Assembly (NCBI RefSeq): GCF_028735875.1
Contig: NZ_CP117834.1
Span: forward strand, 2,716,001 to 2,780,000
Origin: Shouchella hunanensis
GTDB taxonomy: Bacteria > Bacillota > Bacilli > Bacillales > Bacillaceae_D
Length of the DNA stretch: 64,000 bases
Direction of reading: 5' to 3'
Below, piece after piece: positions 1-64,000 of this stretch. The stretch's first letter is position 1. Every line of letters starts with the position of its first letter. Below the pieces are notes generated by a model. The model searched no databases and was not told the origin of the DNA. It was given only the letters and a program-made list of their open reading frames with translations. Both the position numbers and the translations under genes were made by a program.

Positions 1-422
1 GAAGCCATACGCCCAGCTACTTCACTCATAGGTGTAAGAAGTGGAAGCGTGCGATTTACTTCAACTGTCTCATACGCAATGGCAATTACACCACTGTCAA
101 CTAACGCTTGAGCAAGCTCAGCTTCAGCTGCTAGGTGTAGATACGTGAATAGAATCAATCCTTCACGAAAGTAGCCGTACTCACTTGAAAGAGGTTCTTT
201 AACCTTCATAATCATATCTGACTGAGCCCATACCTCTTTTGCTTCTGAAAGTATCGTTGCGCCAGCTTCAGCGTAATCGGCATCTTCAAAGCTAGATCCG
301 ACACCGGCGTGTTTTTCGACTATTATTTGGTGACCAGCTTTTGTTAAGGCTACAACACCGGCAGGGGTCATTGCCACACGGTTTTCATTATTTTTAATTT
401 CTCTAGGGATTCCAATAATCAT
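1..422 (-). CDS. ald: Alanine dehydrogenase, N-terminal part (gene runs off the window)
   Basis: About 140 N-terminal codons of an NAD-dependent L-alanine dehydrogenase, which interconverts L-alanine and pyruvate plus ammonia. The translation opens [17 protein letters not shown], followed by the AMTPAGV and [13 protein letters not shown] stretches typical of the AlaDH/PNT N-terminal domain; the substrate-binding KVKEP segment lies near residue 75. The start is the ATG at 420-422 preceded by GGAGGAATT. The 3' end, including the NAD-binding Rossmann domain, lies outside the window. The upstream gene is a PucR-type regulator in the same orientation, the arrangement of ald and its activator adeR in B. 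subtilis, and a sodium/alanine symporter is divergent beyond it. Family identity is clear; only completeness is unknown. Confidence 0.95.
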
Positions 423-545
423 CTATAATTCCTCCAAACAAGATAGTGTGAATGTGTACGTTTAGTATAAATCCACAAATGAAGGAACGCATTGTTACAA
501 AAAAACAAAATGGAACCGGTTATTTGTTTAAATCAACAAAAGGCT
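423..545 (-). promoter_or_regulatory. ald promoter region with inverted repeat
   Basis: On the minus strand a TATACT -10 hexamer lies near 461-466 with a poor -35 (TGCGTT) 17 bases upstream, as expected for an activator-dependent promoter. Further upstream, 523-540 holds a 6-bp inverted repeat (TTTGTT/AACAAA, 6-base spacer) that could be the AdeR site. The repeat is seen; its function is inferred. Confidence 0.4.
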
Positions 546-1781
546 TTAGTGTTTTTTTCTAACTAACTTTAGATCAAAATAAAGACCAATTTTTTGGACT
601 GGATTTTTAATATCAATCATCGTAATTTCTTTTATTCGCTTTAAGCGATAATTTAACGTGTTTACATGACAGTGAAGTTTTTTAGCAGCTTTAGTTAATT
701 GATCTTCATAATCAAGAACGGTCTCTAATGTCTCCATTAAATTGGTTTGATTTTCACGATCATACGTGACTAGCTTCTCTAATGCTGGGTTCGTCGCTAG
801 CTTTTGAAGCTCAGGTGTGCGTTTTAACAAATCAACATAGCGGAAAGCCCCCAACTCATGATAGAAATAGGCACTTTTTAATTCCCTAGGAAATAACTGT
901 TTTAATCGCAGAACAGCGGTGGCTTCATTGTAACTTTCATTAATAGTACGCACATCTTCTTTAAGATAACCGCAGCCGATAGCTTGTATGTCTTGATCAA
1001 ATCGATCGTTTACTTGTTTGAGGAAAGAATGAAGAAATTGTTCCGTTTCTTCTACAAAAGTCCGTTTATCTTTAGGTGTTACTAACAGTATTAACTGATC
1101 ATCATCGAATGTGTGAATTAAGATTTTCATTTTCTGCGTGGTGTTTGTAAGATACGTCAATTGTTTCATAACGTCCTTTGACAAGTCTTTTATTGAAAAG
1201 ATCACAATGGCAATGGACTGATCTAGCTGGTGCCCAATCCGAAGTAATTGCTCCTTCATTCTTGTGTAGTTGGCGATTTCTCCAGTAATCATTTGCCAGA
1301 GTAACTCTTGTTCATTGCGCTCTTTTTTCTTCTTTTGTAAATTGAATTGTAGGAGCTGATTTCGGGCTTTCCGCGCAGCCATTTTTAATAGTGCTAAGCT
1401 TTCCTGATTAAGAATGCCGCGAACGTCTACAACCCAGATATAACCTAGTACTTCTTCATTTTTTCGAATGGAGATGGCGACGCGGTTACCAAGTCCGATT
1501 TCATCAATTGTAGGAATAATAAGTGGTTCGTCGCTGTAATTAAGCTTGGGGATAACACCATCTTTCCAAAAACGATTAATGACTCGTTCGGGTACTCTAC
1601 GTCCAATAATGGTCGAAACCCTTGCTTGATCGGTTTCATCATCATGTGAACTATAAGCTAGTAAATAATGGTTGGCATCTTCTATCGTAACGGGACATTG
1701 CAAGTAGTCACTAATTAAGTCAGCAAAGTCCTCTAAAGAATCGAATGAACGATTAAATTGTTGCTGTAAATCATCGAACAT
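546..1781 (-). CDS. adeR: PucR-family transcriptional activator of ald (AdeR-like)
   Basis: A 411-residue regulator of the PucR/CdaR type. The C-terminal segment (about residues 350-405) carries the PucR helix-turn-helix, with the diagnostic stretch AAKKLHCHVNTLNYRLKRI; the N-terminal and middle parts resemble the sensory and GGDEF-like regions of this family. In B. subtilis, AdeR (YukF) sits beside ald and activates it in response to alanine; the same gene order here supports the assignment. The reading frame is open for another 44 codons upstream, but the ATG at 1781 has a perfect GGAGGACC site just before it, so the longer start is rejected. It runs in the same direction as ald, 123 bp upstream of it. 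Confidence 0.85.
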   Translation of the reverse strand: MFDDLQQQFNRSFDSLEDFADLISDYLQCPVTIEDANHYLLAYSSHDDETDQARVSTIIGRRVPERVINRFWKDGVIPKLNYSDEPLIIPTIDEIGLGNRVAISIRKNEEVLGYIWVVDVRGILNQESLALLKMAARKARNQLLQFNLQKKKKERNEQELLWQMITGEIANYTRMKEQLLRIGHQLDQSIAIVIFSIKDLSKDVMKQLTYLTNTTQKMKILIHTFDDDQLILLVTPKDKRTFVEETEQFLHSFLKQVNDRFDQDIQAIGCGYLKEDVRTINESYNEATAVLRLKQLFPRELKSAYFYHELGAFRYVDLLKRTPELQKLATNPALEKLVTYDRENQTNLMETLETVLDYEDQLTKAAKKLHCHVNTLNYRLKRIKEITMIDIKNPVQKIGLYFDLKLVRKKH

Positions 1782-1942
1782 CGCTGGTCCTCCTTCATTG
1801 GGAAATGGTAGATTGTGTGAAAAAACGAAGGAAACGTTTTCAGATTGTGGGGTTTCACAAATACAAGTATAATCTAGCATGGTAGAATAACTAACAACTA
1901 GTAATACTATCATACAATAGCTTTTGGTTCAGGAGTGACAAG

Positions 1943-3340
1943 ATGAGCATTTTAGACATCATAGAAAACATTAACAGCTTTTTATGGGGCCCACCAGGAT
2001 TAATTTTGTTATTCGGTACAGGTCTATTTTTAACCCTTGCATTAAAAGGTCTTCAATTTCGCAGGTTACTTCATGCATTTAAACTAGCATTCGGGAAGGA
2101 AGACGAAAAAGATTCCTCAGCAGAAGGGGATATTAGCCACTTCCGTACGTTAATGACGTCTCTTTCAGCAACTATTGGAATCGGTAACATCGCCGGTGTA
2201 GCAACAGCGATAAGCTTTGGTGGTCCGGGAGCTATTTTTTGGATGTGGGTTGTCGGTTTACTTGGAATGGCAACCAAGTATGCTGAAGCACTACTTGCTG
2301 TAAAATTCCGCGTGAAAAATGATCGCGGTGAATATTCAAGTGGTCCTATGTATTATATTGAAAAAGGATTGGGGAGTAAATTTAAATTTTTGGCAATTGG
2401 TTTTGCGCTGTTCGGTGCTATCGCTGCGTTAGGAATTGGAAACAGTGTTCAATCAAATACCGTTGCCGATGTAGCGAACAACAGCTTCTCCGTTCCAAAT
2501 CTACTAACGGCTGTTCTTTTAGTTATACTCGTTGGCCTCATTATTTTTGGCGGCATTCAGCGAATTAGTTTATTATCAACAATTTTTGTTCCTTCCATGG
2601 CGGTTCTTTATATGGGTGGCGCTTTACTTATTATTTTTCTGAACTATGACATGATTATCCCAGCTTTTGAGCTGATTTTCTACTACGCTTTTAATCCAGT
2701 AGCGGCAACAGGTGGTTTTGCAGGTATTATCGTCGCTGAAGCGATTCGAAACGGATTTGCAAGAGGAATTTTTTCAAATGAAGCTGGACTTGGTACAGCA
2801 GCACTTATTGCAGGGAACGCTCGTGCCGATCATCCTGTAAAACAAGCGCTTGTTGCCATGACAGGCACGTTTATTGTGACGATTATTGTCTGCACGGTTA
2901 CTGGACTTGTTCTCCTTATGACAGGCTTTTGGGATTCTTCAGGTGGACTTCTATCTGGCGTTATTCATGATCCATCTCTGGAAGGTGGCGCATTAACGGG
3001 AGCCGCGTTCGGATCGGTCCTTGGAACATTTGGTGAGTATATCGTAGCGCTTTCCGTCATTTTCTTTGGCTTCACAACAATTGTTGGCTGGTATATATAC
3101 GGTGAAAAGTGTTTTGAATACCTTGTTGGCACAAGAGGTATTACCGTTTATCGTCTTATCTATGTAACAGCCTGTGGAATTGGGGCATTAGTAAGTCTTG
3201 AAGCTGTATGGGCATTTGCGGATATGGCGAACGCGCTCATGATGATTCCGAACTTAATTGCCTTATTGTTACTGTGGAAAATCGTCGTATCGGAAACAAA
3301 CGATTACTTTACAAACTTTTATAAAAAAGGAAAGGTATAA
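1943..3340 (+). CDS. Sodium:alanine/glycine symporter (AGCS family)
   Basis: A 465-residue polytopic membrane protein of the alanine/glycine:cation symporter family (AlsT/DagA/YrbD type), which brings in alanine or glycine (some relatives glutamine) with Na+ or H+. It shows the family's conserved core IGNIAGVATAISFGGPGAIFWMW (residues about 75-100) and NEAGLGTAALIAGNA (about 280), with roughly ten hydrophobic segments. The start ATG follows TCAGGAGTGACAAG. It is divergent from adeR and close to ald, so alanine is the likely substrate and AdeR a possible regulator; both are inferences from context. A hairpin terminator follows at once. Confidence 0.92.
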   Translation: MSILDIIENINSFLWGPPGLILLFGTGLFLTLALKGLQFRRLLHAFKLAFGKEDEKDSSAEGDISHFRTLMTSLSATIGIGNIAGVATAISFGGPGAIFWMWVVGLLGMATKYAEALLAVKFRVKNDRGEYSSGPMYYIEKGLGSKFKFLAIGFALFGAIAALGIGNSVQSNTVADVANNSFSVPNLLTAVLLVILVGLIIFGGIQRISLLSTIFVPSMAVLYMGGALLIIFLNYDMIIPAFELIFYYAFNPVAATGGFAGIIVAEAIRNGFARGIFSNEAGLGTAALIAGNARADHPVKQALVAMTGTFIVTIIVCTVTGLVLLMTGFWDSSGGLLSGVIHDPSLEGGALTGAAFGSVLGTFGEYIVALSVIFFGFTTIVGWYIYGEKCFEYLVGTRGITVYRLIYVTACGIGALVSLEAVWAFADMANALMMIPNLIALLLLWKIVVSETNDYFTNFYKKGKV

Positions 3341-3346
3341 TGAAGG

Positions 3347-3380
3347 GAGGTGCTGTACAGGTGTACAGGCCTCTTTTTTT
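3347..3380 (+). terminator. Rho-independent terminator after the AGCS symporter
   Basis: GAGG and CTGTAC arms pair with GTACAG and CCTC, followed by seven T. It lies immediately after the symporter stop codon. Confidence 0.8.
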
Positions 3381-3440
3381 ACCAACTACTACGTGATACA
3401 ATGTACGGATGACATTAGCGAATAAAGGACGAAACCTTAT

Positions 3441-4811
3441 ATGAAACAGATAGTACCTGTACAAAAAAATGAAACCCTCACGGTAACAATAGAAGATTTG
3501 ACTCATGATGGCTCAGGTGTGGCAAAAGTAAAGGGCTATGCTTTATTTATTCCACAAGCACTTCCAGGTGAAAAAGCGGAAGTGAAAGTTGTGAAAACGA
3601 AAAAAGGCTACGGGTTTGCGCGGTTAATGAACCTTGTCGATGAAAGTCCGAGCCGAGTAGAACCACCATGCCCAATTTTTCATCAATGTGGTGGCTGTCA
3701 AATTCAACATATGGACTACGGCGCCCAACTGCATATGAAACAGAAGCAAGTCAAAGAAGTAATGGCACGCATTGGTAAATTACCAGATGTTCCGGTTCAT
3801 CCAGTTGTAGGAATGAATGAGCCGTGGCGCTATCGGAATAAGTCGCAAGTTCCTGTAGCATTCCAACGCGGAGAACTTGTCGCAGGCTTTTATGCAAAGC
3901 GAAGCCACCATATTGTTGATATGGATGAATGCATCATTCAGCATAAAGAGAATGATCTTGTTGTTCAAACCATTAAACGATTAGCAAAAGAATTACGGAT
4001 TCCTGCCTATAATGAAGAGAAACATAATGGCGTTTTGCGGCATATTGTGGCAAGGTACGGCAAGACAACGGATCAAGTAATGGTTGTTTTAGTAACAAGG
4101 GGTAAAAAGCTCCCACAAAAGGACGAGCTGATAGCGGGTATACGAGAGGCTATCCCAACTGTTGTATCGATTGTCCAAAACATAAACAACGAACGTACCA
4201 ATGTGATCTTCGGAAAGCAAACGGATGTGTTATGGGGAGAAACGTATTTGTACGACGAGATCAACGGCATCCGCTTTGCCATATCGGCACGCTCGTTTTA
4301 TCAAGTGAACCCAGATCAAACAAACCGACTGTATCAGAAAGCACTTGATTACGCAGAACTCACTGGTAGCGAAACCGTTATTGACGCTTACTGCGGTATC
4401 GGAACCATTTCTCTTTTCCTTGCTCAAAAAGCAAAGCACGTGTATGGCGTTGAAATTGTTCCTGAAGCGATTACCGATGCAAAGCGAAATGCAAAACTCA
4501 ACCATATTGACAATGCAACCTTTGCAGTTGGAGAAGCAGAAAAAGTCATCCCATGGTGGCATGCTCAAGGCGTTACAGCCGATGTTATCGTTGTAGATCC
4601 ACCGAGAAAAGGCTGCGATGAAGCATTGCTTAACACGATGCTTAAGATGAAACCAGAACGAATCGTCTATGTCTCGTGTAACCCTGCTACCCTTGCTAGA
4701 GATTTACGCATTTTAGAAGACGGCGGCTACCGGACAAAAGTAGTTACACCAGTTGACATGTTCCCACAAACAAATCATGTGGAGTGTGTGGCGGTTTTAA
4801 CATTGATTTAA
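3441..4811 (+). CDS. rlmCD: 23S rRNA (uracil-5-)-methyltransferase RlmCD
   Basis: A 456-residue SAM-dependent RNA m5U methyltransferase of the RumA/TrmA family. Residues 1-65 form a TRAM domain; Cys77, Cys83 and Cys86 of [14 protein letters not shown], with a later cysteine near 167, form the [4Fe-4S] site. The SAM domain shows [14 protein letters not shown], then DPPRKGCD, and the catalytic nucleophile is Cys413 in [12 protein letters not shown]. In B. subtilis the close relative RlmCD (YefA) methylates both U747 and U1939 of 23S rRNA; a second relative, YfjO, is less characterised, so the exact target is by family resemblance. It is a single gene between two terminators. Confidence 0.9.
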
Positions 4812-4860
4812 CAGGATGTTACGTGAGCTATTAAAAAAAGAAAGACAAACAGAATAAAAA

Positions 4861-4894
4861 AAGAGAGCTTCCTCATAAGGTAGCTCTCTTTTTT
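4861..4894 (+). terminator. Terminator after rlmCD
   Basis: AAGAGAGCT pairs with AGCTCTCTT over a 12-base loop, flanked by A-rich and T-rich runs. Likely works from both sides. Confidence 0.85.
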
Positions 4895-4996
4895 ACATCG
4901 TTAAGTAGAAAGAGGGGACAACTGCATTTACGTACAGTGTAGTAGGAAATAATCGTTTTAAAACGGTTCAAAACCCTAAACGATAGTACATAAAAG

Positions 4997-5020
4997 ACAC
5001 CCGCTCATTTGAGCGGGTGT
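4997..5020 (-). terminator. Hairpin terminator after the DUF-type lipoprotein gene
   Basis: Perfect 11-bp arms (ACACCCGCTCA/TGAGCGGGTGT) with a 2-base loop. On the minus strand the hairpin is followed by CTTTTAT, just downstream of the lipoprotein stop. Confidence 0.75.
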
Positions 5021-5031
5021 AAATGATTTCG

Positions 5032-5616
5032 TTATTCTGTTGTTTCAACAACACGTTCGAAAGAGCTTTCGCCATAAGTAAATTCTTTTAACGTTACTGG
5101 CTCACCTGGGTATAAGATTTCAAAACCAATTACTGCATCAACAGTAGCGCCTGGTTTAACGTTTGTATCGCCCATTTCAACTAATTCCGTTTTGTAGTCT
5201 TCAGGATATAGGCCATTTGAACCCATTAACGTTTCCACAGTCGTGTCTGTTTCTTGTTCAGCGGTAATGCCTTGGGATATCCAAGGGCTTACTGCATCTT
5301 CACTATTATTCGTAAAGGTTAATTCAACTGCCAAGATTTGTGTACTTGCATCATATTGGCTATCTAATTGCTCAATTTCTTTAATTTCATAGACAAATTC
5401 GCCGGTATCGAGTGTAGTGTCATTGGTTGCGCTATCATTTTCTTCTTGTGTATCTTCTTCAGTTTCGTCAGCATCTTCAGTGCTCTCGTTTGAAGTCTCT
5501 GTACTGTCCGCAGATGTTTCCTCTACTGGATCCGTTGTTGTTTCTTCGTTTCCATCCCCACATGCACTTAATACAACTAAACTCACTAAAGCGCTAGATA
5601 ATAAAAGCTTTTTCAT
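5032..5616 (-). CDS. Acidic lipoprotein, DUF5067/DUF4352-like
   Basis: A 194-residue predicted lipoprotein. The signal peptide ends in the lipobox LSAC, so Cys19 should be lipidated. Residues 20-70 are a linker almost entirely of Glu, Asp, Thr and Ser, common in surface lipoproteins of alkaliphilic and halotolerant bacilli. The C-terminal part (about 75-194) has a beta-sandwich pattern with VELTFTNNSED and PGATVDAVIGFEI, as in the DUF4352/DUF5067 immunoglobulin-like domains of secreted proteins. No enzymatic motif is visible. It is a single gene with its own terminator. The domain assignment is by pattern only. Confidence 0.8.
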   Translation of the reverse strand: MKKLLLSSALVSLVVLSACGDGNEETTTDPVEETSADSTETSNESTEDADETEEDTQEENDSATNDTTLDTGEFVYEIKEIEQLDSQYDASTQILAVELTFTNNSEDAVSPWISQGITAEQETDTTVETLMGSNGLYPEDYKTELVEMGDTNVKPGATVDAVIGFEILYPGEPVTLKEFTYGESSFERVVETTE

Positions 5617-5800
5617 AAATAAAACCCCTTTTTATGTAATAAGTCTCTATTATAAAGGTCTTATTTCTATAGATATATAGCTTCGACATAATTAGACAAT
5701 CGTCGAATAAATGTTTAAGTTTTCTGTAAGTTTATAGGTGATGAATCTTTAAGAAATTTGTTCATACTGATTGATTTTTTATAAAGTTCTTCTCTTTAAG

Positions 5801-5820
5801 AAGTAGAAAGCGCTCTACTT
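5801..5820. promoter_or_regulatory. Inverted repeat upstream of a small gene
   Basis: AAGTAGA and TCTACTT arms (7 bp, perfect) around AAGCGC, 18 bases before the start at 5839 and just ahead of its GAAGGGGG site. It could be an operator or an mRNA hairpin. Confidence 0.35.
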
Positions 5821-5838
5821 AAGCGAAGGGGGTTTAAG

Positions 5839-6018
5839 ATGTTAAGCATTCAACAGAATGGAAACAACACGGCAGATGTATACAAAGGATTAACGATTGT
5901 AGCTCGATTCATTCGTCAAAAAAATGGGCAAGTTGCTGTAAAGGTTCTAACAGATGGTCATGATGAAATGACGGATAATGAGCAGAAGGCTTTATTGATT
6001 GTGAAAGAAAGAATTTAG
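5839..6018 (+). CDS. Small protein of unknown function (59 aa)
   Basis: An ATG preceded by GAAGGGGG opens a 59-codon frame: MLSIQQNGNNTADVYKGL, then VARFIRQKNGQVAVKVLTDG and a charged C-terminus. It has no signal peptide or membrane segment. I do not recognise the family. Support comes from the good ribosome site, the coding-like composition and the tight spacing (39 bp) to a second small gene with its own strong ribosome site. The two probably form a unit. Confidence 0.6.
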   Translation: MLSIQQNGNNTADVYKGLTIVARFIRQKNGQVAVKVLTDGHDEMTDNEQKALLIVKERI

Positions 6019-6057
6019 TAGGAATTATGCTAGGGGAGCTAAAGATAGGAGGAGCAT

Positions 6058-6237
6058 ATGCCTGTACTCATGTTTTGCAACAAATGTGGAACACCAAAGA
6101 AATTGTCCGAATATGTGTTAAGTCAATATGTAACAAAAGCGCCTCATATTTATTGTGATCAATGCGATTCTACTAATTCAGTTACAGAGGAATTAAGGCA
6201 ATACGCCTTTCAAGTAAAGGAGAGTGACAACTGGTAA
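6058..6237 (+). CDS. Small zinc-ribbon protein (59 aa)
   Basis: A 59-residue protein with two CxxC pairs, CNKCG near residue 7 and CDQCD near residue 33. It starts at an ATG behind AGGAGGAGC. The spacing of the pairs is that of a treble-clef or rubredoxin-like zinc ribbon, so it probably binds Zn2+ and may contact nucleic acid or protein. It lies downstream of another 59-residue small gene, and is followed by a hairpin and the convergent mapB. Partner and role are unknown. Confidence 0.7.
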   Translation: MPVLMFCNKCGTPKKLSEYVLSQYVTKAPHIYCDQCDSTNSVTEELRQYAFQVKESDNW

Positions 6238-6259
6238 CAATGAACATGGTGGCAGGACA

Positions 6260-6293
6260 CGAAGAAAAACAGAGAGTGTTAGTGCTCTCTGTT
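6260..6293 (-). terminator. Terminator after mapB
   Basis: AACAGAGAG and CTCTCTGTT arms at 6268-6276 and 6285-6293. The minus strand continues TTTCTTC, so it serves mapB. Confidence 0.7.
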
Positions 6294-6308
6294 AAGGTCG
6301 ACAATGGT

Positions 6309-7049
6309 TTACAAAGTGGTTATGATAGGACCTGCTTTTGTTAGAATAATGGTGTGTTCATATTGAGCAACATAACTATTTTTTGTTGCGAATGTCCAAC
6401 CGTCGTTCTTTTGAAATACTTCTTCTTCAGAAGTGGATATAAATGGCTCAAAGGCAATAACCATGCCATCTTTAAGAAGTTCGTCATCCCAAGTGTCGTT
6501 GTAATTGTAAATATGATCAGGTGATTCATGAATCGCACGACCAATACCGTGTCCGGTCAAATTTTTTATGACTGTAAAACCGTTTGCTCGAGCTGTTTGA
6601 TTGACGATTTTACCTAATCTGCTTTTCTTGGAACCAGGGACCGCTTTTTTTAACCCTTCTTCAAATGCCTGCTTAGCTACGCTACATAGTTTCTCTAACT
6701 GTTTGTTGCCTCTTCCAACTACAAACGATATTCCTGTGTCTGCAAAATAGCCGTTTTTCGACCCAGACACATCAATGTTAACCAAATCTCCTTCACGAAT
6801 AACGCGGCTACCAGGTATGCCATGCGCCACTTCATCGTTGACGCTGATACACGTAAAGCCAGGAAATTGATATTCACTTTTCGGTGCCGAAACAGCACCT
6901 GCCTTTTCAAAGTAAGTGCCAGCAAGTCGATCGAGCTCTTTCGTTGAAATTCCGGGAATTGTTTGATGAACAAGCTCGTCTCTTATAGAGGCGACAATGC
7001 GGCCTATCTCTTTTAATCCGTTAAAATCTTCTTCTGTTTTTGCGATCAT
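6309..7049 (-). CDS. mapB: Methionine aminopeptidase type I (MapB-like)
   Basis: A 246-residue metallopeptidase that removes the initiator methionine from new proteins. Expected ligand segments are present: VNIDVSGS and YFADTGISF (aspartates), TGHGIG (His), AFEPF (Glu) and QYEHT (Glu). Length and sequence fit B. subtilis YflG (MapB), the accessory paralogue, rather than the map gene of the ribosomal-protein cluster, which is also the usual site of the essential copy. It is monocistronic and ends in its own terminator. A start at 7049 follows AGGTGATG. Confidence 0.9.
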   Translation of the reverse strand: MIAKTEEDFNGLKEIGRIVASIRDELVHQTIPGISTKELDRLAGTYFEKAGAVSAPKSEYQFPGFTCISVNDEVAHGIPGSRVIREGDLVNIDVSGSKNGYFADTGISFVVGRGNKQLEKLCSVAKQAFEEGLKKAVPGSKKSRLGKIVNQTARANGFTVIKNLTGHGIGRAIHESPDHIYNYNDTWDDELLKDGMVIAFEPFISTSEEEVFQKNDGWTFATKNSYVAQYEHTIILTKAGPIITTL

Positions 7050-7118
7050 TTAATGTCATCACCTAATTTTAGAATATATCACGTAAATCGTTCATGTAAA
7101 TTCTATCATAAAAGGAGG

Positions 7119-7142
7119 CTCTATACTGTTTAGAGTATAGAG
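7119..7142. promoter_or_regulatory. Inverted repeat upstream of mapB
   Basis: Perfect 8-bp arms (CTCTATAC/GTATAGAG) with an 8-base loop, in the mapB leader region. Without a T-run it is more likely an operator or 5'-UTR hairpin than a terminator. Confidence 0.35.
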
Positions 7143-7152
7143 ATAACGCGCT

Positions 7153-7178
7153 AAAAAAAGAACCTTACAAAAAGGTTC
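7153..7178 (-). terminator. Terminator after the PH/SHOCT gene
   Basis: GAACCTT and AAGGTTC arms followed on the minus strand by seven T, directly after the stop codon at 7184. Confidence 0.85.
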
Positions 7179-7183
7179 AGCAG

Positions 7184-8086
7184 TTAGTAACGGTTTGTTC
7201 GAAGTAATTGAGCTTTTTGTGCTTCAAATTCTTCTAGTGTAATGGCTTCCATATCAAGTAATTCTTTTAGCTCTTTGAGTTTGGCAAAGTTGCGTTGCCC
7301 GTAATTTAGAGTATTGGATTCGTCCAAAGATGAGCTGTTTAGAGAAGTAATCGCATGATTCTTATAATCATTTTCAAAGGAGTGGCGAGAATTTGGAACG
7401 TGGAGATCACGCCGTTCAAAGTCTCTTTCGTGTCTTTTAGCAAAATGTCGATCGTAGCCATTGAGATCTCGTCTGTCTGGATACTGTTTTTGTCTGATAG
7501 GATCTCGTCTATCGGAGTATCGAGAATCGTAGCTGTAAGAGTCTCTTCTCTCTACTTCATGAGAATGATGGTTCCGATAACTATCCGAATATCTGTTTTC
7601 TTCGTGAAGGTGATTCAATCGTGAGGACGGCTGTCGTTCTGAATAAAGGGAGTCTCGGCGATCATTATGCATAAAGCTAGGTACTTTATGATAGTGATCC
7701 ATATCTTTAATTGCTCGATTTGTGGCATCAATAAAAGGCTGAATGGTCGCTTTTTTGCAATTTTGGATAACAAATTTTTTAAACCCATCTGAAACAATAA
7801 TTTCACCAGTTAAAAGCCCGATGTTCTGTGAAATTGAGGTAATTTTATTTAGGGCAATTTCTCGTTGTTTTGTTCCATAGATTAGGCCTTTATCTAAAAA
7901 AACTACACGATGATTTGTAACAATGACAAGCCAGGTTGTCCCCTCTAGTGATCCACTTATTGCATAATAAAGTACTTCATCTGGAGACAAAATCTTTGGA
8001 AGTTCTTTCACTTCTTTTTTTGTGCCAAAAGTATCTGTAACCCCAACTTGCTTTAAGCGAGCTAGAATGGATTGATAAGAATGCAT
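7184..8086 (-). CDS. Bacterial PH domain protein with SHOCT tail
   Basis: A 300-residue protein. Residues about 1-110 fit a bacterial pleckstrin-homology domain (LYYAISGSLEGTTWLVIVTNHRVVFLDKG; then KITSISQNIGLLTGEIIV). The C-terminal 35 residues form a SHOCT motif (FAKLKELKELLDMEAITLEEFEAQKAQLL). Between them, about 120 residues are low-complexity, rich in Arg, Asp, Tyr, Ser and His with repeated RRD units. The frame is open further upstream, but the ATG at 8086 has AAGGAG at the right distance. SHOCT often accompanies PH domains in small envelope or oligomerising proteins; a precise role cannot be given. A TM2-domain gene in the same orientation lies just upstream. Confidence 0.82.
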   Translation of the reverse strand: MHSYQSILARLKQVGVTDTFGTKKEVKELPKILSPDEVLYYAISGSLEGTTWLVIVTNHRVVFLDKGLIYGTKQREIALNKITSISQNIGLLTGEIIVSDGFKKFVIQNCKKATIQPFIDATNRAIKDMDHYHKVPSFMHNDRRDSLYSERQPSSRLNHLHEENRYSDSYRNHHSHEVERRDSYSYDSRYSDRRDPIRQKQYPDRRDLNGYDRHFAKRHERDFERRDLHVPNSRHSFENDYKNHAITSLNSSSLDESNTLNYGQRNFAKLKELKELLDMEAITLEEFEAQKAQLLRTNRY

Positions 8087-8205
8087 TAAAAAGACTCCTT
8101 TTTTGTATCCCTTAAGTGTAATAGAATAAAAAAGACAAAATGGATAATGCGACAAGAATAGACAAGACCAGTCTGTATATTTTGAAAAAGAGCCTACTTA
8201 GAGGC

Positions 8206-8631
8206 TCAGCGATAGTAGCGATCGTCTGGGTGATTTCGTTGTTGATGGTGCCCATGACTTGGTGGATATTGATGATGATAACGAGGATCATAATTAAAAT
8301 GAAAGTTGCTATAAGGTTGGTTATAATAATCTCTTCTGTACATTAAAACTTGATCAATCACTTGATATTCTAATACATCTTTAAGAAAATTGAGCCTTTT
8401 CTCAATAAGCAAAAGGTCAATTATCCACCATGCTCCAAAGCCTCCAAGGGTTACGGTCATACCGACTGCGTAGCGGGTATCTCCCATATAATAGCGATGC
8501 CCTCCAACAAAACCAGTAAAAAGCCATAGTATGTACGTAATAACCTTATTCTTTTGATGCTTTTGCATGATTCGATTAACGATGGCTTGTTCTTCACTTG
8601 ATAAATCACGTCTTAACAGTTCATTCTCCAA
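8206..8631 (-). CDS. TM2 domain protein with His/Tyr-rich tail
   Basis: A 141-residue membrane protein. Residues about 28-90 form a TM2 domain: two hydrophobic helices with the turn GFVGGHRYYMGD between them and GGFGAWWIIDLLLI in the second. The tail from about residue 100 is rich in Tyr, His, Pro and Asn (YNQPYSNFHFNYDPRYHHQY). It shares orientation with the PH/SHOCT gene downstream, and both have odd polar low-complexity regions, so they may act together. Function is unknown. Confidence 0.82.
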   Translation of the reverse strand: MENELLRRDLSSEEQAIVNRIMQKHQKNKVITYILWLFTGFVGGHRYYMGDTRYAVGMTVTLGGFGAWWIIDLLLIEKRLNFLKDVLEYQVIDQVLMYRRDYYNQPYSNFHFNYDPRYHHQYPPSHGHHQQRNHPDDRYYR

Positions 8632-8753
8632 TAGACTGCCTCCTAACTATTTTAAGATAATAAAAGTATACTTGATTATTGAACGTTAGAAAACACTTCC
8701 GACAAATAAAGACATGAGTTAAAGAATATTTTTCCTAAACTTTCATTGTGCCC

Positions 8754-8783
8754 TTGACATCAATTTGTCCAATTTATTAAGAT
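8754..8783 (+). promoter_or_regulatory. Sigma-A-type promoter of the aldolase operon
   Basis: TTGACA at 8754-8759 and TAAGAT at 8778-8783 with an 18-base spacer, about 45 bases before the first start codon. No S-box or other riboswitch is visible in the leader. Confidence 0.55.
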
Positions 8784-8830
8784 CAACGCATTGATTTGAA
8801 GTCGCACTATTTCAAAAACTGGAGGGGGAA

Positions 8831-9640
8831 ATGACAAAGAAGCGTAGGCTAGCTAGAGTATTTGCCGAAGATGGAAAGTCTTTAACGTTGGCTTTAGACG
8901 GTTCTTATTTTTCGTCAAAAATAGAAGGGATTGACAAGGTAATTCCACTCATTCCTACGTTCGTTAAACATGGACTTGATGCAGTCCTCGTTACATACGG
9001 AATGGTCAAACGTTATCCAGACGCATTTCAAGATGTTGGGATGATGTTGAGAGTAGATATGTCAACAAATGTATTTGATGCTTCTGTTCCTGATACAACC
9101 ACTGTATTAAGTGTTAAAGAGGCACTGCGTCTTAGTGCAGATGGAGTAATTGTCATGACGTTTCCAGGTGCTCATAATGAAAAGCATACGCATCAAGCTG
9201 TGCGAGAATTAGCGAGTCAAGCAGATGAATGGAACGTTCCTTTGATAGTGGAGTCACTGCCATATGGGTATGCAGTAACAACGGAATCTTCGAACCATGC
9301 ACCTATTCTTGCAGCTGCGGCAAATATGGCGGTTGAGTTAGGGGCGGATGTAATTAAAACCCGCTATTCAGGTGAACTGGATGATCGGCTAATTGCTCAA
9401 TATGCCAAAGTTCCAGTGCTTGCCTTAGGCGGACCAAAAACAGATGATGTGAAGGCATATTTATCATTTGTCAACCACTGTTTGGCAAACGGTGCGAAGG
9501 GTGTAGCGGTCGGACGAAACATTGTTCAGAATAAGTCTCCTGTTGCCATGGTGGCAGCGCTAAATGCGCTTATTCATAAAAGAGATTCAGTAGAGAGTGC
9601 GTACCAGCTATATCAAACCATGTACTTAGAAACCATGTAG
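8831..9640 (+). CDS. Class I aldolase of the DeoC/FbaB (LsrF-like) family
   Basis: A 269-residue TIM-barrel protein. It shows the barrel pattern of DhnA/LsrF-type Schiff-base aldolases: SLTLALDGSY at the start, DGVIVMTFPG, VPLIVESLPYG, then LGADVIKTRYSG with the likely Schiff-base lysine near residue 180, and VPVLALGGPKTDD and GAKGVAVGRNI for phosphate binding. It should cleave a phosphorylated keto-sugar, often to dihydroxyacetone phosphate plus an aldehyde. It starts behind GGAGGGGGAA and heads a four-gene operon with a kinase that could make its substrate. The substrate is not determinable from sequence. Confidence 0.85.
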   Translation: MTKKRRLARVFAEDGKSLTLALDGSYFSSKIEGIDKVIPLIPTFVKHGLDAVLVTYGMVKRYPDAFQDVGMMLRVDMSTNVFDASVPDTTTVLSVKEALRLSADGVIVMTFPGAHNEKHTHQAVRELASQADEWNVPLIVESLPYGYAVTTESSNHAPILAAAANMAVELGADVIKTRYSGELDDRLIAQYAKVPVLALGGPKTDDVKAYLSFVNHCLANGAKGVAVGRNIVQNKSPVAMVAALNALIHKRDSVESAYQLYQTMYLETM

Positions 9641-9668
9641 TCGTTATCATAACGTTTTAAGGAGGATA

Positions 9669-11192
9669 ATGATGAAATATGTATTGGGCATTGATAATGG
9701 CGGGACGATGACGAAAGCTACGCTGTTCTCATTGAAAGGAGAAGAAGTTGTAACAGCGGTAAGGAAGACAGAGATGTTAACGCCAAGACCTTATCATACA
9801 GAGAGAGATTGTGAAGAACTTTGGCAAGCCAATCTTGCTGTTATTCGTGAGGTTCTGACCCGCTCGGCGATAGCAGCTGTTGAACTATTAGGTATTTCTA
9901 TTACAGGGCATGGGAATGGCTTATACGCTATGAATAAAGCAGGAGAGACGACGTATAACGGAATCATATCTACAGACCAAAGAGCTCAAAAGTACGTTCA
10001 TCAATGGAGAGCGGACCCTCGCTATGACAAGGAAATCCTACCGAAGACGATGCAATCGGTTTGGGCAGGTCAGCCAGTCGCATTGTTAGCTTGGTTGAAA
10101 GAAAACGAAAGAGACGTCTATGCGAAAACAGATTATATTTTCATGGTGAAAGATTACATTCGATATAAGTTGACGGGAGAAGCTTTTTTTGAACAAACCG
10201 ATGCCTCAGGTACAAGTCTTCTTAATGTTCGTGACCGACGTTATGACAAAGAGCTATTAGCATTTTTCGGGATAGAGGACGCATTGGAGAAATTGCCGCC
10301 TTTACGAGGTTCTACAGATTGTTGCGGTACGATTACAGGAGAAGTCGCTGAGCTCACTGGATTACAAGCTGGAACACCGGTTGCTGGTGGGATGTTTGAC
10401 ATTTCCGCTTCTGCTATTGCATCTGGTTTAGTAACGGAAGATCATTTATGTATTGTTGCTGGTACTTGGAGTATTAATGAGTACATTACAAAAAAGCCAG
10501 TAGTCGATAAACGTTTATTTATGACGTCTATTTATTGTATGGATGGATACTGGTTAACAACTGAAGCCAGTCCAACCTCAGCGAGTAATTTAGAGTGGTA
10601 TATCAATCAATGCATGCCGTTGGAAAAAAATGAAGCGGAGGCAAAGAATCAATCGATTTACCCTCTTTGCAATGAGCTTGTTTCTCAAACAGAACCAGAA
10701 GAAAGTGAGCTACTGTTTTTGCCATTTTTATTTGGCTCAAATGCAGTATCTCATGCCAGTTCCTGCTTTATTGGACTGTTGAGCTGGCACCAGCGAGCTC
10801 ACCTCTTACGTGCCATTTATGAAGGTGTAGTTTTTAGTCATATGGCGCATGTTGAGCGCTTGCTTCAATTTAGGGAAAAGCCAACGGTCGTTCGGCTTGC
10901 AGGTGGAGTAACAAAATCAGATGTTTGGGTTCAACTGTTTGCAGATGTCTTGCAGTTACCGGTAGAGGTTATTAATGTACAAGAGCATGGAACACTTGGA
11001 ACGGCTATGTGTGCGGCTGTGATGGCTGGTGAATATGAGTCTATTCAACAAGCTTCTGAAGCTATGGTTCAAGTGAAAACAACCATTCAGCCCAATCAAG
11101 TAAAAGCCACTATTTACGAACAAAAATTTAAGCGCTACCAAGAGACGGTTGAGAAGATGGCGGATGTTTGGGCGTTAGGAGTAAAACAATGA
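9669..11192 (+). CDS. FGGY-family carbohydrate kinase (YoaC/L-xylulose kinase-like)
   Basis: A 507-residue sugar kinase. The N-terminal phosphate motif is IDNGGTMTKATLF (Asp7), the second domain has GTPVAGGMFDISA and VAGTWSINEY, and RLAGGVTKSDVWVQLFADVL is the family's C-terminal signature. The closest relatives I recognise are L-xylulose kinase (LyxK) and B. subtilis YoaC. The next genes include a 2-hydroxyacid dehydrogenase resembling YoaD, partner of YoaC in the yoaDCB operon. It probably phosphorylates a ketose that the upstream aldolase splits. Start chosen at the first ATG behind AAGGAGGATAATG; the second ATG one codon later is equally possible. Confidence 0.85.
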   Translation: MMKYVLGIDNGGTMTKATLFSLKGEEVVTAVRKTEMLTPRPYHTERDCEELWQANLAVIREVLTRSAIAAVELLGISITGHGNGLYAMNKAGETTYNGIISTDQRAQKYVHQWRADPRYDKEILPKTMQSVWAGQPVALLAWLKENERDVYAKTDYIFMVKDYIRYKLTGEAFFEQTDASGTSLLNVRDRRYDKELLAFFGIEDALEKLPPLRGSTDCCGTITGEVAELTGLQAGTPVAGGMFDISASAIASGLVTEDHLCIVAGTWSINEYITKKPVVDKRLFMTSIYCMDGYWLTTEASPTSASNLEWYINQCMPLEKNEAEAKNQSIYPLCNELVSQTEPEESELLFLPFLFGSNAVSHASSCFIGLLSWHQRAHLLRAIYEGVVFSHMAHVERLLQFREKPTVVRLAGGVTKSDVWVQLFADVLQLPVEVINVQEHGTLGTAMCAAVMAGEYESIQQASEAMVQVKTTIQPNQVKATIYEQKFKRYQETVEKMADVWALGVKQ

Positions 11193-11944
11193 ATCTTGGC
11201 TTACAAGGAAAGCATGCCATTGTTACTGGTGGGTCAAGAGGGGTTGGAAGAGAAATGGCTTTATGTTTAGCGGATGAAGGAGCGAAGGTAACAATAACCT
11301 ACCATGGACATAAGGAAAAAGCAGACGAAGTTGTAAAAGCGATTAGAGAGAAGGGTCAAGTGGCCAACGCTGTGCAAATGGATCTTGCTGACACAAAAAG
11401 CATCGAAGAGACGGTTGAACAGGCATTTTATTTCGGAGTTGTTGACATTTTAATAAACAATGCTGCTGTTTGGCCAACTCGTTACATTAAAGACATGTCT
11501 TTACATGAGTGGAATGAAACCTTACAAACGAATTTAACAAGTGTTTTTTTATTAAGCCAGCTGTTTGTTCAACACTGTGTGCATCAAAAGCGACCAGGAA
11601 AACTGTTAAATATTATTTCTCAAGCGGCCTTTCATGGTTCAACTACAGGGCATGCTCATTATGCCGCAAGCAAATCTGGCATACTAGGATTTGCTAAATC
11701 ACTAGCTAGAGAACATGCAAAAGATAGAATTACTGTAAATAATCTCGCATTAGGCATTGTGGAAACAGACATGATTCGAAAATCTTTACAAAAAAAAGAA
11801 GAGTATTATTTGAATAGAATTCCCATTGGTCGTGTAGCTCAACCACGAGAAATGGCAGAGATTGCAACCTTTTTAGTATCAGAAAAAGCCAATTATGTAA
11901 CCGGTTCAACGTTTGATGCTACAGGTGGAATGTTAATGCATTAA
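11189..11944 (+). CDS. Short-chain dehydrogenase/reductase
   Basis: A 251-residue classical SDR. The cofactor motif is TGGSRGVGRE (residues about 12-21), NNAA near 88, the catalytic Ser in IISQAA and YAASK (Tyr/Lys) near 155-159; the end FDATGGMLMH is typical. It overlaps the kinase stop codon by ATGA, with TAGGAG upstream, so it is translationally coupled. A longer start 21 bases upstream is less likely. It probably oxidises or reduces a polyol or sugar intermediate of the operon's pathway; cofactor preference is not certain. Confidence 0.88.
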   Translation: MNLGLQGKHAIVTGGSRGVGREMALCLADEGAKVTITYHGHKEKADEVVKAIREKGQVANAVQMDLADTKSIEETVEQAFYFGVVDILINNAAVWPTRYIKDMSLHEWNETLQTNLTSVFLLSQLFVQHCVHQKRPGKLLNIISQAAFHGSTTGHAHYAASKSGILGFAKSLAREHAKDRITVNNLALGIVETDMIRKSLQKKEEYYLNRIPIGRVAQPREMAEIATFLVSEKANYVTGSTFDATGGMLMH

Positions 11945-11965
11945 CAACGTCTAAGAGGTGGAGAT

Positions 11966-12970
11966 ATGAAATGTTTGGCTATTGCTGATTTGTTAATCTC
12001 CGAGCATGTAATGAAGGAAGGGCTAGCTAGTCTTGAACAAAAAGGCATTGAATTAACTATACGTAAGTGGCACCATGATCAAGTAGAGGACTTACAAAAG
12101 GATAATGTATTAATTGAACAAAAAGGCTCTGACGCTGTTTCATTGCCAAATTCCATTACTTATGACATCGATCAATATGACATCATTTTAACGCAGTTCG
12201 CACCTTTGAACCGTTCCGTTCTTGCAGCAGCACAAAACGTATCTCTCATCGGTGTGCTACGAGGAGGGGTTGAAAATATTGATGTAGTGGAAGCAGAAGC
12301 AAGAGGCATCAAAATATTAAATGCATCAGGTCGAAATGCACGAAGCGTAGCAGAATTTACGGTTGGAATGATTATTGCAGAGATGCGAAACATCGGTCGT
12401 TCTCATGCTTCAATCATGAAAGGAAATTGGCAAAAAGACTTTGCCAACCAGGACCACATCCCAGAATTAGGGCGGCGAACAGTCGGGATCATCGGGTTTG
12501 GTCACATCGGTCAGCTTGTGGCAAACTATTTAAGTGGATTTGGCACAAAGATTATATTTTATGACCCATATTTTAATGGTGAAACAACGTGTACCCAAGT
12601 GGAGTTAATAGAATTGTTAAAGGCTTCTGATGTCGTCAGTTTACATGGTCGGCTAACAGCAGAAACAAAGGGGATGTTAGGCTATGAACAGTTTGAGCAA
12701 ATGAAACAGACGGCGATCTTAATTAATACCGCTCGTTCTGGCCTTGTAAAAGAAGGGGAGCTGATAAGAGCTTTGCAAGAAAACGTCATAGCTGGTGCAG
12801 CTCTAGATACGTTTGACTATGAGCCTTTAACAAAAGACAGTCGTTTTCTCGCACTAGATAATGTCACATTAACCGCCCATTTAGCAGGGAGCACGGTTGA
12901 TGCGTTTCGGCACTCGCCTATATTACTAGCAGAACGAATTTGTTCCTACTTAGATAGCGATAGTGTATGA
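11966..12970 (+). CDS. D-isomer-specific 2-hydroxyacid dehydrogenase (YoaD-like)
   Basis: A 334-residue NAD-dependent dehydrogenase. The Rossmann motif VGIIGFGHIGQLVANYL starts near residue 171; INTARSGLVKEGEL carries the catalytic Arg region and NVTLTAHLAGST the catalytic His. It resembles phosphoglycerate dehydrogenase catalytic domains without an ACT tail, and B. subtilis YoaD. It follows the SDR by 21 bp behind AAGAGGTGGAG and is last in the operon. It probably handles a 2-hydroxy- or 2-keto acid derived from the sugar; no obvious terminator follows. Confidence 0.87.
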   Translation: MKCLAIADLLISEHVMKEGLASLEQKGIELTIRKWHHDQVEDLQKDNVLIEQKGSDAVSLPNSITYDIDQYDIILTQFAPLNRSVLAAAQNVSLIGVLRGGVENIDVVEAEARGIKILNASGRNARSVAEFTVGMIIAEMRNIGRSHASIMKGNWQKDFANQDHIPELGRRTVGIIGFGHIGQLVANYLSGFGTKIIFYDPYFNGETTCTQVELIELLKASDVVSLHGRLTAETKGMLGYEQFEQMKQTAILINTARSGLVKEGELIRALQENVIAGAALDTFDYEPLTKDSRFLALDNVTLTAHLAGSTVDAFRHSPILLAERICSYLDSDSV

Positions 12971-13082
12971 GTTGACCAAAATAATTACATCATTTTCAGA
13001 TACCCTGCGCGTTGATAGGACGAAGATTTAAATGGAAAGTTTTGCGTCATAATAACGATTAAGCTTCTTTAAGGTTTCTTAT

Positions 13083-13901
13083 CTATGATTCTAACGTTAC
13101 ACTTACTGCTTTTATCCATTTAGGGATGTTTTTTTCAAATAAAGGTAGATGTTTTAAACGGTTTAAATTATTAAGTTCTCTGAGCGATATAAACAAAGTG
13201 TCCCACAAAATAGACTCTTCTATAAGATTGTAACTTGTGATTATTTGAGATGGTTCATGTGAAAATAACAAGAAGAGTGTCTTATCATAATTCTTTGAAC
13301 GTATCCCTGCCCACTCCCAATCAATAAAGGTGATTTCGGTGTTAGAGTAAAGAATGTTCATCGGTAATAAATCTCCATGAGAAAACACAAGTTTAGTGTT
13401 GGCTGGCGTTGTCTTTAAAAGCGATGTTAACTTTTGTTTGATAGATGTTGCTAGGAAATCCTGAACATTAAAGATGTAGCGTTCCATTTTTTCTTGTCTG
13501 TTATCATTAAAATTCCATTTTGCGGGGATGGGGATATTAGAGATGGTGTTTATTTTCTCTATAATTAGCTTTAAATTTACTGAGTCTTTTAAGCAATATG
13601 CGTCCCTTTTAGTAGCTAATGGAAAATCTTTTAAATAAGCGATTATAAACATACTTAATGAAGAGTCTTCAAAGCACCAAATAATAGGAGGAATGTTGTC
13701 GAGATGGTTTTTTAAATAGTTATAAACAAAAATTTCATGTTCAATTAATTTAAAAGACTCTAAATCTTCATGTCGAGAAGCTTTTATAAAAAATTGATCG
13801 TTATGAAACGTTATACGATGCTTGTTTTTTAATTCATCACCTATAAAATTGATTTCTTTGTATGTGAAAAAGGTATTTAAATGCGAGGGAAGTGAAACCA
13901 T
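13083..13901 (-). CDS. Aminoglycoside/choline phosphotransferase-like protein
   Basis: A 272-residue protein with the APH-type kinase fold. The catalytic loop is VFSHGDLLPMNIL (HGDxxxxN, residue about 175), followed by TFIDWEWAG with the Mg-binding Asp. The N-lobe is short and lysine/aspartate rich. This family includes antibiotic kinases but also choline, homoserine and sugar kinases; nothing visible fixes the substrate. Base composition is more AT-rich than the operon upstream, a weak hint of separate origin. Starts at an ATG behind ACAGGAGG. Confidence 0.75.
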   Translation of the reverse strand: MVSLPSHLNTFFTYKEINFIGDELKNKHRITFHNDQFFIKASRHEDLESFKLIEHEIFVYNYLKNHLDNIPPIIWCFEDSSLSMFIIAYLKDFPLATKRDAYCLKDSVNLKLIIEKINTISNIPIPAKWNFNDNRQEKMERYIFNVQDFLATSIKQKLTSLLKTTPANTKLVFSHGDLLPMNILYSNTEITFIDWEWAGIRSKNYDKTLFLLFSHEPSQIITSYNLIEESILWDTLFISLRELNNLNRLKHLPLFEKNIPKWIKAVSVTLES

Positions 13902-14057
13902 TAAGTCGAACCTCCTGTGACATAAAAAGGTGAGTGCACTCGCGACAGTGTTTCTACGCGTGAAAAAGAGTGTTAAAACAATTCATGAAGACCCAAGTCG
14001 TCTTTAGAAGCAACTCTTATGATAAAAAGTTTTTGACAAAAGCGCTTTTAGAGAAAA

Positions 14058-14084
14058 AAACTAGAATACGTTACATTCTAGTTT
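14058..14084 (-). terminator. Terminator after the 56-aa gene
   Basis: AAACTAGAAT and ATTCTAGTTT, perfect 10-bp arms with a 7-base loop; the minus strand continues with a T-run. Confidence 0.8.
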
Positions 14085-14122
14085 GTGTAGACATATGTAT
14101 GGTTCTTTCACAGGCTTATTAC

Positions 14123-14293
14123 TTATTGTTCATTTATTTTGGCAACGGACCAAGGGTGACGAGGGTTTAATGTATTAAGCTTTTTTGCATATTCAAGGGC
14201 ATTTTCAAATTCTACAAATACCCGATCAGTCACAGAATGGATGTTTTTTAAAATAAAAGTCTGTCCGTCTACAAGTCTTTTTAGGTGATACAT
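14123..14293 (-). CDS. Small protein (56 aa), paralogue of the one at 63432-63605
   Basis: A 56-residue frame starting MYHLKRLVDGQTFILKN behind a perfect GGAGG six to seven bases upstream, and ending before a strong terminator. It aligns over its whole length with the 57-residue product at 63432-63605: both begin MY with an R-[IL]-V-D-G segment, share LKN near residue 16, a D-[KR]-[LV]-F motif, an alpha-helical A-[KS]-K-L-N stretch and a W near residue 49. Two such copies with good ribosome sites argue that both are real. The family is unknown to me. The + strand frame over the same bases is a shadow. Confidence 0.75.
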   Translation of the reverse strand: MYHLKRLVDGQTFILKNIHSVTDRVFVEFENALEYAKKLNTLNPRHPWSVAKINEQ

Positions 14294-14384
14294 TACTATT
14301 CCTCCTCAAACGATTAGGATACATCTATTATACACGCTTTAGCGCAATTACGTATATGCAAAAATCATGTAAAGGATGCGAAAT

Positions 14385-14765
14385 TTATGGGAGATTTTTA
14401 TTCTTTATAAAGCGGTAAAGTGACTGTGTTATCAATCGAGTCACTAGTTGTCCAAATAGGATGGGTAGGGCAGATAACAGAATGACGACATTCATGGTAA
14501 AGGGGTTAAACCAACTATCATTAGGAGGAATAATAAAGAGCTGTGCAAGGATAATGGAGCCAACAATCATAAAGCTATGCATAAGAAAGAAAACACGCAA
14601 CGAGGCCCGTATGGATAAAACGCCCGCCAAAATCGACCAGATAACATGAAACCCGTTAATAAAGGAGTACGATATATCGGCACCATGATTTCGCATAGTG
14701 GTTTCATAAAAATGAAACAAAAAAGGACCCGGAATCAGCATCATACAGAACCATAAGATTTTCAT
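14385..14765 (-). CDS. Small integral membrane protein of unknown function
   Basis: A 126-residue protein with about four hydrophobic helices (residues near 1-18, 33-50, 55-78, 88-110) and a basic C-terminus (RFIKNKN), suggesting the tail is cytoplasmic. No recognised motif. The start ATG has an AAGGAGTGATTTG site. It is divergent from the aldehyde dehydrogenase gene. Confidence 0.7.
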   Translation of the reverse strand: MKILWFCMMLIPGPFLFHFYETTMRNHGADISYSFINGFHVIWSILAGVLSIRASLRVFFLMHSFMIVGSIILAQLFIIPPNDSWFNPFTMNVVILLSALPILFGQLVTRLITQSLYRFIKNKNLP

Positions 14766-14848
14766 AAATCAAATCACTCCTTCATATTAACAATAGTTTA
14801 TCAAATGTTTTGACTCTATTCTGTACAAAAGGTAAAATACAGTTATAT

Positions 14849-14862
14849 TGTAAGCGCTTACT
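14849..14862. promoter_or_regulatory. cre-like site before the aldehyde dehydrogenase gene
   Basis: TGTAAGCGCTTACT matches the CcpA consensus TGWAAGCGNTWNCA except for the last base. It lies 25 bases before the start codon, near the expected promoter, so carbon catabolite repression is plausible. Confidence 0.5.
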
Positions 14863-14886
14863 TTATTTGAAAGAGGAGGAATAAGA

Positions 14887-16404
14887 ATGATTTATGCAAA
14901 CCCAAATCAAGAAGGTTCACTCGTTTCATTTAAGCAAACGTACGATAATTTTATTAATGGTGAATGGATAGCCCCTGTAAAGGGTCAATATTTTGATAAC
15001 GTTACGCCGGTAACTGGTGACGTATTCTGTACTTTAGCTCGCTCCACATCGGAGGATATTGAGCTAGCGCTTGATGCTGCGCACGAGGCGAAAGATCGAT
15101 GGGGCAAAACTCCGCCTGCTGAACGGGCGAATCTCTTAAATAAAATTGCTGATCGGATTGAAGAAAATAGTGAGATGCTTGCAGTAGCAGAGACGTGGGA
15201 CAATGGAAAAGCAGTTCGTGAAACATTAGCGGCTGATATACCGTTAATGGTCGATCATTTTCGTTACTTTGCCGCGACGATTCGAGCACAGGAAGGTAGT
15301 TTAAGTCAGCTTGATGAAGATACGGTCGCTTATCACTTCCATGAGCCATTAGGTGTAGTTGGTCAAATTATCCCTTGGAATTTCCCATTATTAATGGCAA
15401 CGTGGAAGCTTGCGCCAGCTTTAGCTGCAGGAAACTGTGTTGTTTTAAAACCGGCAGAACAGACCCCTGCCTCAATCATGGTGTTACTTGAATTAATTGA
15501 AGACCTCTTGCCAAAGGGGGTTGTGAATGTTGTGAACGGTTTTGGGGTAGAAGCAGGAAAACCGCTTGCGTCGAATCCGCGTATTGCGAAAATTGCTTTT
15601 ACTGGGGAGACAACAACTGGGCGTTTAATTATGCAGTACGCGTCACAAAATATCATTCCAGTAACCCTTGAATTAGGTGGTAAGTCGCCAAATATCTTCT
15701 TTAAAGATATTATGGATGAAGACGATGAGTTTTTAGATAAAGCAGTAGAGGGGTTTGTTATGTTCGCCTTAAATCAAGGTGAGGTATGCACATGTCCATC
15801 TAGAGCGTTAATTCATGAATCCATCTATGATGCTTTTATGGAACGAGCGCTCAAACGAGTGAACGAAATCAAAATTGGCAATCCACTTGATACAGAAACA
15901 ATGATGGGAGCTCAGGCGTCTTCTGAACAAATGGAAAAAATCCTCTCCTACATTGATATTGGCAAGCAAGAAGGTGCTGAAGTCTTAACAGGTGGGGAGC
16001 AAAATAAAGTTGATGGTAGTGAAAACGGCTATTACATTCAGCCAACCGTCTTTAAAGGAACAAATAACATGCGAATTTTCCAAGAAGAGATCTTTGGACC
16101 GGTCGTCTCAGTGACAACCTTTAAATCAGATGAAGAGGCGTTAGACATTGCCAATGACACACTGTATGGGTTAGGTGCAGGTGTTTGGACGAGGAATATG
16201 AATCAAGCTTACCGCTTTGGGAGAAATATTGAAGCGGGACGAGTTTGGACGAATTGTTATCATGCCTATCCTGCTCACGCTGCATTCGGAGGGTATAAAA
16301 ATTCAGGTATTGGTCGGGAAAATCATAAAATGATGCTGGACCATTATCAGCAGACAAAGAACTTGCTTGTCAGCTATGGCACGAGTCCAATGGGGCTTTT
16401 CTAA
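14887..16404 (+). CDS. NAD-dependent aldehyde dehydrogenase (AcoD/ExaC type)
   Basis: A 505-residue aldehyde dehydrogenase that oxidises acetaldehyde or similar aldehydes. Signatures: [22 protein letters not shown], the Glu-containing LELGGKSPN near residue 262, and the nucleophile in [11 protein letters not shown] near 302, whose adjacent cysteines are typical of the AcoD/ExaC subgroup. It starts behind AAAGAGGAGGAATAAG. The downstream DUF779 gene is the usual companion of this subgroup. A cre-like box upstream suggests CcpA control. The in vivo aldehyde is not certain. Confidence 0.92.
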
Positions 16405-16431
16405 TTCGTTTAATGAAGAGGAGATGAGCGC

Positions 16432-16782
16432 GTGGTTGAGAAAGTCACAGCAACAGAAACAGCAATCGCCTTTTTAGAACAATTAAAAGAAAAGCATGGT
16501 CCCCTTATGTTTCATCAGTCAGGTGGGTGTTGTGATGGCAGTTCGCCGATGTGTTATCCAGAAGGAGAGTTTCTTGTCGGAGATAGTGATATCCTACTTG
16601 GTACGATTGCCGGTACACCTTTTTATATGAGCAAAGTTCAGTACGACTATTGGAAACATACGCAGATTATTGTTGATGTTGTTGATGGTCGTGGCGGGAT
16701 GTTTTCAGTAGAAGGACCAGAAGGAAAGCGGTTTTTAACGAGATCAAGAGTATTTACCAATGAAGAGCGAGCAACTTTATAA
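16432..16782 (+). CDS. DUF779 family protein
   Basis: A 116-residue cytosolic protein of the DUF779 family, recognised by MFHQSGGCCDGSSPMCYPEGEF with its conserved Cys pair and GG. Members are found downstream of acetaldehyde-type dehydrogenases, as here (27 bp after the gene, behind AGAGGAG, GTG start). The biochemical role is unknown; the cysteines could bind metal or assist the dehydrogenase. Confidence 0.88.
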   Translation: MVEKVTATETAIAFLEQLKEKHGPLMFHQSGGCCDGSSPMCYPEGEFLVGDSDILLGTIAGTPFYMSKVQYDYWKHTQIIVDVVDGRGGMFSVEGPEGKRFLTRSRVFTNEERATL

Positions 16783-16790
16783 AGACTCAA

Positions 16791-16824
16791 AAAAGGAGAT
16801 CGTTTTAGGCGTCTCCTTTTTCTT
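16791..16824. terminator. Bidirectional terminator between DUF779 and sortase genes
   Basis: AAAAGGAGA and TCTCCTTTT arms around a 12-base loop; it overlaps the 3' end of the convergent sortase gene. Confidence 0.8.
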
Positions 16825-17728
16825 GTGCTTGTTTGGATTCATTCCCAAAATAATCAACAGTTTTGACGGTATAGCGGGCGTTGCCTTTTTCAATTAAAAA
16901 TGATTTTCGTTCTTGTTGTGAAACACTCGCTACAAGCGTTTCTTTTCCGTTCTCACTTACTTCATACACACGATAGCCTGCAATGTAATCATCTCGAACG
17001 GCATACCACGATAATAAGTTTCCTTGAACGGTTAATTCTGTCGGTTCGTCAGGCGGATTTTCGCTATCTGTTTCTTCTACTAACGAAGTATACACTACAA
17101 GTCGTTCATCATGATTACCGCTCTGTCGATCAAATGTGCCGGTACACGTAATTAAATTTAGTTGCTTGTGATCGGTAGAACCAAAAATTTCTGTTAGTGG
17201 TGCATCGTTATAAGGATATTTTTCTATACGATCAACAGTGAATTCTAATTCTTCTCCGTTATCATCTGTGACAAAGATCGATTGATTTTCTTCTAAATCA
17301 CCTAAATAAAAAAATACTGCAGGTCCATTCTTATCATCAACATGCCCCGCCAGCACAGCATTACCACGTCCACCAGGCTTTGTTCCTGGTTCGTACCAGC
17401 CGACATCTGTTCCATTGTCAGGAACGCCCATTTGACCATTTTCTAAAAGACCTACTTCTGTAATAGGCGCTTCAACATCCAATGCAGGGATTCTTAATTT
17501 AGAAGGGAAAAGCTCGCTTTGTTTGTTTAATTCATGATAAGCCTCTTCAATCTTGTCAGCATTGATCGCGAATTCTTCTGCAATTGTTTGTTCCTGATCA
17601 AGGTGGACAGGTGGCTCTATTTCATTTTGTGTAACAGGTGAAGAAGAGGAAGATTCTTCAGCAGAGGTGCTACAACCGATAAGTGTGAGCAGGGAAAGAA
17701 AGAGTACAAGAAGTGGTCTAATTTGCAC
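16805..17728 (-). CDS. Lipoprotein sortase (class D/F-like) with FnIII-like C-terminal domain
   Basis: A 307-residue protein with a lipobox (LIGC, Cys19), a Ser/Glu-rich linker, a sortase domain (about 75-215) and a C-terminal fibronectin-III-like domain (about 225-298). The catalytic triad is visible: His129 in LAGHVDD, Cys195 in LITCTG, Arg209 in ERLVVY. Most sortases are held by a transmembrane helix; a lipid anchor and an added beta domain are unusual. The GTG start behind GGAGGATG is the only one that fits. The LPXTG-like substrate is the upstream gene in the same orientation, so this is probably its dedicated transpeptidase. Confidence 0.85.
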   Translation of the reverse strand: MQIRPLLVLFLSLLTLIGCSTSAEESSSSSPVTQNEIEPPVHLDQEQTIAEEFAINADKIEEAYHELNKQSELFPSKLRIPALDVEAPITEVGLLENGQMGVPDNGTDVGWYEPGTKPGGRGNAVLAGHVDDKNGPAVFFYLGDLEENQSIFVTDDNGEELEFTVDRIEKYPYNDAPLTEIFGSTDHKQLNLITCTGTFDRQSGNHDERLVVYTSLVEETDSENPPDEPTELTVQGNLLSWYAVRDDYIAGYRVYEVSENGKETLVASVSQQERKSFLIEKGNARYTVKTVDYFGNESKQAQEKGDA

Positions 17729-17800
17729 GACAGATCATCCTCCTTAAAAAATGTAAAAAGCGTTAACGACGATGCTTTCGCTACAGCACTAGAACAACAT

Positions 17801-17826
17801 CACTCATTGCTCTAGAGCAATGAGTG
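17801..17826. promoter_or_regulatory. Perfect 26-bp palindrome upstream of the sortase gene
   Basis: Thirteen bases CACTCATTGCTCT are followed directly by their reverse complement, with no spacer. It lies between the LPXTG gene and the sortase gene. There is no T-run after it on either strand, so an operator is as likely as an attenuating hairpin. A smaller 15-base hairpin (CTGAAG/CTTCAG) is at 17861-17875. Confidence 0.5.
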
Positions 17827-17952
17827 AGTTTACTAATAAAACAGGAAGCCTTAAATTTTGCTGAAGAGACTTCAGACACATGCTATTTACGTAAAGCGCC
17901 GTCGAACGCGTTTTTTATCCGTTCTTGAGCCAACATTTACTCATTCAAATTA

Positions 17953-19296
17953 TTAAGCATTCGTACGAAATTTACGTACTCCGAAATAACCAGTGAATGC
18001 GACTGTAGCTCCTGCTAGAATCCATGCCATCCATTGTAGAGAAATACCTTGCTGGCTTCCACCCATACCTGTTTGTGGCATTTCAGGCATTGCAGCTTCC
18101 TCTTCAAACAGATCCGGGTTTTGCTCAACAATGGCACCAGCTAAGCCTGAACCAATGTCGAATGTAAAGGCATAGCCTTCTCTGAATGTTTCAAATGATC
18201 CAGCATAGTCACCTTCTGTATAACGGTCAAAGGTTGTAAATACTTGATCTTCGTGCATGTTAACAAGTTCTGTAGCATCAGCTGCTGGTAAAATGCCTTC
18301 AGTTGCTGCGTCTAGAAATGTACCGAACTCATCAGCAAATGTACTTAGCTTGTTTTTTGCAGCCTCTTTTGCTTCATCATCTTCATTTTTTACAGCATTT
18401 ACGTATTCACTTTGAGCTAAAATGTGATTTCCTTGCCAAATTTGTTCGAATTGCTCGCCGCCTTCATCACCGTATACAGACGCAATAGTTGCTTTTAAGT
18501 CGGCTGTATTTTCATCCTCTGCCCAGCTAACGAAATCGAAATCTTCGCTATCTTTAAATTCTTTTGACATAGAAAGGGTTGCTAAGGCAAAATGTTCGGC
18601 AACAAGATTACTTAAATCAGATCGTAAGTTTCCAGCGTCTGTTAAAGGTGTTGTTCCTTCGAACATCTCTGGGTTTTGTTCAACGATGGCATTTGATAAT
18701 GCAGCACTGATATCAAACATATGTGATAGGCCTTCACGGTACGTCATGTAGGCTGTTTCATAATCGCCTTCCACGTACGCATTAAACGCATCCTCTACTT
18801 GTTGTTCATGAATGTCTAATACTTCAATAGCTGCATCACTTGGAAGTGCGCCTTCTGTTGCGCCTTCAAGAAATTCACCAAACTCTACGTAAAATTCATC
18901 AATCATTTTAGAAGCTTCTTCCTGTGCTTCTGTATCGCCATCTTTTACTGCTTGAACATAATCAGCGGTGTATTCATTATGTCCTGAGAAGATGCGGTCA
19001 AATTCTTCAGCGCCTTCATCGCCATATAATGATGCGATAGCAGGTTTCATATCCGCTGCATTTTGCATAAGTGCTTCTTGTGCGGCTTCAGCGCCATCGT
19101 CACCATCATATTGCTTTTGCATAGAAAGAACAGCAAGGGCAAAGTGTTCAGATAAAAGGTGGTCGAGTGTTCCTCTTAATTCAACTGCTGGTGTCGTTAC
19201 TTGTGACATGCTTTCTTGTGCTTGAGCTCCTTGGACAAATGATGGGGCAATTAATGATGCACCTAGTACGGGTATTAATGCTTTTTTTATTTTCAT
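17953..19296 (-). CDS. LPXTG-like cell-wall protein with two tandem His-containing repeats
   Basis: A 447-residue secreted protein. A signal peptide ends near AQA (residue 26). Two repeats of about 170 residues (40-212 and 224-396) align throughout: L-R-x-x-L-x-x-L-x-x-EHFALAxLSM, IAS-[LV]-YGDEG, a Glu-rich helix, LP-x-A-D/A, H-E-x-QV and FREG/YREGL...FDI...AIVEQNP. Three His positions are kept in both copies (51/235, 106/291, 163/348). The sorting signal is MPQTG (406-410), then a hydrophobic helix (about 419-437) and the basic tail RKFRTNA. Some relatives carry the label copper amine oxidase, which the sequence does not support. It is mostly helical and acidic; the His could bind metal or haem. 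An ECF-type promoter lies upstream. Confidence 0.85.
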   Translation of the reverse strand: MKIKKALIPVLGASLIAPSFVQGAQAQESMSQVTTPAVELRGTLDHLLSEHFALAVLSMQKQYDGDDGAEAAQEALMQNAADMKPAIASLYGDEGAEEFDRIFSGHNEYTADYVQAVKDGDTEAQEEASKMIDEFYVEFGEFLEGATEGALPSDAAIEVLDIHEQQVEDAFNAYVEGDYETAYMTYREGLSHMFDISAALSNAIVEQNPEMFEGTTPLTDAGNLRSDLSNLVAEHFALATLSMSKEFKDSEDFDFVSWAEDENTADLKATIASVYGDEGGEQFEQIWQGNHILAQSEYVNAVKNEDDEAKEAAKNKLSTFADEFGTFLDAATEGILPAADATELVNMHEDQVFTTFDRYTEGDYAGSFETFREGYAFTFDIGSGLAGAIVEQNPDLFEEEAAMPEMPQTGMGGSQQGISLQWMAWILAGATVAFTGYFGVRKFRTNA

Positions 19297-19331
19297 TTTG
19301 AAACACTCCTTTTTGTTTTGATTTCACTAAG

Positions 19332-19359
19332 CTAACGCAAGAGATGTCAAAATGGATCA
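19332..19359 (-). promoter_or_regulatory. ECF-sigma-type promoter of the LPXTG-like gene
   Basis: On the minus strand AAAAAGTGATCCA contains -35 TGATCC (19354-19359), and -10 CGTTAG lies at 19332-19337, with a spacer of exactly 16 bases. The same elements, with the same spacer, precede the neighbouring sigma gene. Confidence 0.7.
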
Positions 19360-19386
19360 CTTTTTTTAAAAAAACTTTTTTTGCAT

Positions 19387-19418
19387 AAAAAAACCTGCCA
19401 CACGTATTGAGTGGCAGG
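19387..19418 (-). terminator. Terminator after the sigma/anti-sigma operon
   Basis: CCTGCCAC and GTGGCAGG, perfect 8-bp arms with a 9-base loop, then seven T on the minus strand. It separates the anti-sigma gene from the LPXTG-like gene. Confidence 0.85.
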
Positions 19419-19424
19419 AGGCAA

Positions 19425-20198
19425 TTATAATTCTTCTACTAGCACAATGTCGCCTTCAGGTGTCTCGCTTGTTTCATCAGGTTCTATTGTAATCGCAATG
19501 GTATCGTAACCCATCTCTGGATCAATGTCGAATGTAGAGATACCGCTCCCGTCTTCGGCTGGAGTAAATGTACCAGCTCGATATGGTTCACCATCTTTTA
19601 ACAACCATACTTGGTATACTTGTGTATCCTCTGGTTGAGAGAGTTGTTCGGCTTCAACGACTAGTTGTTGATAATGATCTTTATTGACAAACGAAGCTGT
19701 AGCTTGAAATGGAATCGTCTCTGCTGCTGGTTGTAAGTTTAACCGTTGAACCAAAGAATCAACGGTTATGCTTGGTTCGATTGCTACATCATCAGGTTCA
19801 CCAAGTTGACTCACTGTATAGATATTCCCAATTAAAGAAAGGAAGAGCGCCGCAGCCATTGCTGGGATAAGCCAATTTGCTTTCTTTTTTCTTTTTTGTA
19901 TATGTTGTTCTTGTTTGTTTGTTGTAGATCCTACTGCAATTGGTTTCTTACCGTCTGAGGATTGAGATTCAACTGGCGCTTTTTCTGCAAACGCAGCTGA
20001 AAGTATCCGTTCTTTCATTTCAGGTGGAGGTTCAACTGGATCTACATCAAACCCTAAGTCATCCGTAAGCGCTCTGATTTCATTTAATTCTTCTTCGCAT
20101 GTTGAACAAGTTTTAAAGTGAGCTTCAAATTCTTTCGTTTCTGTATCAGTCAACTGTCCGTTAACGTAGTCAATTAAATGAGTACACTTATCACTCAT
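19425..20198 (-). CDS. RskA-type anti-sigma factor with zinc-binding domain
   Basis: A 257-residue membrane anti-sigma factor. The N-terminal domain has the ZAS-type zinc motif HFKTCSTC (Hx3CxxC, residue about 30) that grips the sigma factor in the cytosol. One transmembrane helix is near residues 106-128 (LIPAMAAALFLSLIGNIY). The extracytoplasmic RskA domain follows, with YQVWLLKDGEPYRAGTF near 196 and TIAITIEP near the end. Start chosen at the ATG behind GGAGGGATC; it overlaps the sigma gene's stop codon, so the two are coupled. It should hold the adjacent ECF sigma inactive until a signal outside the cell leads to release. Confidence 0.9.
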   Translation of the reverse strand: MSDKCTHLIDYVNGQLTDTETKEFEAHFKTCSTCEEELNEIRALTDDLGFDVDPVEPPPEMKERILSAAFAEKAPVESQSSDGKKPIAVGSTTNKQEQHIQKRKKKANWLIPAMAAALFLSLIGNIYTVSQLGEPDDVAIEPSITVDSLVQRLNLQPAAETIPFQATASFVNKDHYQQLVVEAEQLSQPEDTQVYQVWLLKDGEPYRAGTFTPAEDGSGISTFDIDPEMGYDTIAITIEPDETSETPEGDIVLVEEL

Positions 20199-20757
20199 GA
20201 ATGATCCCTCCATTCTGTTCTATGTCTTGGATCGTAGTTTTCAGATGTTTTAAAGCAAGCCGTAACCTTCCTTTTACTGTACCTAAGGGAAGATTACACG
20301 AATCAGCAATTTTTTGCTGTGATAAGCCTTGATAATAAAATAAGGTAATAACTTTTTGTTGTTCTGGTTTTAATTGACTGATGGCTTTTTTTACGACAGC
20401 GCGTTTTTCTTTCCATTCAACTTGATCCTCTACACTTGGATCAGGGTCTTCTGTCATTTCTTTCGTTGCGGTTTCTGAAGCGATTTCTCGCTTTTTTCGG
20501 TGATGGTCAATAACTGTATTACGTGTCATAGTGAGTAACCAGCTAGAGAATTTACCTTTTGTTTCATCATAAGAACTCTTCTGTGTCCACACTTTTATAA
20601 AGACTTCTTGAACAATTTCTTCTGCTAATTGTTTCTCTTCCGTCATTTTGAAGCTAAAAGAAAAGAGAAGTTTGCTGTACTTGTCATACATCTGTTCAAG
20701 GGCTTCTTTTTCTCCGCGCCTAAGCTTTTTATAAAGCTGTACATCATGTTCGGACAT
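20191..20757 (-). CDS. ECF-type RNA polymerase sigma factor (RskA-partnered)
   Basis: A 188-residue ECF sigma factor. Region 2 is around residues 15-85 (YDKYSKLLFSFSFKMTEEKQLAEEIVQEVFIKVWTQ; FSSWLLTMTRNTVIDHHRK) and region 4 around 125-175 (LKPEQQKVITLFYYQGLSQQKIADSCNLPLGTVKGRLRLAL). The partner anti-sigma of RskA type lies directly downstream. The start is one of two adjacent ATGs (20757 or 20760) behind AAAAGGAG. A promoter of the same type as that of the LPXTG-like gene lies about 130 bp upstream, so it should be autoregulated. Confidence 0.9.
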   Translation of the reverse strand: MSEHDVQLYKKLRRGEKEALEQMYDKYSKLLFSFSFKMTEEKQLAEEIVQEVFIKVWTQKSSYDETKGKFSSWLLTMTRNTVIDHHRKKREIASETATKEMTEDPDPSVEDQVEWKEKRAVVKKAISQLKPEQQKVITLFYYQGLSQQKIADSCNLPLGTVKGRLRLALKHLKTTIQDIEQNGGIIHE

Positions 20758-20884
20758 CATATTCTCCTTTTTTACTTGATCTCGATTTAGGAACATAAAA
20801 ATCGGAATAATAGCTCTTTGCTGATTTTACATGTATTTGTCGAGAAAAGCCAAATAAAAAGGCATGGAAAGCTTTCTTATAAAG

Positions 20885-20912
20885 AGAACGTACGAATCAA
20901 TGGTTTGGATCA
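20885..20912 (-). promoter_or_regulatory. ECF-sigma-type autoregulatory promoter of the sigma gene
   Basis: On the minus strand AAAAAGTGATCCA contains -35 TGATCC (20907-20912); -10 CGTTCT is at 20885-20890, spacer 16. It matches the element before the LPXTG-like gene. Confidence 0.7.
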
Positions 20913-21031
20913 CTTTTTACGAAAAAAAGGTTTACTTTTTTGTATGACGGGTAATTTATTTAGTTCAACTTGATTGGCAGTAGAGGTTATGGTTAGATGG
21001 CATTATACAACGTATTTAAAAAGGGGACAAG

Positions 21032-22504
21032 ATGATGAAGGAGTCTCAGAAAATAAAAGAGTGGCCATTAGAAGATAGTTATCGAACGTTACCAGCTACT
21101 TTTTATAGTCTTCAACAAACAAATCCCGTACCGAAGCCAGAAGTGGTTATCTTTAATCATAAATTAGCAAAAGAGCGATCGATTGATGAGACGATCCCAA
21201 GCACAGACATGGGACTTGATTGGCTAGCGGGAAATCGGATTCCACATCGAAGCGAAGGAATTGCGCAAGCGTATGCTGGTCATCAGTTTGGTCAATTTAC
21301 CATGCTTGGCGATGGTCGAGCTTTGCTGCTTGGAGAACACGTAACACCAAAAGGTGAGCGTTATGATGTCCAATTAAAAGGGTCTGGAAGAACAACTTTT
21401 TCACGCGGGGGAGATGGTCGGGCAGCACTCGGTCCGATGCTAAGAGAATACTTGGTGAGTGAGGGAATGAATGGTTTAGGCATTCCAACAACGCGGAGTC
21501 TTGCTGTGGTGAAAACAGGTCAGGTAGTGCAACGGGAAACGCGTTTGCCAGGTGCTGTGTTGACAAGAATAGCGAAAAGCCATATTCGGGTTGGTACGTT
21601 TCAATATGCAGCTGCACGAGGGGACGTTTCTGACCTTAAAGCCTTAGCAGATTATACCATCTATCGGCATGAGCATGCTGTTAGCGAGGAAAAGAATCCG
21701 TATCTTGCTTTCTTATGTCAGGTAATTGATAAACAAGCGCACTTAATAGCGAATTGGCAATTGGTTGGTTTCGTTCATGGTGTTATGAATACAGATAATA
21801 TGGCTATTAGTGGCGAAACCATAGACTATGGGCCGTGCGCATTTCTTGATCAGTACGATCCAATGAGAACATTTAGCTCTATTGACAGACAAGGGCGTTA
21901 CGCATATGGAAACCAGCCCTATATGGCAAATTGGAATCTCGCTAGATTAGCAGAAGCGCTCATTCCTTTATTAGCAAATAATAAAGAAACTGCCGTCCAG
22001 TTGGCTCAACAAGCAATTGAAACCTTTACACCGTTGTATACAAGCTACTGGTTAAAGGGGATGAGAAAAAAAGTAGGCCTTATTGATAATGAACAGAAAG
22101 AAGATCGCTCACTAATTGATAGGTTGCTCAAAATGATGGCTGAACATAAGCTCGATTATACGCTCACGTTTAGACAATTAAGTACAGAGGGAACGCTTCC
22201 TGCATCTGTCGAAAACGAAGAACACTGTCAGGCATGGAAAAAAGAGTGGGAGAACCGCGTGGATCAACAGTCAAGGAGTAGGAGTGACATTCAAAACCAA
22301 ATGCTAAGTGTAAATCCTTTTATCATTCCTCGAAATGAACACGTGGAACAAGTGTTAGAAGCTGTTGAAAACAATAACGACAACACATTACTACGTGCTT
22401 TCGTTAAAGCGATTCAAGATCCATACAAAGAGACTGAGACATCAAAAAGGTTTGCGCAAGTATCGAAAAGCAAGACACCATATATCACGTACTGTGGCAC
22501 CTAA
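21032..22504 (+). CDS. selO: Protein adenylyltransferase SelO (YdiU/UPF0061)
   Basis: A 490-residue pseudokinase-fold enzyme that transfers AMP from ATP to protein hydroxyls, linked in other species to redox stress. Core blocks are AQAYAGHQFGQFTMLGDGRALLLGE (about 75), LKGSGRTTFSRGGDGRAALGPMLREYL (about 115) and VGFVHGVMNTDNMAISGETIDYGP (about 248) with the metal-binding Asn and Asp. The protein ends TYCGT: an ordinary Cys sits where eukaryotic SelO has selenocysteine. It is a single gene with its own terminator. Confidence 0.93.
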   Translation: MMKESQKIKEWPLEDSYRTLPATFYSLQQTNPVPKPEVVIFNHKLAKERSIDETIPSTDMGLDWLAGNRIPHRSEGIAQAYAGHQFGQFTMLGDGRALLLGEHVTPKGERYDVQLKGSGRTTFSRGGDGRAALGPMLREYLVSEGMNGLGIPTTRSLAVVKTGQVVQRETRLPGAVLTRIAKSHIRVGTFQYAAARGDVSDLKALADYTIYRHEHAVSEEKNPYLAFLCQVIDKQAHLIANWQLVGFVHGVMNTDNMAISGETIDYGPCAFLDQYDPMRTFSSIDRQGRYAYGNQPYMANWNLARLAEALIPLLANNKETAVQLAQQAIETFTPLYTSYWLKGMRKKVGLIDNEQKEDRSLIDRLLKMMAEHKLDYTLTFRQLSTEGTLPASVENEEHCQAWKKEWENRVDQQSRSRSDIQNQMLSVNPFIIPRNEHVEQVLEAVENNNDNTLLRAFVKAIQDPYKETETSKRFAQVSKSKTPYITYCGT

Positions 22505-22525
22505 GCGTTAGCGAGGTGCTTTTCT
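22497..22525 (+). terminator. Terminator overlapping the selO stop codon
   Basis: GCACCT and AGGTGC arms followed by TTTTCTTT. Confidence 0.7.
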
Positions 22526-22831
22526 TTATAGAGGATTAAAGAAAATGCCATAAAGAAGATCGAGTACAAGAAGTAAGGCAAGGCTTCCATATGCATATGT
22601 TCTTTTTAAGCCTAAGTAATAGCACTTAATGGTCTTCGATATAAGGGCAACAATGAATGTAATGGCGCGAATAAGTGCAATCGTTGTAAAGATTGTCTGA
22701 TCTAGCAAGCCGAAATGAAACGTAAGTAGAAAGCTAACAATCATTGTTATGAAAAAAGGAACCCAAGCAATGACTTCAATTCGCCACCAAATTTCGCTTT
22801 TACTCGTTGAGTGGTACTCCTCCATCCTCAT
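22526..22831 (-). CDS. Small membrane protein, three helices
   Basis: A 101-residue protein with three hydrophobic segments (about residues 19-40, 45-63, 80-98) and a basic loop (KTIKCYYLGLKR) before the last one. The N-terminus is polar. It starts behind TAGGAGGTGAA; the ATG two codons later is also possible. I do not recognise the family. Confidence 0.65.
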   Translation of the reverse strand: MRMEEYHSTSKSEIWWRIEVIAWVPFFITMIVSFLLTFHFGLLDQTIFTTIALIRAITFIVALISKTIKCYYLGLKRTYAYGSLALLLVLDLLYGIFFNPL

Positions 22832-23012
22832 TTCACCTCCTATTAATTTATAGCCTTAATTTCCAGTGTTAAACACTCGGAATGGTTATGAAGTCTGCAA
22901 AAAACGAAGAACGTTGACACGTTATTAGAGGTTTCGTCGACAAGGCAGGAGAAACAATGGTGAGAGGGAATAGGCTAATGAAAGGAAGAAGACGGATAAA
23001 GGCGGTGTGGTC

Positions 23013-23423
23013 ATGAATGTTCAATCAACACATGAAGCGCAACAATGTCTGGAAGGGTTTTTACAAATAAAGACGACGTTACATTCAGAGACAGAAGAGG
23101 ATTGGATCTTTCGAGCTGGAGATGGCAAATTGTATAACATTCGAAAATATGATGGTGCTACCTTTTGCAACAAACGCCTTATTGTCCTACTTGCGCTAAA
23201 TGAACATGAAGCAAGTTGGTCTCGTCTTATTCTTTCATTACTAAAGCAGTTTCCAGATGGAGTAGAATTCCTTGAAGATGATCCAAACTCATTTTATTTT
23301 GCGGCTTATCAAATAAAGGGGAAAAAACGTTTAAGGGCAACGATTCAATACAGTAAAGCGAATGGGTCTATTCGTATGTTAGAAGTAGAACAGTGGAACA
23401 AACGACGCGAATATGCCGGTTAA
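23013..23423 (+). CDS. Hypothetical cytosolic protein (136 aa)
   Basis: A soluble, mixed alpha/beta protein without signal or membrane segments (MNVQSTHEAQQCLEGF; IFRAGDGKLYNIRKYDG; RLIVLLALNEHEASWSRL; near the end RATIQYSKANGSIRMLEVEQW). I do not recognise the family. An ATG at 23013 lies behind AAAGGCGGTG; a GTG two codons earlier is an alternative. It is a single gene followed by a terminator. Confidence 0.65.
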   Translation: MNVQSTHEAQQCLEGFLQIKTTLHSETEEDWIFRAGDGKLYNIRKYDGATFCNKRLIVLLALNEHEASWSRLILSLLKQFPDGVEFLEDDPNSFYFAAYQIKGKKRLRATIQYSKANGSIRMLEVEQWNKRREYAG

Positions 23424-23470
23424 TAATTGGGAAGAGGATTTTTTGAAATCACGTAGAAAACCTATGTAGG

Positions 23471-23508
23471 AGAGGAGAATGACTGCACCCATTCTCTTCT
23501 TTTTTTTG
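23471..23508 (+). terminator. Terminator after the 136-aa gene
   Basis: AGAGGAGAATG pairs with CATTCTCTTCT (one G-U pair) across an 8-base loop, followed by a run of eight T. Confidence 0.8.
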
Positions 23509-23616
23509 AGGAGAGTCATCGTCAATCTACTGAATAAATGCATAACTTCCATATATTCTTTTAAAAGATGGTATACTTTTACTTAGATTCTTAACAGGCG
23601 AAAGTAGGAGAGTGCC

Positions 23617-24966
23617 ATTTTTTATTTGTACCTTAGTTTAATCTTACTGCACGTCACAAGTGAATTTTACGACCACATTGTCATTCAAAGTATCATCGGT
23701 AGCTTGGCCATTGTAATCATTGGATTGAACTTTTTTAAAGTGAAACGTTTATATTTTTGGGCAGGAACGACTTTCTTTTTTGTTGGTCTCATTTGTGCTT
23801 TTCTTTATGTTCCTCAAGAAAGAGCGTTTCTTTCCTTATTTGGTTCGATGACAAGCTTATTAGCTTTATTATTTGTATTGCCATATATGAGTACGATTAT
23901 CGCGGTTGGAAAATACGATCGAGCTCTTGGTCAAATGATTCGTAAGCCACCACAACTAACAATGGTTCGATTATATCGACGTACATCATTGATGACCTAT
24001 ATGTTGACGTTGTTTTTGAATGTAGCAACAGTTCCAGTAGTTGTTTCAACGGTCAGAGCCCAAGTGTCTCAGTTAAAGGATGCATTCATTCAACGTTTTT
24101 TTGCACATAGTATTTTACGTGCGTATGGACTCGTGCTCCTATGGAGTCCAACGGAAGTTCTTGTTGCTTCAACAATTGATATGACTGGGACGAGTTACTT
24201 GCTGTTGTTTCCAACCCTGCTAGCAATTAGTATTTTGTTTATCTCACTTGACTGGTTTATACATAATCGACAATTACAGCATATTGATTTAAAAGCAGCT
24301 GTTGAGGGAACCCATAACCCGGCGCAGTTAAGAAAGAAATTACTAGAACTAGGGTTTGCCATTACTTGCTTTATCGTCGTTCTTTTAACCTTAAATACGC
24401 TTATTCCTCAATCGTTTCTATTTTCGGTTACAGTATTAATTATTCCATTTACATTTTTATGGGCATTTTTCATTAAAAAAGGAAACCGTTTTTTGCTTTT
24501 AAGCTCTGCATATGTAAAAGGAAACACCACTCAGCTCCATGGATTGTTCTTTTTATTTTTGGCGGCTGGCTTTTTTGTAGAAGTGTTTCCTTACACGACG
24601 TTATTTGATCAAATGGATTTGTTTTTCTCCTATGTTTACGAGACTGGTCCTATTCTATTATTCTATCTCCTTATTGCCTTATGTATCTTTAGTTTTGCAT
24701 TAATTGGATTTCATCCTTTAATATCTATTGCTATCTTTTCACCTTTTTTAGCTGAGGCGATGGTTGTGCATCCATATGGCGTGAGTGTACTTTTAATTGG
24801 AGTGGGATTGAGTACAGTCATGATTGGACCATTTAATATAACGCCTACCATCTTAGCAATGCAATTGCAGGCAAATCCGTATTCAATCATTCAGAAAAAT
24901 TTATTGTTTGCATTTGGCTACCTGTTGTTTATTGTAGCTGTGGCAACGGTGTTTAGCGTCTTCTAA
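23617..24966 (+). CDS. Polytopic membrane protein, possible ion-transporter superfamily member
   Basis: About 449 residues with ten to twelve hydrophobic helices. Helical-hairpin-like polar patches, GFHPLISIAIFSPFLAE and GVGLSTVMIGPFNITPT, recall the IT superfamily (ArsB/NhaD/DcuC kind), but I cannot name a family. The start is odd: the first conventional start in frame is TTG at 23626, 15 bases from GTAGGAG, whereas an ATT at 23617 has ideal spacing, and the sequence around it (AGAGTGCCATT) matches that around the ATG of the next gene (AGAGTGCCATG). I propose ATT initiation. It is followed by a VTT-domain gene. Confidence 0.7.
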   Translation: MFYLYLSLILLHVTSEFYDHIVIQSIIGSLAIVIIGLNFFKVKRLYFWAGTTFFFVGLICAFLYVPQERAFLSLFGSMTSLLALLFVLPYMSTIIAVGKYDRALGQMIRKPPQLTMVRLYRRTSLMTYMLTLFLNVATVPVVVSTVRAQVSQLKDAFIQRFFAHSILRAYGLVLLWSPTEVLVASTIDMTGTSYLLLFPTLLAISILFISLDWFIHNRQLQHIDLKAAVEGTHNPAQLRKKLLELGFAITCFIVVLLTLNTLIPQSFLFSVTVLIIPFTFLWAFFIKKGNRFLLLSSAYVKGNTTQLHGLFFLFLAAGFFVEVFPYTTLFDQMDLFFSYVYETGPILLFYLLIALCIFSFALIGFHPLISIAIFSPFLAEAMVVHPYGVSVLLIGVGLSTVMIGPFNITPTILAMQLQANPYSIIQKNLLFAFGYLLFIVAVATVFSVF

Positions 24967-25008
24967 TTCTCTTAACAAAAGAAAAACAAGTAAGGAAAGT
25001 AGAGTGCC

Positions 25009-25656
25009 ATGATCATAAAAGTAGCCACAGCCATTCTAATCATCCTATCAATCGTTCTAGTCGCTCAGTCAAGTTGGGTATCAGAGTTACGAACAGGTGA
25101 GGGTCTTGAAACAAGTGAGTTATTTCAACAATCACTGCCGTTTTTATTATCCCTGTCTTTTGTCTTATTGCTGGTTCAGAGCATTTTAACCGTTATTCCT
25201 CTAGCTTTAATCCTGATTTTTAACTATCTCTTATTAGGATTTTGGCTTGCTTATGCGTGGAGTCTTGGTACAAGCATTATAGCCAGTTTATTATCCTTTT
25301 GTTTGTACCGTTACTGGTTACAACATGTCTTTCGGCAGAAAGTTCGAAAAAATTGGGTTCAAGCTATTGAGAAGAACGGTTTTTGGGTTGTGTTAACAAG
25401 TCGGCTTGTTCCTGTAATGCCTTCAAGCCTCATTAACGTAGCTGCCGGAAGTAGTCGTATAACAGTAAAAACCTTTCTCTTTGCAACTTTTATCGGCAAC
25501 GGCCTTTATTTAATGGCACTCTTTTTGTTAATGGAGGGTTTTATTGCCGGAGGAACGGAATGGTTCCTTTTAATAGGTGTTGTGTTGTTATTTTGCACGA
25601 TCGCTGTTAAGAAAAAATGGACAAAACGAATGAAAAGTGGAGTGAACGAACAATGA
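25009..25656 (+). CDS. TVP38/TMEM64 (VTT domain) membrane protein
   Basis: A 215-residue membrane protein with five to six helices. The VTT/SNARE-associated core is visible: a GTSIIASLLSFCLYRY stretch, then LTSRLVPVMPSSLINVAAGSSRITVKTFLFATFIGN (residues about 130-165), the re-entrant segment shared by DedA and TVP38 proteins, some of which scramble or flip lipids. It begins behind GTAGAGTGCC, shares the leader sequence of the gene before it and is coupled by ATGA to a GNAT gene. Confidence 0.85.
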   Translation: MIIKVATAILIILSIVLVAQSSWVSELRTGEGLETSELFQQSLPFLLSLSFVLLLVQSILTVIPLALILIFNYLLLGFWLAYAWSLGTSIIASLLSFCLYRYWLQHVFRQKVRKNWVQAIEKNGFWVVLTSRLVPVMPSSLINVAAGSSRITVKTFLFATFIGNGLYLMALFLLMEGFIAGGTEWFLLIGVVLLFCTIAVKKKWTKRMKSGVNEQ

Positions 25657-26105
25657 TAATTAGAAAGTTACATCAAGATGAAGCCGTACCGTATGATCTA
25701 TTGTTGTTAGCAGATCCTAACAAAAAAATTGTTGATAGCTATATGAAGCAAGGTCTTTGCTATGTGTGTGAACAAAAGGGCGAACATATTGGTTGCTATG
25801 TAATAATTCAAACGAGGCCAGAGACCATTGAAATTGTCAATGTAGCTGTAAAGGAAGCGTTACACGGTAATGGATTTGGAAAAGCGCTTGTACAACATGC
25901 CATTGAAACGGCGAAACAAGCTGGTTATAAAACGGTCGAAATCGGAACATCTAACTCGGGGATACACCAAATAGCCCTTTATCAAAAATGTGGATTTCGG
26001 TTGGAATGGATTGATCGTGGTTTCTTTTTACGACATTATGAGGAAGCGATTTGGGAGAACGGTATACAAGCAGTGGATATGGTTAGAATGGCGATTTACT
26101 TATAA
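25653..26105 (+). CDS. GNAT-family N-acetyltransferase
   Basis: A 150-residue acetyltransferase. Acetyl-CoA motif A is VAVKEALHGNGFGKALVQHAIETAK (Q/RxxGxG/A type; here HGNGFGK), and motif B is ALYQKCGFRLE. It overlaps the stop of the VTT gene by ATGA, so translation is coupled; a longer start 36 bases upstream is less likely. The acceptor is unknown. Confidence 0.88.
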   Translation: MIIRKLHQDEAVPYDLLLLADPNKKIVDSYMKQGLCYVCEQKGEHIGCYVIIQTRPETIEIVNVAVKEALHGNGFGKALVQHAIETAKQAGYKTVEIGTSNSGIHQIALYQKCGFRLEWIDRGFFLRHYEEAIWENGIQAVDMVRMAIYL

Positions 26106-26179
26106 TTAAAATTTATGGTTTAAAGTAAAAGAAAGGCAGGTATGATAGAGTAGTAGAGAGTCAGAAAGAAGGTTATACA

Positions 26180-26353
26180 ATGATTGTAAGGGAGATCGAG
26201 CTATTTGAGCGTGAATTAACCATCTTAAAAAAAGAAAAGCAAAATAAATTGCTCTATGCCTGCTACCGAGCAGAAATTGATAGTCAAATTAACTTATTAA
26301 AAGAAGCCGTTTATTTCTACAAATGTGCTAAGCAAAAAACAAGCCGTAAATGA
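26180..26353 (+). CDS. Small charged helical protein (57 aa)
   Basis: A 57-codon frame (MIVREIELFERELTILKKEK then LYACYRAEIDSQINLLKEA) behind AGAAGG. It is predicted to be one or two amphipathic helices. Support: ribosome site, coding-like heptad pattern and a terminator overlapping the stop. Family unknown. Confidence 0.55.
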   Translation: MIVREIELFERELTILKKEKQNKLLYACYRAEIDSQINLLKEAVYFYKCAKQKTSRK

Positions 26354-26373
26354 TACGGGCTTGTTTGTTTTTT
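26337..26373 (+). terminator. Terminator after the 57-aa gene
   Basis: AAACAAGCC and GGGCTTGTTT arms (one bulge) followed by GTTTTTTTTATT; also lies at the end of the convergent tctA gene. Confidence 0.75.
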
Positions 26374-27852
26374 TTATTGGATTGTTTTACGAACGTTTTT
26401 TATCGTAGATAGAAGCATAGTGACAAACAGAATACTTAATACAAGGCTGATAGGTGAAGTCACATAGCCAAGAAAGAACGTACCTAGGTCGTGGTGAGCA
26501 GTAATCATCGCTGCACGATACGATTGATCAATTAAGGGTCCAAGCACAATGCCTAAAACAAGGGGCGCAAGAGGAAAGCCAAACAACCGTAAGACAAAAC
26601 CTAACAAGCCAAATCCGATCATCCAATAAACATCAATCATTGTGTTGTTAATAGAGTAAGCTCCAACAACGATAAGAACAAGGATAACCGGCATAAGAAT
26701 ACCTTTTGGAATTGAAATCACCTTTTTAAATAAATGGATGCCAGTCATCCCAAATATAAGTAGAAAAAGGTTCGCTAAAAATAAAGAACCGCAAATGACC
26801 CAAAATAAATCAGGAGAGTTCGTAATAAGCAACGGTCCTGGATCGAGTCCATGTACAATGAGTGCACCGATGATGACAGCTGTAACCGCATCGCCTGGTA
26901 TACCTAGTGTTAGCATAGGAACAAATGCACCACCAATCGCGGCATTATTAGCTGTTTCAGGAGCTATTACCCCTTCGTATGCGCCTGTTCCAAATGGCCG
27001 ACTTGGTTTTTTCGTGCTACGTTTAGCGTGGTCATAACCAAGTAAAGCTGCAATTTCGCCTCCAACACCAGGCAATACACCAGCTAATGCCCCAATCACA
27101 GAAGTTCGAAGTGTAAGGGGCAAGAACTTGATTACCATCGCTAAGGGTGGAATGATTTTTCCAACGACGTTATCCTTATGATCTTTCGTTGTTTTTTGAG
27201 ACAATTGATAGAGAACCTCCGCAAAACCGAATAGACCAAGTATGGCAATAATGACATTAATACCGCTTTGAAGTTCCAATATACCAAACGTTAGCCTGGG
27301 GCTAGCCGAAATCAAATCAAGTCCAACTAAACCGATAAAGACACCGAAACAAGCAAGGAAAATAGATTTAATAAACGCACCTTGACTCATTGTACCGACT
27401 AACAATAAACCGAGTAAAGCGAGCAATAAATAGTCTCTATGAGCGAAATAAAGTGCAATGTCAGATAATACAGGAGTGGCGAATACGAGCAGAAGTAAAC
27501 CGACCATTCCTCCAACAATGGATAAGATTGTAGAAAGTCCTATGGCTAACCCTGCTTCACCCTTTTGTGCAAGTGGGTAACCATCAAAGGAAGTAGCAAT
27601 TTGAGCGGGACCACCTGGCATGTTTAAAAGAATGGCCGGGCGAGCACCTCCATAGACCCCCCCGACATATACCCCAACAATTAGAGCAAGTGCAGATAAT
27701 GTGTCCCATGAATACGTTAGAGATAAAAGCAAAACAGTGGCCATTGTAACAGAGAGACCAGGAATAGCCCCAACATAAATACCAGCAAATGTTCCTAATG
27801 CTACGAGAAGAAGAAGCTGATAGTCAAATAGCGGCATAAGAAATTGTTCCAT
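26374..27852 (-). CDS. tctA: Tripartite tricarboxylate transporter, large membrane subunit TctA
   Basis: A 492-residue membrane protein with about eleven helices, the TctA subunit that carries the carboxylate in symport with cations. Family blocks: GAIPGLSVTMATVLLLSLTYSWD (about 30), GGVYGGARPAILLNMPGGPAQIATSFDGYPLA (about 63-94), GVLPGVGGEIAALLGYDHAKR (about 258) and FVPMLTLGIPGDAVTAVIIGAL (about 310). It ends the tctC-tctB-tctA operon. The substrate is set by TctC and is not readable from sequence. Confidence 0.93.
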   Translation of the reverse strand: MEQFLMPLFDYQLLLLVALGTFAGIYVGAIPGLSVTMATVLLLSLTYSWDTLSALALIVGVYVGGVYGGARPAILLNMPGGPAQIATSFDGYPLAQKGEAGLAIGLSTILSIVGGMVGLLLLVFATPVLSDIALYFAHRDYLLLALLGLLLVGTMSQGAFIKSIFLACFGVFIGLVGLDLISASPRLTFGILELQSGINVIIAILGLFGFAEVLYQLSQKTTKDHKDNVVGKIIPPLAMVIKFLPLTLRTSVIGALAGVLPGVGGEIAALLGYDHAKRSTKKPSRPFGTGAYEGVIAPETANNAAIGGAFVPMLTLGIPGDAVTAVIIGALIVHGLDPGPLLITNSPDLFWVICGSLFLANLFLLIFGMTGIHLFKKVISIPKGILMPVILVLIVVGAYSINNTMIDVYWMIGFGLLGFVLRLFGFPLAPLVLGIVLGPLIDQSYRAAMITAHHDLGTFFLGYVTSPISLVLSILFVTMLLSTIKNVRKTIQ

Positions 27853-27882
27853 AACGTTCCTCTTTTCTAAAGCGAATTAAAA

Positions 27883-28311
27883 TTAAGGGAAAACAATTTG
27901 AAAAACAGTTTGAAAGACAAACACTATAACAACGACCAGGCCGAATGAAAGAAGGAAGCTTTTCCATAAAGAGAGGGTACGGAAAAACAGAAAGCTTATA
28001 GATAAAAACAATAGAGTGGCGATGCTAAATGGAACATAGGGAATAAGAATAATATAAACAAAAACGAGACCAATAAAGCCAAAAAAGTAAAATGAATTTG
28101 AAAGTTCGTATGTAACGTGTTCTGAAGATTTAAAGTGCTGATACGCTAGTATACAAGAAAAAACAACCATTAAAAAAGACAGGACGAGTGGTAAAAACCG
28201 CCCTGATGATAGAAATTCATCATAAACAGGTATGTGCATTGCTTGTGTAACGAAAAGAACGCTAACTGCAATCCAACCTATGTAGAAATAAAATGCCGGG
28301 GACTTAATCAA
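27883..28311 (-). CDS. tctB: Tripartite tricarboxylate transporter, small subunit TctB
   Basis: About 142 residues with four transmembrane helices, placed between tctC and tctA as usual. The frame is open upstream into tctC, but that would overlap the tctC end heavily and precede the first helix by 50 polar residues; a TTG at 28311 with AAAGGAAG upstream gives the normal TctB length and starts just before IKSPAFYFYIGW. The TTG start is an inference. Confidence 0.85.
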   Translation of the reverse strand: MIKSPAFYFYIGWIAVSVLFVTQAMHIPVYDEFLSSGRFLPLVLSFLMVVFSCILAYQHFKSSEHVTYELSNSFYFFGFIGLVFVYIILIPYVPFSIATLLFLSISFLFFRTLSLWKSFLLSFGLVVVIVFVFQTVFQIVFP

Positions 28312-28336
28312 AAGGATTCTTCCTTTCTTTCCGTGT

Positions 28337-29344
28337 TTAATTACTCGGGATGGGAATATTGTAGTTGCTTGGATGCTCTGCAAAGCCAGATTGGTAAAGG
28401 AACCAGTTTGTTCTTGACTCCCATTCCTCCTGATAGTCAAGCGCCTCATCACCAGTAAGGCCGAGCGGAATCATTTTTTTACTTTCAATAAACGATTGAA
28501 ATTCCTCAGTATGAAAAGCCTCTGTAAAACTATCTCTAAGCTCCTCAATAATAGGTTCGGGTGTTCCTTTTTTTACGTATGCACCGTAATATGCACCCCA
28601 GGGAAGATGTTCTAAATAGTCAGGTGCTACTTCACCAAGGGCAGGCCAATCACCAAACTCTTCTAAGCGGGTATCATTGATAATTCCTAACACTCTCACT
28701 TTATCAGCGAGAATGTAATTGTAAGCGGACGGTAATGAAACAATCGATGCCTCAATTTGTTTGCCCATTAAACCTGTGATGGAAGCACCTTCTCCTTTGT
28801 AAGGCACCATTGCAAAATCAAGCCCTAACATGCTTGTGACAACACCTGAAGTGCCAACAGGTCCCGTTGTAGCCATTAGAATTTTACCTGGATTTGCTTC
28901 CGCCTGCTCAATCAAATCATCCAATGTTTGGAAAGGCGAGTCTGGGTGGACAATAACAACTGGAACGGTTCTAGTAAACAACATCAATGGTTCGTAGTCA
29001 TGATAACTTAAATCAGATATTCCTGTTGTACGATATAAATTAGGATTTTCTGCGCCGAACAAAATTTTATACCCGTTTGCTGGATCCTTATGTACATCGT
29101 AAGCAGCAATTGAACCAGCTCCACCTTCAACATTTTGCAGGACGATAGATTCACCTAAAATAGGCTCAGTATACTGGCTAATCACACGAGCGATGGAATC
29201 GGCTCCTCCGCCTGGTCCAAATGGAATAACACCAGTGATTGAACGAGATGGATAGCTTTCCGAATCCGTCCCAGTTGTAGCAGAGTTGCAAGAAGTTAAA
29301 AACATAATAAGTAAAGGGAGCACTATTAACTTTTTAGGAAACAT
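28337..29344 (-). CDS. tctC: Tripartite tricarboxylate transporter receptor TctC (Bug-type lipoprotein)
   Basis: A 335-residue extracellular solute receptor. The lipobox is LTSC (Cys19). Bug-family marks: VIPFGPGGGADSIARVIS (about 40-57), NVEGGAGSIAAYDV (about 75) and the PVGTSG and MVPYKGEGASITGLMG stretches. Bug proteins catch carboxylates by their carboxyl oxygens through the two beta-strand loops. It is first in the operon, behind GGAGGTGACTGT. A cre-like box and possible IclR palindromes lie upstream. Confidence 0.92.
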   Translation of the reverse strand: MFPKKLIVLPLLIMFLTSCNSATTGTDSESYPSRSITGVIPFGPGGGADSIARVISQYTEPILGESIVLQNVEGGAGSIAAYDVHKDPANGYKILFGAENPNLYRTTGISDLSYHDYEPLMLFTRTVPVVIVHPDSPFQTLDDLIEQAEANPGKILMATTGPVGTSGVVTSMLGLDFAMVPYKGEGASITGLMGKQIEASIVSLPSAYNYILADKVRVLGIINDTRLEEFGDWPALGEVAPDYLEHLPWGAYYGAYVKKGTPEPIIEELRDSFTEAFHTEEFQSFIESKKMIPLGLTGDEALDYQEEWESRTNWFLYQSGFAEHPSNYNIPIPSN

Positions 29345-29365
29345 ACAGTCACCTCCATATTATAT

Positions 29366-29379
29366 AGAAAGCGTTTTCA
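29366..29379. promoter_or_regulatory. cre-like site in the tctC upstream region
   Basis: AGAAAGCGTTTTCA fits the CcpA consensus TGWAAGCGNTWNCA apart from the first base. It lies about 20 bp before tctC on the opposite strand orientation. Confidence 0.5.
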
Positions 29380-29384
29380 AAAAG

Positions 29385-29399
29385 TTCCGTTAAATGGAA
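29385..29399. promoter_or_regulatory. 15-bp palindrome, candidate IclR-type operator
   Basis: TTCCGTTAAATGGAA: 6 of 7 arm positions pair around a central base. IclR regulators often bind such short palindromes; the IclR gene of this locus is 1.2 kb away. Confidence 0.35.
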
Positions 29400-29460
29400 T
29401 AAGAATATTGTAGAGCGGAAATACGTAAGTGAATTGTAGCAGAGAAAAAAGAACTTGTCA

Positions 29461-29490
29461 TTGTTTTTTTGCAATTCAGCAAAAAAACAA
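29461..29490. repeat. 30-base inverted repeat between tctC and the TIM-barrel gene
   Basis: Arms TTGTTTTTTTGC and GCAAAAAAACAA are perfect over 12 bp around AATTCA. It could be an operator or a transcriptional block separating the two divergent units. Confidence 0.5.
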
Positions 29491-29561
29491 TTCACAGAGA
29501 AGATAAGAGGAAAGTAGTTGACAAGTGGATAAGAGTATCGCTAGAATTTGAACCAAGAAAT

Positions 29562-29575
29562 ACTTGTATACTAGT
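29562..29575. promoter_or_regulatory. ACTTGTATACTAGT box, copy 1
   Basis: A near-palindromic 14-mer 25 bases before the TIM-barrel start; an identical copy precedes iclR at 30434-30447. GntR- and IclR-type sites look like this, so shared control is likely. Confidence 0.5.
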
Positions 29576-29600
29576 ATTAATATTTAAAAGGAGGATAATG

Positions 29601-30434
29601 ATGAATCATCCATTTTCACTAGCTCACCTCACGGCTTTAGAGTGTGCACCACCAGAGTTAACCTATTTAGCGGCACAAGCTGGTTACGATTTTGTTAGTA
29701 TTCGTCCCATCTATATGGGATTGCCTAATGAACCAAACTATGATTTAGCAAACAACAAAGCAATGTTTAAAGAAACGAAACTAGCGCTACAACAAACGGG
29801 GTTAAGTGTATATGATATAGAATTGGCTCGAATTAATGATGACATTGATCCGCTTATCTATGAGCCTGCGTTTGAAGTGGCGGCAGAACTTGGAGCAAAA
29901 CACGTTTTAAGTAGCATTTGGACAGACGATACAGAGCTTGGTCGTGAAAAGTTTGCTCAGTTATGTGATATAGCAAGGCCATACGGACTAACTATTAATT
30001 TGGAATCAGTACCAATTGCATCTGTGAGAACGCTTAAGGGAGCCATTCATGTATTAGAAGATGTAAAAAGAGAAAATGTAGGACTAATGATTGATGCCCA
30101 CCACTTTCATCGAGCTCATGATTGTGTGGATGATATCAAATCAATTCCAAAAGAATGGCTTCATTATTTTCATTTATGTGATGCACAAAAGGAAATTCCA
30201 ACAAGCAAAGAAGAGATGACACGTATTTTACGAGAAGAGAGATTGTATATAGGTGAAGGTGGCCTTCCCTTAAAAGGTATGTTAACGTGTTTACCTGATG
30301 ATATGGTTTTTTCACTTGAGATGCCCAATAGACAAAGAACGAAAGAGTTAGGGACGTTTGAGTATATAAAGCAATGTTTAGCATCTGCAAAAACATTTAT
30401 TGAGAAAGGAAATACGTATGCAGTAAAAAAATAA
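29601..30434 (+). CDS. Xylose isomerase-like TIM-barrel protein (possible 3-dehydroshikimate dehydratase)
   Basis: A 277-residue protein of the sugar phosphate isomerase/AP endonuclease 2 barrel family. Expected acidic and His metal ligands occur in INLESVP (Glu), GLMIDAHHFHRA (Asp/His), HFHLCDAQ (His/Asp) and GEGGLPL (Glu). Family members include IolE, hydroxypyruvate isomerase and 3-dehydroshikimate dehydratases (AsbF/QuiC type). The company of a type I dehydroquinase and a carboxylate transporter favours the last, but only by context. The start is the second of two ATGs behind AAAGGAGGATA; the open frame upstream of that has no ribosome site. Confidence 0.82.
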   Translation: MNHPFSLAHLTALECAPPELTYLAAQAGYDFVSIRPIYMGLPNEPNYDLANNKAMFKETKLALQQTGLSVYDIELARINDDIDPLIYEPAFEVAAELGAKHVLSSIWTDDTELGREKFAQLCDIARPYGLTINLESVPIASVRTLKGAIHVLEDVKRENVGLMIDAHHFHRAHDCVDDIKSIPKEWLHYFHLCDAQKEIPTSKEEMTRILREERLYIGEGGLPLKGMLTCLPDDMVFSLEMPNRQRTKELGTFEYIKQCLASAKTFIEKGNTYAVKK

Positions 30435-30447
30435 CTTGTATACTAGT
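30434..30447. promoter_or_regulatory. ACTTGTATACTAGT box, copy 2
   Basis: Identical to the 14-mer at 29562-29575; it overlaps the stop codon of the TIM-barrel gene and lies 110 bp before iclR. Confidence 0.5.
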
Positions 30448-30469
30448 GTTTTATAAAATTTCGTGGTAT

Positions 30470-30489
30470 GATTTCAGAAATGTGAAATC
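30470..30489. promoter_or_regulatory. Palindrome upstream of iclR
   Basis: GATTTCA and TGAAATC arms, perfect over 7 bp with a 6-base spacer. Candidate autoregulatory operator of the IclR-type regulator. Confidence 0.45.
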
Positions 30490-30557
30490 TGTTGTGGTAC
30501 ACTCTTTTTAACAAAACGATTAGTTAATAATTGTTGAAAAGGTGGAGACTTAGAGTA

Positions 30558-31286
30558 ATGGAAAAACGTGATTCATTACGAACTGTTCGACGAGCATTAT
30601 CCATACTAGATTGTTTTTCGTTCCAAAATCAGGAGCTTTCTTTAACACAAATCGCAACTGAAATTGAATTAGCAAAGTCGACAACAACTCGATTGCTAAC
30701 AAGTCTTGAGACAGAAATGCTTGTACAGAGAGATGAGAAAACAGGGAAGTATAAGCTAGGTACCAAATTAATTTATTTAGGTCAAATTGCAAAAGATGCT
30801 TATCAGCTGAAAGATGTTATGGCACCACTTATGAAGCAACTTCGAGATGAGACGTTAGAAACCGTGAATTTGTATACAGTTGACCGAGGAAAACGAGTAT
30901 GTATCTTACAATTTGAAGGGTATCAGCCTCTTCGTCATGCTGTTCGAATTGGTGAATTACTACCGCTTCATGCAGGAGCAGGGGGAAAGGTCTTACTTGC
31001 TTATCAGTCTGAACAACGAAAGCAAAAATCGGTAGAGGGTTTAACGACAGTCGAACAAAACGAACGGTTAGCTGACCTTCAACGAATTAAGGAATCAGGC
31101 ATAGCTATTAGCATAGAAGAACGTGAAATTGGTCTAGCGGCAGTTGCAGTAGCTGTTCCGAATCGTGATGGGAGTGTAACCCATTGTTTATCCATCTCTG
31201 GCCTTGTTCAGCGGTTCTCAAAAGAAAAGATTAAAGAATTTGAGCAACGTTTAAAAGACGTACGAGCACAAGTAGAGCGTGATTAA
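30558..31286 (+). CDS. IclR-family transcriptional regulator
   Basis: A 242-residue regulator. The N-terminal winged helix (about 6-65) includes RRALSILDCFSF and LTQIATEIELAKSTTTRLLTSLE; the effector domain (about 75-240) has GYQPLRHAVRIGELLPLHAGAGGKVLLAY and the AVAVPNRDG stretch of this family. IclR proteins usually govern a neighbouring catabolic operon and answer to a small acid. It lies between the TIM-barrel enzyme and aroD, the likely targets together with tctCBA. Start at an ATG behind GGTGGAG. Confidence 0.92.
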   Translation: MEKRDSLRTVRRALSILDCFSFQNQELSLTQIATEIELAKSTTTRLLTSLETEMLVQRDEKTGKYKLGTKLIYLGQIAKDAYQLKDVMAPLMKQLRDETLETVNLYTVDRGKRVCILQFEGYQPLRHAVRIGELLPLHAGAGGKVLLAYQSEQRKQKSVEGLTTVEQNERLADLQRIKESGIAISIEEREIGLAAVAVAVPNRDGSVTHCLSISGLVQRFSKEKIKEFEQRLKDVRAQVERD

Positions 31287-31299
31287 ACATAACGAATTA

Positions 31300-31313
31300 A
31301 GAAAGCGTTTACG
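31300..31313. promoter_or_regulatory. Weak cre-like site before aroD
   Basis: AGAAAGCGTTTACG keeps the AAGCG core but differs from the CcpA consensus at both ends. Confidence 0.3.
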
Positions 31314-31346
31314 ATAAAGAGACGTAACGTCAATAAGGAGAAGAGT

Positions 31347-32111
31347 ATGTCAACAATTATAAAGAAAATGGAAGCTGAACACATTCAACGTCCACTAATC
31401 TGCGCCCCTCTTGTAGGGAAAACGTTCGCGGCTATTAAAGAGGAACTCTTCGTTATTACGAAGAAACAGCCAGGGCTCATTGAGTGGCGTGTTGATTTTT
31501 TTGAAGAGCTTCACAAGACAGAATCTGTTATTGAAACAGGGAAATGGATAAAGGAGAACGCTAAGGGGATACCGGTGCTATTTACAAGACGTTCTACTCG
31601 TGAAGGCGGAGAACCCATTTCTTTAAATGAGGAACAAGTAACTGATTTGTACGTCAGTGTCATGAAAGCAGATGTGATTGATGCCGTCGATGTGGAATTA
31701 AGTTCCCCGGAAGAAGCGAAAGAAACGATCCTTTCACTGGCAAAGGAGAAAGAAATACAAACGGTGATGTCGTTTCACGATTTCTCAAAGACACCTGAAA
31801 AAGAAGCGTTACTGGCTGTTTTAAAGCAAGCACAAGAAGAAGGTGGAGACGTAGGGAAAATTGCATTAATGCCACAATCACTTCATGATGTGTTAATTGT
31901 TGCTGAAGTGACAGAAGAAGCAAATCGAGAATTAACGATTCCCATCATCACAATGTCAATGGGTCCTAAAGGAGCCCTTTCTCGCTTATTTGGCGGTGCT
32001 TTCGGTTCTGCCGTTAGTTTTGCTGTCGGTCAAACAGCTTCTGCACCAGGACAAATCGCAATTGATCAACTTGAAAGGGTACTCGATGTAATCGACGGGA
32101 GTCAAGTGTAA
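31347..32111 (+). CDS. aroD: 3-dehydroquinate dehydratase, type I
   Basis: A 254-residue class I enzyme that converts 3-dehydroquinate to 3-dehydroshikimate through a Schiff base. The catalytic His144 is in MSFHDF and the Schiff-base Lys171 in KIALMP; IEWRVDFF near 45 and FTRRSTREGGE near 79 are the substrate-binding strands. It could serve aromatic amino-acid synthesis, but its place between an IclR regulator, a TIM-barrel enzyme and a carboxylate transporter suggests a catabolic role in quinate/shikimate use. No shikimate or quinate dehydrogenase gene is in the window. Confidence 0.94.
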   Translation: MSTIIKKMEAEHIQRPLICAPLVGKTFAAIKEELFVITKKQPGLIEWRVDFFEELHKTESVIETGKWIKENAKGIPVLFTRRSTREGGEPISLNEEQVTDLYVSVMKADVIDAVDVELSSPEEAKETILSLAKEKEIQTVMSFHDFSKTPEKEALLAVLKQAQEEGGDVGKIALMPQSLHDVLIVAEVTEEANRELTIPIITMSMGPKGALSRLFGGAFGSAVSFAVGQTASAPGQIAIDQLERVLDVIDGSQV

Positions 32112-32114
32112 GAG

Positions 32115-32149
32115 AAAAGCACGTTTCCTTCTATAGGAAACATGCTTTT
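32115..32149. terminator. Bidirectional terminator between aroD and the HxlR gene
   Basis: AAAAGCACGTTTCC pairs with GGAAACATGCTTTT (one mismatch) and T/A-rich flanks lie on both sides. Confidence 0.85.
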
Positions 32150-32482
32150 TTATTTATGCGATTGTTTGTACAGTAAGTGGTTTTGCCCCCAAGTGTGCAT
32201 GGCCGTAAAAATGGGCTCTAACGTCTTCCCGTATGTGCTAATGCTATATTCAACTTTTGGCGGAATTTCTGTATAAACGTGTCGCTCAATAATGTCTTCT
32301 TCTTCTAATTCTCTAAGCTGTTGTGTGAGTACTTTTGGGGTTATGTTCGGTATCGCTCGTTGAAACTCACCAAAACGTGTCGTGCCATTGGCTATTAAAT
32401 GAAGTAAGATGAGCAGTTTCCATTTGCCGACAAAAATCTCCAACGCCTGATTTACTTGGCATTGGTCAGGTATAATGTTCAT
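32150..32482 (-). CDS. HxlR-family regulator
   Basis: A 110-residue winged-helix regulator. It has the conserved N-terminal Cys8 and then FVGKWKLLILLHLI, FGEFQRAIPNITPKVLTQQLRELEEEDIIER and HTWGQ, all typical of HxlR proteins. B. subtilis relatives (YodB, CatR, HypR) sense quinones, azo compounds or disulfide stress through that Cys and control flavin-dependent reductases. Here the divergent genes encode exactly that kind of enzyme, so this is probably a redox or quinone switch for them. Confidence 0.9.
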   Translation of the reverse strand: MNIIPDQCQVNQALEIFVGKWKLLILLHLIANGTTRFGEFQRAIPNITPKVLTQQLRELEEEDIIERHVYTEIPPKVEYSISTYGKTLEPIFTAMHTWGQNHLLYKQSHK

Positions 32483-32497
32483 AAAATGACTCCTTTA

Positions 32498-32513
32498 GTA
32501 TACTTTTGTATAC
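32498..32513. promoter_or_regulatory. Operator candidate 1 between HxlR and the oxidoreductase
   Basis: GTATAC-TTTT-GTATAC, perfect 6-bp palindromic halves, 15 bases before the HxlR start. Confidence 0.5.
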
Positions 32514-32524
32514 CTTCTTTCGTT

Positions 32525-32538
32525 AAAGTACGTACTTT
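32525..32538. promoter_or_regulatory. Operator candidate 2 between HxlR and the oxidoreductase
   Basis: AAAGTACGTACTTT, a perfect 14-bp palindrome 12 bases beyond the first. Both share GTA...TAC half-sites. Confidence 0.5.
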
Positions 32539-32611
32539 TAAATGTGTTTATCATAAGGCAAAATAAAAGAAGATACAAACAATGTAACTTAATGAATTTA
32601 GGAGGATTTCC

Positions 32612-33670
32612 ATGAATCGCATAAAAAACGAAAATGGTTTGGAATTTGGTATTTATACGCTAGGAGATCATCTTCCGAATCCACATACGGGAAAACGTAT
32701 TTCTGCTCAGCAACGCATTCATGAAATTATTGAATTTGCTAAGCTTGCAGATGAAGCTGGCTTAGATTTTTTTAGTGTTGGTGAAAGTCATCAAGCTTAC
32801 TTTGCGACGCAGGCACATTCTGTTGTACTTGCGGCAATCGCGCAGGCAACAAAAAACATAAAAATAGGTAGTTCTTCTACGATTATTAGTACATCTGATC
32901 CAGTTCGTGTATATGAAGACTTTGCAACGATTGATTTAATTTCTAATGGACGAGCGGAAATTATTGCAGGTAGAGCTTCACGCGTAGGTTTATACGAGCT
33001 TCTTGGTTATGATTTGCGCAACTACGAGGAATTATTTGAAGAGAAATTCGACTTACTGAACAAAATTAACAAAGAAGAGCGCGTTACATGGGATGGTGAA
33101 TTTCGAGCATCCCTTAGAGATGCAGAGGTTTTACCTCGACCATTAGAAGGGAAAATGCCAATTTGGCGTGCTGTTGGTGGTACCCCAGCAAGTGCTATAA
33201 AAGCAGGTATTGCTGGTGTGCCGATGTTTCTTGCTCACTTGGCTGGTCCGACAGAAGCGTTTAAACGTTCAATTGATGCGTACCGCGGTGCATTAACGGA
33301 AAGTGGCTATAACCCAGCTGAATTCCCAATCGCCACAGCTGGACTTTTCTATGCAGCAGAAACGACGCAAGAAGCTCAGCGTGCCTATTATCCTTGTGTG
33401 AACGAAGGGATAAAATTAACGAACGGATCAGGCTTCTCAAAACGAGCATTTGCACAAGGAGAGGATGTACGAGACGTATTAAATGTCGGCAGTCCTCAGC
33501 AAATTATTGAAAAGATTCTTTACCAATACGAATTGTTTGGCCATCAACGTTACATTGCTCAGCTTGATTTCGGTGGAGTGCCATTTGAAGAATTAAAGAA
33601 AAACTTAGAGTTAATTGCAACAGATATTCTACCAGCTATTCGGAAATATACAAAGGGGGAAACGGCGTGA
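32612..33670 (+). CDS. LLM-class flavin-dependent oxidoreductase (luciferase-like monooxygenase)
   Basis: A 352-residue TIM-barrel enzyme of the bacterial-luciferase superfamily. It has LADEAGLDFFSVGESHQAYF, IKIGSSSTIISTSDPVRVYEDFATIDLISNGRAEIIAGRASR and LPRPLEGKMPIWRAVGGTPAS, all standard blocks. It should use reduced FMN to oxidise a small molecule. The FMN reductase gene overlaps its end by four bases, so the pair forms a two-component monooxygenase under the divergent HxlR regulator. Substrate unknown. Confidence 0.9.
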   Translation: MNRIKNENGLEFGIYTLGDHLPNPHTGKRISAQQRIHEIIEFAKLADEAGLDFFSVGESHQAYFATQAHSVVLAAIAQATKNIKIGSSSTIISTSDPVRVYEDFATIDLISNGRAEIIAGRASRVGLYELLGYDLRNYEELFEEKFDLLNKINKEERVTWDGEFRASLRDAEVLPRPLEGKMPIWRAVGGTPASAIKAGIAGVPMFLAHLAGPTEAFKRSIDAYRGALTESGYNPAEFPIATAGLFYAAETTQEAQRAYYPCVNEGIKLTNGSGFSKRAFAQGEDVRDVLNVGSPQQIIEKILYQYELFGHQRYIAQLDFGGVPFEELKKNLELIATDILPAIRKYTKGETA

Positions 33671-34233
33671 AAATCGTTGCGTTATCTGGATCGGTTGTCG
33701 GATCAAAAACAAGAACCATTATGAATGAGGTCGTTCGTCACATACATGCCTATGATGAGGCAACGGACGTCACGCTAATCGATTTGGCTGAACAGAACAT
33801 TCACTATAGTGACGGTCGACAGTTTATTGATTATACGGGAGATACTGGATATGTGGCACGTACGATTATGGATGCGGACGCGCTAATTATTGGGACCCCT
33901 ATATTTCAAGCGTCTATCCCTGGTGCGTTGAAAAATGTATTTGATTTGCTTCCTGTTAATGCTTTCGAGAATAAAATAGTAAGTATTGTTGTAACAGCTG
34001 GTAGCTCAAAGCACTATTTAGTGGCAGAGCAACAGCTCAAGCCTATTTTGAGCTATATGAAAGCACAACTTGTTCAGACCATTGTTTTTGCAGAAGAAAG
34101 AGATTTCCAGCAAAAACAATTAGTGAATGATGATGTACGATTCCGTATTGAACGTCTTGTTGAAGACACACACCTTTTAACAAGAACATTTGAAAAGATA
34201 CGAGAAGAAGCAGAAGATGCATATGGTTTTTAA
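33667..34233 (+). CDS. NADPH-dependent FMN reductase
   Basis: A 188-residue flavodoxin-fold reductase: VALSGSVVGSKTRTIMNEV (phosphate loop, residues 4-22), IIGTPIFQASIPGALKNVFDLL (about 77-98) and VVTAGSSKHYL. It supplies reduced FMN to the luciferase-like monooxygenase encoded just upstream; GTG start overlapping the previous stop (GTGA). Relatives are SsuE, YwqN and azoreductases. Confidence 0.9.
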   Translation: MKIVALSGSVVGSKTRTIMNEVVRHIHAYDEATDVTLIDLAEQNIHYSDGRQFIDYTGDTGYVARTIMDADALIIGTPIFQASIPGALKNVFDLLPVNAFENKIVSIVVTAGSSKHYLVAEQQLKPILSYMKAQLVQTIVFAEERDFQQKQLVNDDVRFRIERLVEDTHLLTRTFEKIREEAEDAYGF

Positions 34234-34265
34234 ATAAGAGGTTGGCGAAAGCCAGCCTCTTATTT
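34232..34265. terminator. Bidirectional terminator between FMN reductase and pdxR
   Basis: AAATAAGAGGTTGGC-GAAA-GCCAGCCTCTTATTT, nearly perfect with a GAAA tetraloop, overlapping both stop codons. Confidence 0.9.
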
Positions 34266-35663
34266 CGTGTATTTCCATGCTTGAAGGACTGTCGTAACAG
34301 CTTCTTCCAGTTGTTCCTCTGGAATACTGGCAAAGCCAAGCACAATACGGGGATGCTGAGAAACTTGTTGTTCAATCGTATAGTGCGAGAGCGGATAAAC
34401 CTTTACTTGCACATCGTTTGCAGCTTGAACAAGTTCTTCTTCACTCATACCGTTTTTAATCACAACGACAATATGGAGTCCAGAGCGCTCACCAATAATT
34501 GATAATTGATTTTCATACGGCTTCATGGCTTGTAAAACAATGTCACGCTTCCGACGGTATAGTTTTCGCATACGGTTTACATGCTTTTCAAAATCCCCAG
34601 CTCGCATAAACAATGTGAGTACATGTTGATCAATTCGAGACACTGTAGAATGATGAAACGAAAACAGATCGTTATACCGCGGAACTAATGTTTGTGGTAA
34701 CACCATATAACTTAGCCGAGCAGATGGAATAAGGGACTTTGAAAAACTGCCAACATAAATTACTTTATGATGCTTATCCATACTTTGAAGAGACGGAATG
34801 GTTTTACCACTATAGCGAAATTCACTATCATAGTCATCTTCAATGATAAAACGGTCAGTTTTTTCTTCTGCCCATTTTAACAGTTGTTGACGTCGGTTGA
34901 CAGATAAAACCGCTCCATAAGGAAAGTGGTGTGAAGGCGTTGTGTACATAATCGTAACAGGTGATTGAGTGAGTGCCTGTACATCTACACCTTCTTCATC
35001 AACAGTAAACGGATAAAAATCGTGTGGATGATGTCGCAATAGCTTGCGCATAAGTTGATATCCAGGGTCTTCTATCCCATAAACACTTTTCTTACCAAAT
35101 AAGAGAAAGAGTTGCTGCACTAATGTCTCCATCCCAGCGCCGATAACAATTTGATCCCATGTGCATTGGACGCCACGGGAATGATAAAGGTAATTGGCAA
35201 TCTCTTGCCGAAACACTTGGTCGCCGGAAGCATTTCCAAGTAAAAGTAATTGTTGATTTGATGGATCGACGACTTGACGTACATATTTGCGCCACTTATC
35301 AAATGGGAAGTAACGTGTATCGATATGCGTAGGATGAAAGTTGAATCGAATAGGTGACAATTCCGTTACGCTAGTTGTTGTATACTTGGAAGAAACAGGT
35401 GCATAGTCAAGCTGTTCGTATGCCTGCACAAAAAAACCTTTCCGTGGCAGCACTTCCACATATCCTTCTGCAACGAGCTGGTTATACGTGGACTCCACGG
35501 TATTCTGGCTTACTTTTAAGAATTCGGCAAGCTTTCGTTTTGATGGTAGTTTCGTACCATGATCAATTCGTCCAGCTGTAATTTCTTTTTTTACGTGCAA
35601 ATAAAGTTGCTCGTAAAGAGGTGTCGTAGCCTCTCGGTCTAAATGTACCCATAGTAAATCCAT
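34260..35663 (-). CDS. pdxR: MocR-family transcriptional regulator, PdxR-like
   Basis: A 467-residue fusion of a GntR winged helix (about 10-75: LYLHVKKEITAGRIDHGTKLPSKRKLAEFLKVSQNTVESTYNQLVAEGYVE) and an aminotransferase-like domain (about 110-460). The pyridoxal-binding lysine is in VIYVGSFSKSLIPSARLSYMV. PdxR proteins bind PLP and control PLP synthesis; the divergent pdxST genes 120 bp away make this the evident target. Start at the ATG behind AGAGGGACG; sixteen extra upstream codons are rejected. Confidence 0.9.
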   Translation of the reverse strand: MDLLWVHLDREATTPLYEQLYLHVKKEITAGRIDHGTKLPSKRKLAEFLKVSQNTVESTYNQLVAEGYVEVLPRKGFFVQAYEQLDYAPVSSKYTTTSVTELSPIRFNFHPTHIDTRYFPFDKWRKYVRQVVDPSNQQLLLLGNASGDQVFRQEIANYLYHSRGVQCTWDQIVIGAGMETLVQQLFLLFGKKSVYGIEDPGYQLMRKLLRHHPHDFYPFTVDEEGVDVQALTQSPVTIMYTTPSHHFPYGAVLSVNRRQQLLKWAEEKTDRFIIEDDYDSEFRYSGKTIPSLQSMDKHHKVIYVGSFSKSLIPSARLSYMVLPQTLVPRYNDLFSFHHSTVSRIDQHVLTLFMRAGDFEKHVNRMRKLYRRKRDIVLQAMKPYENQLSIIGERSGLHIVVVIKNGMSEEELVQAANDVQVKVYPLSHYTIEQQVSQHPRIVLGFASIPEEQLEEAVTTVLQAWKYTK

Positions 35664-35701
35664 TTTATCGTCCCTCTTATCTGAACCCATTATTTTTTTT
35701 A

Positions 35702-35740
35702 AAACTGGCACTTACAATACAGTCAGTTTCTTTTTATACT
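35702..35740 (+). promoter_or_regulatory. pdxST promoter with inverted repeat
   Basis: -35 TTACAA (35712-35717) and -10 TATACT (35735-35740) with a 17-base spacer. AAACTG/CAGTTT arms (35702-35707 and 35724-35729) straddle the -35, a plausible PdxR target. Confidence 0.5.
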
Positions 35741-35783
35741 ATGAAATAAATCTGAAAAATGCAATCAAAAAGGAGTGGACAAG

Positions 35784-36671
35784 ATGGAACGTATGTTAGG
35801 GACAGATCGAGTCAAACAAGGAATGGCGCAAATGCAAAAAGGTGGCGTCATCATGGACGTTGTTAATGCAGAGCAAGCAAAAATTGCGGAGGAAGCAGGA
35901 GCAGTTGCTGTTATGGCATTAGAGCGTGTACCGTCTGATATACGTGCAGCAGGTGGTGTGGCTCGTATGGCTGATCCAACAATTACAGAACAGGTGCTTC
36001 AAGCTGTCTCCATTCCTGTTATGGCAAAAGCGCGTATCGGTCATATTGTAGAAGCACGAGTTCTTGAGGCAATGGGTGTAGATTACATTGATGAAAGTGA
36101 AGTGTTAACACCAGCAGATGAAGTCTATCATTTGAATAAACGCGACTTTACTGTACCATTCGTATGTGGCGCTCGTGACCTCGGCGAAGCTGCGCGTCGG
36201 ATTGGTGAAGGGGCATCTATGATTCGTACAAAAGGAGAACCAGGTACAGGGAATATTGTAGAAGCTGTTCGTCATATGAGGAAAATGCAGGCTCAAATGA
36301 AACAAGTGATTCACATGTCAACTGATGAATTGATGACAGAAGCGAAAAATATTGGTGCTCCTTATGAAATTCTGCTTCAAATCAAAGAAGCTGGTCAATT
36401 TCCGGTTGTGAATTTTGCTGCTGGTGGAGTGGCAACACCTGCCGATGCAGCATTAATGATGGAGCTTGGCGCAGATGGGGTGTTCGTTGGTTCAGGTATA
36501 TTCAAATCAGAATCACCGGAAAAGTTCGCTCGCGCGATTGTAGAAGCGACAACGCACTACAAAGATTATGATTTAATCGCACGACTTTCAAAGAATTTAG
36601 GAACGGCTATGAAAGGGCTAGATATTTCAACGATTGCGCCAGAAGAACGTATGCAGGATCGTGGCTGGTAG
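35784..36671 (+). CDS. pdxS: Pyridoxal 5'-phosphate synthase subunit PdxS
   Basis: A 295-residue TIM-barrel synthase that joins ribose 5-phosphate, glyceraldehyde 3-phosphate and ammonia into PLP. Blocks: [65 protein letters not shown] (catalytic Lys) and [18 protein letters not shown] (second Lys, phosphate loop). An ATG behind AAGGAG gives the canonical MERMLGTD start; the GTG nine bases upstream overlaps that ribosome site. pdxT follows by one base. Confidence 0.97.
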
Positions 36672-36672
36672 T

Positions 36673-37248
36673 ATGGTGAAAGTTGGGGTACTTGCTCTCC
36701 AAGGTGCGGTGAGCGAGCACATTAAGATGATAGAAGAGAACGGTGCTACTGGTATTGCTGTAAAGCGGGTGGAGCAGCTTGAAGCAATTGATGGTCTCAT
36801 TATTCCTGGTGGGGAGTCAACAACGATGCGGCGCCTGATTGACAACGATCATTTTTTTGAGCCATTAAAAGCATTTGGTAAAAAGGGAAGGCCTGTTTTT
36901 GGTACATGTGCGGGCATGATCTTAATGGCTCGCTCCCTTACCGATCAAAAAGAAGGCCATTTAGGGTTTATTAATATGGTCGTCGAACGCAATGCATTTG
37001 GGCGACAACGAGAAAGTTTTGAAGCCCATTTATCTGTGATGGGCATTTCAGAATATGTAGAAGCGGTCTTTATTCGCGCACCTCTTGTTCAGGAGATAGG
37101 AAAAGAGGTTGAGGTTGTAAGTGAATACGATGATGAAATTGTAGCGGTTCGACAAGGTCCCTTTCTTGCATGCTCATTCCATCCGGAGTTAACAGATGAC
37201 CCAAGGATGCATCAGCTCTTTATTCAAATGGTAAAAGAACATAAATAG
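36673..37248 (+). CDS. pdxT: Pyridoxal 5'-phosphate synthase glutaminase subunit PdxT
   Basis: A 191-residue glutamine amidotransferase that feeds ammonia to PdxS. The triad is visible: Cys79 in FGTCAGM, His170 and Glu172 in [21 protein letters not shown] and LIIPGGEST are the family signatures. It starts one base after pdxS, so it is coupled, and ends at a strong terminator. In B. subtilis serS lies near here, but in this window serS is about 16 kb away. Confidence 0.97.
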
Positions 37249-37250
37249 AA

Positions 37251-37276
37251 GCCTAGTTTACTAGGCCTCTTTTTTT
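37251..37276 (+). terminator. Terminator after pdxT
   Basis: GCCTAGT and ACTAGGC with a 2-base loop, then CTCTTTTTTT. Confidence 0.85.
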
Positions 37277-37322
37277 ATAATATGTTTACAGTGTATTAAG
37301 TAAGATAAGAATAAAAATAAAT

Positions 37323-38819
37323 TTAGGCACGAATTGGTTTTCTTAATGTCCAGAGCTGATGAATCATAATGATTGTTACAAGAATCGTAAGGTAAGTTAA
37401 CACTTGCCAACCGAGTTCAAGATAGGGAGTAACGATATCTTGAATCGTTCGGTTTGTAAAAAAAGAGCGGTAATAAACTGAGACGAAAATAAAAAGAGAG
37501 AGTAAAAGGATCACGAGACTCATGCCTTCCACCAATTTACTTTTTGTCTGTCCTTTTTCGGCACTATACTGGTTGTGCCAGCCATCTTTTTTGTTTTTCG
37601 AAAGGCGATCCTTCCACACCTGAATGAATGTCATAAGGTTAGCCCAGAGATAGATTTCACTTGAGATAAGCGTTATCGCTAGCAACACATCGATTGGGCG
37701 TCGCATAGGCGTTTTTAAAGCTAAAATTAAATTTAATAATGAAGCCACGACAACAGGAATAATCCATAACCAACTCCATTGAAATTGATCTGTCATTAAA
37801 GCTAAAGGAATTAAAATGATTAACAGGATTCTGATGAGTAAATCAAGCAATCGTCGAAGCTGAGAGCCCCACATCCGGAATATATGTGAGCTTGACACAT
37901 TTAACTCTCGATTGGTTAATAGCTCTACAGTACCTGACGACCATTTAATGCGTTGTTGACGGAACGTGTGATAAGATCTCATAGAGTCAACAAAGCATCG
38001 TGCCGACGGGCTTATTAACGTTTTCCACTTTGCTCGCTGAAGTTGCCATGTTAACAACATATCTTCAACATCACTGTCATCTTGCCACGGCCCATCTAAA
38101 TTATTGCGATTAACAACGTCTTGCAAGGCTTCGGGTCGAAACAATGTACCTTGCCCGCCTAACACGTAAGTACTTCCACCTTGATATTGCAAGGTGAGCA
38201 ACCAGCTCGTCATATCTTGTTTTTGCTGGTGCGTCCACCATCTTGCTATCGGCCCTCCATATAATCCGCTTTCTAACTTTTGCTCATAATAAGGGTCATC
38301 TAAAGACAAAAGACTTTTTTTCCTAGGCATACGCATTGTGTATTTTGCCATGACGCCGCCAATATTACGGGCGCTCATAAGATCGTCCCAAAGTTGCTTT
38401 AGTGCCCCTGGAGCAAGACGACTATCGGCATCCATACCTAAAATCGCTTTTATAGATTGATTGTATTTTTCTTGATAGCTCGACACATGGTATTCATATA
38501 AGCTTAGAGGATCACCATATAAACTTTTCCATGCGGCGTTTAATGCGCCAACTTTTCGCTGACTATTGTTCTCGGTTTTTAAAATAATGACAGTTAATTT
38601 TAAATCCTCACCTGCTTGAATTGCTCTTTCAATGGTCCGATCAGTACAATTATCTGCAATGACAATGATATCAAGCAATACATGTGCTGGTAGTACTTGA
38701 TCAGCTAGTCCTTCTAAGCAATCTCGAATGGACTTTTCTTCATTATGTGCAGGAATGAAAGCAACAATCCTTGGCCTCATAAATGCGCCATTCATTACTG
38801 GGACATACTTTTTAACCAT
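37323..38819 (-). CDS. Family 2 glycosyltransferase, membrane processive type
   Basis: A 498-residue glycosyltransferase. The A-domain carries FIPAHNEEKSIRDCLEGL, GMDADSRLAPGAL (DxD), GGQGTLFR, DDSDVEDMLLTWQLQ and the RQQRIKW block that stands for the QxxRW motif of processive enzymes. Hydrophobic helices occur near residues 325-370 and at the C-terminus (about 420-490). It resembles the poly-N-acetylglucosamine and cellulose synthase-like group, so it may build an exopolysaccharide or a wall glycan; no partner genes of a polymer cluster are next to it. Confidence 0.85.
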   Translation of the reverse strand: MVKKYVPVMNGAFMRPRIVAFIPAHNEEKSIRDCLEGLADQVLPAHVLLDIIVIADNCTDRTIERAIQAGEDLKLTVIILKTENNSQRKVGALNAAWKSLYGDPLSLYEYHVSSYQEKYNQSIKAILGMDADSRLAPGALKQLWDDLMSARNIGGVMAKYTMRMPRKKSLLSLDDPYYEQKLESGLYGGPIARWWTHQQKQDMTSWLLTLQYQGGSTYVLGGQGTLFRPEALQDVVNRNNLDGPWQDDSDVEDMLLTWQLQRAKWKTLISPSARCFVDSMRSYHTFRQQRIKWSSGTVELLTNRELNVSSSHIFRMWGSQLRRLLDLLIRILLIILIPLALMTDQFQWSWLWIIPVVVASLLNLILALKTPMRRPIDVLLAITLISSEIYLWANLMTFIQVWKDRLSKNKKDGWHNQYSAEKGQTKSKLVEGMSLVILLLSLFIFVSVYYRSFFTNRTIQDIVTPYLELGWQVLTYLTILVTIIMIHQLWTLRKPIRA

Positions 38820-39081
38820 AGCACACCCCGCCTATTATCCTGTTTCAATATCTTGATTGAGATATTAAAAGGTTCTTTGTGCCTAAATTGTAGCTGATTT
38901 CAAATGAATTAAGCAATAAGAATTTTTATTTAACGTATAAATAGGTAAAAAGTATTGTTTTTGTGTCTGGGAACAGAAATGTAACCCAATAAAGGAGGCG
39001 GAATAAGTGTCTATAGAAGTGAATTTGTCTGTAATACGTTTCATTTGTTACAGTACATAGCTATCATCGCATGATCAACCT

Positions 39082-39110
39082 AAAAAAGAAGCTGGGTAGA
39101 CCAACTTCTT
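39082..39110 (-). terminator. Terminator after the XRE-TPR gene
   Basis: AAGAAGTTGG and CCCAGCTTCTT on the minus strand around TCTA, then TTTTTTA. Confidence 0.8.
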
Positions 39111-40407
39111 ACACCTCCTTAAAAATATCATCGTACGTTTGCAAGATAAACGATTTATGATAGTCGATTGCATAGTTTTGTTTCAGGATGCTTTCCTTTG
39201 CTTTTGTTGCATGAACGCGGGCTTTTTCATCCTCGCCTAATTTTGCGTAACATAATGCTTTATAGGCATCTGCCGTTGTGAGCATTGATAAATCCAGCAC
39301 ATGGATACGGAATGGGTATTCATTGATAGACGGTAAATAGTGAAGCGATTCCTTGTAGCGTTTAAGTTCATATAAGGCTTGCCCATAAATGTGTTGAAAT
39401 AGAATTCTTAAAGTATCGTCTTTTCTTACAAAATTTTTTCTATCATTAATTACTTCTAGCGCTTTGGTAGGGTTGTTTTCAAACATGATCGCTACTATGG
39501 CTTTATTAAGGGTATGGATACTTTTTAAATAATCATCCTCCAACAATTCTGTTAATAGATGATGCTTATGCAAATAGTAATTGACTTCTTTTTCGTCTTT
39601 GGCTAGCATTGCGAAATGGATAGCAAAGCGGTAGTATTGATCTACCTTGTAAAATTGTCGTTTTTCTATTGCAAACGTGAGTGATTCCTTTAACCGTTTT
39701 CTCCCTAAATCTGATTTTCCCATGATCATAAGCAACGCTACCTCTTGGAAATTCCACTTGGATAAGGTGAGAGGATCAAAGTCTTTTATCTGATCAGCGT
39801 ATGCCGCTTGCTTCTTAGTAAATAGCTCTATTGCTTTTTCATATTCTAATTCAAAAGTGAGGTATTCAATATAGTCAAGCGCGGTATTTGCGGCTTCGTC
39901 TAGAAAAGAAAGTTCAATAAAACGTTGTTCGGCATTTTCAAAATAAGTGCGCCAATTATTTTCATCAACTGTAGAGTTCACCGTTTTCTTTTCTAATAAA
40001 AAAAGACCGGTATCTGTTTGATGGATAGATTGGCTTTTATAAAAATACGCCTTCCCTAAGTCCCGAACGAACTGTGCAGCTTCATACGTATGTGGCAACG
40101 TCATTCCTGCAAAAGGGGTAAGGAGGGAAGCAACGTCATCGTAACGATGATTGGTTAATAAAGCTTTTAATTGGATAATTAATGATCTTAAATCTGCTTC
40201 AGTAATGACATTCACATCTGCTAATAACGATTGAGGGTCTGTCTCAAGGGCTTCAGCAATGTGAGTAAGGCTTTCCATAGAAGGTTGGGCCTTATTGTTT
40301 TCTATTAAACTTAACATGCCTTTTGTTAAACGCCCTTCAGCCACTTCTGCAAGGGTTTTTCCACGTTGCTTGCGTAATTGCCGGATTCGTTCTCCTAATG
40401 TGCTCAT
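39109..40407 (-). CDS. XRE-family regulator with TPR-like C-terminal domain
   Basis: A 432-residue regulator. The N-terminal helix-turn-helix (about 5-60) reads ERIRQLRKQRGKTLAEVAEGRLTKGMLSLIENNKAQPSMESLTHIAEAL; the rest is about 350 residues of helical, tetratricopeptide-like repeats. This architecture is found in the RRNPP family (Rgg, PlcR, AimR), often sensing a short peptide, but also in simple transporter regulators. No peptide gene is visible next to it. The divergent MFS gene is separated by two matching palindromes and is its likely target. Confidence 0.85.
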   Translation of the reverse strand: MSTLGERIRQLRKQRGKTLAEVAEGRLTKGMLSLIENNKAQPSMESLTHIAEALETDPQSLLADVNVITEADLRSLIIQLKALLTNHRYDDVASLLTPFAGMTLPHTYEAAQFVRDLGKAYFYKSQSIHQTDTGLFLLEKKTVNSTVDENNWRTYFENAEQRFIELSFLDEAANTALDYIEYLTFELEYEKAIELFTKKQAAYADQIKDFDPLTLSKWNFQEVALLMIMGKSDLGRKRLKESLTFAIEKRQFYKVDQYYRFAIHFAMLAKDEKEVNYYLHKHHLLTELLEDDYLKSIHTLNKAIVAIMFENNPTKALEVINDRKNFVRKDDTLRILFQHIYGQALYELKRYKESLHYLPSINEYPFRIHVLDLSMLTTADAYKALCYAKLGEDEKARVHATKAKESILKQNYAIDYHKSFILQTYDDIFKEV

Positions 40408-40465
40408 ATCGGATCGCCTTTCTTTCCGTGTTTCATATCATTATAAAAGATTGAGAATAAAAATA

Positions 40466-40490
40466 AAAGTTTAATATTATTAAACTTTTG
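40466..40490. promoter_or_regulatory. Operator candidate 1 of the XRE-TPR/MFS region
   Basis: Perfect palindrome of 12 + 1 + 12 bases, left arm AAAAGTTTAATA. Shares an AAGTTTAAT...ATTAAACTT core with the site 54 bp away. Confidence 0.65.
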
Positions 40491-40493
40491 CGT

Positions 40494-40522
40494 TGCTCTT
40501 TTTCATTTTATCTGTATATAAT
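40494..40522 (+). promoter_or_regulatory. MFS gene promoter
   Basis: TTGCTC (40494-40499), 17-base spacer, TATAAT (40517-40522). It lies between the two palindromes and the -10 touches the second. Confidence 0.6.
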
Positions 40523-40546
40523 AAGTTTAATTAAATTAAACTTATT
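40520..40546. promoter_or_regulatory. Operator candidate 2 of the XRE-TPR/MFS region
   Basis: Perfect palindrome of 13 + 1 + 13 bases, left arm AATAAGTTTAATT. It covers the -10 and the expected transcription start, the position of a repressor site. Confidence 0.65.
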
Positions 40547-40561
40547 AGAGGAGTGCTTGGA

Positions 40562-41848
40562 ATGGATGTAAAATTAAAGCGTGCAACGTATCATTTATGG
40601 ACTTTTGCGTTTAGTAAGTTTATCTCGTCGTTTGGAAATAGTATTTATGTTTTTGCAATGAGTTTATTTATTTTAACAATGACAGGTTCTGCAATGAATT
40701 TCGCCATTAATATGATTTGTACTATTTTACCGCGGACGATTCTTGCTCCATTCGCTGGTTATATAGCGGATCGTTTTCCGAAAAAAGGAGTCGTTCTATC
40801 GTCTCAAGTGGTTTCTCTTTTAATCGTTTCGGGACTACTCGCTTATACGATAACGAGTGGTTTATCGGTTATCGCCATTTATGCAACAACTGCTTTGCTT
40901 ACCATTTCGCAAATGTTTACTGGGGTTGCGTTTACTTCTTCTATTACGCGGCTGGTAGATGAGGCACGTATTCAAAAAGCAACAGCGATTAATCAGATGG
41001 TCGTCTCATCTTCAACGATTGGGGGGCCGATTATTGGAGGGATGCTTTTTGCCTTTTCGCCTATTCAAGTGTTTTTAGTGATTTTCATTATTGCGTTTTT
41101 CCTTGCTGTTTGCGTGGAAGCGACAATGGATTTTACACTTTATGGGTCTGAGCGAACAAAGGAAGAGAAGAAGGAGAACATGTGGCAAGGAATGAAAGCG
41201 GGGTTTCTCTTTATTCATCAGCAACCAATTATTCGGACAATCGTTGGAATGGCGTTAGTTGTCAATTTTTTTACTGGGGCTCTTTTAATTGGCATGCCGT
41301 TTATTCTCGTTGAAACCTTGCAAATCGACACTCGCCATTTTGGCATCATTGAAGGGATCTTAGCAGGAGGGGCATTACTTGGAGGACTCTATTTTTCAAT
41401 AAAGAAAGATGTGGTATTTCCGTTAATGAATGTAAAGCAAGGTCTACTTGCTTTTTCGTGTTTAATGACGCTATTCGTATTACCGTTAATAGTCTTTATT
41501 CCTTACAATGGGATAGTGATTTTTTATAGTATGGTTATGCTACTTATTGGTTTTTCCATTACATATGTGAATACACCCATTGGTGTTTTGCTGCAAAAAC
41601 GGGTAAGTGATCAATATAAAGGAAGGGTATTTGGCATTCTAGAAACAGGTGCTACTGCACTCATGCCACTTAGCTTTATCCTCTATGGATTTATGTATGA
41701 TTTCTTAGGGCCAATTGGAACCCTGCTTCCTTCAGGGGTGTTACTTTTAGCTGTGACCCTTTACTTGTTGCGAAAGAAAATCATGTCATCGGCTCATCCT
41801 GAGTTACATCCTCCAAAAACAAAAATTGTAGAGAACATGTATATGTAA
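40562..41848 (+). CDS. MFS transporter (macrolide-efflux/enterobactin-exporter type)
   Basis: A 428-residue protein with twelve predicted helices, of the MFS_3/EntS-like group (ALIGGMLFA-type helix 5 region: SSTIGGPIIGGMLFAFSP; the loop GYIADRFPKKGV between helices 2 and 3; helix 10 turn RVSDQYKGRVFGILE). Such proteins export drugs, siderophores or peptides. The ATG has AGAGGAG at the right distance; a GTG 9 bases upstream is less good. Probably repressed by the divergent XRE-TPR protein. Substrate unknown. Confidence 0.88.
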   Translation: MDVKLKRATYHLWTFAFSKFISSFGNSIYVFAMSLFILTMTGSAMNFAINMICTILPRTILAPFAGYIADRFPKKGVVLSSQVVSLLIVSGLLAYTITSGLSVIAIYATTALLTISQMFTGVAFTSSITRLVDEARIQKATAINQMVVSSSTIGGPIIGGMLFAFSPIQVFLVIFIIAFFLAVCVEATMDFTLYGSERTKEEKKENMWQGMKAGFLFIHQQPIIRTIVGMALVVNFFTGALLIGMPFILVETLQIDTRHFGIIEGILAGGALLGGLYFSIKKDVVFPLMNVKQGLLAFSCLMTLFVLPLIVFIPYNGIVIFYSMVMLLIGFSITYVNTPIGVLLQKRVSDQYKGRVFGILETGATALMPLSFILYGFMYDFLGPIGTLLPSGVLLLAVTLYLLRKKIMSSAHPELHPPKTKIVENMYM

Positions 41849-41910
41849 CACATTTAACGGTTGGTGCTTCTCAAGAAATGAAGAGACACAAACGGTAATG
41901 GGTGATTTAG

Positions 41911-41944
41911 AAAAAAGCCAATTGATTAATTAATTGGCTTTTTT
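41911..41944. terminator. Bidirectional terminator between two MFS genes
   Basis: AAAAAAGCCAATT and AATTGGCTTTTTT, 13-bp arms, perfect. Confidence 0.9.
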
Positions 41945-43111
41945 GTAGGCTAAATCAGCTTCTTGTGGTTTTGGCTGAAGAGATTTTTTCATTGAGAATC
42001 CAATTACGATGAGAGCGAGTAAAGCGAAGAGGCTGCCGACAATGGCATTCATTTCAACGGTACTTCTCTCGATGACAAGTCCGCCACTCATGGAACCAAA
42101 AGCAATACCAAAATGGAGTGCGGAGTTATTTAAACTTTGCTGAATATCAGATGTTTCTGGTGCAGAAGCAATTAAATAGCTCTGCATCGCCGGAGTAATC
42201 GCCCAGCTTAATAGACTCCAAACCATCATGACAACAATAAAAAGGGGCATAAATGCTGTAGTCAACGGTATGGAAAAGATGGCTACCGTAAAAAGAGAGA
42301 TGACACCAATAATGGTTTTTTGCGGGCCGAATCGATCAGAAAGTAGGCCACCAATACCTCCGCCAATAATAGCGGCAATACCGAACAGAAGATACATCAT
42401 GCTAATCCAATTTCCATCAATACCGATTGATTGTAAAAAGGGTGTTAGATAAGCATAAAGTGTTAAATGTCCTGCAAGAAATAAAAAGGACGTTAGTTGA
42501 ATAAGTATAATTTTCGTGTTTTTTAATGATTTTAGTTGTTGAATGAGAGGAATACTTGGCTTTGGAGTGATTTTTTCCATAAATAGCGCAACAAATAAAA
42601 TGGATAAACCTGTTAAAAGAACAATCAGGATAAATGGTGCTCGCCAACCAAAAGCATTTCCAAGCAGTAAACCAATCGGAACGCCTAAGACAAGAGAAGC
42701 GCTAACGCCCATAAAAACAATACCTATTGCACGTGCCCGGTATGGTTCACTAACAATGTTTGATGCAATGGTTACGCACAGTGAAATGAGAAGCGCTGCG
42801 CTCATTGCGGAAATCATTCGAGCGAGTAGTAAAATCCAATAGCCTGAGCTAACGACAGCAAGAATGTTCGCAAATAAAAATACCACTAATGTAATGAGTG
42901 TTAGCTTCTTTCGTTCTATTTTCGCTGTAGCGGATAAAAGAATGGGCCCTGATAACGCGAATACAAATGAAAAAATGGAAATCAGCATACCGACTTGTCC
43001 CAATGTAACGTTTAAATCGGATGCAACTAAGTGTAAAATGCCACCTAAAATAAGTTCAACAAGACCAACGACAAAAGAGACGATGGTTAGTAAGTAAACA
43101 CGTTTATTCAT
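41930..43111 (-). CDS. MFS transporter (AraJ/NepI-like)
   Basis: A 393-residue, twelve-helix major facilitator of the drug:H+ antiporter-1 kind: LVELILGGILHLVASDLNVTLGQVGMLISIFSFVFALSGPIL at the start, then the helix 5 motif GVSASLVLGVPIGLLLGNAFGWRAPFILI and GGIGGLLSDRFGPQKTI between helices 8 and 9. Candidates are efflux of purine nucleosides, sugars or drugs. Divergent from a TrmB-type regulator, its likely controller. Confidence 0.9.
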   Translation of the reverse strand: MNKRVYLLTIVSFVVGLVELILGGILHLVASDLNVTLGQVGMLISIFSFVFALSGPILLSATAKIERKKLTLITLVVFLFANILAVVSSGYWILLLARMISAMSAALLISLCVTIASNIVSEPYRARAIGIVFMGVSASLVLGVPIGLLLGNAFGWRAPFILIVLLTGLSILFVALFMEKITPKPSIPLIQQLKSLKNTKIILIQLTSFLFLAGHLTLYAYLTPFLQSIGIDGNWISMMYLLFGIAAIIGGGIGGLLSDRFGPQKTIIGVISLFTVAIFSIPLTTAFMPLFIVVMMVWSLLSWAITPAMQSYLIASAPETSDIQQSLNNSALHFGIAFGSMSGGLVIERSTVEMNAIVGSLFALLALIVIGFSMKKSLQPKPQEADLAYKKAN

Positions 43112-43130
43112 AAAACACCTCTCGTTATTT

Positions 43131-43152
43131 TGTTACCACTAGAAGAGTAACA
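43131..43152. promoter_or_regulatory. Inverted repeat between MFS and TrmB genes
   Basis: TGTTAC and GTAACA, perfect 6-bp arms with a 10-base spacer, 20 bases before the MFS start. Candidate operator. Confidence 0.4.
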
Positions 43153-43240
43153 TAAATGTAAATCTCTCTACAAGTGGAAATGTTTATAGAGTTTGGTCTA
43201 TCCTAAAGAAAGGGATAATGAGAAAGAAAGGTTGATTAGG

Positions 43241-43999
43241 TTGCTACAACAATTTGGATTCACCCAATATGAGAGTCAAGTGTATACATCATTAATTACA
43301 GTCAATCAGCCTCTAGATGCTACGGCAATTGTGAAGCGGTCAGGTGTGCCGCGTTCGAAAGTATATGAGGTTATTACAAAACTGATTGAAAAAGGAGTTG
43401 TTCTCGAAGCCTTTGTGGAGAAAAAGCGGCAATATACTGGTCTTCCGATGGAGGCTTTAATAGAGAAATTAACGGCAAACTTTGAAGCAAATATTGAAGA
43501 GTTAAAGAAAATTGAAGTTGAAGAAATAGAAGTTGACGATCGGGTATGGACATTACGAGAGGATCAATCAATCTTGTCTATTATGAAAGAGCTAATGGAA
43601 GGAGCCAAACAATCCATTCATTTATCTCTTTGGGCGGACGAAATGAAAGCCTTTCTTCCTTTGCTTGAGGAAGTGTATCACAGTGGGCGGGAGGTGCACT
43701 TGCATGCGATAGGAACGATTCAAACGGTAATTCCAACTATGTCTGTTTTAATCCCAACCCATGGACACGATTCTTTAGAAAGAAGCCGGATTTTAATTGT
43801 AGATGAAAAGGAAATGGTCTTTGCTGGGATTGAAGAACACGGGTGGCAGGCCATTCGAACCCAATCGAAGCCACTCGTGACATTTTTTACGGAATTCTTT
43901 TATCACGATGTAGTGCTTACTAAAATTACCCAGCGATATCATGAGCTCATTATGACAGATGATGAGGTAAAGGACATGCTGTTAAAGTTGAAATATTAA
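43241..43999 (+). CDS. TrmB-family transcriptional regulator
   Basis: About 252 residues. The N-terminal winged helix LLQQFGFTQYESQVYTSLITVNQPLDATAIVKRSGVPRSKVYEVITKLIEKGVV is typical of TrmB regulators, which in bacteria and archaea sense sugars or other small molecules; the C-terminal half (about 95-240) has the PLD-like effector domain (SIHLSLWADEM). The start is uncertain: the frame opens at 43193 with TTG, and further TTGs occur at 43232 and 43241; the last has GAAAGG at suitable distance. The divergent MFS gene is the likely target. Confidence 0.85.
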   Translation: MLQQFGFTQYESQVYTSLITVNQPLDATAIVKRSGVPRSKVYEVITKLIEKGVVLEAFVEKKRQYTGLPMEALIEKLTANFEANIEELKKIEVEEIEVDDRVWTLREDQSILSIMKELMEGAKQSIHLSLWADEMKAFLPLLEEVYHSGREVHLHAIGTIQTVIPTMSVLIPTHGHDSLERSRILIVDEKEMVFAGIEEHGWQAIRTQSKPLVTFFTEFFYHDVVLTKITQRYHELIMTDDEVKDMLLKLKY

Positions 44000-44021
44000 T
44001 GGGTCATCGTTAAAAGGAAAG

Positions 44022-44240
44022 ATGGCTGTTATATTTACAGATCAAATTGAATTGGGAACAACTACACTAGGAACTATGTTTCGGACCATTCAATTAGAAG
44101 AGCCGTAAGTAACCATTAAAGAGGCATGGAATCAACAAGATCTTCACAGGTTGACAACAGAAATGCCACAAGCTTTTTAGGAGGAATTACTGGCACATAA
44201 CCTTATTTTAATAAAGCGTCATTACCGAAATAGTAAATAG
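44022..44240 (+). pseudogene. Decayed ORF with two in-frame stops
   Basis: An ATG behind AAAAGGAAAG opens a frame MAVIFTDQIELGTTTLGTMF... that is stopped at TAA (44106-44108), resumes in the same frame as VTIKEAWNQQDLHRLTTE, stops again at TAG and resumes as EELLAHNLILIKRHYRNSK before a final TAG. Total 73 codons. The residue composition stays protein-like on both sides of the stops, so this looks like a gene remnant. Family unknown. Confidence 0.45.
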
Positions 44241-44242
44241 AT

Positions 44243-44282
44243 GGCTGTCTCATTGGCATTAAGTGCACAAGACAGCCTTTTG
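44243..44282 (+). terminator. Terminator before the Nudix gene
   Basis: GGCTGTCT and AGACAGCC, perfect 8-bp arms over a 19-base loop, followed by TTTTG. It ends the remnant region or the TrmB transcript. Confidence 0.65.
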
Positions 44283-44307
44283 TATTAACAAGAAAGGGTG
44301 TCAACAG

Positions 44308-44766
44308 ATGGATTATATCAAGATGATTCGAAACAAAGTAGGGTCGGCTCCAATCATTCTTAATTTTGCTGGTATTTGTGTAGTGAACGAGAAGGGGCAA
44401 ATTCTTCTTCAAAAAAGAGGGGATTATAACGAATGGGGATTTCCTGGGGGCGCCATGGAAATAGGTGAATCCCTTGCAGGTTGTGCCAAAAGAGAAGTTT
44501 TTGAAGAGACGGGCTTACATGTTGAAATTGACTATCTTATCGGCGTATATTCAGATTATTTTACTACATATCTTAACGGTGATCGGGCTCAAACCGTTCT
44601 GCATTTCTTTAAAGGCTATCCAGTCAAAGGGAGTTTGAATGTGGATGGAGTGGAAACAGTTGAACTTGCTTTTGTTGACCCTGAGAATGCGCCGCCTCTC
44701 TTCAATCAGCAGCATATGGATTGTCTAGCCGATTATCGAAACAATATGAAAGGGAGTTTCCGTTGA
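44308..44766 (+). CDS. Nudix hydrolase
   Basis: A 152-residue hydrolase. The Nudix box GGAMEIGESLAGCAKREVFEETGL (G-x5-E-x7-REVxEExGL) is complete near residues 52-74. Such enzymes cleave nucleoside diphosphates linked to another moiety; substrate unknown. Start at the ATG behind AAAGGGTG; the 15 codons further upstream overlap the terminator hairpin. Confidence 0.92.
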   Translation: MDYIKMIRNKVGSAPIILNFAGICVVNEKGQILLQKRGDYNEWGFPGGAMEIGESLAGCAKREVFEETGLHVEIDYLIGVYSDYFTTYLNGDRAQTVLHFFKGYPVKGSLNVDGVETVELAFVDPENAPPLFNQQHMDCLADYRNNMKGSFR

Positions 44767-44850
44767 AAGATTATATGGAGATCTCAAGCAATATTTTAGA
44801 ATAGTGAACATAAGATAGTGATACAACACTCTTATTGGGAGGGGTGTGTC

Positions 44851-45252
44851 ATGGCGAAAAATAAGGGGACTGGTAAAAATAATTACAACGATCCCCATGA
44901 ACAATATTTGGAAAGCTTATTAGAACTATCTGAAGATATGATCTATCTAGGTACGATATTAAGTACCATATCTTCTGCGCTAGGGTTTGTCGGCGTTACG
45001 ATTGCACGTGACATTTCAAGACAAAGAGATGCTTCATCAAGCGTTGATGAAGAGGCGCAAGAAGCAGCGACATTCTTTTCAGCTGAGGCAGCACAAACTG
45101 GTGGACTTCGCAGCCCAGTTGGTGATCAGCAGGAATATGCGATGTATTTGTATACACAAATGAGGCAAATGCAAGGGGAGTTAAACCGAGTGCATAAAGA
45201 GATGAAGAAGATGCAAGAGCAATTTAATCGCTGGCACCGCCCATCAAATTAG
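44851..45252 (+). CDS. Hypothetical protein with C-terminal coiled coil (133 aa)
   Basis: A 133-residue protein: a polar N-terminus, a short hydrophobic stretch (IYLGTILSTISSALGFVGVTIA, about 30-52) that may touch or cross the membrane, an acidic Ala-rich middle and a C-terminal coiled coil (MRQMQGELNRVHKEMKKMQEQFNRW, about 104-128). Strong ribosome site GGGAGGGGTG. Family not recognised. Confidence 0.75.
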   Translation: MAKNKGTGKNNYNDPHEQYLESLLELSEDMIYLGTILSTISSALGFVGVTIARDISRQRDASSSVDEEAQEAATFFSAEAAQTGGLRSPVGDQQEYAMYLYTQMRQMQGELNRVHKEMKKMQEQFNRWHRPSN

Positions 45253-45392
45253 TAGCATTTACTTATATGGGGCATCACTTTATATTAAGGCATTTTTTAT
45301 CGACAAACATGAACACTTTGAAGAGTCGTCTAAGCAAAGATTGCCTAACAGTAGAAGTCATTCTTCATAAAGCATTGAACTAGTAAAGGGGA

Positions 45393-45426
45393 GCGAGAGT
45401 GTCGTCATTGACATTCTCGCTTTTCA
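45393..45426. terminator. Terminator between two convergent small genes
   Basis: GCGAGAGTGTC and GACATTCTCGC, 11-bp arms with one G-T pair, then TTTT. Confidence 0.85.
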
Positions 45427-45435
45427 TTTCTATTC

Positions 45436-45621
45436 TTATAAAAGAAATGCGAGTAAAACAACAAAAGCTAGTGCAATGGGAACGAGTAAAAAATAAAGCC
45501 AAGAAAATGTTTTAATGCTACGCTCACTGCTGTAGTTTGTATCTGTTCGGTTCATCGATACAAGCGTAAGAACAAGGCCAGCGATACAAATGCAGGCGGC
45601 GATCAGGAAGACAGGTAACAT
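45436..45621 (-). CDS. Small two-helix membrane protein (61 aa)
   Basis: A 61-residue frame with two hydrophobic helices (about 2-21 and 39-60) around a polar loop with Asp, Tyr and Lys. An AAAAGGGG site precedes the ATG at somewhat long distance, and a terminator follows. Family not recognised. Confidence 0.6.
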   Translation of the reverse strand: MLPVFLIAACICIAGLVLTLVSMNRTDTNYSSERSIKTFSWLYFLLVPIALAFVVLLAFLL

Positions 45622-45743
45622 AGTAGAAGTGCCCCTTTTTAATCGAAAACATGCTATGATTCTAGCATATTCTTTTTATCAAAGCTTACCACATTGTCTT
45701 ACCTAAATGAAGGAGGGAGCCTGTTACAACAGAACAGGGGATT

Positions 45744-46112
45744 ATGAAAACTTTACAGCTTTTGCTACAGGTTCTATTTTTATATGGACTCTCCGCGTTT
45801 GGAGATTTCTTATCCCGTTGGCTGAATCTTACTATTCCAGGTTCAATCATTGGGTTTCTTTTATTGCTGTTATTATTGAGCACAAAAATAATTCCAGAAA
45901 GCTGGGTCGAGACAGGAGCCACCGCGTTATTATTCGTGTTACCCCTTTTGTTTATACCGTTTAATTTAGGGGTTATGCAATATCCGGAACTTCTATCAAC
46001 GACTGGATTTCTTCTATTCCTATCTGTTATAGTCAGCACGTTGCTATCGATGATTGGAATCGGGCATTTCTGTCAATGGTATGAAAGAAGTCGAGGTGAT
46101 TGGGACGAATGA
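45744..46112 (+). CDS. LrgA/CidA-family holin-like protein
   Basis: A 122-residue protein with four helices: LYGLSAFGDFLSRWLNLTIPGSIIGFLLLLLLL (about 14-46) and LLFVLPLLFIPFNLGVMQY (about 62-80) are the CidA/LrgA signatures. Such proteins form holin- or antiholin-like pores and work with LrgB/CidB in control of autolysis or in pyruvate/metabolite transport (as PftA/PftB in B. subtilis). The LrgB partner overlaps its stop codon by ATGA. Which subfamily (Lrg, Cid or PftA) is not decided by sequence alone. Confidence 0.9.
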   Translation: MKTLQLLLQVLFLYGLSAFGDFLSRWLNLTIPGSIIGFLLLLLLLSTKIIPESWVETGATALLFVLPLLFIPFNLGVMQYPELLSTTGFLLFLSVIVSTLLSMIGIGHFCQWYERSRGDWDE

Positions 46113-46795
46113 TGTATCCAATAATAGCTATAGCCATTGTTGCTGCAACGGTTGTCATCTATTTCTTGTTTCGGAAGCTTTACTTACGCTACCCCTATCC
46201 CATTCTGTTGCCTGTCGTGACATCGACCGTGTTTATTTTACTCATCTTACTATTATTTAATATTTCGTATGAAGACTATTTAATTGGAGGAGAATGGTTA
46301 AGTCGTTTAATGGGACCTGCTATTGTGGCATTAGCGTTTCCGTTGTACAAGCAACGCGTTCTTGTTCTACGCTATAGCGTTATGATTGGTGGCGCCGTAT
46401 CCATTGGTGTTTTTTTAGGGTTCAGTACGGTGTATGGGTTGGCGCTTTTGTTTCGATTCAATGAGACCCTCGTTGCGACAGTCCTTCCAAAATCGATTAC
46501 AGCACCTGTAGCAGTGGAAATCTCTGCAGCCTTACACGGATTGCCACCGTTAACAGCCACATTTGTCCTTGTGGCAGGCTTTAGCGGTATTCTCATTGGA
46601 CCATGGGTCATGCAAAAAGCAGGTATAAGGAGTCTATATGGTAAAAGCATTGCACTCGGGGGTGCATCTCACGCCATGGGAATTTCTAAAGCAGCTGAGT
46701 ATGGGAACATTCCTCTGTCGATGAGTTCCATTGCTATGACACTAAGTGCTATCGTTGCATCCCTTTTGATTCCTATTTTCATATGGATCTTTTAA
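46109..46795 (+). CDS. LrgB/CidB-family membrane protein
   Basis: A 228-residue membrane protein with about seven helices. Family blocks: LMGPAIVALAFPLYKQ (about 69), PKSITAPVAVEISAALHGLPPLTATFVL (about 130) and GKSIALGGASHAMGISKAAEYG (about 180). It is translated in step with the LrgA gene (ATGA overlap). Together they form the two-component Lrg/Cid/Pft system. Confidence 0.92.
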   Translation: MMYPIIAIAIVAATVVIYFLFRKLYLRYPYPILLPVVTSTVFILLILLLFNISYEDYLIGGEWLSRLMGPAIVALAFPLYKQRVLVLRYSVMIGGAVSIGVFLGFSTVYGLALLFRFNETLVATVLPKSITAPVAVEISAALHGLPPLTATFVLVAGFSGILIGPWVMQKAGIRSLYGKSIALGGASHAMGISKAAEYGNIPLSMSSIAMTLSAIVASLLIPIFIWIF

Positions 46796-46825
46796 AGAGG
46801 GTGTGTGAAAACACGCTCTTCTTTC
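46795..46825 (+). terminator. Terminator after the LrgB gene
   Basis: AAGAGGGTGTG and CACGCTCTT arms with a 6-base loop; ends in CTTTC. Confidence 0.6.
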
Positions 46826-46829
46826 AATT

Positions 46830-46860
46830 AAAAAGTTCCATTAGCTTTAGCCAATGGAAC
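46830..46860 (-). terminator. Terminator after the 77-aa gene
   Basis: GTTCCATT and AATGGAAC, perfect 8-bp arms, followed by five T on the minus strand. Confidence 0.75.
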
Positions 46861-46868
46861 AGAAATTC

Positions 46869-47102
46869 CTATACTTTTTCTAACACATACGCTTTCTTAG
46901 ATCGATATTCCTTTTCACCATTATCTGAAGCGTGCTCAAAGAATCCATCAAAGCTTTGAGTGACTTTGAATTCCCGTTCGGGATCAGAAAAAAGGTGATT
47001 TTCGTTTGAAGATAAAAGAACAACATCTTTTTTATTCACGAATTGATCTAAGTCTGTCGCTTTATAATGGACTCCAACATCTAATGAATTGTATGTTGCC
47101 AT
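46869..47102 (-). CDS. Hypothetical soluble protein (77 aa)
   Basis: A 77-residue polar protein (MATYNSLDVGVHYKATDL; FDGFFEHASDNGEKEYRSKKAYVLEKV) with a very strong AAGGAGGAGATG site and its own terminator. No motif recognised; composition is that of a compact cytosolic protein. Confidence 0.7.
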   Translation of the reverse strand: MATYNSLDVGVHYKATDLDQFVNKKDVVLLSSNENHLFSDPEREFKVTQSFDGFFEHASDNGEKEYRSKKAYVLEKV

Positions 47103-47169
47103 GTCATCTCCTCCTTAAGCGGTTTTTGTTCCTATATCCAAATGTAGGAGATATTAAACATAGCTGTTG

Positions 47170-47643
47170 CTATTGTAGTGCTTTCATGTACCAAGCATCA
47201 CAAGAGAAGTGCTCTGTTTTAAGTAGAGGTTCATCTAGCTTCTGGAAACCATGCTTTTGGTAAAAACGATTCGCAGCATGCATCGTATGAATTGTTTCGA
47301 GATAACATGCTTCATAATATTGCTTAGCAAAGGCTAAACTTACCTCTAATAATTGCTCTGCAACACCAGTCCCTCTAGCTTCTTGTAAGGCGTACATCTT
47401 TTGTAGTTCACATATAGTAGGAAAACCAGATACACCGCCAATTCCAACACCAGCAATGATACGGCCATCTTTAACGGCTACCCAGTACTGCGTTTTATCT
47501 TTTTGATACAGCTCATAAAAACGGCTTAAATCAGGATCTGACCACGCAGTTCCTGGTTTATTTGCGCCAAATTCAATTAAACAAGTTCGAATTAATTGTT
47601 CTACATCTTGGTTGTCTTGTTCTTGAATTTCTCGAATAATCAT
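47170..47643 (-). CDS. GNAT-family N-acetyltransferase
   Basis: A 157-residue acetyltransferase: ELQKMYALQEARGTGVAEQLLEVSLAFAK carries the acetyl-CoA motif (ARGTGVA), and ANRFYQKHGFQKLDEPL is the C-terminal motif. Acceptor unknown. The stretch GVGIGGVSGFPTICELQ and the length are those of the YjgM/ElaA-like small GNATs. Confidence 0.88.
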   Translation of the reverse strand: MIIREIQEQDNQDVEQLIRTCLIEFGANKPGTAWSDPDLSRFYELYQKDKTQYWVAVKDGRIIAGVGIGGVSGFPTICELQKMYALQEARGTGVAEQLLEVSLAFAKQYYEACYLETIHTMHAANRFYQKHGFQKLDEPLLKTEHFSCDAWYMKALQ

Positions 47644-47785
47644 AGCTATGCTCCTATCATTAATGGTTAAAGCTTCTTAGAAGATTATGACAACTATTGT
47701 ACAGCTTTGCGACAAAAGAATGCAAGATAGAAGAAGCGAAGACATGGTTAATTATGACATAATAGAGTAAGAGGGGGTGCATTCT

Positions 47786-48649
47786 TTGGTCATTAACGAT
47801 TCGCTCTATGGTATGTTTAAGCTTGAACCAGTTCTAGAAACATTAATAGCTAGTCCACCAGTTCAACGTTTAAAAAAAGTACATCAGGCAGGCGGTTGCT
47901 TTCTTGTGAAACCCGAATGGAACGTGACAAGGTATGAGCATTCCATTGGAGCAATGCTGCTTGTTCGTAAATTGGGTGGAGGCGTTGAAGAGCAAATAGC
48001 CGCTTTATTACACGATCTATCACATACAGCCTTTTCCCATGTAATTGATTATGTTCTAGGTAATAAGGATGAAAACTATCATGAGACTCTTTATGAAAGA
48101 CTTGTAAAAGGAACAACCATACCTGATCTAATCGATCAAGCAGGTTATAACGCCCAGTCCATTTTATTTTCCAATAAAAAGTGGACGCTTCTAGAAAGGT
48201 CACTGCCTCATTTATGTGTAGATCGGATTGATTATACGTTGCGTGATCTTTATTCATATGGTGTGATTTCCTTAAAGGATGTTGATGCATTTCTTAATCA
48301 ATTGGTTGTGGTCGATGGGAATATCGTTTGCGAAGAATTAAGCTGGGCAGAATGGTTTGCATCTATGTATTTTAAAGAAACCGTTGAATTTTTTTTACAT
48401 CCAACGAACGTTTTTGCTAATCAGCAGCTTGCGCATATCTTATCAGTAAGTTTAGAAGCAGGAATTGTGACACTCGATGACTTAGTTAAAACCGATTTTG
48501 ATGTTTTGGAACAGTTACGGCTGAGTCAACATGAAACCATCCAGGCGCTGTTAACAGCGTTTGAGAAGCCGCTCTCACCGTCTCATTTTCACTTAAAAGC
48601 TAAGCATATAAAATTAAAATATAGAGTCATTGATCCGACGTGCGGTTAG
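47786..48649 (+). CDS. HD-domain phosphohydrolase, 3' end apparently frameshifted
   Basis: About 287 residues of an HD-superfamily hydrolase of the dGTPase-like/YedJ kind. Metal ligands: His in RYEHSIGAMLL, His-Asp in ALLHDLSHTAFSH and the later Asp in LCVDRIDYTLRD. A TTG start behind AAGAGGGGG is chosen; a GTG 9 bases earlier is too close to that site. The frame stops at 48647-48649 after IDPTCG, but another frame continues without a break for 40 protein-like codons and ends at a TGA that overlaps the dsdA ATG as ATGA. A one-base deletion near 48640 would explain this. Confidence 0.8.
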   Translation: MVINDSLYGMFKLEPVLETLIASPPVQRLKKVHQAGGCFLVKPEWNVTRYEHSIGAMLLVRKLGGGVEEQIAALLHDLSHTAFSHVIDYVLGNKDENYHETLYERLVKGTTIPDLIDQAGYNAQSILFSNKKWTLLERSLPHLCVDRIDYTLRDLYSYGVISLKDVDAFLNQLVVVDGNIVCEELSWAEWFASMYFKETVEFFLHPTNVFANQQLAHILSVSLEAGIVTLDDLVKTDFDVLEQLRLSQHETIQALLTAFEKPLSPSHFHLKAKHIKLKYRVIDPTCG

Positions 48650-48768
48650 GAGCTGGATGTGTATCTGCTTCTACTCAATCTACGTTAGTGAGAGAGCTAC
48701 ATGCTCAAACAAAAAAAGCATCAACAACAGGTGCTATTGTGACGATTGCAGAAAGGGGAATAAGATGA
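48646..48768 (+). other. Out-of-frame C-terminal extension of the HD protein
   Basis: In the frame shifted relative to the HD gene, 40 codons read LGAGCVSASTQSTLVREL, then HAQTKKASTTGAIVTIAERGIR, and stop at TGA 48766-48768, four bases overlapping the dsdA start. The residue use looks like protein and the coupling is typical of an operon, so it was probably the native C-terminus of the HD protein. Confidence 0.55.
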
Positions 48769-50054
48769 CCCGAGAACGGCTATTAAAAGCATTTCCTAAT
48801 TTAACTAAGCTTACAGCATTAGAAGAATATCTGTGGATTAACACGTCTAAAGGAAAGAAGGCCATTACAAAAAACCATACATTATCCATGGAGGCGATTT
48901 TAGAGGCAGAAGCTCGACTAAATCGGTTTGCTCCTTATATATCCCTTGCGTTTCCAGAAACAGAACGAACGAACGGATTGTTAGAGTCGCCACTATTGGC
49001 AATCGACTCTTTTCAGCAGTCCCTTGAAGAGTATTATCAGGTTACGATTAACGGTAGTTTGTTTCTAAAAGGTGACCACTTGCTTCCAATTTCAGGTTCG
49101 ATTAAAGCAAGAGGGGGCATTTATGAGGTTTTGACGATTGCGGAAAAGATCCTTATTGAGGAAAGCGTGTTCTCAAGAGAAGAGTCTTATGAGAAGTTAA
49201 TAGAGTCTACATATCAAGACGTATTGTCTCGCTATACAATTGTCGTGGGTTCGACAGGGAATTTAGGACTAAGTATTGGTGTTATGGGAGCAAAGTTAGG
49301 GTTTAACGTTATTGTACATATGTCAAGCGATGCTAAAGCTTGGAAAAAAGCGTTATTGCAGCAAAAAGGAGCGCACGTTGTTGAACATGATCAAGACTAT
49401 AGTTTGGCGGTGGAGGAGGGGAGGAAACAAGCAGAAGCGAACGTGAACAGCTACTTTATTGATGATGAGCATTCGACGACGCTTTTTTTAGGTTATGCCG
49501 TTGCAGCGTTGCGTTTAAAAAAACAGCTTGATGAAAAAGGTATTACCATTAACCGCGATCATCCTTTAATTGTTTATTTACCTTGCGGCGTTGGTGGAGG
49601 ACCTGGTGGAATAGCATATGGGCTGCATCAAGTATTTGGTGAGAACGTAACGTGTTATTTTGCAGAACCAACCCACTCTCCTTGTATGCTTGTTGGAATG
49701 ATGACAGGATTACATGAAAATATTCACGTGAAAGATATAGGAATTGACAATCGAACGATTGCAGATGGACTTGCGGTAGGACGACCATCAGGCTTTGTCG
49801 GAAAGGTGATGGAGCCAATTCTTGGAGGTATCTATACGGTAAATGATGAGACGATGTATAAGCTTTTAGCGATGCTCATTGATCAAGAAGAAATAGCTCT
49901 CGAGCCGTCAGCAGTTACAGCTTTATTCGGACCTGTACAGGTTGCCAATTCAGCAAAAGATGCTGTGCATCTAGCTTGGGCAACAGGTGGTAGTATGGTA
50001 CCAACTAACCAAATGCAGCATGATTACGAAATAGGTAAAGCACTATTAAATTAA
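48765..50054 (+). CDS. dsdA: D-serine dehydratase
   Basis: A 429-residue PLP enzyme that turns D-serine into pyruvate and ammonia, often a detoxification step. The PLP lysine is in ISGSIKARGGIYEV (about 110), the phosphate-binding region is VVGSTGNLGLSIGVMGAKLGFNVIVHMSSDAKAWKKALLQ (about 160-200), and LPCGVGGGPGGIAYGLHQVFG (about 270) is the DsdA signature. The ATG at 48765 has AAAGGGGAATAAG before it; an open frame 45 codons upstream overlaps the HD gene and is rejected. It seems coupled to the HD gene. Confidence 0.94.
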   Translation: MTRERLLKAFPNLTKLTALEEYLWINTSKGKKAITKNHTLSMEAILEAEARLNRFAPYISLAFPETERTNGLLESPLLAIDSFQQSLEEYYQVTINGSLFLKGDHLLPISGSIKARGGIYEVLTIAEKILIEESVFSREESYEKLIESTYQDVLSRYTIVVGSTGNLGLSIGVMGAKLGFNVIVHMSSDAKAWKKALLQQKGAHVVEHDQDYSLAVEEGRKQAEANVNSYFIDDEHSTTLFLGYAVAALRLKKQLDEKGITINRDHPLIVYLPCGVGGGPGGIAYGLHQVFGENVTCYFAEPTHSPCMLVGMMTGLHENIHVKDIGIDNRTIADGLAVGRPSGFVGKVMEPILGGIYTVNDETMYKLLAMLIDQEEIALEPSAVTALFGPVQVANSAKDAVHLAWATGGSMVPTNQMQHDYEIGKALLN

Positions 50055-50072
50055 CTCATTCTTTTTGAAAAA

Positions 50073-50106
50073 AGGGATACTTGTCCATAAGACGTATCCC
50101 TATTTT
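50073..50106. terminator. Bidirectional terminator between dsdA and the patatin gene
   Basis: AGGGATAC and GTATCCCT, perfect 8-bp arms, then ATTTTTGTG. Confidence 0.8.
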
Positions 50107-51020
50107 TGTGTTTTTTTCCTAGAACGAAGCTGTTTGTGCGCATCAAAATCCCATGTAGACAAGAAGAGTTCAGCTGCTTGATAACCAGACTCGAACAAAT
50201 AATCGCTTTGCTCATCCGTTAGTAGGAAATCGGTTGCTGTGATGGAATCGGTATAAATTTGTATTGTGCGATCTCTCGTTTCATCACTTAAATGTCTCAT
50301 ATCATGAGCTTGCATCATCGTTTTGACAATGTTCTGTGCTAAATGTATTGGCGTTGGAATAATGGCATCCCCTTCAATTCGATCTTTCAAAAAGCGAAAG
50401 CCGAAGGTTGGGTAGCGAGGATTTTCAACATCAAACAGCCAAATCGGAAAATTACTTAGTAAGCCGCCATCAACAATATACGCCTTACTTTTGTTTGCCA
50501 GCTTCCATCTAGCAGGGCGATAAAAAAAGGGGATAGATGTACTCATTCGCACTGCTTGAGCAATCGTTACATCACTTGGTTTCATACCGTAACGGTTTAA
50601 ATCGTCAGGAAAAATGATCATTTGTCCGCTACTAATATCTGATGCAATGATTTTAAGTTTTTCAGGTGGAAGATCTGCGAAGGTTCGAATGTTTTTCCTC
50701 CGTAATAGTTCTTCGAGCCACACGTCAATATAATCGTTCTTATACATACCTAAATAAAACACGAGATTAATAAAATTTCCAACAAAAGGGATGTGATTGA
50801 CCCAATTCTTCCCTCGTAAATCTTTAAAATTTAATACTTTTAACTGTTCATTTATTTCTTTACTTGTATATCCTGCTGCAAGAAGAGCGGCAATAATAGC
50901 CCCTACAGAAGTTCCAGCTAATTTCTGCCATTGCACACCATGAGCTTCCATTGATTCAATTGCTCCAGCAAAAGCAATACCACGAATGCCTCCACCTTCA
51001 AAAACTGCATCGACTTTCAT
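50100..51020 (-). CDS. Patatin-like phospholipase
   Basis: A 306-residue lipid acyl hydrolase. The oxyanion loop GGGIRGIAFAGA (residues 9-20), nucleophile Ser in AGTSVGAI (about 41) and the catalytic Asp in VDGGLLSNFPIWLFD (about 195) are all visible. No signal peptide, so it is probably cytosolic or membrane-associated. Relatives hydrolyse phospholipids or lipid-linked esters. It starts behind AAAGGAGGC. Confidence 0.93.
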   Translation of the reverse strand: MKVDAVFEGGGIRGIAFAGAIESMEAHGVQWQKLAGTSVGAIIAALLAAGYTSKEINEQLKVLNFKDLRGKNWVNHIPFVGNFINLVFYLGMYKNDYIDVWLEELLRRKNIRTFADLPPEKLKIIASDISSGQMIIFPDDLNRYGMKPSDVTIAQAVRMSTSIPFFYRPARWKLANKSKAYIVDGGLLSNFPIWLFDVENPRYPTFGFRFLKDRIEGDAIIPTPIHLAQNIVKTMMQAHDMRHLSDETRDRTIQIYTDSITATDFLLTDEQSDYLFESGYQAAELFLSTWDFDAHKQLRSRKKTQK

Positions 51021-51230
51021 TGTATGCCTCCTTTCACTTCAACAAGTTAACGAAGGAACTTGTCTACTCATATTCTATGAACCAGCAGTAAAAAAAGTGT
51101 TTCATTTCCATTAAAGAGGAGTGCATTCAGCAAAAATCAAAAAAAAATTAGAAAAATCTTCATGATATACATAATTTTTTTAGTAGAAAGCCAAACTAAG
51201 AGTGAAACAAAATATGAATAATGGAGTTGA

Positions 51231-51746
51231 ATGAAAATGAAGAAATATCTATTGCATTCTTTAGCCCTTACTTTTGTTGCAACAGCGTTAGTCGCATGTG
51301 GAGGCAACGATAATAATGATATGAATTCACCAGATAATGATATGGAAATGAATGAACCTGGTGAAGATAGTGTTGAAAACCAAGGCTACGGCATGAATGA
51401 TCATGGTGAACAACATATGACAGTTTCGGGTGAAGTGGCTGATAGCGTTCGTGAATTAGATGGTGTTCATCATGCAGCGGCAATCGTGATGGGAAGCCAA
51501 GCATATATTGCTGTGACAATGGATGACGAATCACATGATGTATCAGACGATATGAAGCAAAAAATTGCTGACAAAGCAATGGAAGTTGATCACAATCTTA
51601 GTGATGTTCATGTTTCTTCAAACCCTGATTTTGTGGAACGGATGAAAGGCTACGGTGACAGAATTGAGAATGGTGAACCTGTAAGTGGTTTTGCAGATGA
51701 ATTTATGGAAATGGTTCATCGTATGTTTCCAACAACAAAACGATAG
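51231..51746 (+). CDS. YhcN/YlaJ-family sporulation lipoprotein
   Basis: A 171-residue lipoprotein: signal peptide with lipobox LVAC (Cys23), an Asn/Asp/Met-rich linker with His residues (to about 65), then the YhcN/YlaJ domain: VADSVRELDGVHHAAAIVMGSQAYIAVTMDD (about 65-98) and the KIADKAMEVDHNLSDVHVSSNPDFVERM stretch. Relatives are made in the forespore and sit in the spore inner membrane or coat region, with a role in germination or outgrowth. Two ATGs (51231, 51237) are possible; the first has TGGAG six bases upstream. Confidence 0.9.
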   Translation: MKMKKYLLHSLALTFVATALVACGGNDNNDMNSPDNDMEMNEPGEDSVENQGYGMNDHGEQHMTVSGEVADSVRELDGVHHAAAIVMGSQAYIAVTMDDESHDVSDDMKQKIADKAMEVDHNLSDVHVSSNPDFVERMKGYGDRIENGEPVSGFADEFMEMVHRMFPTTKR

Positions 51747-51757
51747 TAGTGAAAAGG

Positions 51758-51790
51758 AAAACCTACAGGTTATTATCTGTAGGTTTTTAT
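51758..51790. terminator. Terminator between YhcN and LysR genes
   Basis: AAACCTACAG and CTGTAGGTTT, perfect 10-bp arms with an 8-base loop, then TTTATT. Confidence 0.85.
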
Positions 51791-51809
51791 TTAGTGTACA
51801 AATATTTAT

Positions 51810-52661
51810 TTACCTTTGAAGCGTATGTATTAAACTTTGTTGAAGAGGTTTTAAGTAAGATTTCTTAGAAGTGAAAAGGTATAAGTCCCGAGTGAACGGA
51901 CAATTAGAGAGACGTTTGAATAGAAAATGTCGATTCCAAGGTGGTTCAACCATCAACTTTGGAATGATAGCTACCGCATGGTTTTGTGTCAAAGAATAGA
52001 GAAAGGATCGGTAAGGGAGGCTATGAATATCCCTTTTTTTCCAACCGTTTTTCTCGCATAATGTATGCCACATTTGATAAAAGCGACTTGTTTTTGGTGG
52101 AACAATTTGTGGGTATGAAAAACATTGCTCAAGCGAGAGTTCTTCACAATCAGCAAGTGGATGGTCCTCAGCTATGGCAACTTGATATTCATCATGCTTA
52201 ACGAGTGTCGAGTAAAAGCCTTCATGAGAAGGATAGTCTTCAAAAATTGCAGCATCAATGTCTCCTTTTTTTAGCATCGGTATAAATTCAAGGCAGTTAT
52301 CTCGTGTATATGTGCACGTGATGTTCATTTTTGAGGCTTCATATGTAAGAGTTTGGGGTAAATACGTGGACGAAATAAAAGGTGCAACACCTAAGCGAAC
52401 CGCGTTTTTTGGTACAAAGCGATGGAGTTTACGCTGTAGTTCATGCCAAATGGGCTGCATCTCATTATAGAAAAGTTGTCCTGTTTCTGTTAATGTCATC
52501 CCCTCGTGTGAGCGAATAAACAACGTTTTGTTTAAAGATTTTTCTAATTCTTTTACATGTCGACTAACAGCGGGTTGGGTTAACCCCAGTCGAGTAGCGG
52601 CTTTCGAAATACTGCCTTCTTCAGAAATCGTTAGAAACGCTTCTAAATATCGAATGTCCAT
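51810..52661 (-). CDS. LysR-family transcriptional regulator
   Basis: A 283-residue LTTR. The N-terminal helix-turn-helix is complete: MDIRYLEAFLTISEEGSISKAATRLGLTQPAVSRHVKELEKSLNKTLFIRSHEGMTLTETGQLF; the effector domain follows (about 90-280, VRLGVAPFISSTYLPQ). The usual target would be a divergent gene, but that position holds serS, 300 bp away. The regulated gene is therefore not evident. Effector unknown. Confidence 0.9.
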   Translation of the reverse strand: MDIRYLEAFLTISEEGSISKAATRLGLTQPAVSRHVKELEKSLNKTLFIRSHEGMTLTETGQLFYNEMQPIWHELQRKLHRFVPKNAVRLGVAPFISSTYLPQTLTYEASKMNITCTYTRDNCLEFIPMLKKGDIDAAIFEDYPSHEGFYSTLVKHDEYQVAIAEDHPLADCEELSLEQCFSYPQIVPPKTSRFYQMWHTLCEKNGWKKRDIHSLPYRSFLYSLTQNHAVAIIPKLMVEPPWNRHFLFKRLSNCPFTRDLYLFTSKKSYLKPLQQSLIHTLQR

Positions 52662-52965
52662 TTAAGTCTCCTTTTTAGTAACAGGTGTTATTGGGCTTTT
52701 GTGCCAACTTTTTTCGCGTTCAAGCTACACACACTATATCAGAAAAAGTTAGCTCAAATGTATACCCTTCTTTCCGCAAAACGAAACCACTTTTTTCTGG
52801 AAAAAAGCGTGTTTTTTAAATGAATGTATGTAAAGAGGTTGATTGTGTAAAGGAAAAGCATATTTTTACGTGTGAAAGCTATAGTGGTGTGCTAAAATGT
52901 ACATAATGATTACTAGTCGTTTACAATGTATACGAGTGAGAAATTAGAATGAGAGAGGTTTACAC
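52662..52965. other. Intergenic region between the LysR gene and serS
   Basis: A 304-bp stretch without an ORF above 30 codons and without a recognisable RNA element. In particular the T-box signature GGGTGGNACCGCG, common before serS in Bacillales, is absent. An extended -10 (TGCTAAAAT, 52890-52898) may serve serS. No clear LTTR box is seen. Confidence 0.6.
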
Positions 52966-54243
52966 ATGTTAGATATTCAATTTATAAGGGATCATGCCGA
53001 CAGAATTAAACAAACGGCAGTTCAAAAGAAGTTAAACGTCCCAGTAGATGAACTCATTGAAGTCGATCAAAAGCGACGCGAACTTATTCAGAAGATTGAA
53101 GGCTACCGAACAGAGCGCAATCAACAAACAAAAGCGATCGGTGAATTAGCAAGAGAAAAGAAAAAAGAGGAAATGGACGCAAAGAAAGAAGAAGTCCGTC
53201 TTCTGAACCAATCAATTAAAGAGTTAGAGACCGAATACCAAGAGGTTGAAACGTCTTATTTACACATAATGAATTTAATTCCGAACGTTGTCTCTGAAGA
53301 TACACCTGTTGGTAACTCTGACGAAGATAATGTTGAATTAGAAAAAGTCGGGGAGATCCCACAATTTTCATTTACACCTAAAGATCACATGGAACTAGGA
53401 CAGGCTCACGAAATGTTTGATGTGGAGCGAGGCGTGAAAATCGCTGGAACGCGTAATTATGTGCTAAAGAACCAAGGACTATTTTTACATAGAGCGGTTC
53501 AGCAGTTGGCTGTCGATTTATTACATGAGCGTGGTTTCTCCATTATGGACGTACCGTTAATGGCAAACGAAGAAGTATTATATAGTACAGGCTTTTTTCC
53601 AGATGGTAAAGAGCAGACGTATCATCTAGAGAAAGACAATAAGTATCTAGTAGGTACTGCGGAAGTACCCCTTGTTGGTTTTTATGGAAATGAGATTGTC
53701 GATGTTGAGGAACCAATTCGCTTAGGTGCAGTATCAAACTGTTTCCGAAGAGAAGCTGGATCTGCTGGAAGAGATGTTCGGGGTTTATACCGTGTCCATC
53801 AGTTTGCGAAGGTTGAGCAAGTTGTTCTTTGCAAGAATGATCCAGAACTAGCCGATCGTCTCTTATCAGAAATTACCGAGATTGCAAAAGAAATATTAAA
53901 CTTATTGGAACTTCCGTACCGAGTGGTGGCTGTTTGTACAGGCGATATGTCTCAAAAAAATCATAAACAATATGATATTGAAACGTGGATGCCGAGTCGT
54001 GAAAGTTATAGTGAAACCCACTCTTCTTCAAACGTAACAGATTTCCAAGCGAGACGGTCAAACATTCGTTATCGTGACGAAAATGGAAAACTTCAATACT
54101 GCTATACGTTAAATAATACGGCAGTCGCAACACCTAGAATTTTGATTCCGTTATTAGAAAATCATCAACAAGAAGATGGCTCAATTGCCATTCCTAAGGC
54201 TTTGCAGAAATATATGTACGGGAAAACTACGATTCAGCTCTAA
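52966..54243 (+). CDS. serS: Seryl-tRNA synthetase
   Basis: A 425-residue class II aminoacyl-tRNA synthetase. The N-terminal coiled-coil arm (about 28-105) binds the long arm of tRNA-Ser. Motif 2 is NCFRREAGSAGRDVRGLYRVHQFAKVEQV (about 255-285) and motif 3 lies near NTAVATPRILIPLLENHQ (about 383-400); AVCTGDMSQKNHKQYDIETWMP and the ETHSSSNVTDFQARRSNIRY block fit SerRS. Starts behind GAGAGAGG. In B. subtilis it sits close to pdxST; here it is 16 kb away and lacks a visible T-box leader. Confidence 0.97.
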   Translation: MLDIQFIRDHADRIKQTAVQKKLNVPVDELIEVDQKRRELIQKIEGYRTERNQQTKAIGELAREKKKEEMDAKKEEVRLLNQSIKELETEYQEVETSYLHIMNLIPNVVSEDTPVGNSDEDNVELEKVGEIPQFSFTPKDHMELGQAHEMFDVERGVKIAGTRNYVLKNQGLFLHRAVQQLAVDLLHERGFSIMDVPLMANEEVLYSTGFFPDGKEQTYHLEKDNKYLVGTAEVPLVGFYGNEIVDVEEPIRLGAVSNCFRREAGSAGRDVRGLYRVHQFAKVEQVVLCKNDPELADRLLSEITEIAKEILNLLELPYRVVAVCTGDMSQKNHKQYDIETWMPSRESYSETHSSSNVTDFQARRSNIRYRDENGKLQYCYTLNNTAVATPRILIPLLENHQQEDGSIAIPKALQKYMYGKTTIQL

Positions 54244-54248
54244 TGGTT

Positions 54249-54284
54249 ACGTCGCCTTTAATAGGGCGACGTCCTTTTTTCTTT
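54249..54284 (+). terminator. Terminator after serS
   Basis: ACGTCGCC and GGCGACGT, perfect 8-bp arms, then CCTTTTTTC. Confidence 0.88.
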
Positions 54285-54321
54285 TATTCTTTCAGAATAA
54301 TTCGGTAAATGGGGGAGTTCC

Positions 54322-54864
54322 GTGTATAAAAAAGACCCAACAATTCGACCGTTAAAACAAGGGGATAAAGCTTTTTTATTAAAGTGGTTAACGACAGAAG
54401 AGGTTCTTGCATTTTATGAGGGAAGAGATCGGCAATTTACAGAAGCCCTGATACAAGAAAAATTTTATGCCGATACTGAAGAAGATCGCTGGATTGGTGA
54501 AGTGGGTGGTGTGCCGATAGCGTACTTACAATCTTATCAATTAACAGTTGGAGATAAGCGAACATACGGGTATTCAGTATATCAGCCGGTATACGGAATG
54601 GATTTGTTTATCGGCGAAGTGACGTATTGGAACAAAGGCTTTGGAAGTGCTTTTATTCACCTACTTATTGCACGTATACGAGAAAAAGATGCAGCTGCAA
54701 TTGTGACGGTTGATCCACGAGTTAAAAACGTACGTGCTATTGCTTGTTACAAAAAATGTGGCTTTTCAATTGTGGGAAAAGTAGAGAAACGAGAATGGCA
54801 TGAAGGAAGCTATCATGATGTTTACATAATGGAAACGAAAGAAACCAACGGAATCGTTACTTGA
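54322..54864 (+). CDS. GNAT acetyltransferase, AAC(6')-like
   Basis: A 180-residue acetyltransferase resembling aminoglycoside 6'-N-acetyltransferases: IRPLKQGDKAFLLKWLTTEEVLAFYEGRD, then WIGEVGGVPIAYLQSYQ and GMDLFIGEVTYWNKGFGSAFIHLLIARI (acetyl-CoA site) and VDPRVKNVRAIACYKKCGF. Similar chromosomal genes in bacilli are often of this family without proven resistance. A GTG start behind GGGGGAGTTCC is chosen; no ATG fits. Substrate is not established. Confidence 0.85.
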   Translation: MYKKDPTIRPLKQGDKAFLLKWLTTEEVLAFYEGRDRQFTEALIQEKFYADTEEDRWIGEVGGVPIAYLQSYQLTVGDKRTYGYSVYQPVYGMDLFIGEVTYWNKGFGSAFIHLLIARIREKDAAAIVTVDPRVKNVRAIACYKKCGFSIVGKVEKREWHEGSYHDVYIMETKETNGIVT

Positions 54865-54950
54865 TGAAACATTCTAGACATGAAGCCTTACTCGACTCTA
54901 AACATCGTGCTTGCTCCTATTTACGACAATTTATTTCTTGGGAAATAGTA

Positions 54951-54982
54951 AAACCAGCAGCCAATTATTTGGTAGCTGGTTT
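54951..54982 (-). terminator. Terminator after the luciferase-like gene
   Basis: AAACCAGC and GCTGGTTT with an inner CCAA/TTGG pairing; overlaps the stop codon. The T-run is weak. Confidence 0.55.
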
Positions 54983-55975
54983 ATTTAGCAGTTCTTTCGC
55001 CATCAAACGATAAACATTGAGTCTGGATTCAAAAGAATATTGATTGCTATTAATCATAACTTCGTCAAAGCCGAACGTCTCTTTTTCCTCCAACAACTGG
55101 TTGCTTACCTCTTTAGGTGTTCCGACAAGGTGTAATGAGCGATTTTTAGCAAGAATGGCTCGATCCATTTCTGTTAAAGGATACTGTTGAGCATCTTCAG
55201 GACTAAGCGTTTGTGGTAGTCTTCCACGCATAAGAAATAATCGGGCCAAATCAATTGGTAGAGCAAGAAACTCTGCCTCATCTTTTGTTTCTGCAACTGT
55301 AACTGCATACGACACGCTAATGATTGGATCAGGCATGAAATACGATGGCTCGAAATAATGGCGGTACGTATCAAAGATCTCTTTAGACATTTCTCCGTTA
55401 AAAAATTGTGCAAATGAGTACCCCACCCCTTGCTTTCCTGCCTGTCTAGCGCTATTTCCGCTAGATCCCAATAGCCATGCTTCTGGTAACGCTACTTCGT
55501 GTGGGGAAGCAATGACTTGATTATAAAGAGGATCATTGGTTTTTTGATCATTGATCAGCTGTAACGTTGTCGCTAATTTATCGTACTGATCATCTGGTTG
55601 GTATGCTTTTCCTTGAGCAAGGGCGTGAATGGAATAATGATCCCCACCGGGAGCTCGACCAACACCAAAATCGATACGGTTTGGCGCGAGAGCACTTAAT
55701 GTTTTAAAGACTTCTGCCATTTTTAAGGGCGAATAATGCATCATCATGACACCGCCTGTTCCTAGGCGGATTCGCTTCGTTTGAGCAGCTAAGTGTGCGA
55801 TTGTAATTTCTGGAGCAGAGCTCGAAAAAGACGTGCCATTATGGTGTTCAGCCATCCAAAGTCGATGGTAGCCTAATTCGTCCCCTAAGGTTGCAAGTGC
55901 TTTCGTAAATTGCAGTGCATCAGTAGAGGTTGACCCTTGCGGTATGGGTGCTTGATCAAGAATGCTTAGTCTCAT
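54965..55975 (-). CDS. LLM-class flavin-dependent oxidoreductase (YwcH/MsnO8-like)
   Basis: A 336-residue luciferase-fold enzyme: LSILDQAPIPQGSTSTDALQFTKALATLGDELGYHRLWMAEHHNG at the start, then LGTGGVMMMHYSPLKMAEVFKTLSALAPNRIDFGVGRAPGGD and LLGSSGNSARQAGKQGVGYSFAQFF. This is the single-component-annotated subfamily with YddN, YwcH and MsnO8. It needs reduced FMN from another enzyme. Substrate unknown. Own ribosome site and terminator. Confidence 0.92.
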   Translation of the reverse strand: MRLSILDQAPIPQGSTSTDALQFTKALATLGDELGYHRLWMAEHHNGTSFSSSAPEITIAHLAAQTKRIRLGTGGVMMMHYSPLKMAEVFKTLSALAPNRIDFGVGRAPGGDHYSIHALAQGKAYQPDDQYDKLATTLQLINDQKTNDPLYNQVIASPHEVALPEAWLLGSSGNSARQAGKQGVGYSFAQFFNGEMSKEIFDTYRHYFEPSYFMPDPIISVSYAVTVAETKDEAEFLALPIDLARLFLMRGRLPQTLSPEDAQQYPLTEMDRAILAKNRSLHLVGTPKEVSNQLLEEKETFGFDEVMINSNQYSFESRLNVYRLMAKELLNKPATK

Positions 55976-56070
55976 TTAAACGGTCTTCCTTTCGTGTTTA
56001 CTGTTAAGCACTATAACATAGAACAAAATAAAACCCTATTTTACTGCTCAAAAAAAGGGTTTAAATAAAA

Positions 56071-56097
56071 TGAACGAATTGATCTTATAAACGTATA
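56071..56097 (+). promoter_or_regulatory. Candidate SigY autoregulatory promoter
   Basis: TGAACG (56071-56076), 15-base spacer, CGTATA (56092-56097). B. subtilis SigY is reported to favour a TGAACG -35 with a CGT-type -10; the match is good for -35 and partial for -10. Confidence 0.55.
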
Positions 56098-56141
56098 ACA
56101 GTTGTGCAGATTAGAAAGATGAAGAGCATAGGGGTGGTGTT

Positions 56142-56678
56142 ATGGAAGAACCGCTTGAAGTATTGATTCAAAAAGCGCAGAAAGGCGAAGAAGAAGCATT
56201 AGCTGTGTTATTAACGAATCACTACGACAGTGTTTACCGTTTTTTATTAAAAGTCACTTTCGATCCTGACTATGCTGCAGATTTAACCCAGGAAACGATG
56301 ACAAAGGCGATTATAGCAATAAAAAGTTACAAGATAAAAAAAGCAACATTTTCTACGTGGCTATTTCAGATTGCGACTAATGCCTTTATAGATAAAAAAC
56401 GAAAGAGGAAGCATGAAGATCAGTATGTACGGATGCAACGGTTACAATGGTCGATGAAAGAAGAACCGCATGCTGAATGGCTTGATATTCAAAATGTTTT
56501 ACTGAAGCTAGATAGCAAAAAGAGAGTTCCGCTCTTATTGAAGCATTATTATGGTTACAGCTACGAAGAGATTGGACGAATCTGTCAAATTCGGACTGGG
56601 ACAGCAAAGTCGAGAGTGAATAGTGCGGTTGACTACATTCGAAAGGAGTTAAGGAGCGATGAAGGAATTCGACGATAA
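56142..56678 (+). CDS. sigY: ECF sigma factor SigY
   Basis: A 178-residue ECF sigma factor, the same length as B. subtilis SigY. Region 2 (about 22-85): YDSVYRFLLKVTFDPDYAADLTQETMTKAIIAIKSYK and STWLFQIATNAFIDKKRKRK; region 4 (about 125-172): LLLKHYYGYSYEEIGRICQIRTGTAKSRVNSAVDYIRKEL. It is followed by yxlC, D, E, F and G in the B. subtilis order, which fixes the identity. In B. subtilis YxlC acts as the antagonist and the operon is autoregulated. Confidence 0.92.
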   Translation: MEEPLEVLIQKAQKGEEEALAVLLTNHYDSVYRFLLKVTFDPDYAADLTQETMTKAIIAIKSYKIKKATFSTWLFQIATNAFIDKKRKRKHEDQYVRMQRLQWSMKEEPHAEWLDIQNVLLKLDSKKRVPLLLKHYYGYSYEEIGRICQIRTGTAKSRVNSAVDYIRKELRSDEGIRR

Positions 56679-56952
56679 AGTGAAAGATGGATGGGCTCAA
56701 CTGGATAGGAGTCAACTACATTCACCAACCAAAGAAGATATGATTGCGCTTATTCAGGAAACAAAACGAAAACAGCGACGTGAAGCCATTCTCTTCTTTG
56801 TCATAACGCTCATTCTTGTTAACATCGTTGTTTTTTCGATTGCAAGGTTACCAGCTATTTATGTAACGATGAACGTTATCTTAGTGGGATTACTTCCTGT
56901 ACTTTTTGTATGGGGACTGGTGAAACGTTGGAGGGATCGTTATGAATTATGA
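56659..56952 (+). CDS. yxlC: YxlC, negative regulator of SigY
   Basis: A 97-residue protein with a polar N-terminus and two membrane helices (about 42-60 and 67-88), ending in a basic segment (KRWRDRYEL). Overlaps the end of sigY, with AAGGAG upstream. Position, size and topology match B. subtilis YxlC, the SigY anti-sigma. Confidence 0.85.
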   Translation: MKEFDDKVKDGWAQLDRSQLHSPTKEDMIALIQETKRKQRREAILFFVITLILVNIVVFSIARLPAIYVTMNVILVGLLPVLFVWGLVKRWRDRYEL

Positions 56953-57172
56953 TTTACAACCATTAACCGAAGTTCCTATCTGGGCTTGGATAGCACTTGG
57001 AATACTGCTCTTAATGCAAAGTATTTATTTGTATTTTAAGAGTCAAAAGAATGGGCAGATGAAATGGTTTTGGGGTATTTGGGGTGTAACTCATTTTCCG
57101 ATGCCGCTGGTTGTTTACTTTATATGGACTTATTGGTTTATACCGATCGTTAAAGGAAGAGGGGATGAGTAA
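56942..57172 (+). CDS. yxlD: YxlD-like small membrane protein
   Basis: A 76-residue two-helix membrane protein (about 15-33 and 45-68, with WFWGIWGVTHFPMPLVVYFIW). It overlaps yxlC. In B. subtilis yxlD lies in the same place and helps restrain SigY. Identity rests on order and topology. Confidence 0.85.
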   Translation: MNYDLQPLTEVPIWAWIALGILLLMQSIYLYFKSQKNGQMKWFWGIWGVTHFPMPLVVYFIWTYWFIPIVKGRGDE

Positions 57173-57173
57173 G

Positions 57174-57380
57174 ATGAATGATGTGATCGAGATCGTAAGG
57201 ATGTTTATACCACTTATAGTTGTTCAACTACTACTGATGATTGTTGCCTTAATTGATCTGTACCGCCGTAATTATGTTCGAGGTGAGAAATGGGTATGGG
57301 TAATCATTATTATAGTCATTAACTTACTTGGCCCAATAGCATACTTTATCTTCGGAAGGAAGAAAAGTAATGAATATTAA
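57174..57380 (+). CDS. yxlE: YxlE-like small membrane protein
   Basis: A 68-residue protein with two helices (about 8-29 and 41-62), of the PLDc_N superfamily look (LIDLYRRNYVRGEKWVWVIIIIVINLLGPIAYFIFGRKKS). It follows yxlD after one base. An ATG nine bases upstream overlaps yxlD and is also possible. Order and topology match YxlE. Confidence 0.83.
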   Translation: MNDVIEIVRMFIPLIVVQLLLMIVALIDLYRRNYVRGEKWVWVIIIIVINLLGPIAYFIFGRKKSNEY

Positions 57381-58251
57381 CGTAATTGAGCTTAGTAAAG
57401 GATCTCGAATTTGTCATGTGAACGCTCACATTGAGACAAATAACATTACGGCACTAATCGGTGAGAATGGAGCAGGAAAGACAACCCTGTTGCAGTTAAT
57501 TGCTTCTTTATTAAAGCCGACATCTGGCAGAATTGAATTTGAAGGCGTGACGAAAAAAGATATCCGTTCGTACATTGGTTTTTTGCCTCAATTCCCATCT
57601 TTCCACGATTGGATGACTGGATTAGAGTATCTCACGCATGTCGGTCAATTAGTTGGCATGAAAAAACAGCATGCGGTCCGTAAAGCTACTGATCTTTTAA
57701 CCCTTGTCCGCCTTGAGGATGGAAAGGAGAAGCGCATAGAATCATACTCTGGAGGAATGAAACAACGACTTGGCATTGCTCAGAGCTTAGTGAACGACCC
57801 GAAAGTGCTGTTACTAGATGAACCTGTATCAGCATTAGACCCTAAAGCTAGAACAGAAGTAATGGAACTTCTACTAACACTAAAAAAAGAGCGAACGATC
57901 ATCTATTCAACTCATGTTCTTCATGATGCAGAGCAGATTAGTGATGCCTATATGCTTATGCACAAAGGCCAATTAGTCGAAACCGGTTCTCTTCATTCAA
58001 AAGGGGAAGAGTATGTGCTAGAAATTGAGACCGCAGAGTGTGAAAGGCTAGAAGCTGAACTTAAAGCTGTTTACCCAACATGGTGTATCACTAGAAGGGT
58101 AAATTATGTTGAGATAAGGATCACACCAAATCAGACGCGATACGATTTAATGCTATTATCAATTCTTGAAAAGGGTAGCTATTCATTTGATGGAATTAAA
58201 AAACGTAAAAAGACCCTCGAGGATATTTTTCGGAAAGCGGTGACGATATGA
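57370..58251 (+). CDS. yxlF: ABC transporter ATP-binding protein YxlF
   Basis: A 293-residue ATPase: Walker A GENGAGKTTLLQLI (about 32-45), Q-loop FLPQFPSFHD, signature YSGGMKQRLGIAQSL (about 127), Walker B VLLLDEPVSALDP (about 150) and the switch His in YSTHVLHDAEQ (about 183). The tail after 215 matches the drug/lantibiotic-type exporters. It overlaps yxlE and pairs with the permease gene yxlG. Confidence 0.93.
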   Translation: MNINVIELSKGSRICHVNAHIETNNITALIGENGAGKTTLLQLIASLLKPTSGRIEFEGVTKKDIRSYIGFLPQFPSFHDWMTGLEYLTHVGQLVGMKKQHAVRKATDLLTLVRLEDGKEKRIESYSGGMKQRLGIAQSLVNDPKVLLLDEPVSALDPKARTEVMELLLTLKKERTIIYSTHVLHDAEQISDAYMLMHKGQLVETGSLHSKGEEYVLEIETAECERLEAELKAVYPTWCITRRVNYVEIRITPNQTRYDLMLLSILEKGSYSFDGIKKRKKTLEDIFRKAVTI

Positions 58252-59018
58252 ATCAGCTTACCGCGCTAATAAGAAAAGAAGCGCTTGAAAACTGGCGCAA
58301 CTATAAATGTTTATGGTTGCCGACTTTGTTTGTCATCTTAGGGATGATGCAACCATTAACGCTTTATTACATGGAAGATATGCTCGTTTTACTTGGTGGT
58401 TTGCCAGAAGGGGCGAATTTTGCAATGCCAACACTAACTGCGGAGGAAGTAGTTGTTAATACTTTGAACCAATTTTCACAAATTGGTATGTTTGCAATCG
58501 TCTTGTCTTTTATGTCGACTTATACGAATGAACGAAAAACAGGAGAAGCCTTGCTCATACTTGTGAAACCAGTGACACATTGGTCCTATTGGCTTTCAAA
58601 ATGGGTTGTAGCTCTTGCTTTAGTAATAGGAAGTTTTATAGCGGGTTTATTAGCAGCACTTTACTATATTTCCCTATTGTATGGATCGATATCGTTTTCA
58701 TCAATCGTGTTTACGGTACTCATCTATGGATTATGGTTAATGTTTATCGTGACTGTAACCCTTTTCATTGGAACAATCGTTAAAAGCTCAGCAGTAGTAA
58801 GTCTCCTTAGTATTTTACTAATGATGCTTGTGATGCTTTTTCCAGTTTTATTTGGAGAGGGCGCCTTGTGGACGCCTGCAGGACTTCTTGTTTTGGTAGA
58901 AGCCTTTCTTTTGAACGATCCTATAAGCTTCAAGCCCGTTTGGATCACAATGAGCCTTATCATTTTACTACTATTAGGAGGAATGAAATACTTAACAAAG
59001 AAAGAGTGGAGTATCTAA
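58248..59018 (+). CDS. yxlG: ABC transporter permease YxlG
   Basis: A 256-residue ABC-2-type permease with six helices; the typical N-terminal LIRKEALENWRNYKCLWLPTLFVILG and the extracellular loop with NTLNQFSQIGMFAIVLSF are visible. It overlaps yxlF by ATGA and ends the sigY operon before a strong terminator. Substrate unknown, possibly a toxic peptide or envelope stressor. Confidence 0.9.
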   Translation: MNQLTALIRKEALENWRNYKCLWLPTLFVILGMMQPLTLYYMEDMLVLLGGLPEGANFAMPTLTAEEVVVNTLNQFSQIGMFAIVLSFMSTYTNERKTGEALLILVKPVTHWSYWLSKWVVALALVIGSFIAGLLAALYYISLLYGSISFSSIVFTVLIYGLWLMFIVTVTLFIGTIVKSSAVVSLLSILLMMLVMLFPVLFGEGALWTPAGLLVLVEAFLLNDPISFKPVWITMSLIILLLLGGMKYLTKKEWSI

Positions 59019-59022
59019 AGAA

Positions 59023-59055
59023 AAGTCCCTTAGGTTGACACCTAAGGGACTTCTT
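59023..59055. terminator. Bidirectional terminator between yxlG and the histidine kinase gene
   Basis: AAGTCCCTTAGGT and ACCTAAGGGACTT, perfect 13-bp arms with a 4-base loop, then CTTTC. Confidence 0.88.
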
Positions 59056-60682
59056 TCAATAACGGAAACGCAAGGTGAACGGTTGTTCCTTCTCCCACTG
59101 TACTATCGTAAAAAATGGTACCTTCATGCTGTTCAACAATTTTATGACTAACTGTCAATCCTAAGCCTGTGCCTTTTTCTTTTTGTGAAAAGAATGGCTC
59201 ACCTAATCGTTCAATACGTTCCTCGCTCATACCGTAACCGTCATCCTTAATCTTGACGGTAAGCGATCCATCTCGGGCTTGCATTGTCACGATAATAGCA
59301 CTGGCACTCGCTTCTATCGCATTTTTAATAACATTAATAAACAATTGCTTAAGTTGATTTTTATCCCCATATAGATAAAGAGGGTACGGCTTTTTAAATG
59401 ATAAGCTACTGCCATTTGCTTTCGCTTCAGCAGATAATAGATGGATGACATCTGATAGAACGTTTGTTACATTTGTTTTCGAAAAAATGACATCGTGAGG
59501 GCGTGACAGGACGAGTAATTCACTTGCAATCATATTAATGCGTTCCAGTTCCTCTAACATAATACGATGAATAGGGTTCTCTTCCTTGCTCTCTGTTTGA
59601 AACAGTTGAACAAATCCTCGAAGTGATGTCAATGGATTGCGTATTTCATGAGCAATTCCTGCTGCTAATTCGCCAACTACGGCTAACTTTTCGGTCGTAC
59701 GAAGTTTTTCCTCTGCTTCGATCATCGGTGTCATATTGTGTGCGTAACCTGTAATGCCGACAAGTTCTCCATTTATCATGATAGGTAGCGATGCACAATT
59801 GACGATGACCTTCTTTCCAGTTCGATGCTTGATCCGAATCTCATTACATTGAACAACTTCTCGACTTGTTATCACTTGATAAAATGTTAGTTTTAAGCGA
59901 ACATGATCTCGTTCATCAATAAATGAAATGAATGGTTCTCCAATACTTTCTTCTCTATCATAGCCGGTGACGTGGATGAAATGTTGATTAAGATCGGTAA
60001 TATTTCCTTGAAGATCAATCATATAAACAAGCTCAGGGCTGTAATCAAACAATGCTTTATATCGAAGCTCGCTCTCTGCTAATCGTTGTTTTGCTTGTAT
60101 TCGCTCTGTCACATCTCGACCTACAACAATTAAGGCTTTACGCTCACCGCTCTCTGTAAAAAGAGGCGTCTTCGTCGTATCAAATATTTTCTGTTCCCCA
60201 TTCTCTAGCGTTATAACTGTTTCACTCCTCGTTGTTTTTTGGAGTGCCCACGTTTGTTCATCTGTCTCATTTGCTAGTGAAAATTCCTTTTTAAAAAAAG
60301 GTTGTTCTTCAGCAAGCTGGCTATTTGTTTTTCCGATGTAATGATGTTGATCTAAACGGAAAAGTTTTAAGGCAAATGTATTAGATTGAATCCAACGACC
60401 ATCCCCATCTTTAAAGCTGATGAAGTCAGGAATAGAATTAATAAGTGTTTCGACCTTCTCTTTTTCTTCTGTTAACGTGTTAATCTTCTCTGATTTGTTT
60501 AACAAGAAATAAATAAAAACGCTGGTTGCGATAATAAAGAAAATCCCTTTTAATTTTTGGTAAAAGGAATATAGTTCAGGCTCCCAACTTAGTAATAAAT
60601 AATCGGTTCCTATCACCCAAATAAGACTAAACCCAATAAAAGAAACAATGATTTTTCGTTTTACGTTCATTTTCATGTCCAC
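59042..60682 (-). CDS. PAS-domain sensor histidine kinase (sporulation-kinase type)
   Basis: A 546-residue membrane kinase. Two N-terminal helices (about 10-28 and 43-60); PAS 1 (about 75-190) with SIPDFISFKDGDGRWIQSN; PAS 2 (about 200-315) with SPELVYMIDLQGNITDLNQHFIHVTGYDREE; phosphorylated His in GIAHEIRNPLTSLRGFVQLF (about 342); then the N box DKNQLKQLFINVIKNAIEAS, G1 VKIKDDGYGMSEE, F FFSQKEKGTG and G2 GTGLGLTVSHKIVEQH. The His region is that of the Kin/Spo0F-type sporulation kinases, but no response regulator is next to it. It may feed Spo0A phosphorelay; orphan status supports this. Confidence 0.9.
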   Translation of the reverse strand: MDMKMNVKRKIIVSFIGFSLIWVIGTDYLLLSWEPELYSFYQKLKGIFFIIATSVFIYFLLNKSEKINTLTEEKEKVETLINSIPDFISFKDGDGRWIQSNTFALKLFRLDQHHYIGKTNSQLAEEQPFFKKEFSLANETDEQTWALQKTTRSETVITLENGEQKIFDTTKTPLFTESGERKALIVVGRDVTERIQAKQRLAESELRYKALFDYSPELVYMIDLQGNITDLNQHFIHVTGYDREESIGEPFISFIDERDHVRLKLTFYQVITSREVVQCNEIRIKHRTGKKVIVNCASLPIMINGELVGITGYAHNMTPMIEAEEKLRTTEKLAVVGELAAGIAHEIRNPLTSLRGFVQLFQTESKEENPIHRIMLEELERINMIASELLVLSRPHDVIFSKTNVTNVLSDVIHLLSAEAKANGSSLSFKKPYPLYLYGDKNQLKQLFINVIKNAIEASASAIIVTMQARDGSLTVKIKDDGYGMSEERIERLGEPFFSQKEKGTGLGLTVSHKIVEQHEGTIFYDSTVGEGTTVHLAFPLLKEVP

Positions 60683-60809
60683 CTTTAAGATTCTATCGTC
60701 ATAAGACTACCTGCTCTATTGGGGAAAAACAACAGGATTTGAATAAGTCTGTCAATTGATGCTAGCTTTCTGATGAATGAATTATGAGAACAACGAAGAG
60801 GAGTTAGTC

Positions 60810-60899
60810 ATGGTTAATCAGCTTCCGCCAGATCATCTGCAACAATTTGTAGGTGGGAACTTTGAGCAAGTTGGGAAGGCGTTTTTAACGTTGTTTTAA
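60810..60899 (+). CDS. Short ORF (29 aa), possibly truncated
   Basis: An ATG behind GAGGAG opens MVNQLPPDHLQQFVGGNFEQ... and stops at TAA after 29 codons. The same frame continues past the stop for 40 more codons that look partly protein-like (QIGGLNQNRSWCGRTHYTTYQ) until a TAG at 61020-61022, running into a terminator. It is either a short peptide gene or an interrupted one. Nothing else is seen in 60683-60981. Confidence 0.3.
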   Translation: MVNQLPPDHLQQFVGGNFEQVGKAFLTLF

Positions 60900-60981
60900 C
60901 AAATTGGTGGTTTAAACCAAAATCGAAGTTGGTGTGGTCGTACTCACTATACAACGTATCAAGATTTACTGGTATTAAAGA

Positions 60982-61010
60982 AAAAAAGCAGTAGGAATAT
61001 CACTACTGCT
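60982..61010 (-). terminator. Terminator after the YeeE/YedE gene
   Basis: AGCAGTAG and CTACTGCT, perfect 8-bp arms, then seven T on the minus strand. Confidence 0.85.
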
Positions 61011-61018
61011 CTTCCGTT

Positions 61019-62242
61019 CTAGCAAAAACGATCTTGCGGTTTAGGAACCGACAGTCCGAACAAAGGTCGTAGCTTGAGTGCCAAAAAGGTTCCACCGATG
61101 GCCATTACGCCCCAGATGTAGCCATGTGCACTAAAGGATGCAATACCCCCAAAATAAGCACCCACGTTACAACCAAACGCGAGACGTGCGCCGTAACCCA
61201 TTAGCAAACCACCAATAACAGAGGCAGCCGCATTTTTTGCAGTAATGTTTGATAGTGTAAACAACCCACCTGCTGCAGAAGCGAGAAAGGCGCCTAATAT
61301 AACACCAAAGTTTAAAACTGTTGTCGTATCAGCGAAGATAGATGCATGTAAGGCTTCTGTACTTCCTTGCCAATAGCCCCAGCTCTCAACATCGAATCCA
61401 ATTGCATCGGCGGCTTTTGAACCCCATAACGTAAATGCTGATGTTACACCCCATGGCGTACCGCGTGTCAATAGAGTTAAGGCGTTTAACACTGCAAGTA
61501 CAATTGCCGCTGTAAATAAAGGCCAAGAACCTCTAAATACGCGCTTCCAGCCAACGGCAGAGGGTACGGCTGCCATTTTTGGTGGATTTTTTTTCTTTTC
61601 AATACGAATTGTAATCCACGCAATACCTGCAAAAATAAGTAAAGATACTAACAGTGCGCCACCGTAGCCTAGTCCAGTTGACGTTGCTAAAGAAAAGGGT
61701 TCGGCTGATGGCATATCGTCCATCCAAAACGTAAAGTGGGCTGCTCCGATTGTAGAACCAATGATAAAGAAAAGTAGCGTGATAAACATAACAGATCGTC
61801 CGCCACCAACAGCATATAATGTACCTGACGCACAACCTCCACCAAGTTGCATACCAATACCAAAAATAAAGGCACCGACAAGTAAACTGACGCCTACAGG
61901 GGAAACGTATCCGTTCGCGTCTGTTCCAAAAAACGTGGTACCGACTGCTAAGATTGGTGCAAACAATAAACAGGCTACTGCAAGCATAAGCATATGCGCT
62001 CGTAAAGATTGGCCATTCCCTACAGATGCTAACCTTCGAAAAGCAGATGTAAAGCCAAACCTAGCATGAAATAATGTAAATCCAAGTCCAATTCCTATTA
62101 GTGCTAACAAGGGTTGGACAACATGTTGTGTAAGAGCTAAAAAGACAGTTAATAATATGGATACAACTATACCAACTATCACTAAAAGACGCTGTGGTGG
62201 ATTCAATGGTTTTGTTTCTTCCTGTTGCGCTTTCGTAGACAC
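61019..62242 (-). CDS. YeeE/YedE-family sulfur-compound transporter
   Basis: A 407-residue protein with about eleven helices. The two inner-face Cys motifs are GIGMQLGGGCASGTLYAVGGG (about 128-148) and GYGARLAFGCNVGAYFGGIAS (about 352-372), as in thiosulfate importer TsuA. The second-half duplication is visible. No TusA/rhodanese gene is next to it in the window, so the exact sulfur compound is unsettled. A further Cys ends the protein (RFC). It starts with MSTKAQQEE. Confidence 0.9.
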   Translation of the reverse strand: MSTKAQQEETKPLNPPQRLLVIVGIVVSILLTVFLALTQHVVQPLLALIGIGLGFTLFHARFGFTSAFRRLASVGNGQSLRAHMLMLAVACLLFAPILAVGTTFFGTDANGYVSPVGVSLLVGAFIFGIGMQLGGGCASGTLYAVGGGRSVMFITLLFFIIGSTIGAAHFTFWMDDMPSAEPFSLATSTGLGYGGALLVSLLIFAGIAWITIRIEKKKNPPKMAAVPSAVGWKRVFRGSWPLFTAAIVLAVLNALTLLTRGTPWGVTSAFTLWGSKAADAIGFDVESWGYWQGSTEALHASIFADTTTVLNFGVILGAFLASAAGGLFTLSNITAKNAAASVIGGLLMGYGARLAFGCNVGAYFGGIASFSAHGYIWGVMAIGGTFLALKLRPLFGLSVPKPQDRFC

Positions 62243-62369
62243 TTGATCACCTTATCCTATTAAATTTATCCGAAAAGGATTGTATTATCTTATTTAAAAT
62301 TATGTACGCTGTCAAGGTAAATCCATTTGTACTTAGTATGCTTTATAATGCGGGTTTTACCAATCAAAA

Positions 62370-62401
62370 GTAAAAACCAAGGCTCAGGCCCTGGTTTTTA
62401 C
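62370..62401 (-). terminator. Terminator after the glycine betaine-binding protein gene
   Basis: GTAAAAACCA and TGGTTTTTAC, with GG/CC inside, overlapping the stop codon. Confidence 0.8.
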
Positions 62402-63273
62402 TTTTCTAACCAACTGTCAACAAGTTCACGATTTTGTTCAATCCACTGTCTAGCTGTTTCTTCGTCATCATCTAATTCCGCTTGTAACTGAAGAAGTTCT
62501 CCAAGTGTTTCATCTGTGAATTTAGCATTATTAAGCCACGTGATAACGTCTGAATGATCTTCCGCTAATCCATTTCGAGCGAGATAATAAATATCGTCTG
62601 GCTCACCATAAATGCGGTCTGGATCATCAAGAAATTTCAAGTCATATTCTCCTAAAGTCCAGTGTGGGCTCCATAATGTAACAACAATAGGCTCTTCATT
62701 TTGATAAGCATTTTGAAGTTCTGCAACCATCGCTTGTTCAGACGAAGCTGCAAGTGAGAAATCTTCTAGTCCATAATGAGGAATTACGTCATCTTCTGTT
62801 AACCCCATTAACGCTGAGCCTGGATCAATGCCATAAATGGTCCCATTAAGCTCGTCATAAGCATCTGGGAGATCAGCTATTGACTGAATATCTTCCATAT
62901 ATGTAGGCACCGCAAGCCCTAATGTGGCGCCTTCATAGAGCACACCATCTTCTTGAACATCAAGTTTATCATTATTCTCGTCAATGTAAGCTTTATCTGT
63001 TAATGGTAACCAAGTGTTAAAGCCGATGTCATAATCTCCTTGCTCTACACCTGAAAATAAAAATGCTTTTTCAACAGAAGCTAGTTCAACATCATAGCCC
63101 TGTTCTTCTAAAAGCTGCTCCCAAACGTGGGAAAATGCGATCGCCTCTGCGTATAAATTATAGCCTATCTGAATAGAACCAGTTGAATCGCCTTGATTGC
63201 TGTTATCGCTTCCACATGCGCTTAAAGAAACCATGGTAGCGAATGCAGTTGCGACAAGGTAATGCTTTTTCAT
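62398..63273 (-). CDS. Glycine betaine/choline-type ABC substrate-binding lipoprotein (OpuAC family)
   Basis: A 291-residue receptor. The lipobox is LSAC (Cys20), then an Asn/Gln/Ser-rich linker. Family marks: IQIGYNLYAEAIAFSHVWEQLLEEQGYDVEL, DIGFNTWLPLTDKAYI, YGIDPGSALMGLTEDD and VTLWSPHWTLGEYDLKFLDDP; aromatic residues that cage quaternary amines are present. It is alone: no OpuAA/OpuAB genes are in the window. Such orphan receptors serve an Opu or choline transporter made elsewhere and help in salt or alkaline stress. Start at the ATG before KKHYL, with AGGAGGAAAC upstream. Confidence 0.9.
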   Translation of the reverse strand: MKKHYLVATAFATMVSLSACGSDNSNQGDSTGSIQIGYNLYAEAIAFSHVWEQLLEEQGYDVELASVEKAFLFSGVEQGDYDIGFNTWLPLTDKAYIDENNDKLDVQEDGVLYEGATLGLAVPTYMEDIQSIADLPDAYDELNGTIYGIDPGSALMGLTEDDVIPHYGLEDFSLAASSEQAMVAELQNAYQNEEPIVVTLWSPHWTLGEYDLKFLDDPDRIYGEPDDIYYLARNGLAEDHSDVITWLNNAKFTDETLGELLQLQAELDDDEETARQWIEQNRELVDSWLEK

Positions 63274-63392
63274 AGTGACATGTTTCCTCCTCATTGAAAT
63301 ACATAAGTTAAACCTTACCATATTGTTTCGAATCGTACATCTTTTATGCACAGGATAATCAGGTTTGTTAGGGAGAAGAAGAGGGAACTACT

Positions 63393-63421
63393 AAAAAACA
63401 CCCCATCCTATAAGGGGGTGC
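63393..63421 (-). terminator. Terminator after the 57-aa gene
   Basis: CACCCC and GGGGTG arms around a 10-base loop, then six T on the minus strand, just past the stop at 63432. Confidence 0.8.
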
Positions 63422-63431
63422 TCGTAAGCCA

Positions 63432-63605
63432 TTATGGTCGAAATACTTTATTTACTTTCCAGTGCATTTCAGGGAATGTATTTAAATTTAGTTTTGAAGC
63501 TAAATGGTCTGCATGTTCATAAGAGGAAAATAACTTGTCATAAGGTGTAGAGGAGTTTTTTAGCGACTGAGTATAGCCATCGACGATACGGGTTACAGCG
63601 TACAT
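63432..63605 (-). CDS. Small protein (57 aa), paralogue of the one at 14123-14293
   Basis: A 57-residue protein starting MYAVTRIVDGYTQSLKN behind GGAAGGAG, and followed by a clear terminator. It aligns without gaps over the first 40 residues to the product at 14123-14293 (MY, R-[IL]-VDG, LKN, D-[KR], F, KLN, W). Polar and cytosolic, alpha/beta mixed. Family unknown to me. The longer frame at 63593-63805 overlaps it in another frame and has no good ribosome site. Confidence 0.75.
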   Translation of the reverse strand: MYAVTRIVDGYTQSLKNSSTPYDKLFSSYEHADHLASKLNLNTFPEMHWKVNKVFRP

Positions 63606-63795
63606 ACAACGAACTCCTTCCCTCTTGCTCTTAACTGTATTATGGCATACATAAAGAGGGACTTCATTATAAATTTTCTGAAAAAAGAGCGAGCTTTTGT
63701 AGGATTTTGTAGAATGTGCATTAAATGTATCGAGCTTGATGTGAATGTACGCATTTTTGTCGAGTAAAGATTAGGTTCTTGAGGTGAAAATATTA

Positions 63796-63942
63796 ATGGA
63801 TACAATGATTTGGATCATTATTGCGGTTATTTTGTTTGTCATCTTAGCAGGTGTAACGAAAGCCATTTTACGTATAGCCTTTTCGTTAGCAGCGGTTGCA
63901 GCCGTTATCTTTTTCATTTGGCAATTGATTAGTAGTATGTAA
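63796..63942 (+). CDS. Very small membrane protein (48 aa)
   Basis: A 48-codon frame of two hydrophobic stretches (IWIIIAVILFVILAG and IAFSLAAVAAVIFFIWQ) separated by VTKAILR, behind GAGGTGAAA. It reads like a small integral membrane peptide. No family recognised. Confidence 0.6.
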   Translation: MDTMIWIIIAVILFVILAGVTKAILRIAFSLAAVAAVIFFIWQLISSM

Positions 63943-64000
63943 GTGTATGATACGAACAAAAGGCAAGTGGTTATCTGGTTAAAACTAGTTCACGAGCGCG

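Follow-up and report, generated by a model that had tools for sequence, protein, structure and literature searches.

The window analysed here is a 64,000-nucleotide stretch of the Shouchella hunanensis genome. On its minus strand, open reading frames and Pfam matches define a quartet of genes encoding an ECF sigma factor, an RskA-type anti-sigma factor, a surface protein with a sorting signal and a sortase (Table 1). The initial annotation had claimed four co-oriented genes of this make-up, the third encoding an LPXTG-like protein, and they lie where it had put them. It had also claimed identical promoters (the same -35 box, a spacer of exactly 16 bases and a CGTT -10 box) before the sigma and surface-protein genes, and both were found.

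Table 1 Features of the sigma/surface-protein locus, in window positions
Feature	Position	Strand	Details and basis
Predicted autoregulatory ECF promoter, sigma operon	20887..20912	-	TGATCC-N16-CGTT; A-tract begins 20918
ECF sigma gene	20191..20757	-	188 aa from ATG 20757; alternative ATG at 20760; Pfam
RskA-type anti-sigma gene	19425..20198	-	ATG at 20198 overlaps sigma stop codon; Pfam, NCBIfam
Terminator-like hairpin and T-run, 3' of sigma/anti-sigma operon	19387..19418	-	Stem 19418-19394, T-run 19393-19387; -15.1 kcal/mol, z -4.2; sequence, folding
Predicted ECF promoter, surface-protein gene	19334..19359	-	TGATCC-N16-CGTT; A-tract begins 19365
Surface-protein gene	17953..19296	-	447 aa; signal peptide-like start, MPQTG, hydrophobic stretch, RKFR tail
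12-bp inverted repeat, gap between surface-protein and sortase genes	17800..17827	-	Weak T tail; -19.5 kcal/mol, z -6.8
Sortase gene	16805..17728	-	GTG start; Pfam Sortase 1.6e-25; lipobox LIGC

Pfam recognized Sigma70_r2 (1.5e-18, residues 23-90) and Sigma70_r4_2 (3.1e-14, residues 122-172) in the sigma protein, that is, the sigma2 and sigma4 domains only, as in ECF factors. Across 30 genomes its orthologues (44-100% identity) are separated by a clear gap from paralogues (≤34%). Scored as a 255-aa fragment (19425-20192, two residues short), the anti-sigma factor gave zf-HC2 (5.8e-5) and RskA_C (PF10099, 4.7e-17), the C-terminal domain that the anti-sigma partner also has in the SigK/RskA pair of Mycobacterium and relatives, and 117 bits against the NCBIfam anti-sigma factor model NF052375 (cut-off 100). 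Numbered on the same fragment, H25, C29 and C32 of its N-terminal H-x3-C-x2-C zinc-finger motif are invariant in eight sequences, and this motif sets it apart from SigK/RskA of Mycobacterium as presented in PMC7406223. The sigma factors differ as well: PMC7509140 gives two conserved Cys residues in SigK, present in 94% of ECF18 and 56% of ECF19, whereas the Shouchella sigma sequence contains a single Cys. The two genes overlap here, and a homologous pair recurs at further sigma loci such as L103, L106, L116 and L121.

The hairpin between the anti-sigma and surface-protein genes, absent from the initial annotation, has a loop of 9, and a consensus terminator scan covering loops of ≤8 did not list it. 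A terminator-like hairpin ahead of the surface-protein gene suggests that this gene needs its own promoter. Further downstream, the inverted repeat before the sortase gene could possibly be a partial terminator or an mRNA stabilizer.

The surface protein is laid out as a sortase substrate, with a signal peptide, two all-helical repeats, an MPQTGMGG sorting signal, a hydrophobic stretch and a basic RKFR tail. Its AlphaFold2 model consists of helices only (pLDDT 82, pTM 0.79); Foldseek found no match to the model in the PDB at E ≤ 0.001, and the best VIA-align Z was 7.3, a score that helical models can reach by common arrangement only. Searches of the protein against Pfam, NCBIfam and PHROGs brought up nothing convincing. 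With a DNA pattern for MPxTGxGG, the surface-protein gene was the sole match in the genome. Among the best 80 of its 284 relatives, which were collected with about 7 kb of flank each, 52 carry [ML]PxTGxGG and the remaining 28 are mostly Paenibacillus proteins with a different C-terminus, in one of which, when tested, a Cu_amine_oxidN1 domain was found.

The sortase combines the Pfam domain PF04203 with H129, C195 and R209, invariant in 10 of 10 sequences, placing it in the sortase superfamily, and a PDB fold search with its model (pLDDT 72, pTM 0.51) put sortases on top among the matches listed (E 1.5e-8). It is class F-like, NCBIfam class_F_sortase being by far the best class at 144.1 bits, under the cut-off of 166. 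The sortase fold, the invariant residues and the adjoining gene for a substrate with a sorting signal are shared with class F sortases and LPXTG anchoring. In contrast to class F sortases, the enzyme falls short of the class score, is paired with MPxTGxGG rather than LPXTG, begins with a lipoprotein signal and has an extra C-terminal beta domain (six strands past residue 229). This domain is probably Fn3-like, because a free-standing homologue of it scores 23.1 bits for fn3, against a cut-off of 25. The initial annotation had called the sortase lipid-anchored, which the lipobox supports for the Shouchella enzyme but not as a general trait, since only 6 of the 43 sortases adjoining surface genes among the best 80 of 284 relatives have a lipobox, as judged by a plain motif match within the N-terminal 45 residues of each longest ORF.

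In the window TGATCC-N16-CGTT occurs twice against 0.07 expected, a count reached by 1 of 100 shuffles, and both copies have AAAAAG ahead and A behind. The initial annotation had proposed a whole-genome scan for TGATCC-N16-CGTT. In the specific A-tract form, AAAAAGTGATCC-N16-CGTT, this gave exactly three perfect matches, among them both claimed promoters, and none with one mismatch; three more matches had two mismatches, within the nine obtained by a reversed control pattern. Each of the three perfect sites stands ahead of a transcription unit. A loose scan with TGATCC-N15..17-CGTT was discarded as too noisy because it gave 36 matches versus 17 in the control, and specificity resides only in the A-tract form.

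The -35 box of SigK differs from the element found here. The -10 CGTT fits the classical ECF CGT box, whereas the -35 GTGATCC is unlike the classical AAC (boxes as given in PMC8103513). According to the same source, later classifications define ECF factors by domains alone, and under such a definition GTGATCC in place of AAC leaves ECF membership possible. In its promoter the Shouchella system agrees with the RpoE/ChrR type, as the consensus reported for PSPTO_1043, an ECF factor of that type from Pseudomonas syringae, is TGATCC-N16-CGTA (PMC5507510) and the last base alone is different. The anti-sigma factors do not correspond: the one here is of the RskA_C kind and gave the ChrR model only 14.3 bits against a cut-off of 124.5 (N-terminal, E 0.027). 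Targets and phylum also differ from those of PSPTO_1043.

Upstream regions of related genes were searched with a looser form, TGATC[CT]-N15..17-CG[TA][TA], and a strict form, GTGATCC-N16-CGTT. The surface genes comprised the best 80 of 284 relatives minus three without an ORF start in the expected range; of these 77 genes, 69 were preceded by the looser form (0.61 in shuffles; spacer 16 in 65) and 51 by the strict form (0.00 in shuffles). At 44 sigma loci, which are the part of the orthologues for which DNA was returned, with L363-L373 excluded as paralogues, the looser form was present in 32 (0.28 in shuffles; spacer 16 in 32) and the strict form in 7. Even the looser element is absent at 12 of the 44 sigma genes and 8 of the 77 surface genes. 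Going by sequence, the element could instead be the operator of a DNA-binding regulator. We regard this as highly improbable, given the two boxes a nearly fixed 16 bases apart, the CGTT at -10, the orientation toward the gene (the opposite-strand control gave 0-2 matches) and the close resemblance of the arrangement to the PSPTO_1043 consensus of PMC5507510.

If the sigma factor reads this promoter, it should accompany the surface protein. In an even sample of 397 genomes of the order, with the best eight sigma and best four surface-protein candidates scored per genome, cut-offs of E ≤ 1e-40, chosen after the lists had been seen, gave 148 genomes with both proteins, none with the sigma alone, 5 with the surface protein alone and 244 with neither. 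At looser cut-offs (1e-30 for the sigma, 1e-10 for the surface protein) the counts were 150, 7, 11 and 229, respectively. A Fisher value for this co-occurrence overstates independence because the genomes are related. At 1e-40, the surface protein stands alone in G082, G339, G369 (sigma at 3.7e-38), G373 and G383 (stop in the surface gene). The initial annotation had proposed testing whether the four genes always occur together; sigma and surface protein do co-occur by genome, but the four are not always neighbours: of 80 loci (the best 80 of 284 relatives), 9 have the sigma gene within the ~7 kb flank of the surface gene and 43 have a sortase gene directly 3' of it.

The element is distributed likewise. 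An order-wide scan with AAANAGTGATCC-N16-CGTT gave matches in 97 of the 397 genomes (the reversed control in 4), and these divide into 90 of the 148 sigma-positive genomes versus 7 of the 249 others. In G010, which has a broken homologue at 24% identity, no element is present at that locus. When sites of the form AnnAGTGATC[CT]-N16-CGTT were inspected, either in loci returned by the scan or hand-picked from the scan list, 105 of 108 distinct sites stood ahead of genes belonging to recurring or known classes, with the surface-protein gene accounting for 73.

These distributions bear on the possibility that a different ECF sigma factor of the same cell reads the element and that the linkage in Shouchella is incidental. 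Such a factor would explain why the sigma gene is so often distant from the surface gene, why single-protein genomes appear at the looser cut-offs, and why G082 and G409 each keep a peptide copy (family A, below) behind a perfect element although all of their candidates were scored and no sigma orthologue was found; G082 also keeps the surface gene. However, every one of the 148 sigma-positive genomes at E ≤ 1e-40 holds the surface protein, most sigma orthologues examined are themselves preceded by the looser element, and in G029, G031, G034, G038 and G039, members of the genus that lack the sigma orthologue, neither site nor surface protein was found. We therefore consider a different sigma factor quite unlikely. 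The view of the initial annotation, that the sigma transcribes itself and the surface gene, receives strong support from co-occurrence and the common element, a support given by comparison rather than experiment.

The initial annotation had further proposed that a single displayed protein is controlled, and this did not hold. The third perfect site of the Shouchella genome, which the initial annotation had not listed, lies outside the window, 1.38 Mb off, before five tandem ORFs of 21 residues. In relatives the element also precedes genes for CHRD proteins, for sortases that stand alone and for a secreted family, as well as arrays encoding two peptide families, A (21 residues) and B (30 residues), both acidic and poor in Lys and Arg. 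The targets, a sortase substrate plus peptide arrays, differ from those of SigK/RskA (ECF18/ECF19), where MPT70 and MPT83, both antigenic, are part of the output (PMC7509140). Protein searches found peptide A in 8 of 397 genomes, with the element ahead of 8 of 8 arrays, and peptide B in 5 of the 288 genomes sampled, with the element ahead in 5 of 5 (the looser form in G209). Two ABC-exporter genes lie 3' of all six peptide-B arrays whose downstream flank is known; no ABC pair was found near peptide-A arrays. Arrays hold up to 11 similar copies. Among the loci then fetched, no tandem small-ORF families other than A and B were found behind the element.

Between genomes pN/pS was 0.22 for peptide A and 0.34 for peptide B, the latter from three pairs, in one of which nonsynonymous exceeded synonymous differences (15 versus 3), and within arrays it was 0.11 and 0.20 (counts uncorrected for multiple hits). 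Synonymous changes predominate overall, and sequence comparison supports the peptide ORFs as real genes. Seven computed variants have net charges of -2 to -6, none of 43 copies and 3 of 54 contain any Lys or Arg, and family A would form an amphipathic helix (muH 0.41-0.55). The peptides gave no family in Pfam, NCBIfam (above cut-off) or PHROGs, although sequences this short can be missed, and no PDB sequence or plasmid match; four array loci gave no Rfam family.

Phenol-soluble modulins are small leaderless amphipathic peptides, often encoded in tandem and exported by the Pmt ABC exporter. The peptides here are likewise small, leaderless, amphipathic and tandem, with an ABC exporter for family B. 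They differ from modulins in being acidic and nearly free of Lys and Arg, in their ECF-type promoter, in arrays of as many as 11 similar copies and in matching no family.

Leaderless bacteriocins are mostly cationic. That the arrays encode a secreted, leaderless bacteriocin-like antimicrobial, with the ABC pair serving export and self-protection, would suit small, leaderless, multicopy ORFs and the exporter genes beside family B, but the negative charge, the mutual resemblance of copies within an array and the lack of a family match argue against it, and we think it unlikely. Somewhat less probable still is action inside the cell, for instance by membrane-active toxins like those of type I toxin-antitoxin systems or through feedback regulation of anti-sigma cleavage. 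The missing signal peptide and the peptide-A arrays without a nearby exporter pair are consistent with this, whereas an amphipathic helix in family A rather than a plain hydrophobic span, the unbroken exporter linkage of family B and the Rfam result point away from it.

We propose, at a probability of about 0.83, that the locus belongs to an ECF-sigma/RskA regulon that controls its own expression, is widespread in bacilli and would switch on cell-surface remodelling and in some lineages exported peptides as well. Comparison supports the predicted promoter, its targets and the sigma as the putative cognate factor, and regulation by the element appears well supported by it. In this regulon the anti-sigma factor would keep the sigma at the membrane until an envelope signal frees it, presumably through RskA-mediated release, whereupon sigma and RNA polymerase would read AAAA-rich GTGATCC-N16-CGTT promoters. 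Transcription of the sigma's own operon would give positive feedback, and the helical-repeat surface protein would be made and fixed to the wall at MPxTGxGG, probably by the neighbouring sortase. In Shouchella the tandem ORFs for acidic, amphipathic 21-residue peptides would also be switched on, and outside the cell their products may serve in abundance as a coat, a surfactant or part of a matrix; in other genomes, the linked ABC pair may export the 30-residue family.

A more elaborate and tentative picture, to which we lean less than to its being incorrect, is an undescribed surface-assembly system. The ECF/RskA switch would yield a sortase-anchored helical scaffold together with plentiful leaderless acidic peptides from the arrays, the 30-residue family leaving through a dedicated two-subunit ABC transporter. 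On this scaffold the peptides would assemble into a coat or matrix, and the docking part would be the Fn3-like domain, whether joined to the sortase or encoded separately beside arrays and anchored in the membrane.

No description of the regulon was found among the PMC papers searched; outside PMC lie most subscription journals. Nor were the peptide sequences found among these papers. For a regulon that occurs in about 148 of the 397 genomes sampled from the order, the analysis supplies a clear promoter code together with a probable cognate sigma factor and a list of targets. It also brings to light two peptide families behind a promoter of the surface-stress type, one of them beside an exporter; being very short and poor in Lys and Arg, such peptides may easily escape both gene callers and trypsin-based proteomics. 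With three sites, the Shouchella regulon is small enough for complete testing.

The four genes in the window lie in one orientation, and the RskA-type anti-sigma gene overlaps that of the ECF sigma. The surface protein is secreted and carries an MPQTG sorting signal at its C-terminus, and a DNA pattern for MPxTGxGG matched nowhere else in a scan of the whole genome. Its counterpart in Shouchella miscanthi AK13 is 100% identical over the best segment. The sortase gene product contains a lipobox. Between the anti-sigma and surface genes is a terminator-like hairpin followed by a T-run, so that the surface gene probably depends on a separate promoter. The inverted repeat following the surface gene may set the ratio of surface protein to sortase.

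Features of the sigma/surface protein locus (window positions)
Feature	Position	Strand	Remark
Four-gene locus	16805-20912	minus	sigma, anti-sigma, surface and sortase genes
ECF sigma gene	20191-20757	minus	
RskA-type anti-sigma gene	19425-20198	minus	overlaps sigma gene
Surface gene	17953-19296	minus	
Inverted repeat	17800-17827		strong, 12 bp, poor T tail; between surface and sortase genes
Sortase gene	16805-17728	minus	

The initial annotation reported a promoter element, AAAAAGTGATCC-N16-CGTT, before both the sigma and surface genes, and both copies were found there. A scan of the genome for this element (one contig, 4.06 Mb) gave three perfect matches and none with one mismatch; matches with two mismatches numbered three versus nine for a reversed control. 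The third perfect site is 1.38 Mb distant and 47 nt 5' of a tandem array of five 21-residue ORFs, all of which have individual ribosome-binding sites. Four of these copies read MFTDIL[VI]QAFESVSSIIGTLG and the last is MLTDVLTQLFESVSSIVGTLG.

Sigma orthologues were 44-100% identical (E <= 3e-47) in 30 genomes, versus at most 34% (E >= 1e-20) for paralogues. Among 397 sampled genomes of the order, 148 had both sigma and surface protein, none had sigma alone, five had the surface protein alone and 244 had neither, with cut-offs (E <= 1e-40 for both) chosen after the lists were seen and counts that ignore kinship. At the search cut-offs (1e-30 for sigma, 1e-10 for the surface protein) the counts were 150, 7, 11 and 229, respectively, and thus the gap between orthologues and paralogues is cleaner in the 30 genomes than in the 397. 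Among the five surface-only genomes, the sigma of G369 falls just short of the cut-off, the surface gene of G383 contains a stop and absence of sigma from G082 was confirmed with all candidates scored. Five Shouchella genomes (G029, G031, G034, G038 and G039) lack the sigma orthologue, the site and the surface gene. In G033, also without a sigma orthologue, the surface gene exists only as fragments, at which the element is absent, and a degenerate peptide ORF lies behind an intact element; the whole regulon looks to be decaying. The surface gene of G037 (locus L093) is in two ORFs, owing either to recent inactivation or to an assembly error.

With at most one mismatch, the element was found at 50 sites in 22 of 41 genomes of the family, versus 10 sites for the reversed control. 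All 16 fetched loci with a homologue at least 40% identical and the gene start included (L091-L106) have it 5' of the surface gene, and it also precedes the surface gene start of G002 (L108), which is cut by the contig end. It is absent at the broken, 24%-identical homologue of G010 (L110). In named bacilli genomes, a looser form, TGATC[CT]-N15..17-CG[TA][TA], was upstream of 69 of 77 surface genes (0.61 in dinucleotide shuffles) and the strict GTGATCC-N16-CGTT upstream of 51 (0.00 in shuffles). For sigma orthologues the figures were 32 of 44 (shuffles, 0.28) and 7 of 44 (shuffles, 0.00). The spacer was 16 in 65 surface and 32 sigma genes, and each other spacer from 10 to 23 occurred in no more than five. 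In 65 surface-gene sites chosen by TGATC[CT]-N16-CG[TA][TA], conservation beyond the selecting pattern included the preceding G (94%), C at the sixth place (94%), the A next after (95%), A-tract positions (up to 86%) and an A following the -10 box (77%). Two to three successive elements about 85-90 nt apart precede the surface gene in L244, L249 and L304, and similar repetition is seen in some peptide arrays (L126, L431). Conservation before both genes, together with the co-occurrence, supports the annotation's likely meaning of the element, namely that sigma would control its own operon and the surface gene, but the regulon it proposed was too narrow.

Further predicted targets appeared among 108 distinct AnnAGTGATC[CT]-N16-CGTT sites (25 loci from an order-wide scan plus 80 selected from its list, with several sites before one gene each counted). 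Surface genes account for 73 of the sites, sigma genes for five, sortase genes for four (one a fragment), the 21-residue peptides (family A) for four, a second peptide family (B) for one, CHRD proteins for two and, named from sequence strings read by eye, secreted proteins of the DQWLNAPP[AS]QPP type for ten, MurE-like ligases for four and PepSY-like proteins for two; three sites had no recognisable gene behind them. One CHRD protein (PF07452, 8.5e-25) ends in an MPQTGMGG signal as in the surface protein, and the other has a different C-terminal end. Secreted-family members behind the element in L223, L236, L261, L262, L275 and L287 are about 330-415 residues long and typically end in DQWLNAPP[AS]QPP; the one member tried gave no convincing NCBIfam match. 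The ligase genes of L243, L246, L248 and L305, through which the regulon may be connected with the wall, follow a conserved AATAGTGATCCG-type site.

The sorting motif was present in 52 of 80 surface homologues (the best 80 of 284 relatives). The other 28 are mostly Paenibacillus proteins with a different C-terminus; the one tested (L187, 6995-8623) has a Cu_amine_oxidN1 domain (PF07833, 9.4e-28) in place of the signal. These sequences indicate two anchoring modes, with regulation better conserved than anchoring, as most of the motif-less homologues still have the promoter element upstream.

Neither peptide family matched anything in the libraries searched. A protein search placed family A in 8 of 397 genomes, in each of which the element precedes the array. 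Six of these genomes have the sigma. In the other two, G082 and G409 (L440 and L441), a lone copy lies behind a perfect element, probably reflecting decay after sigma loss, or else recognition by a different ECF sigma. Family B, M(x)D.TQ... of 29-30 residues, is in 5 of 288 genomes, all sigma-positive, with all five arrays behind the element (spacer 17 and CGTA in G209). Lys or Arg occurs in none of 43 family A copies (11 loci) and in three of 54 family B copies (7 loci). Changes are mostly synonymous, with pN/pS within arrays of 0.11 (A) and 0.20 (B) and between genomes of 0.22 (A) and 0.34 (B, three pairs, one with the opposite trend). The helical hydrophobic moments of four family A variants were equalled by at most one of 2000 shuffles.

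Two half-ABC exporter genes lie on the same strand 70-177 nt past the last family B copy in all six loci with downstream flank (G209, G244, G267, G074, G005 and G035, of which G267 and G074 share one genus), with 44-63% and 50-63% identity to their G244 counterparts. The first is broken into two frames in G074 (L433), by recent inactivation or assembly error. The G004 array runs to the contig end. A single locus of G209 has, in order, an element, the surface gene, a sortase gene, a second element, eleven peptide ORFs and two ABC genes. Upstream of the array in G267, G074, G005, G035 and G004 is a small homologue of the sortase C-terminus, preceded by its own element and having an N-terminal hydrophobic stretch (fn3, 8.8e-5, below cut-off). 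No half-ABC pair was found near family A arrays in the fetched loci.

Sequence comparison supports the promoter, its targets, the cognate sigma, the coding nature of the peptides and the family B exporter linkage. In the proposed mechanism RskA would be the sensor, sigma would be released in a regulated way, this sortase would anchor the surface protein and the peptides would act outside the cell. The promoter resembles the TGATCC-N16-CGTA consensus of the RpoE/ChrR type quoted from PMC5507510, whereas the anti-sigma is of the RskA type, and hence we assign the system to neither named sigma/anti-sigma pair. It is best read as an ECF regulon, broader than first proposed and with two peptide families lacking a library match.
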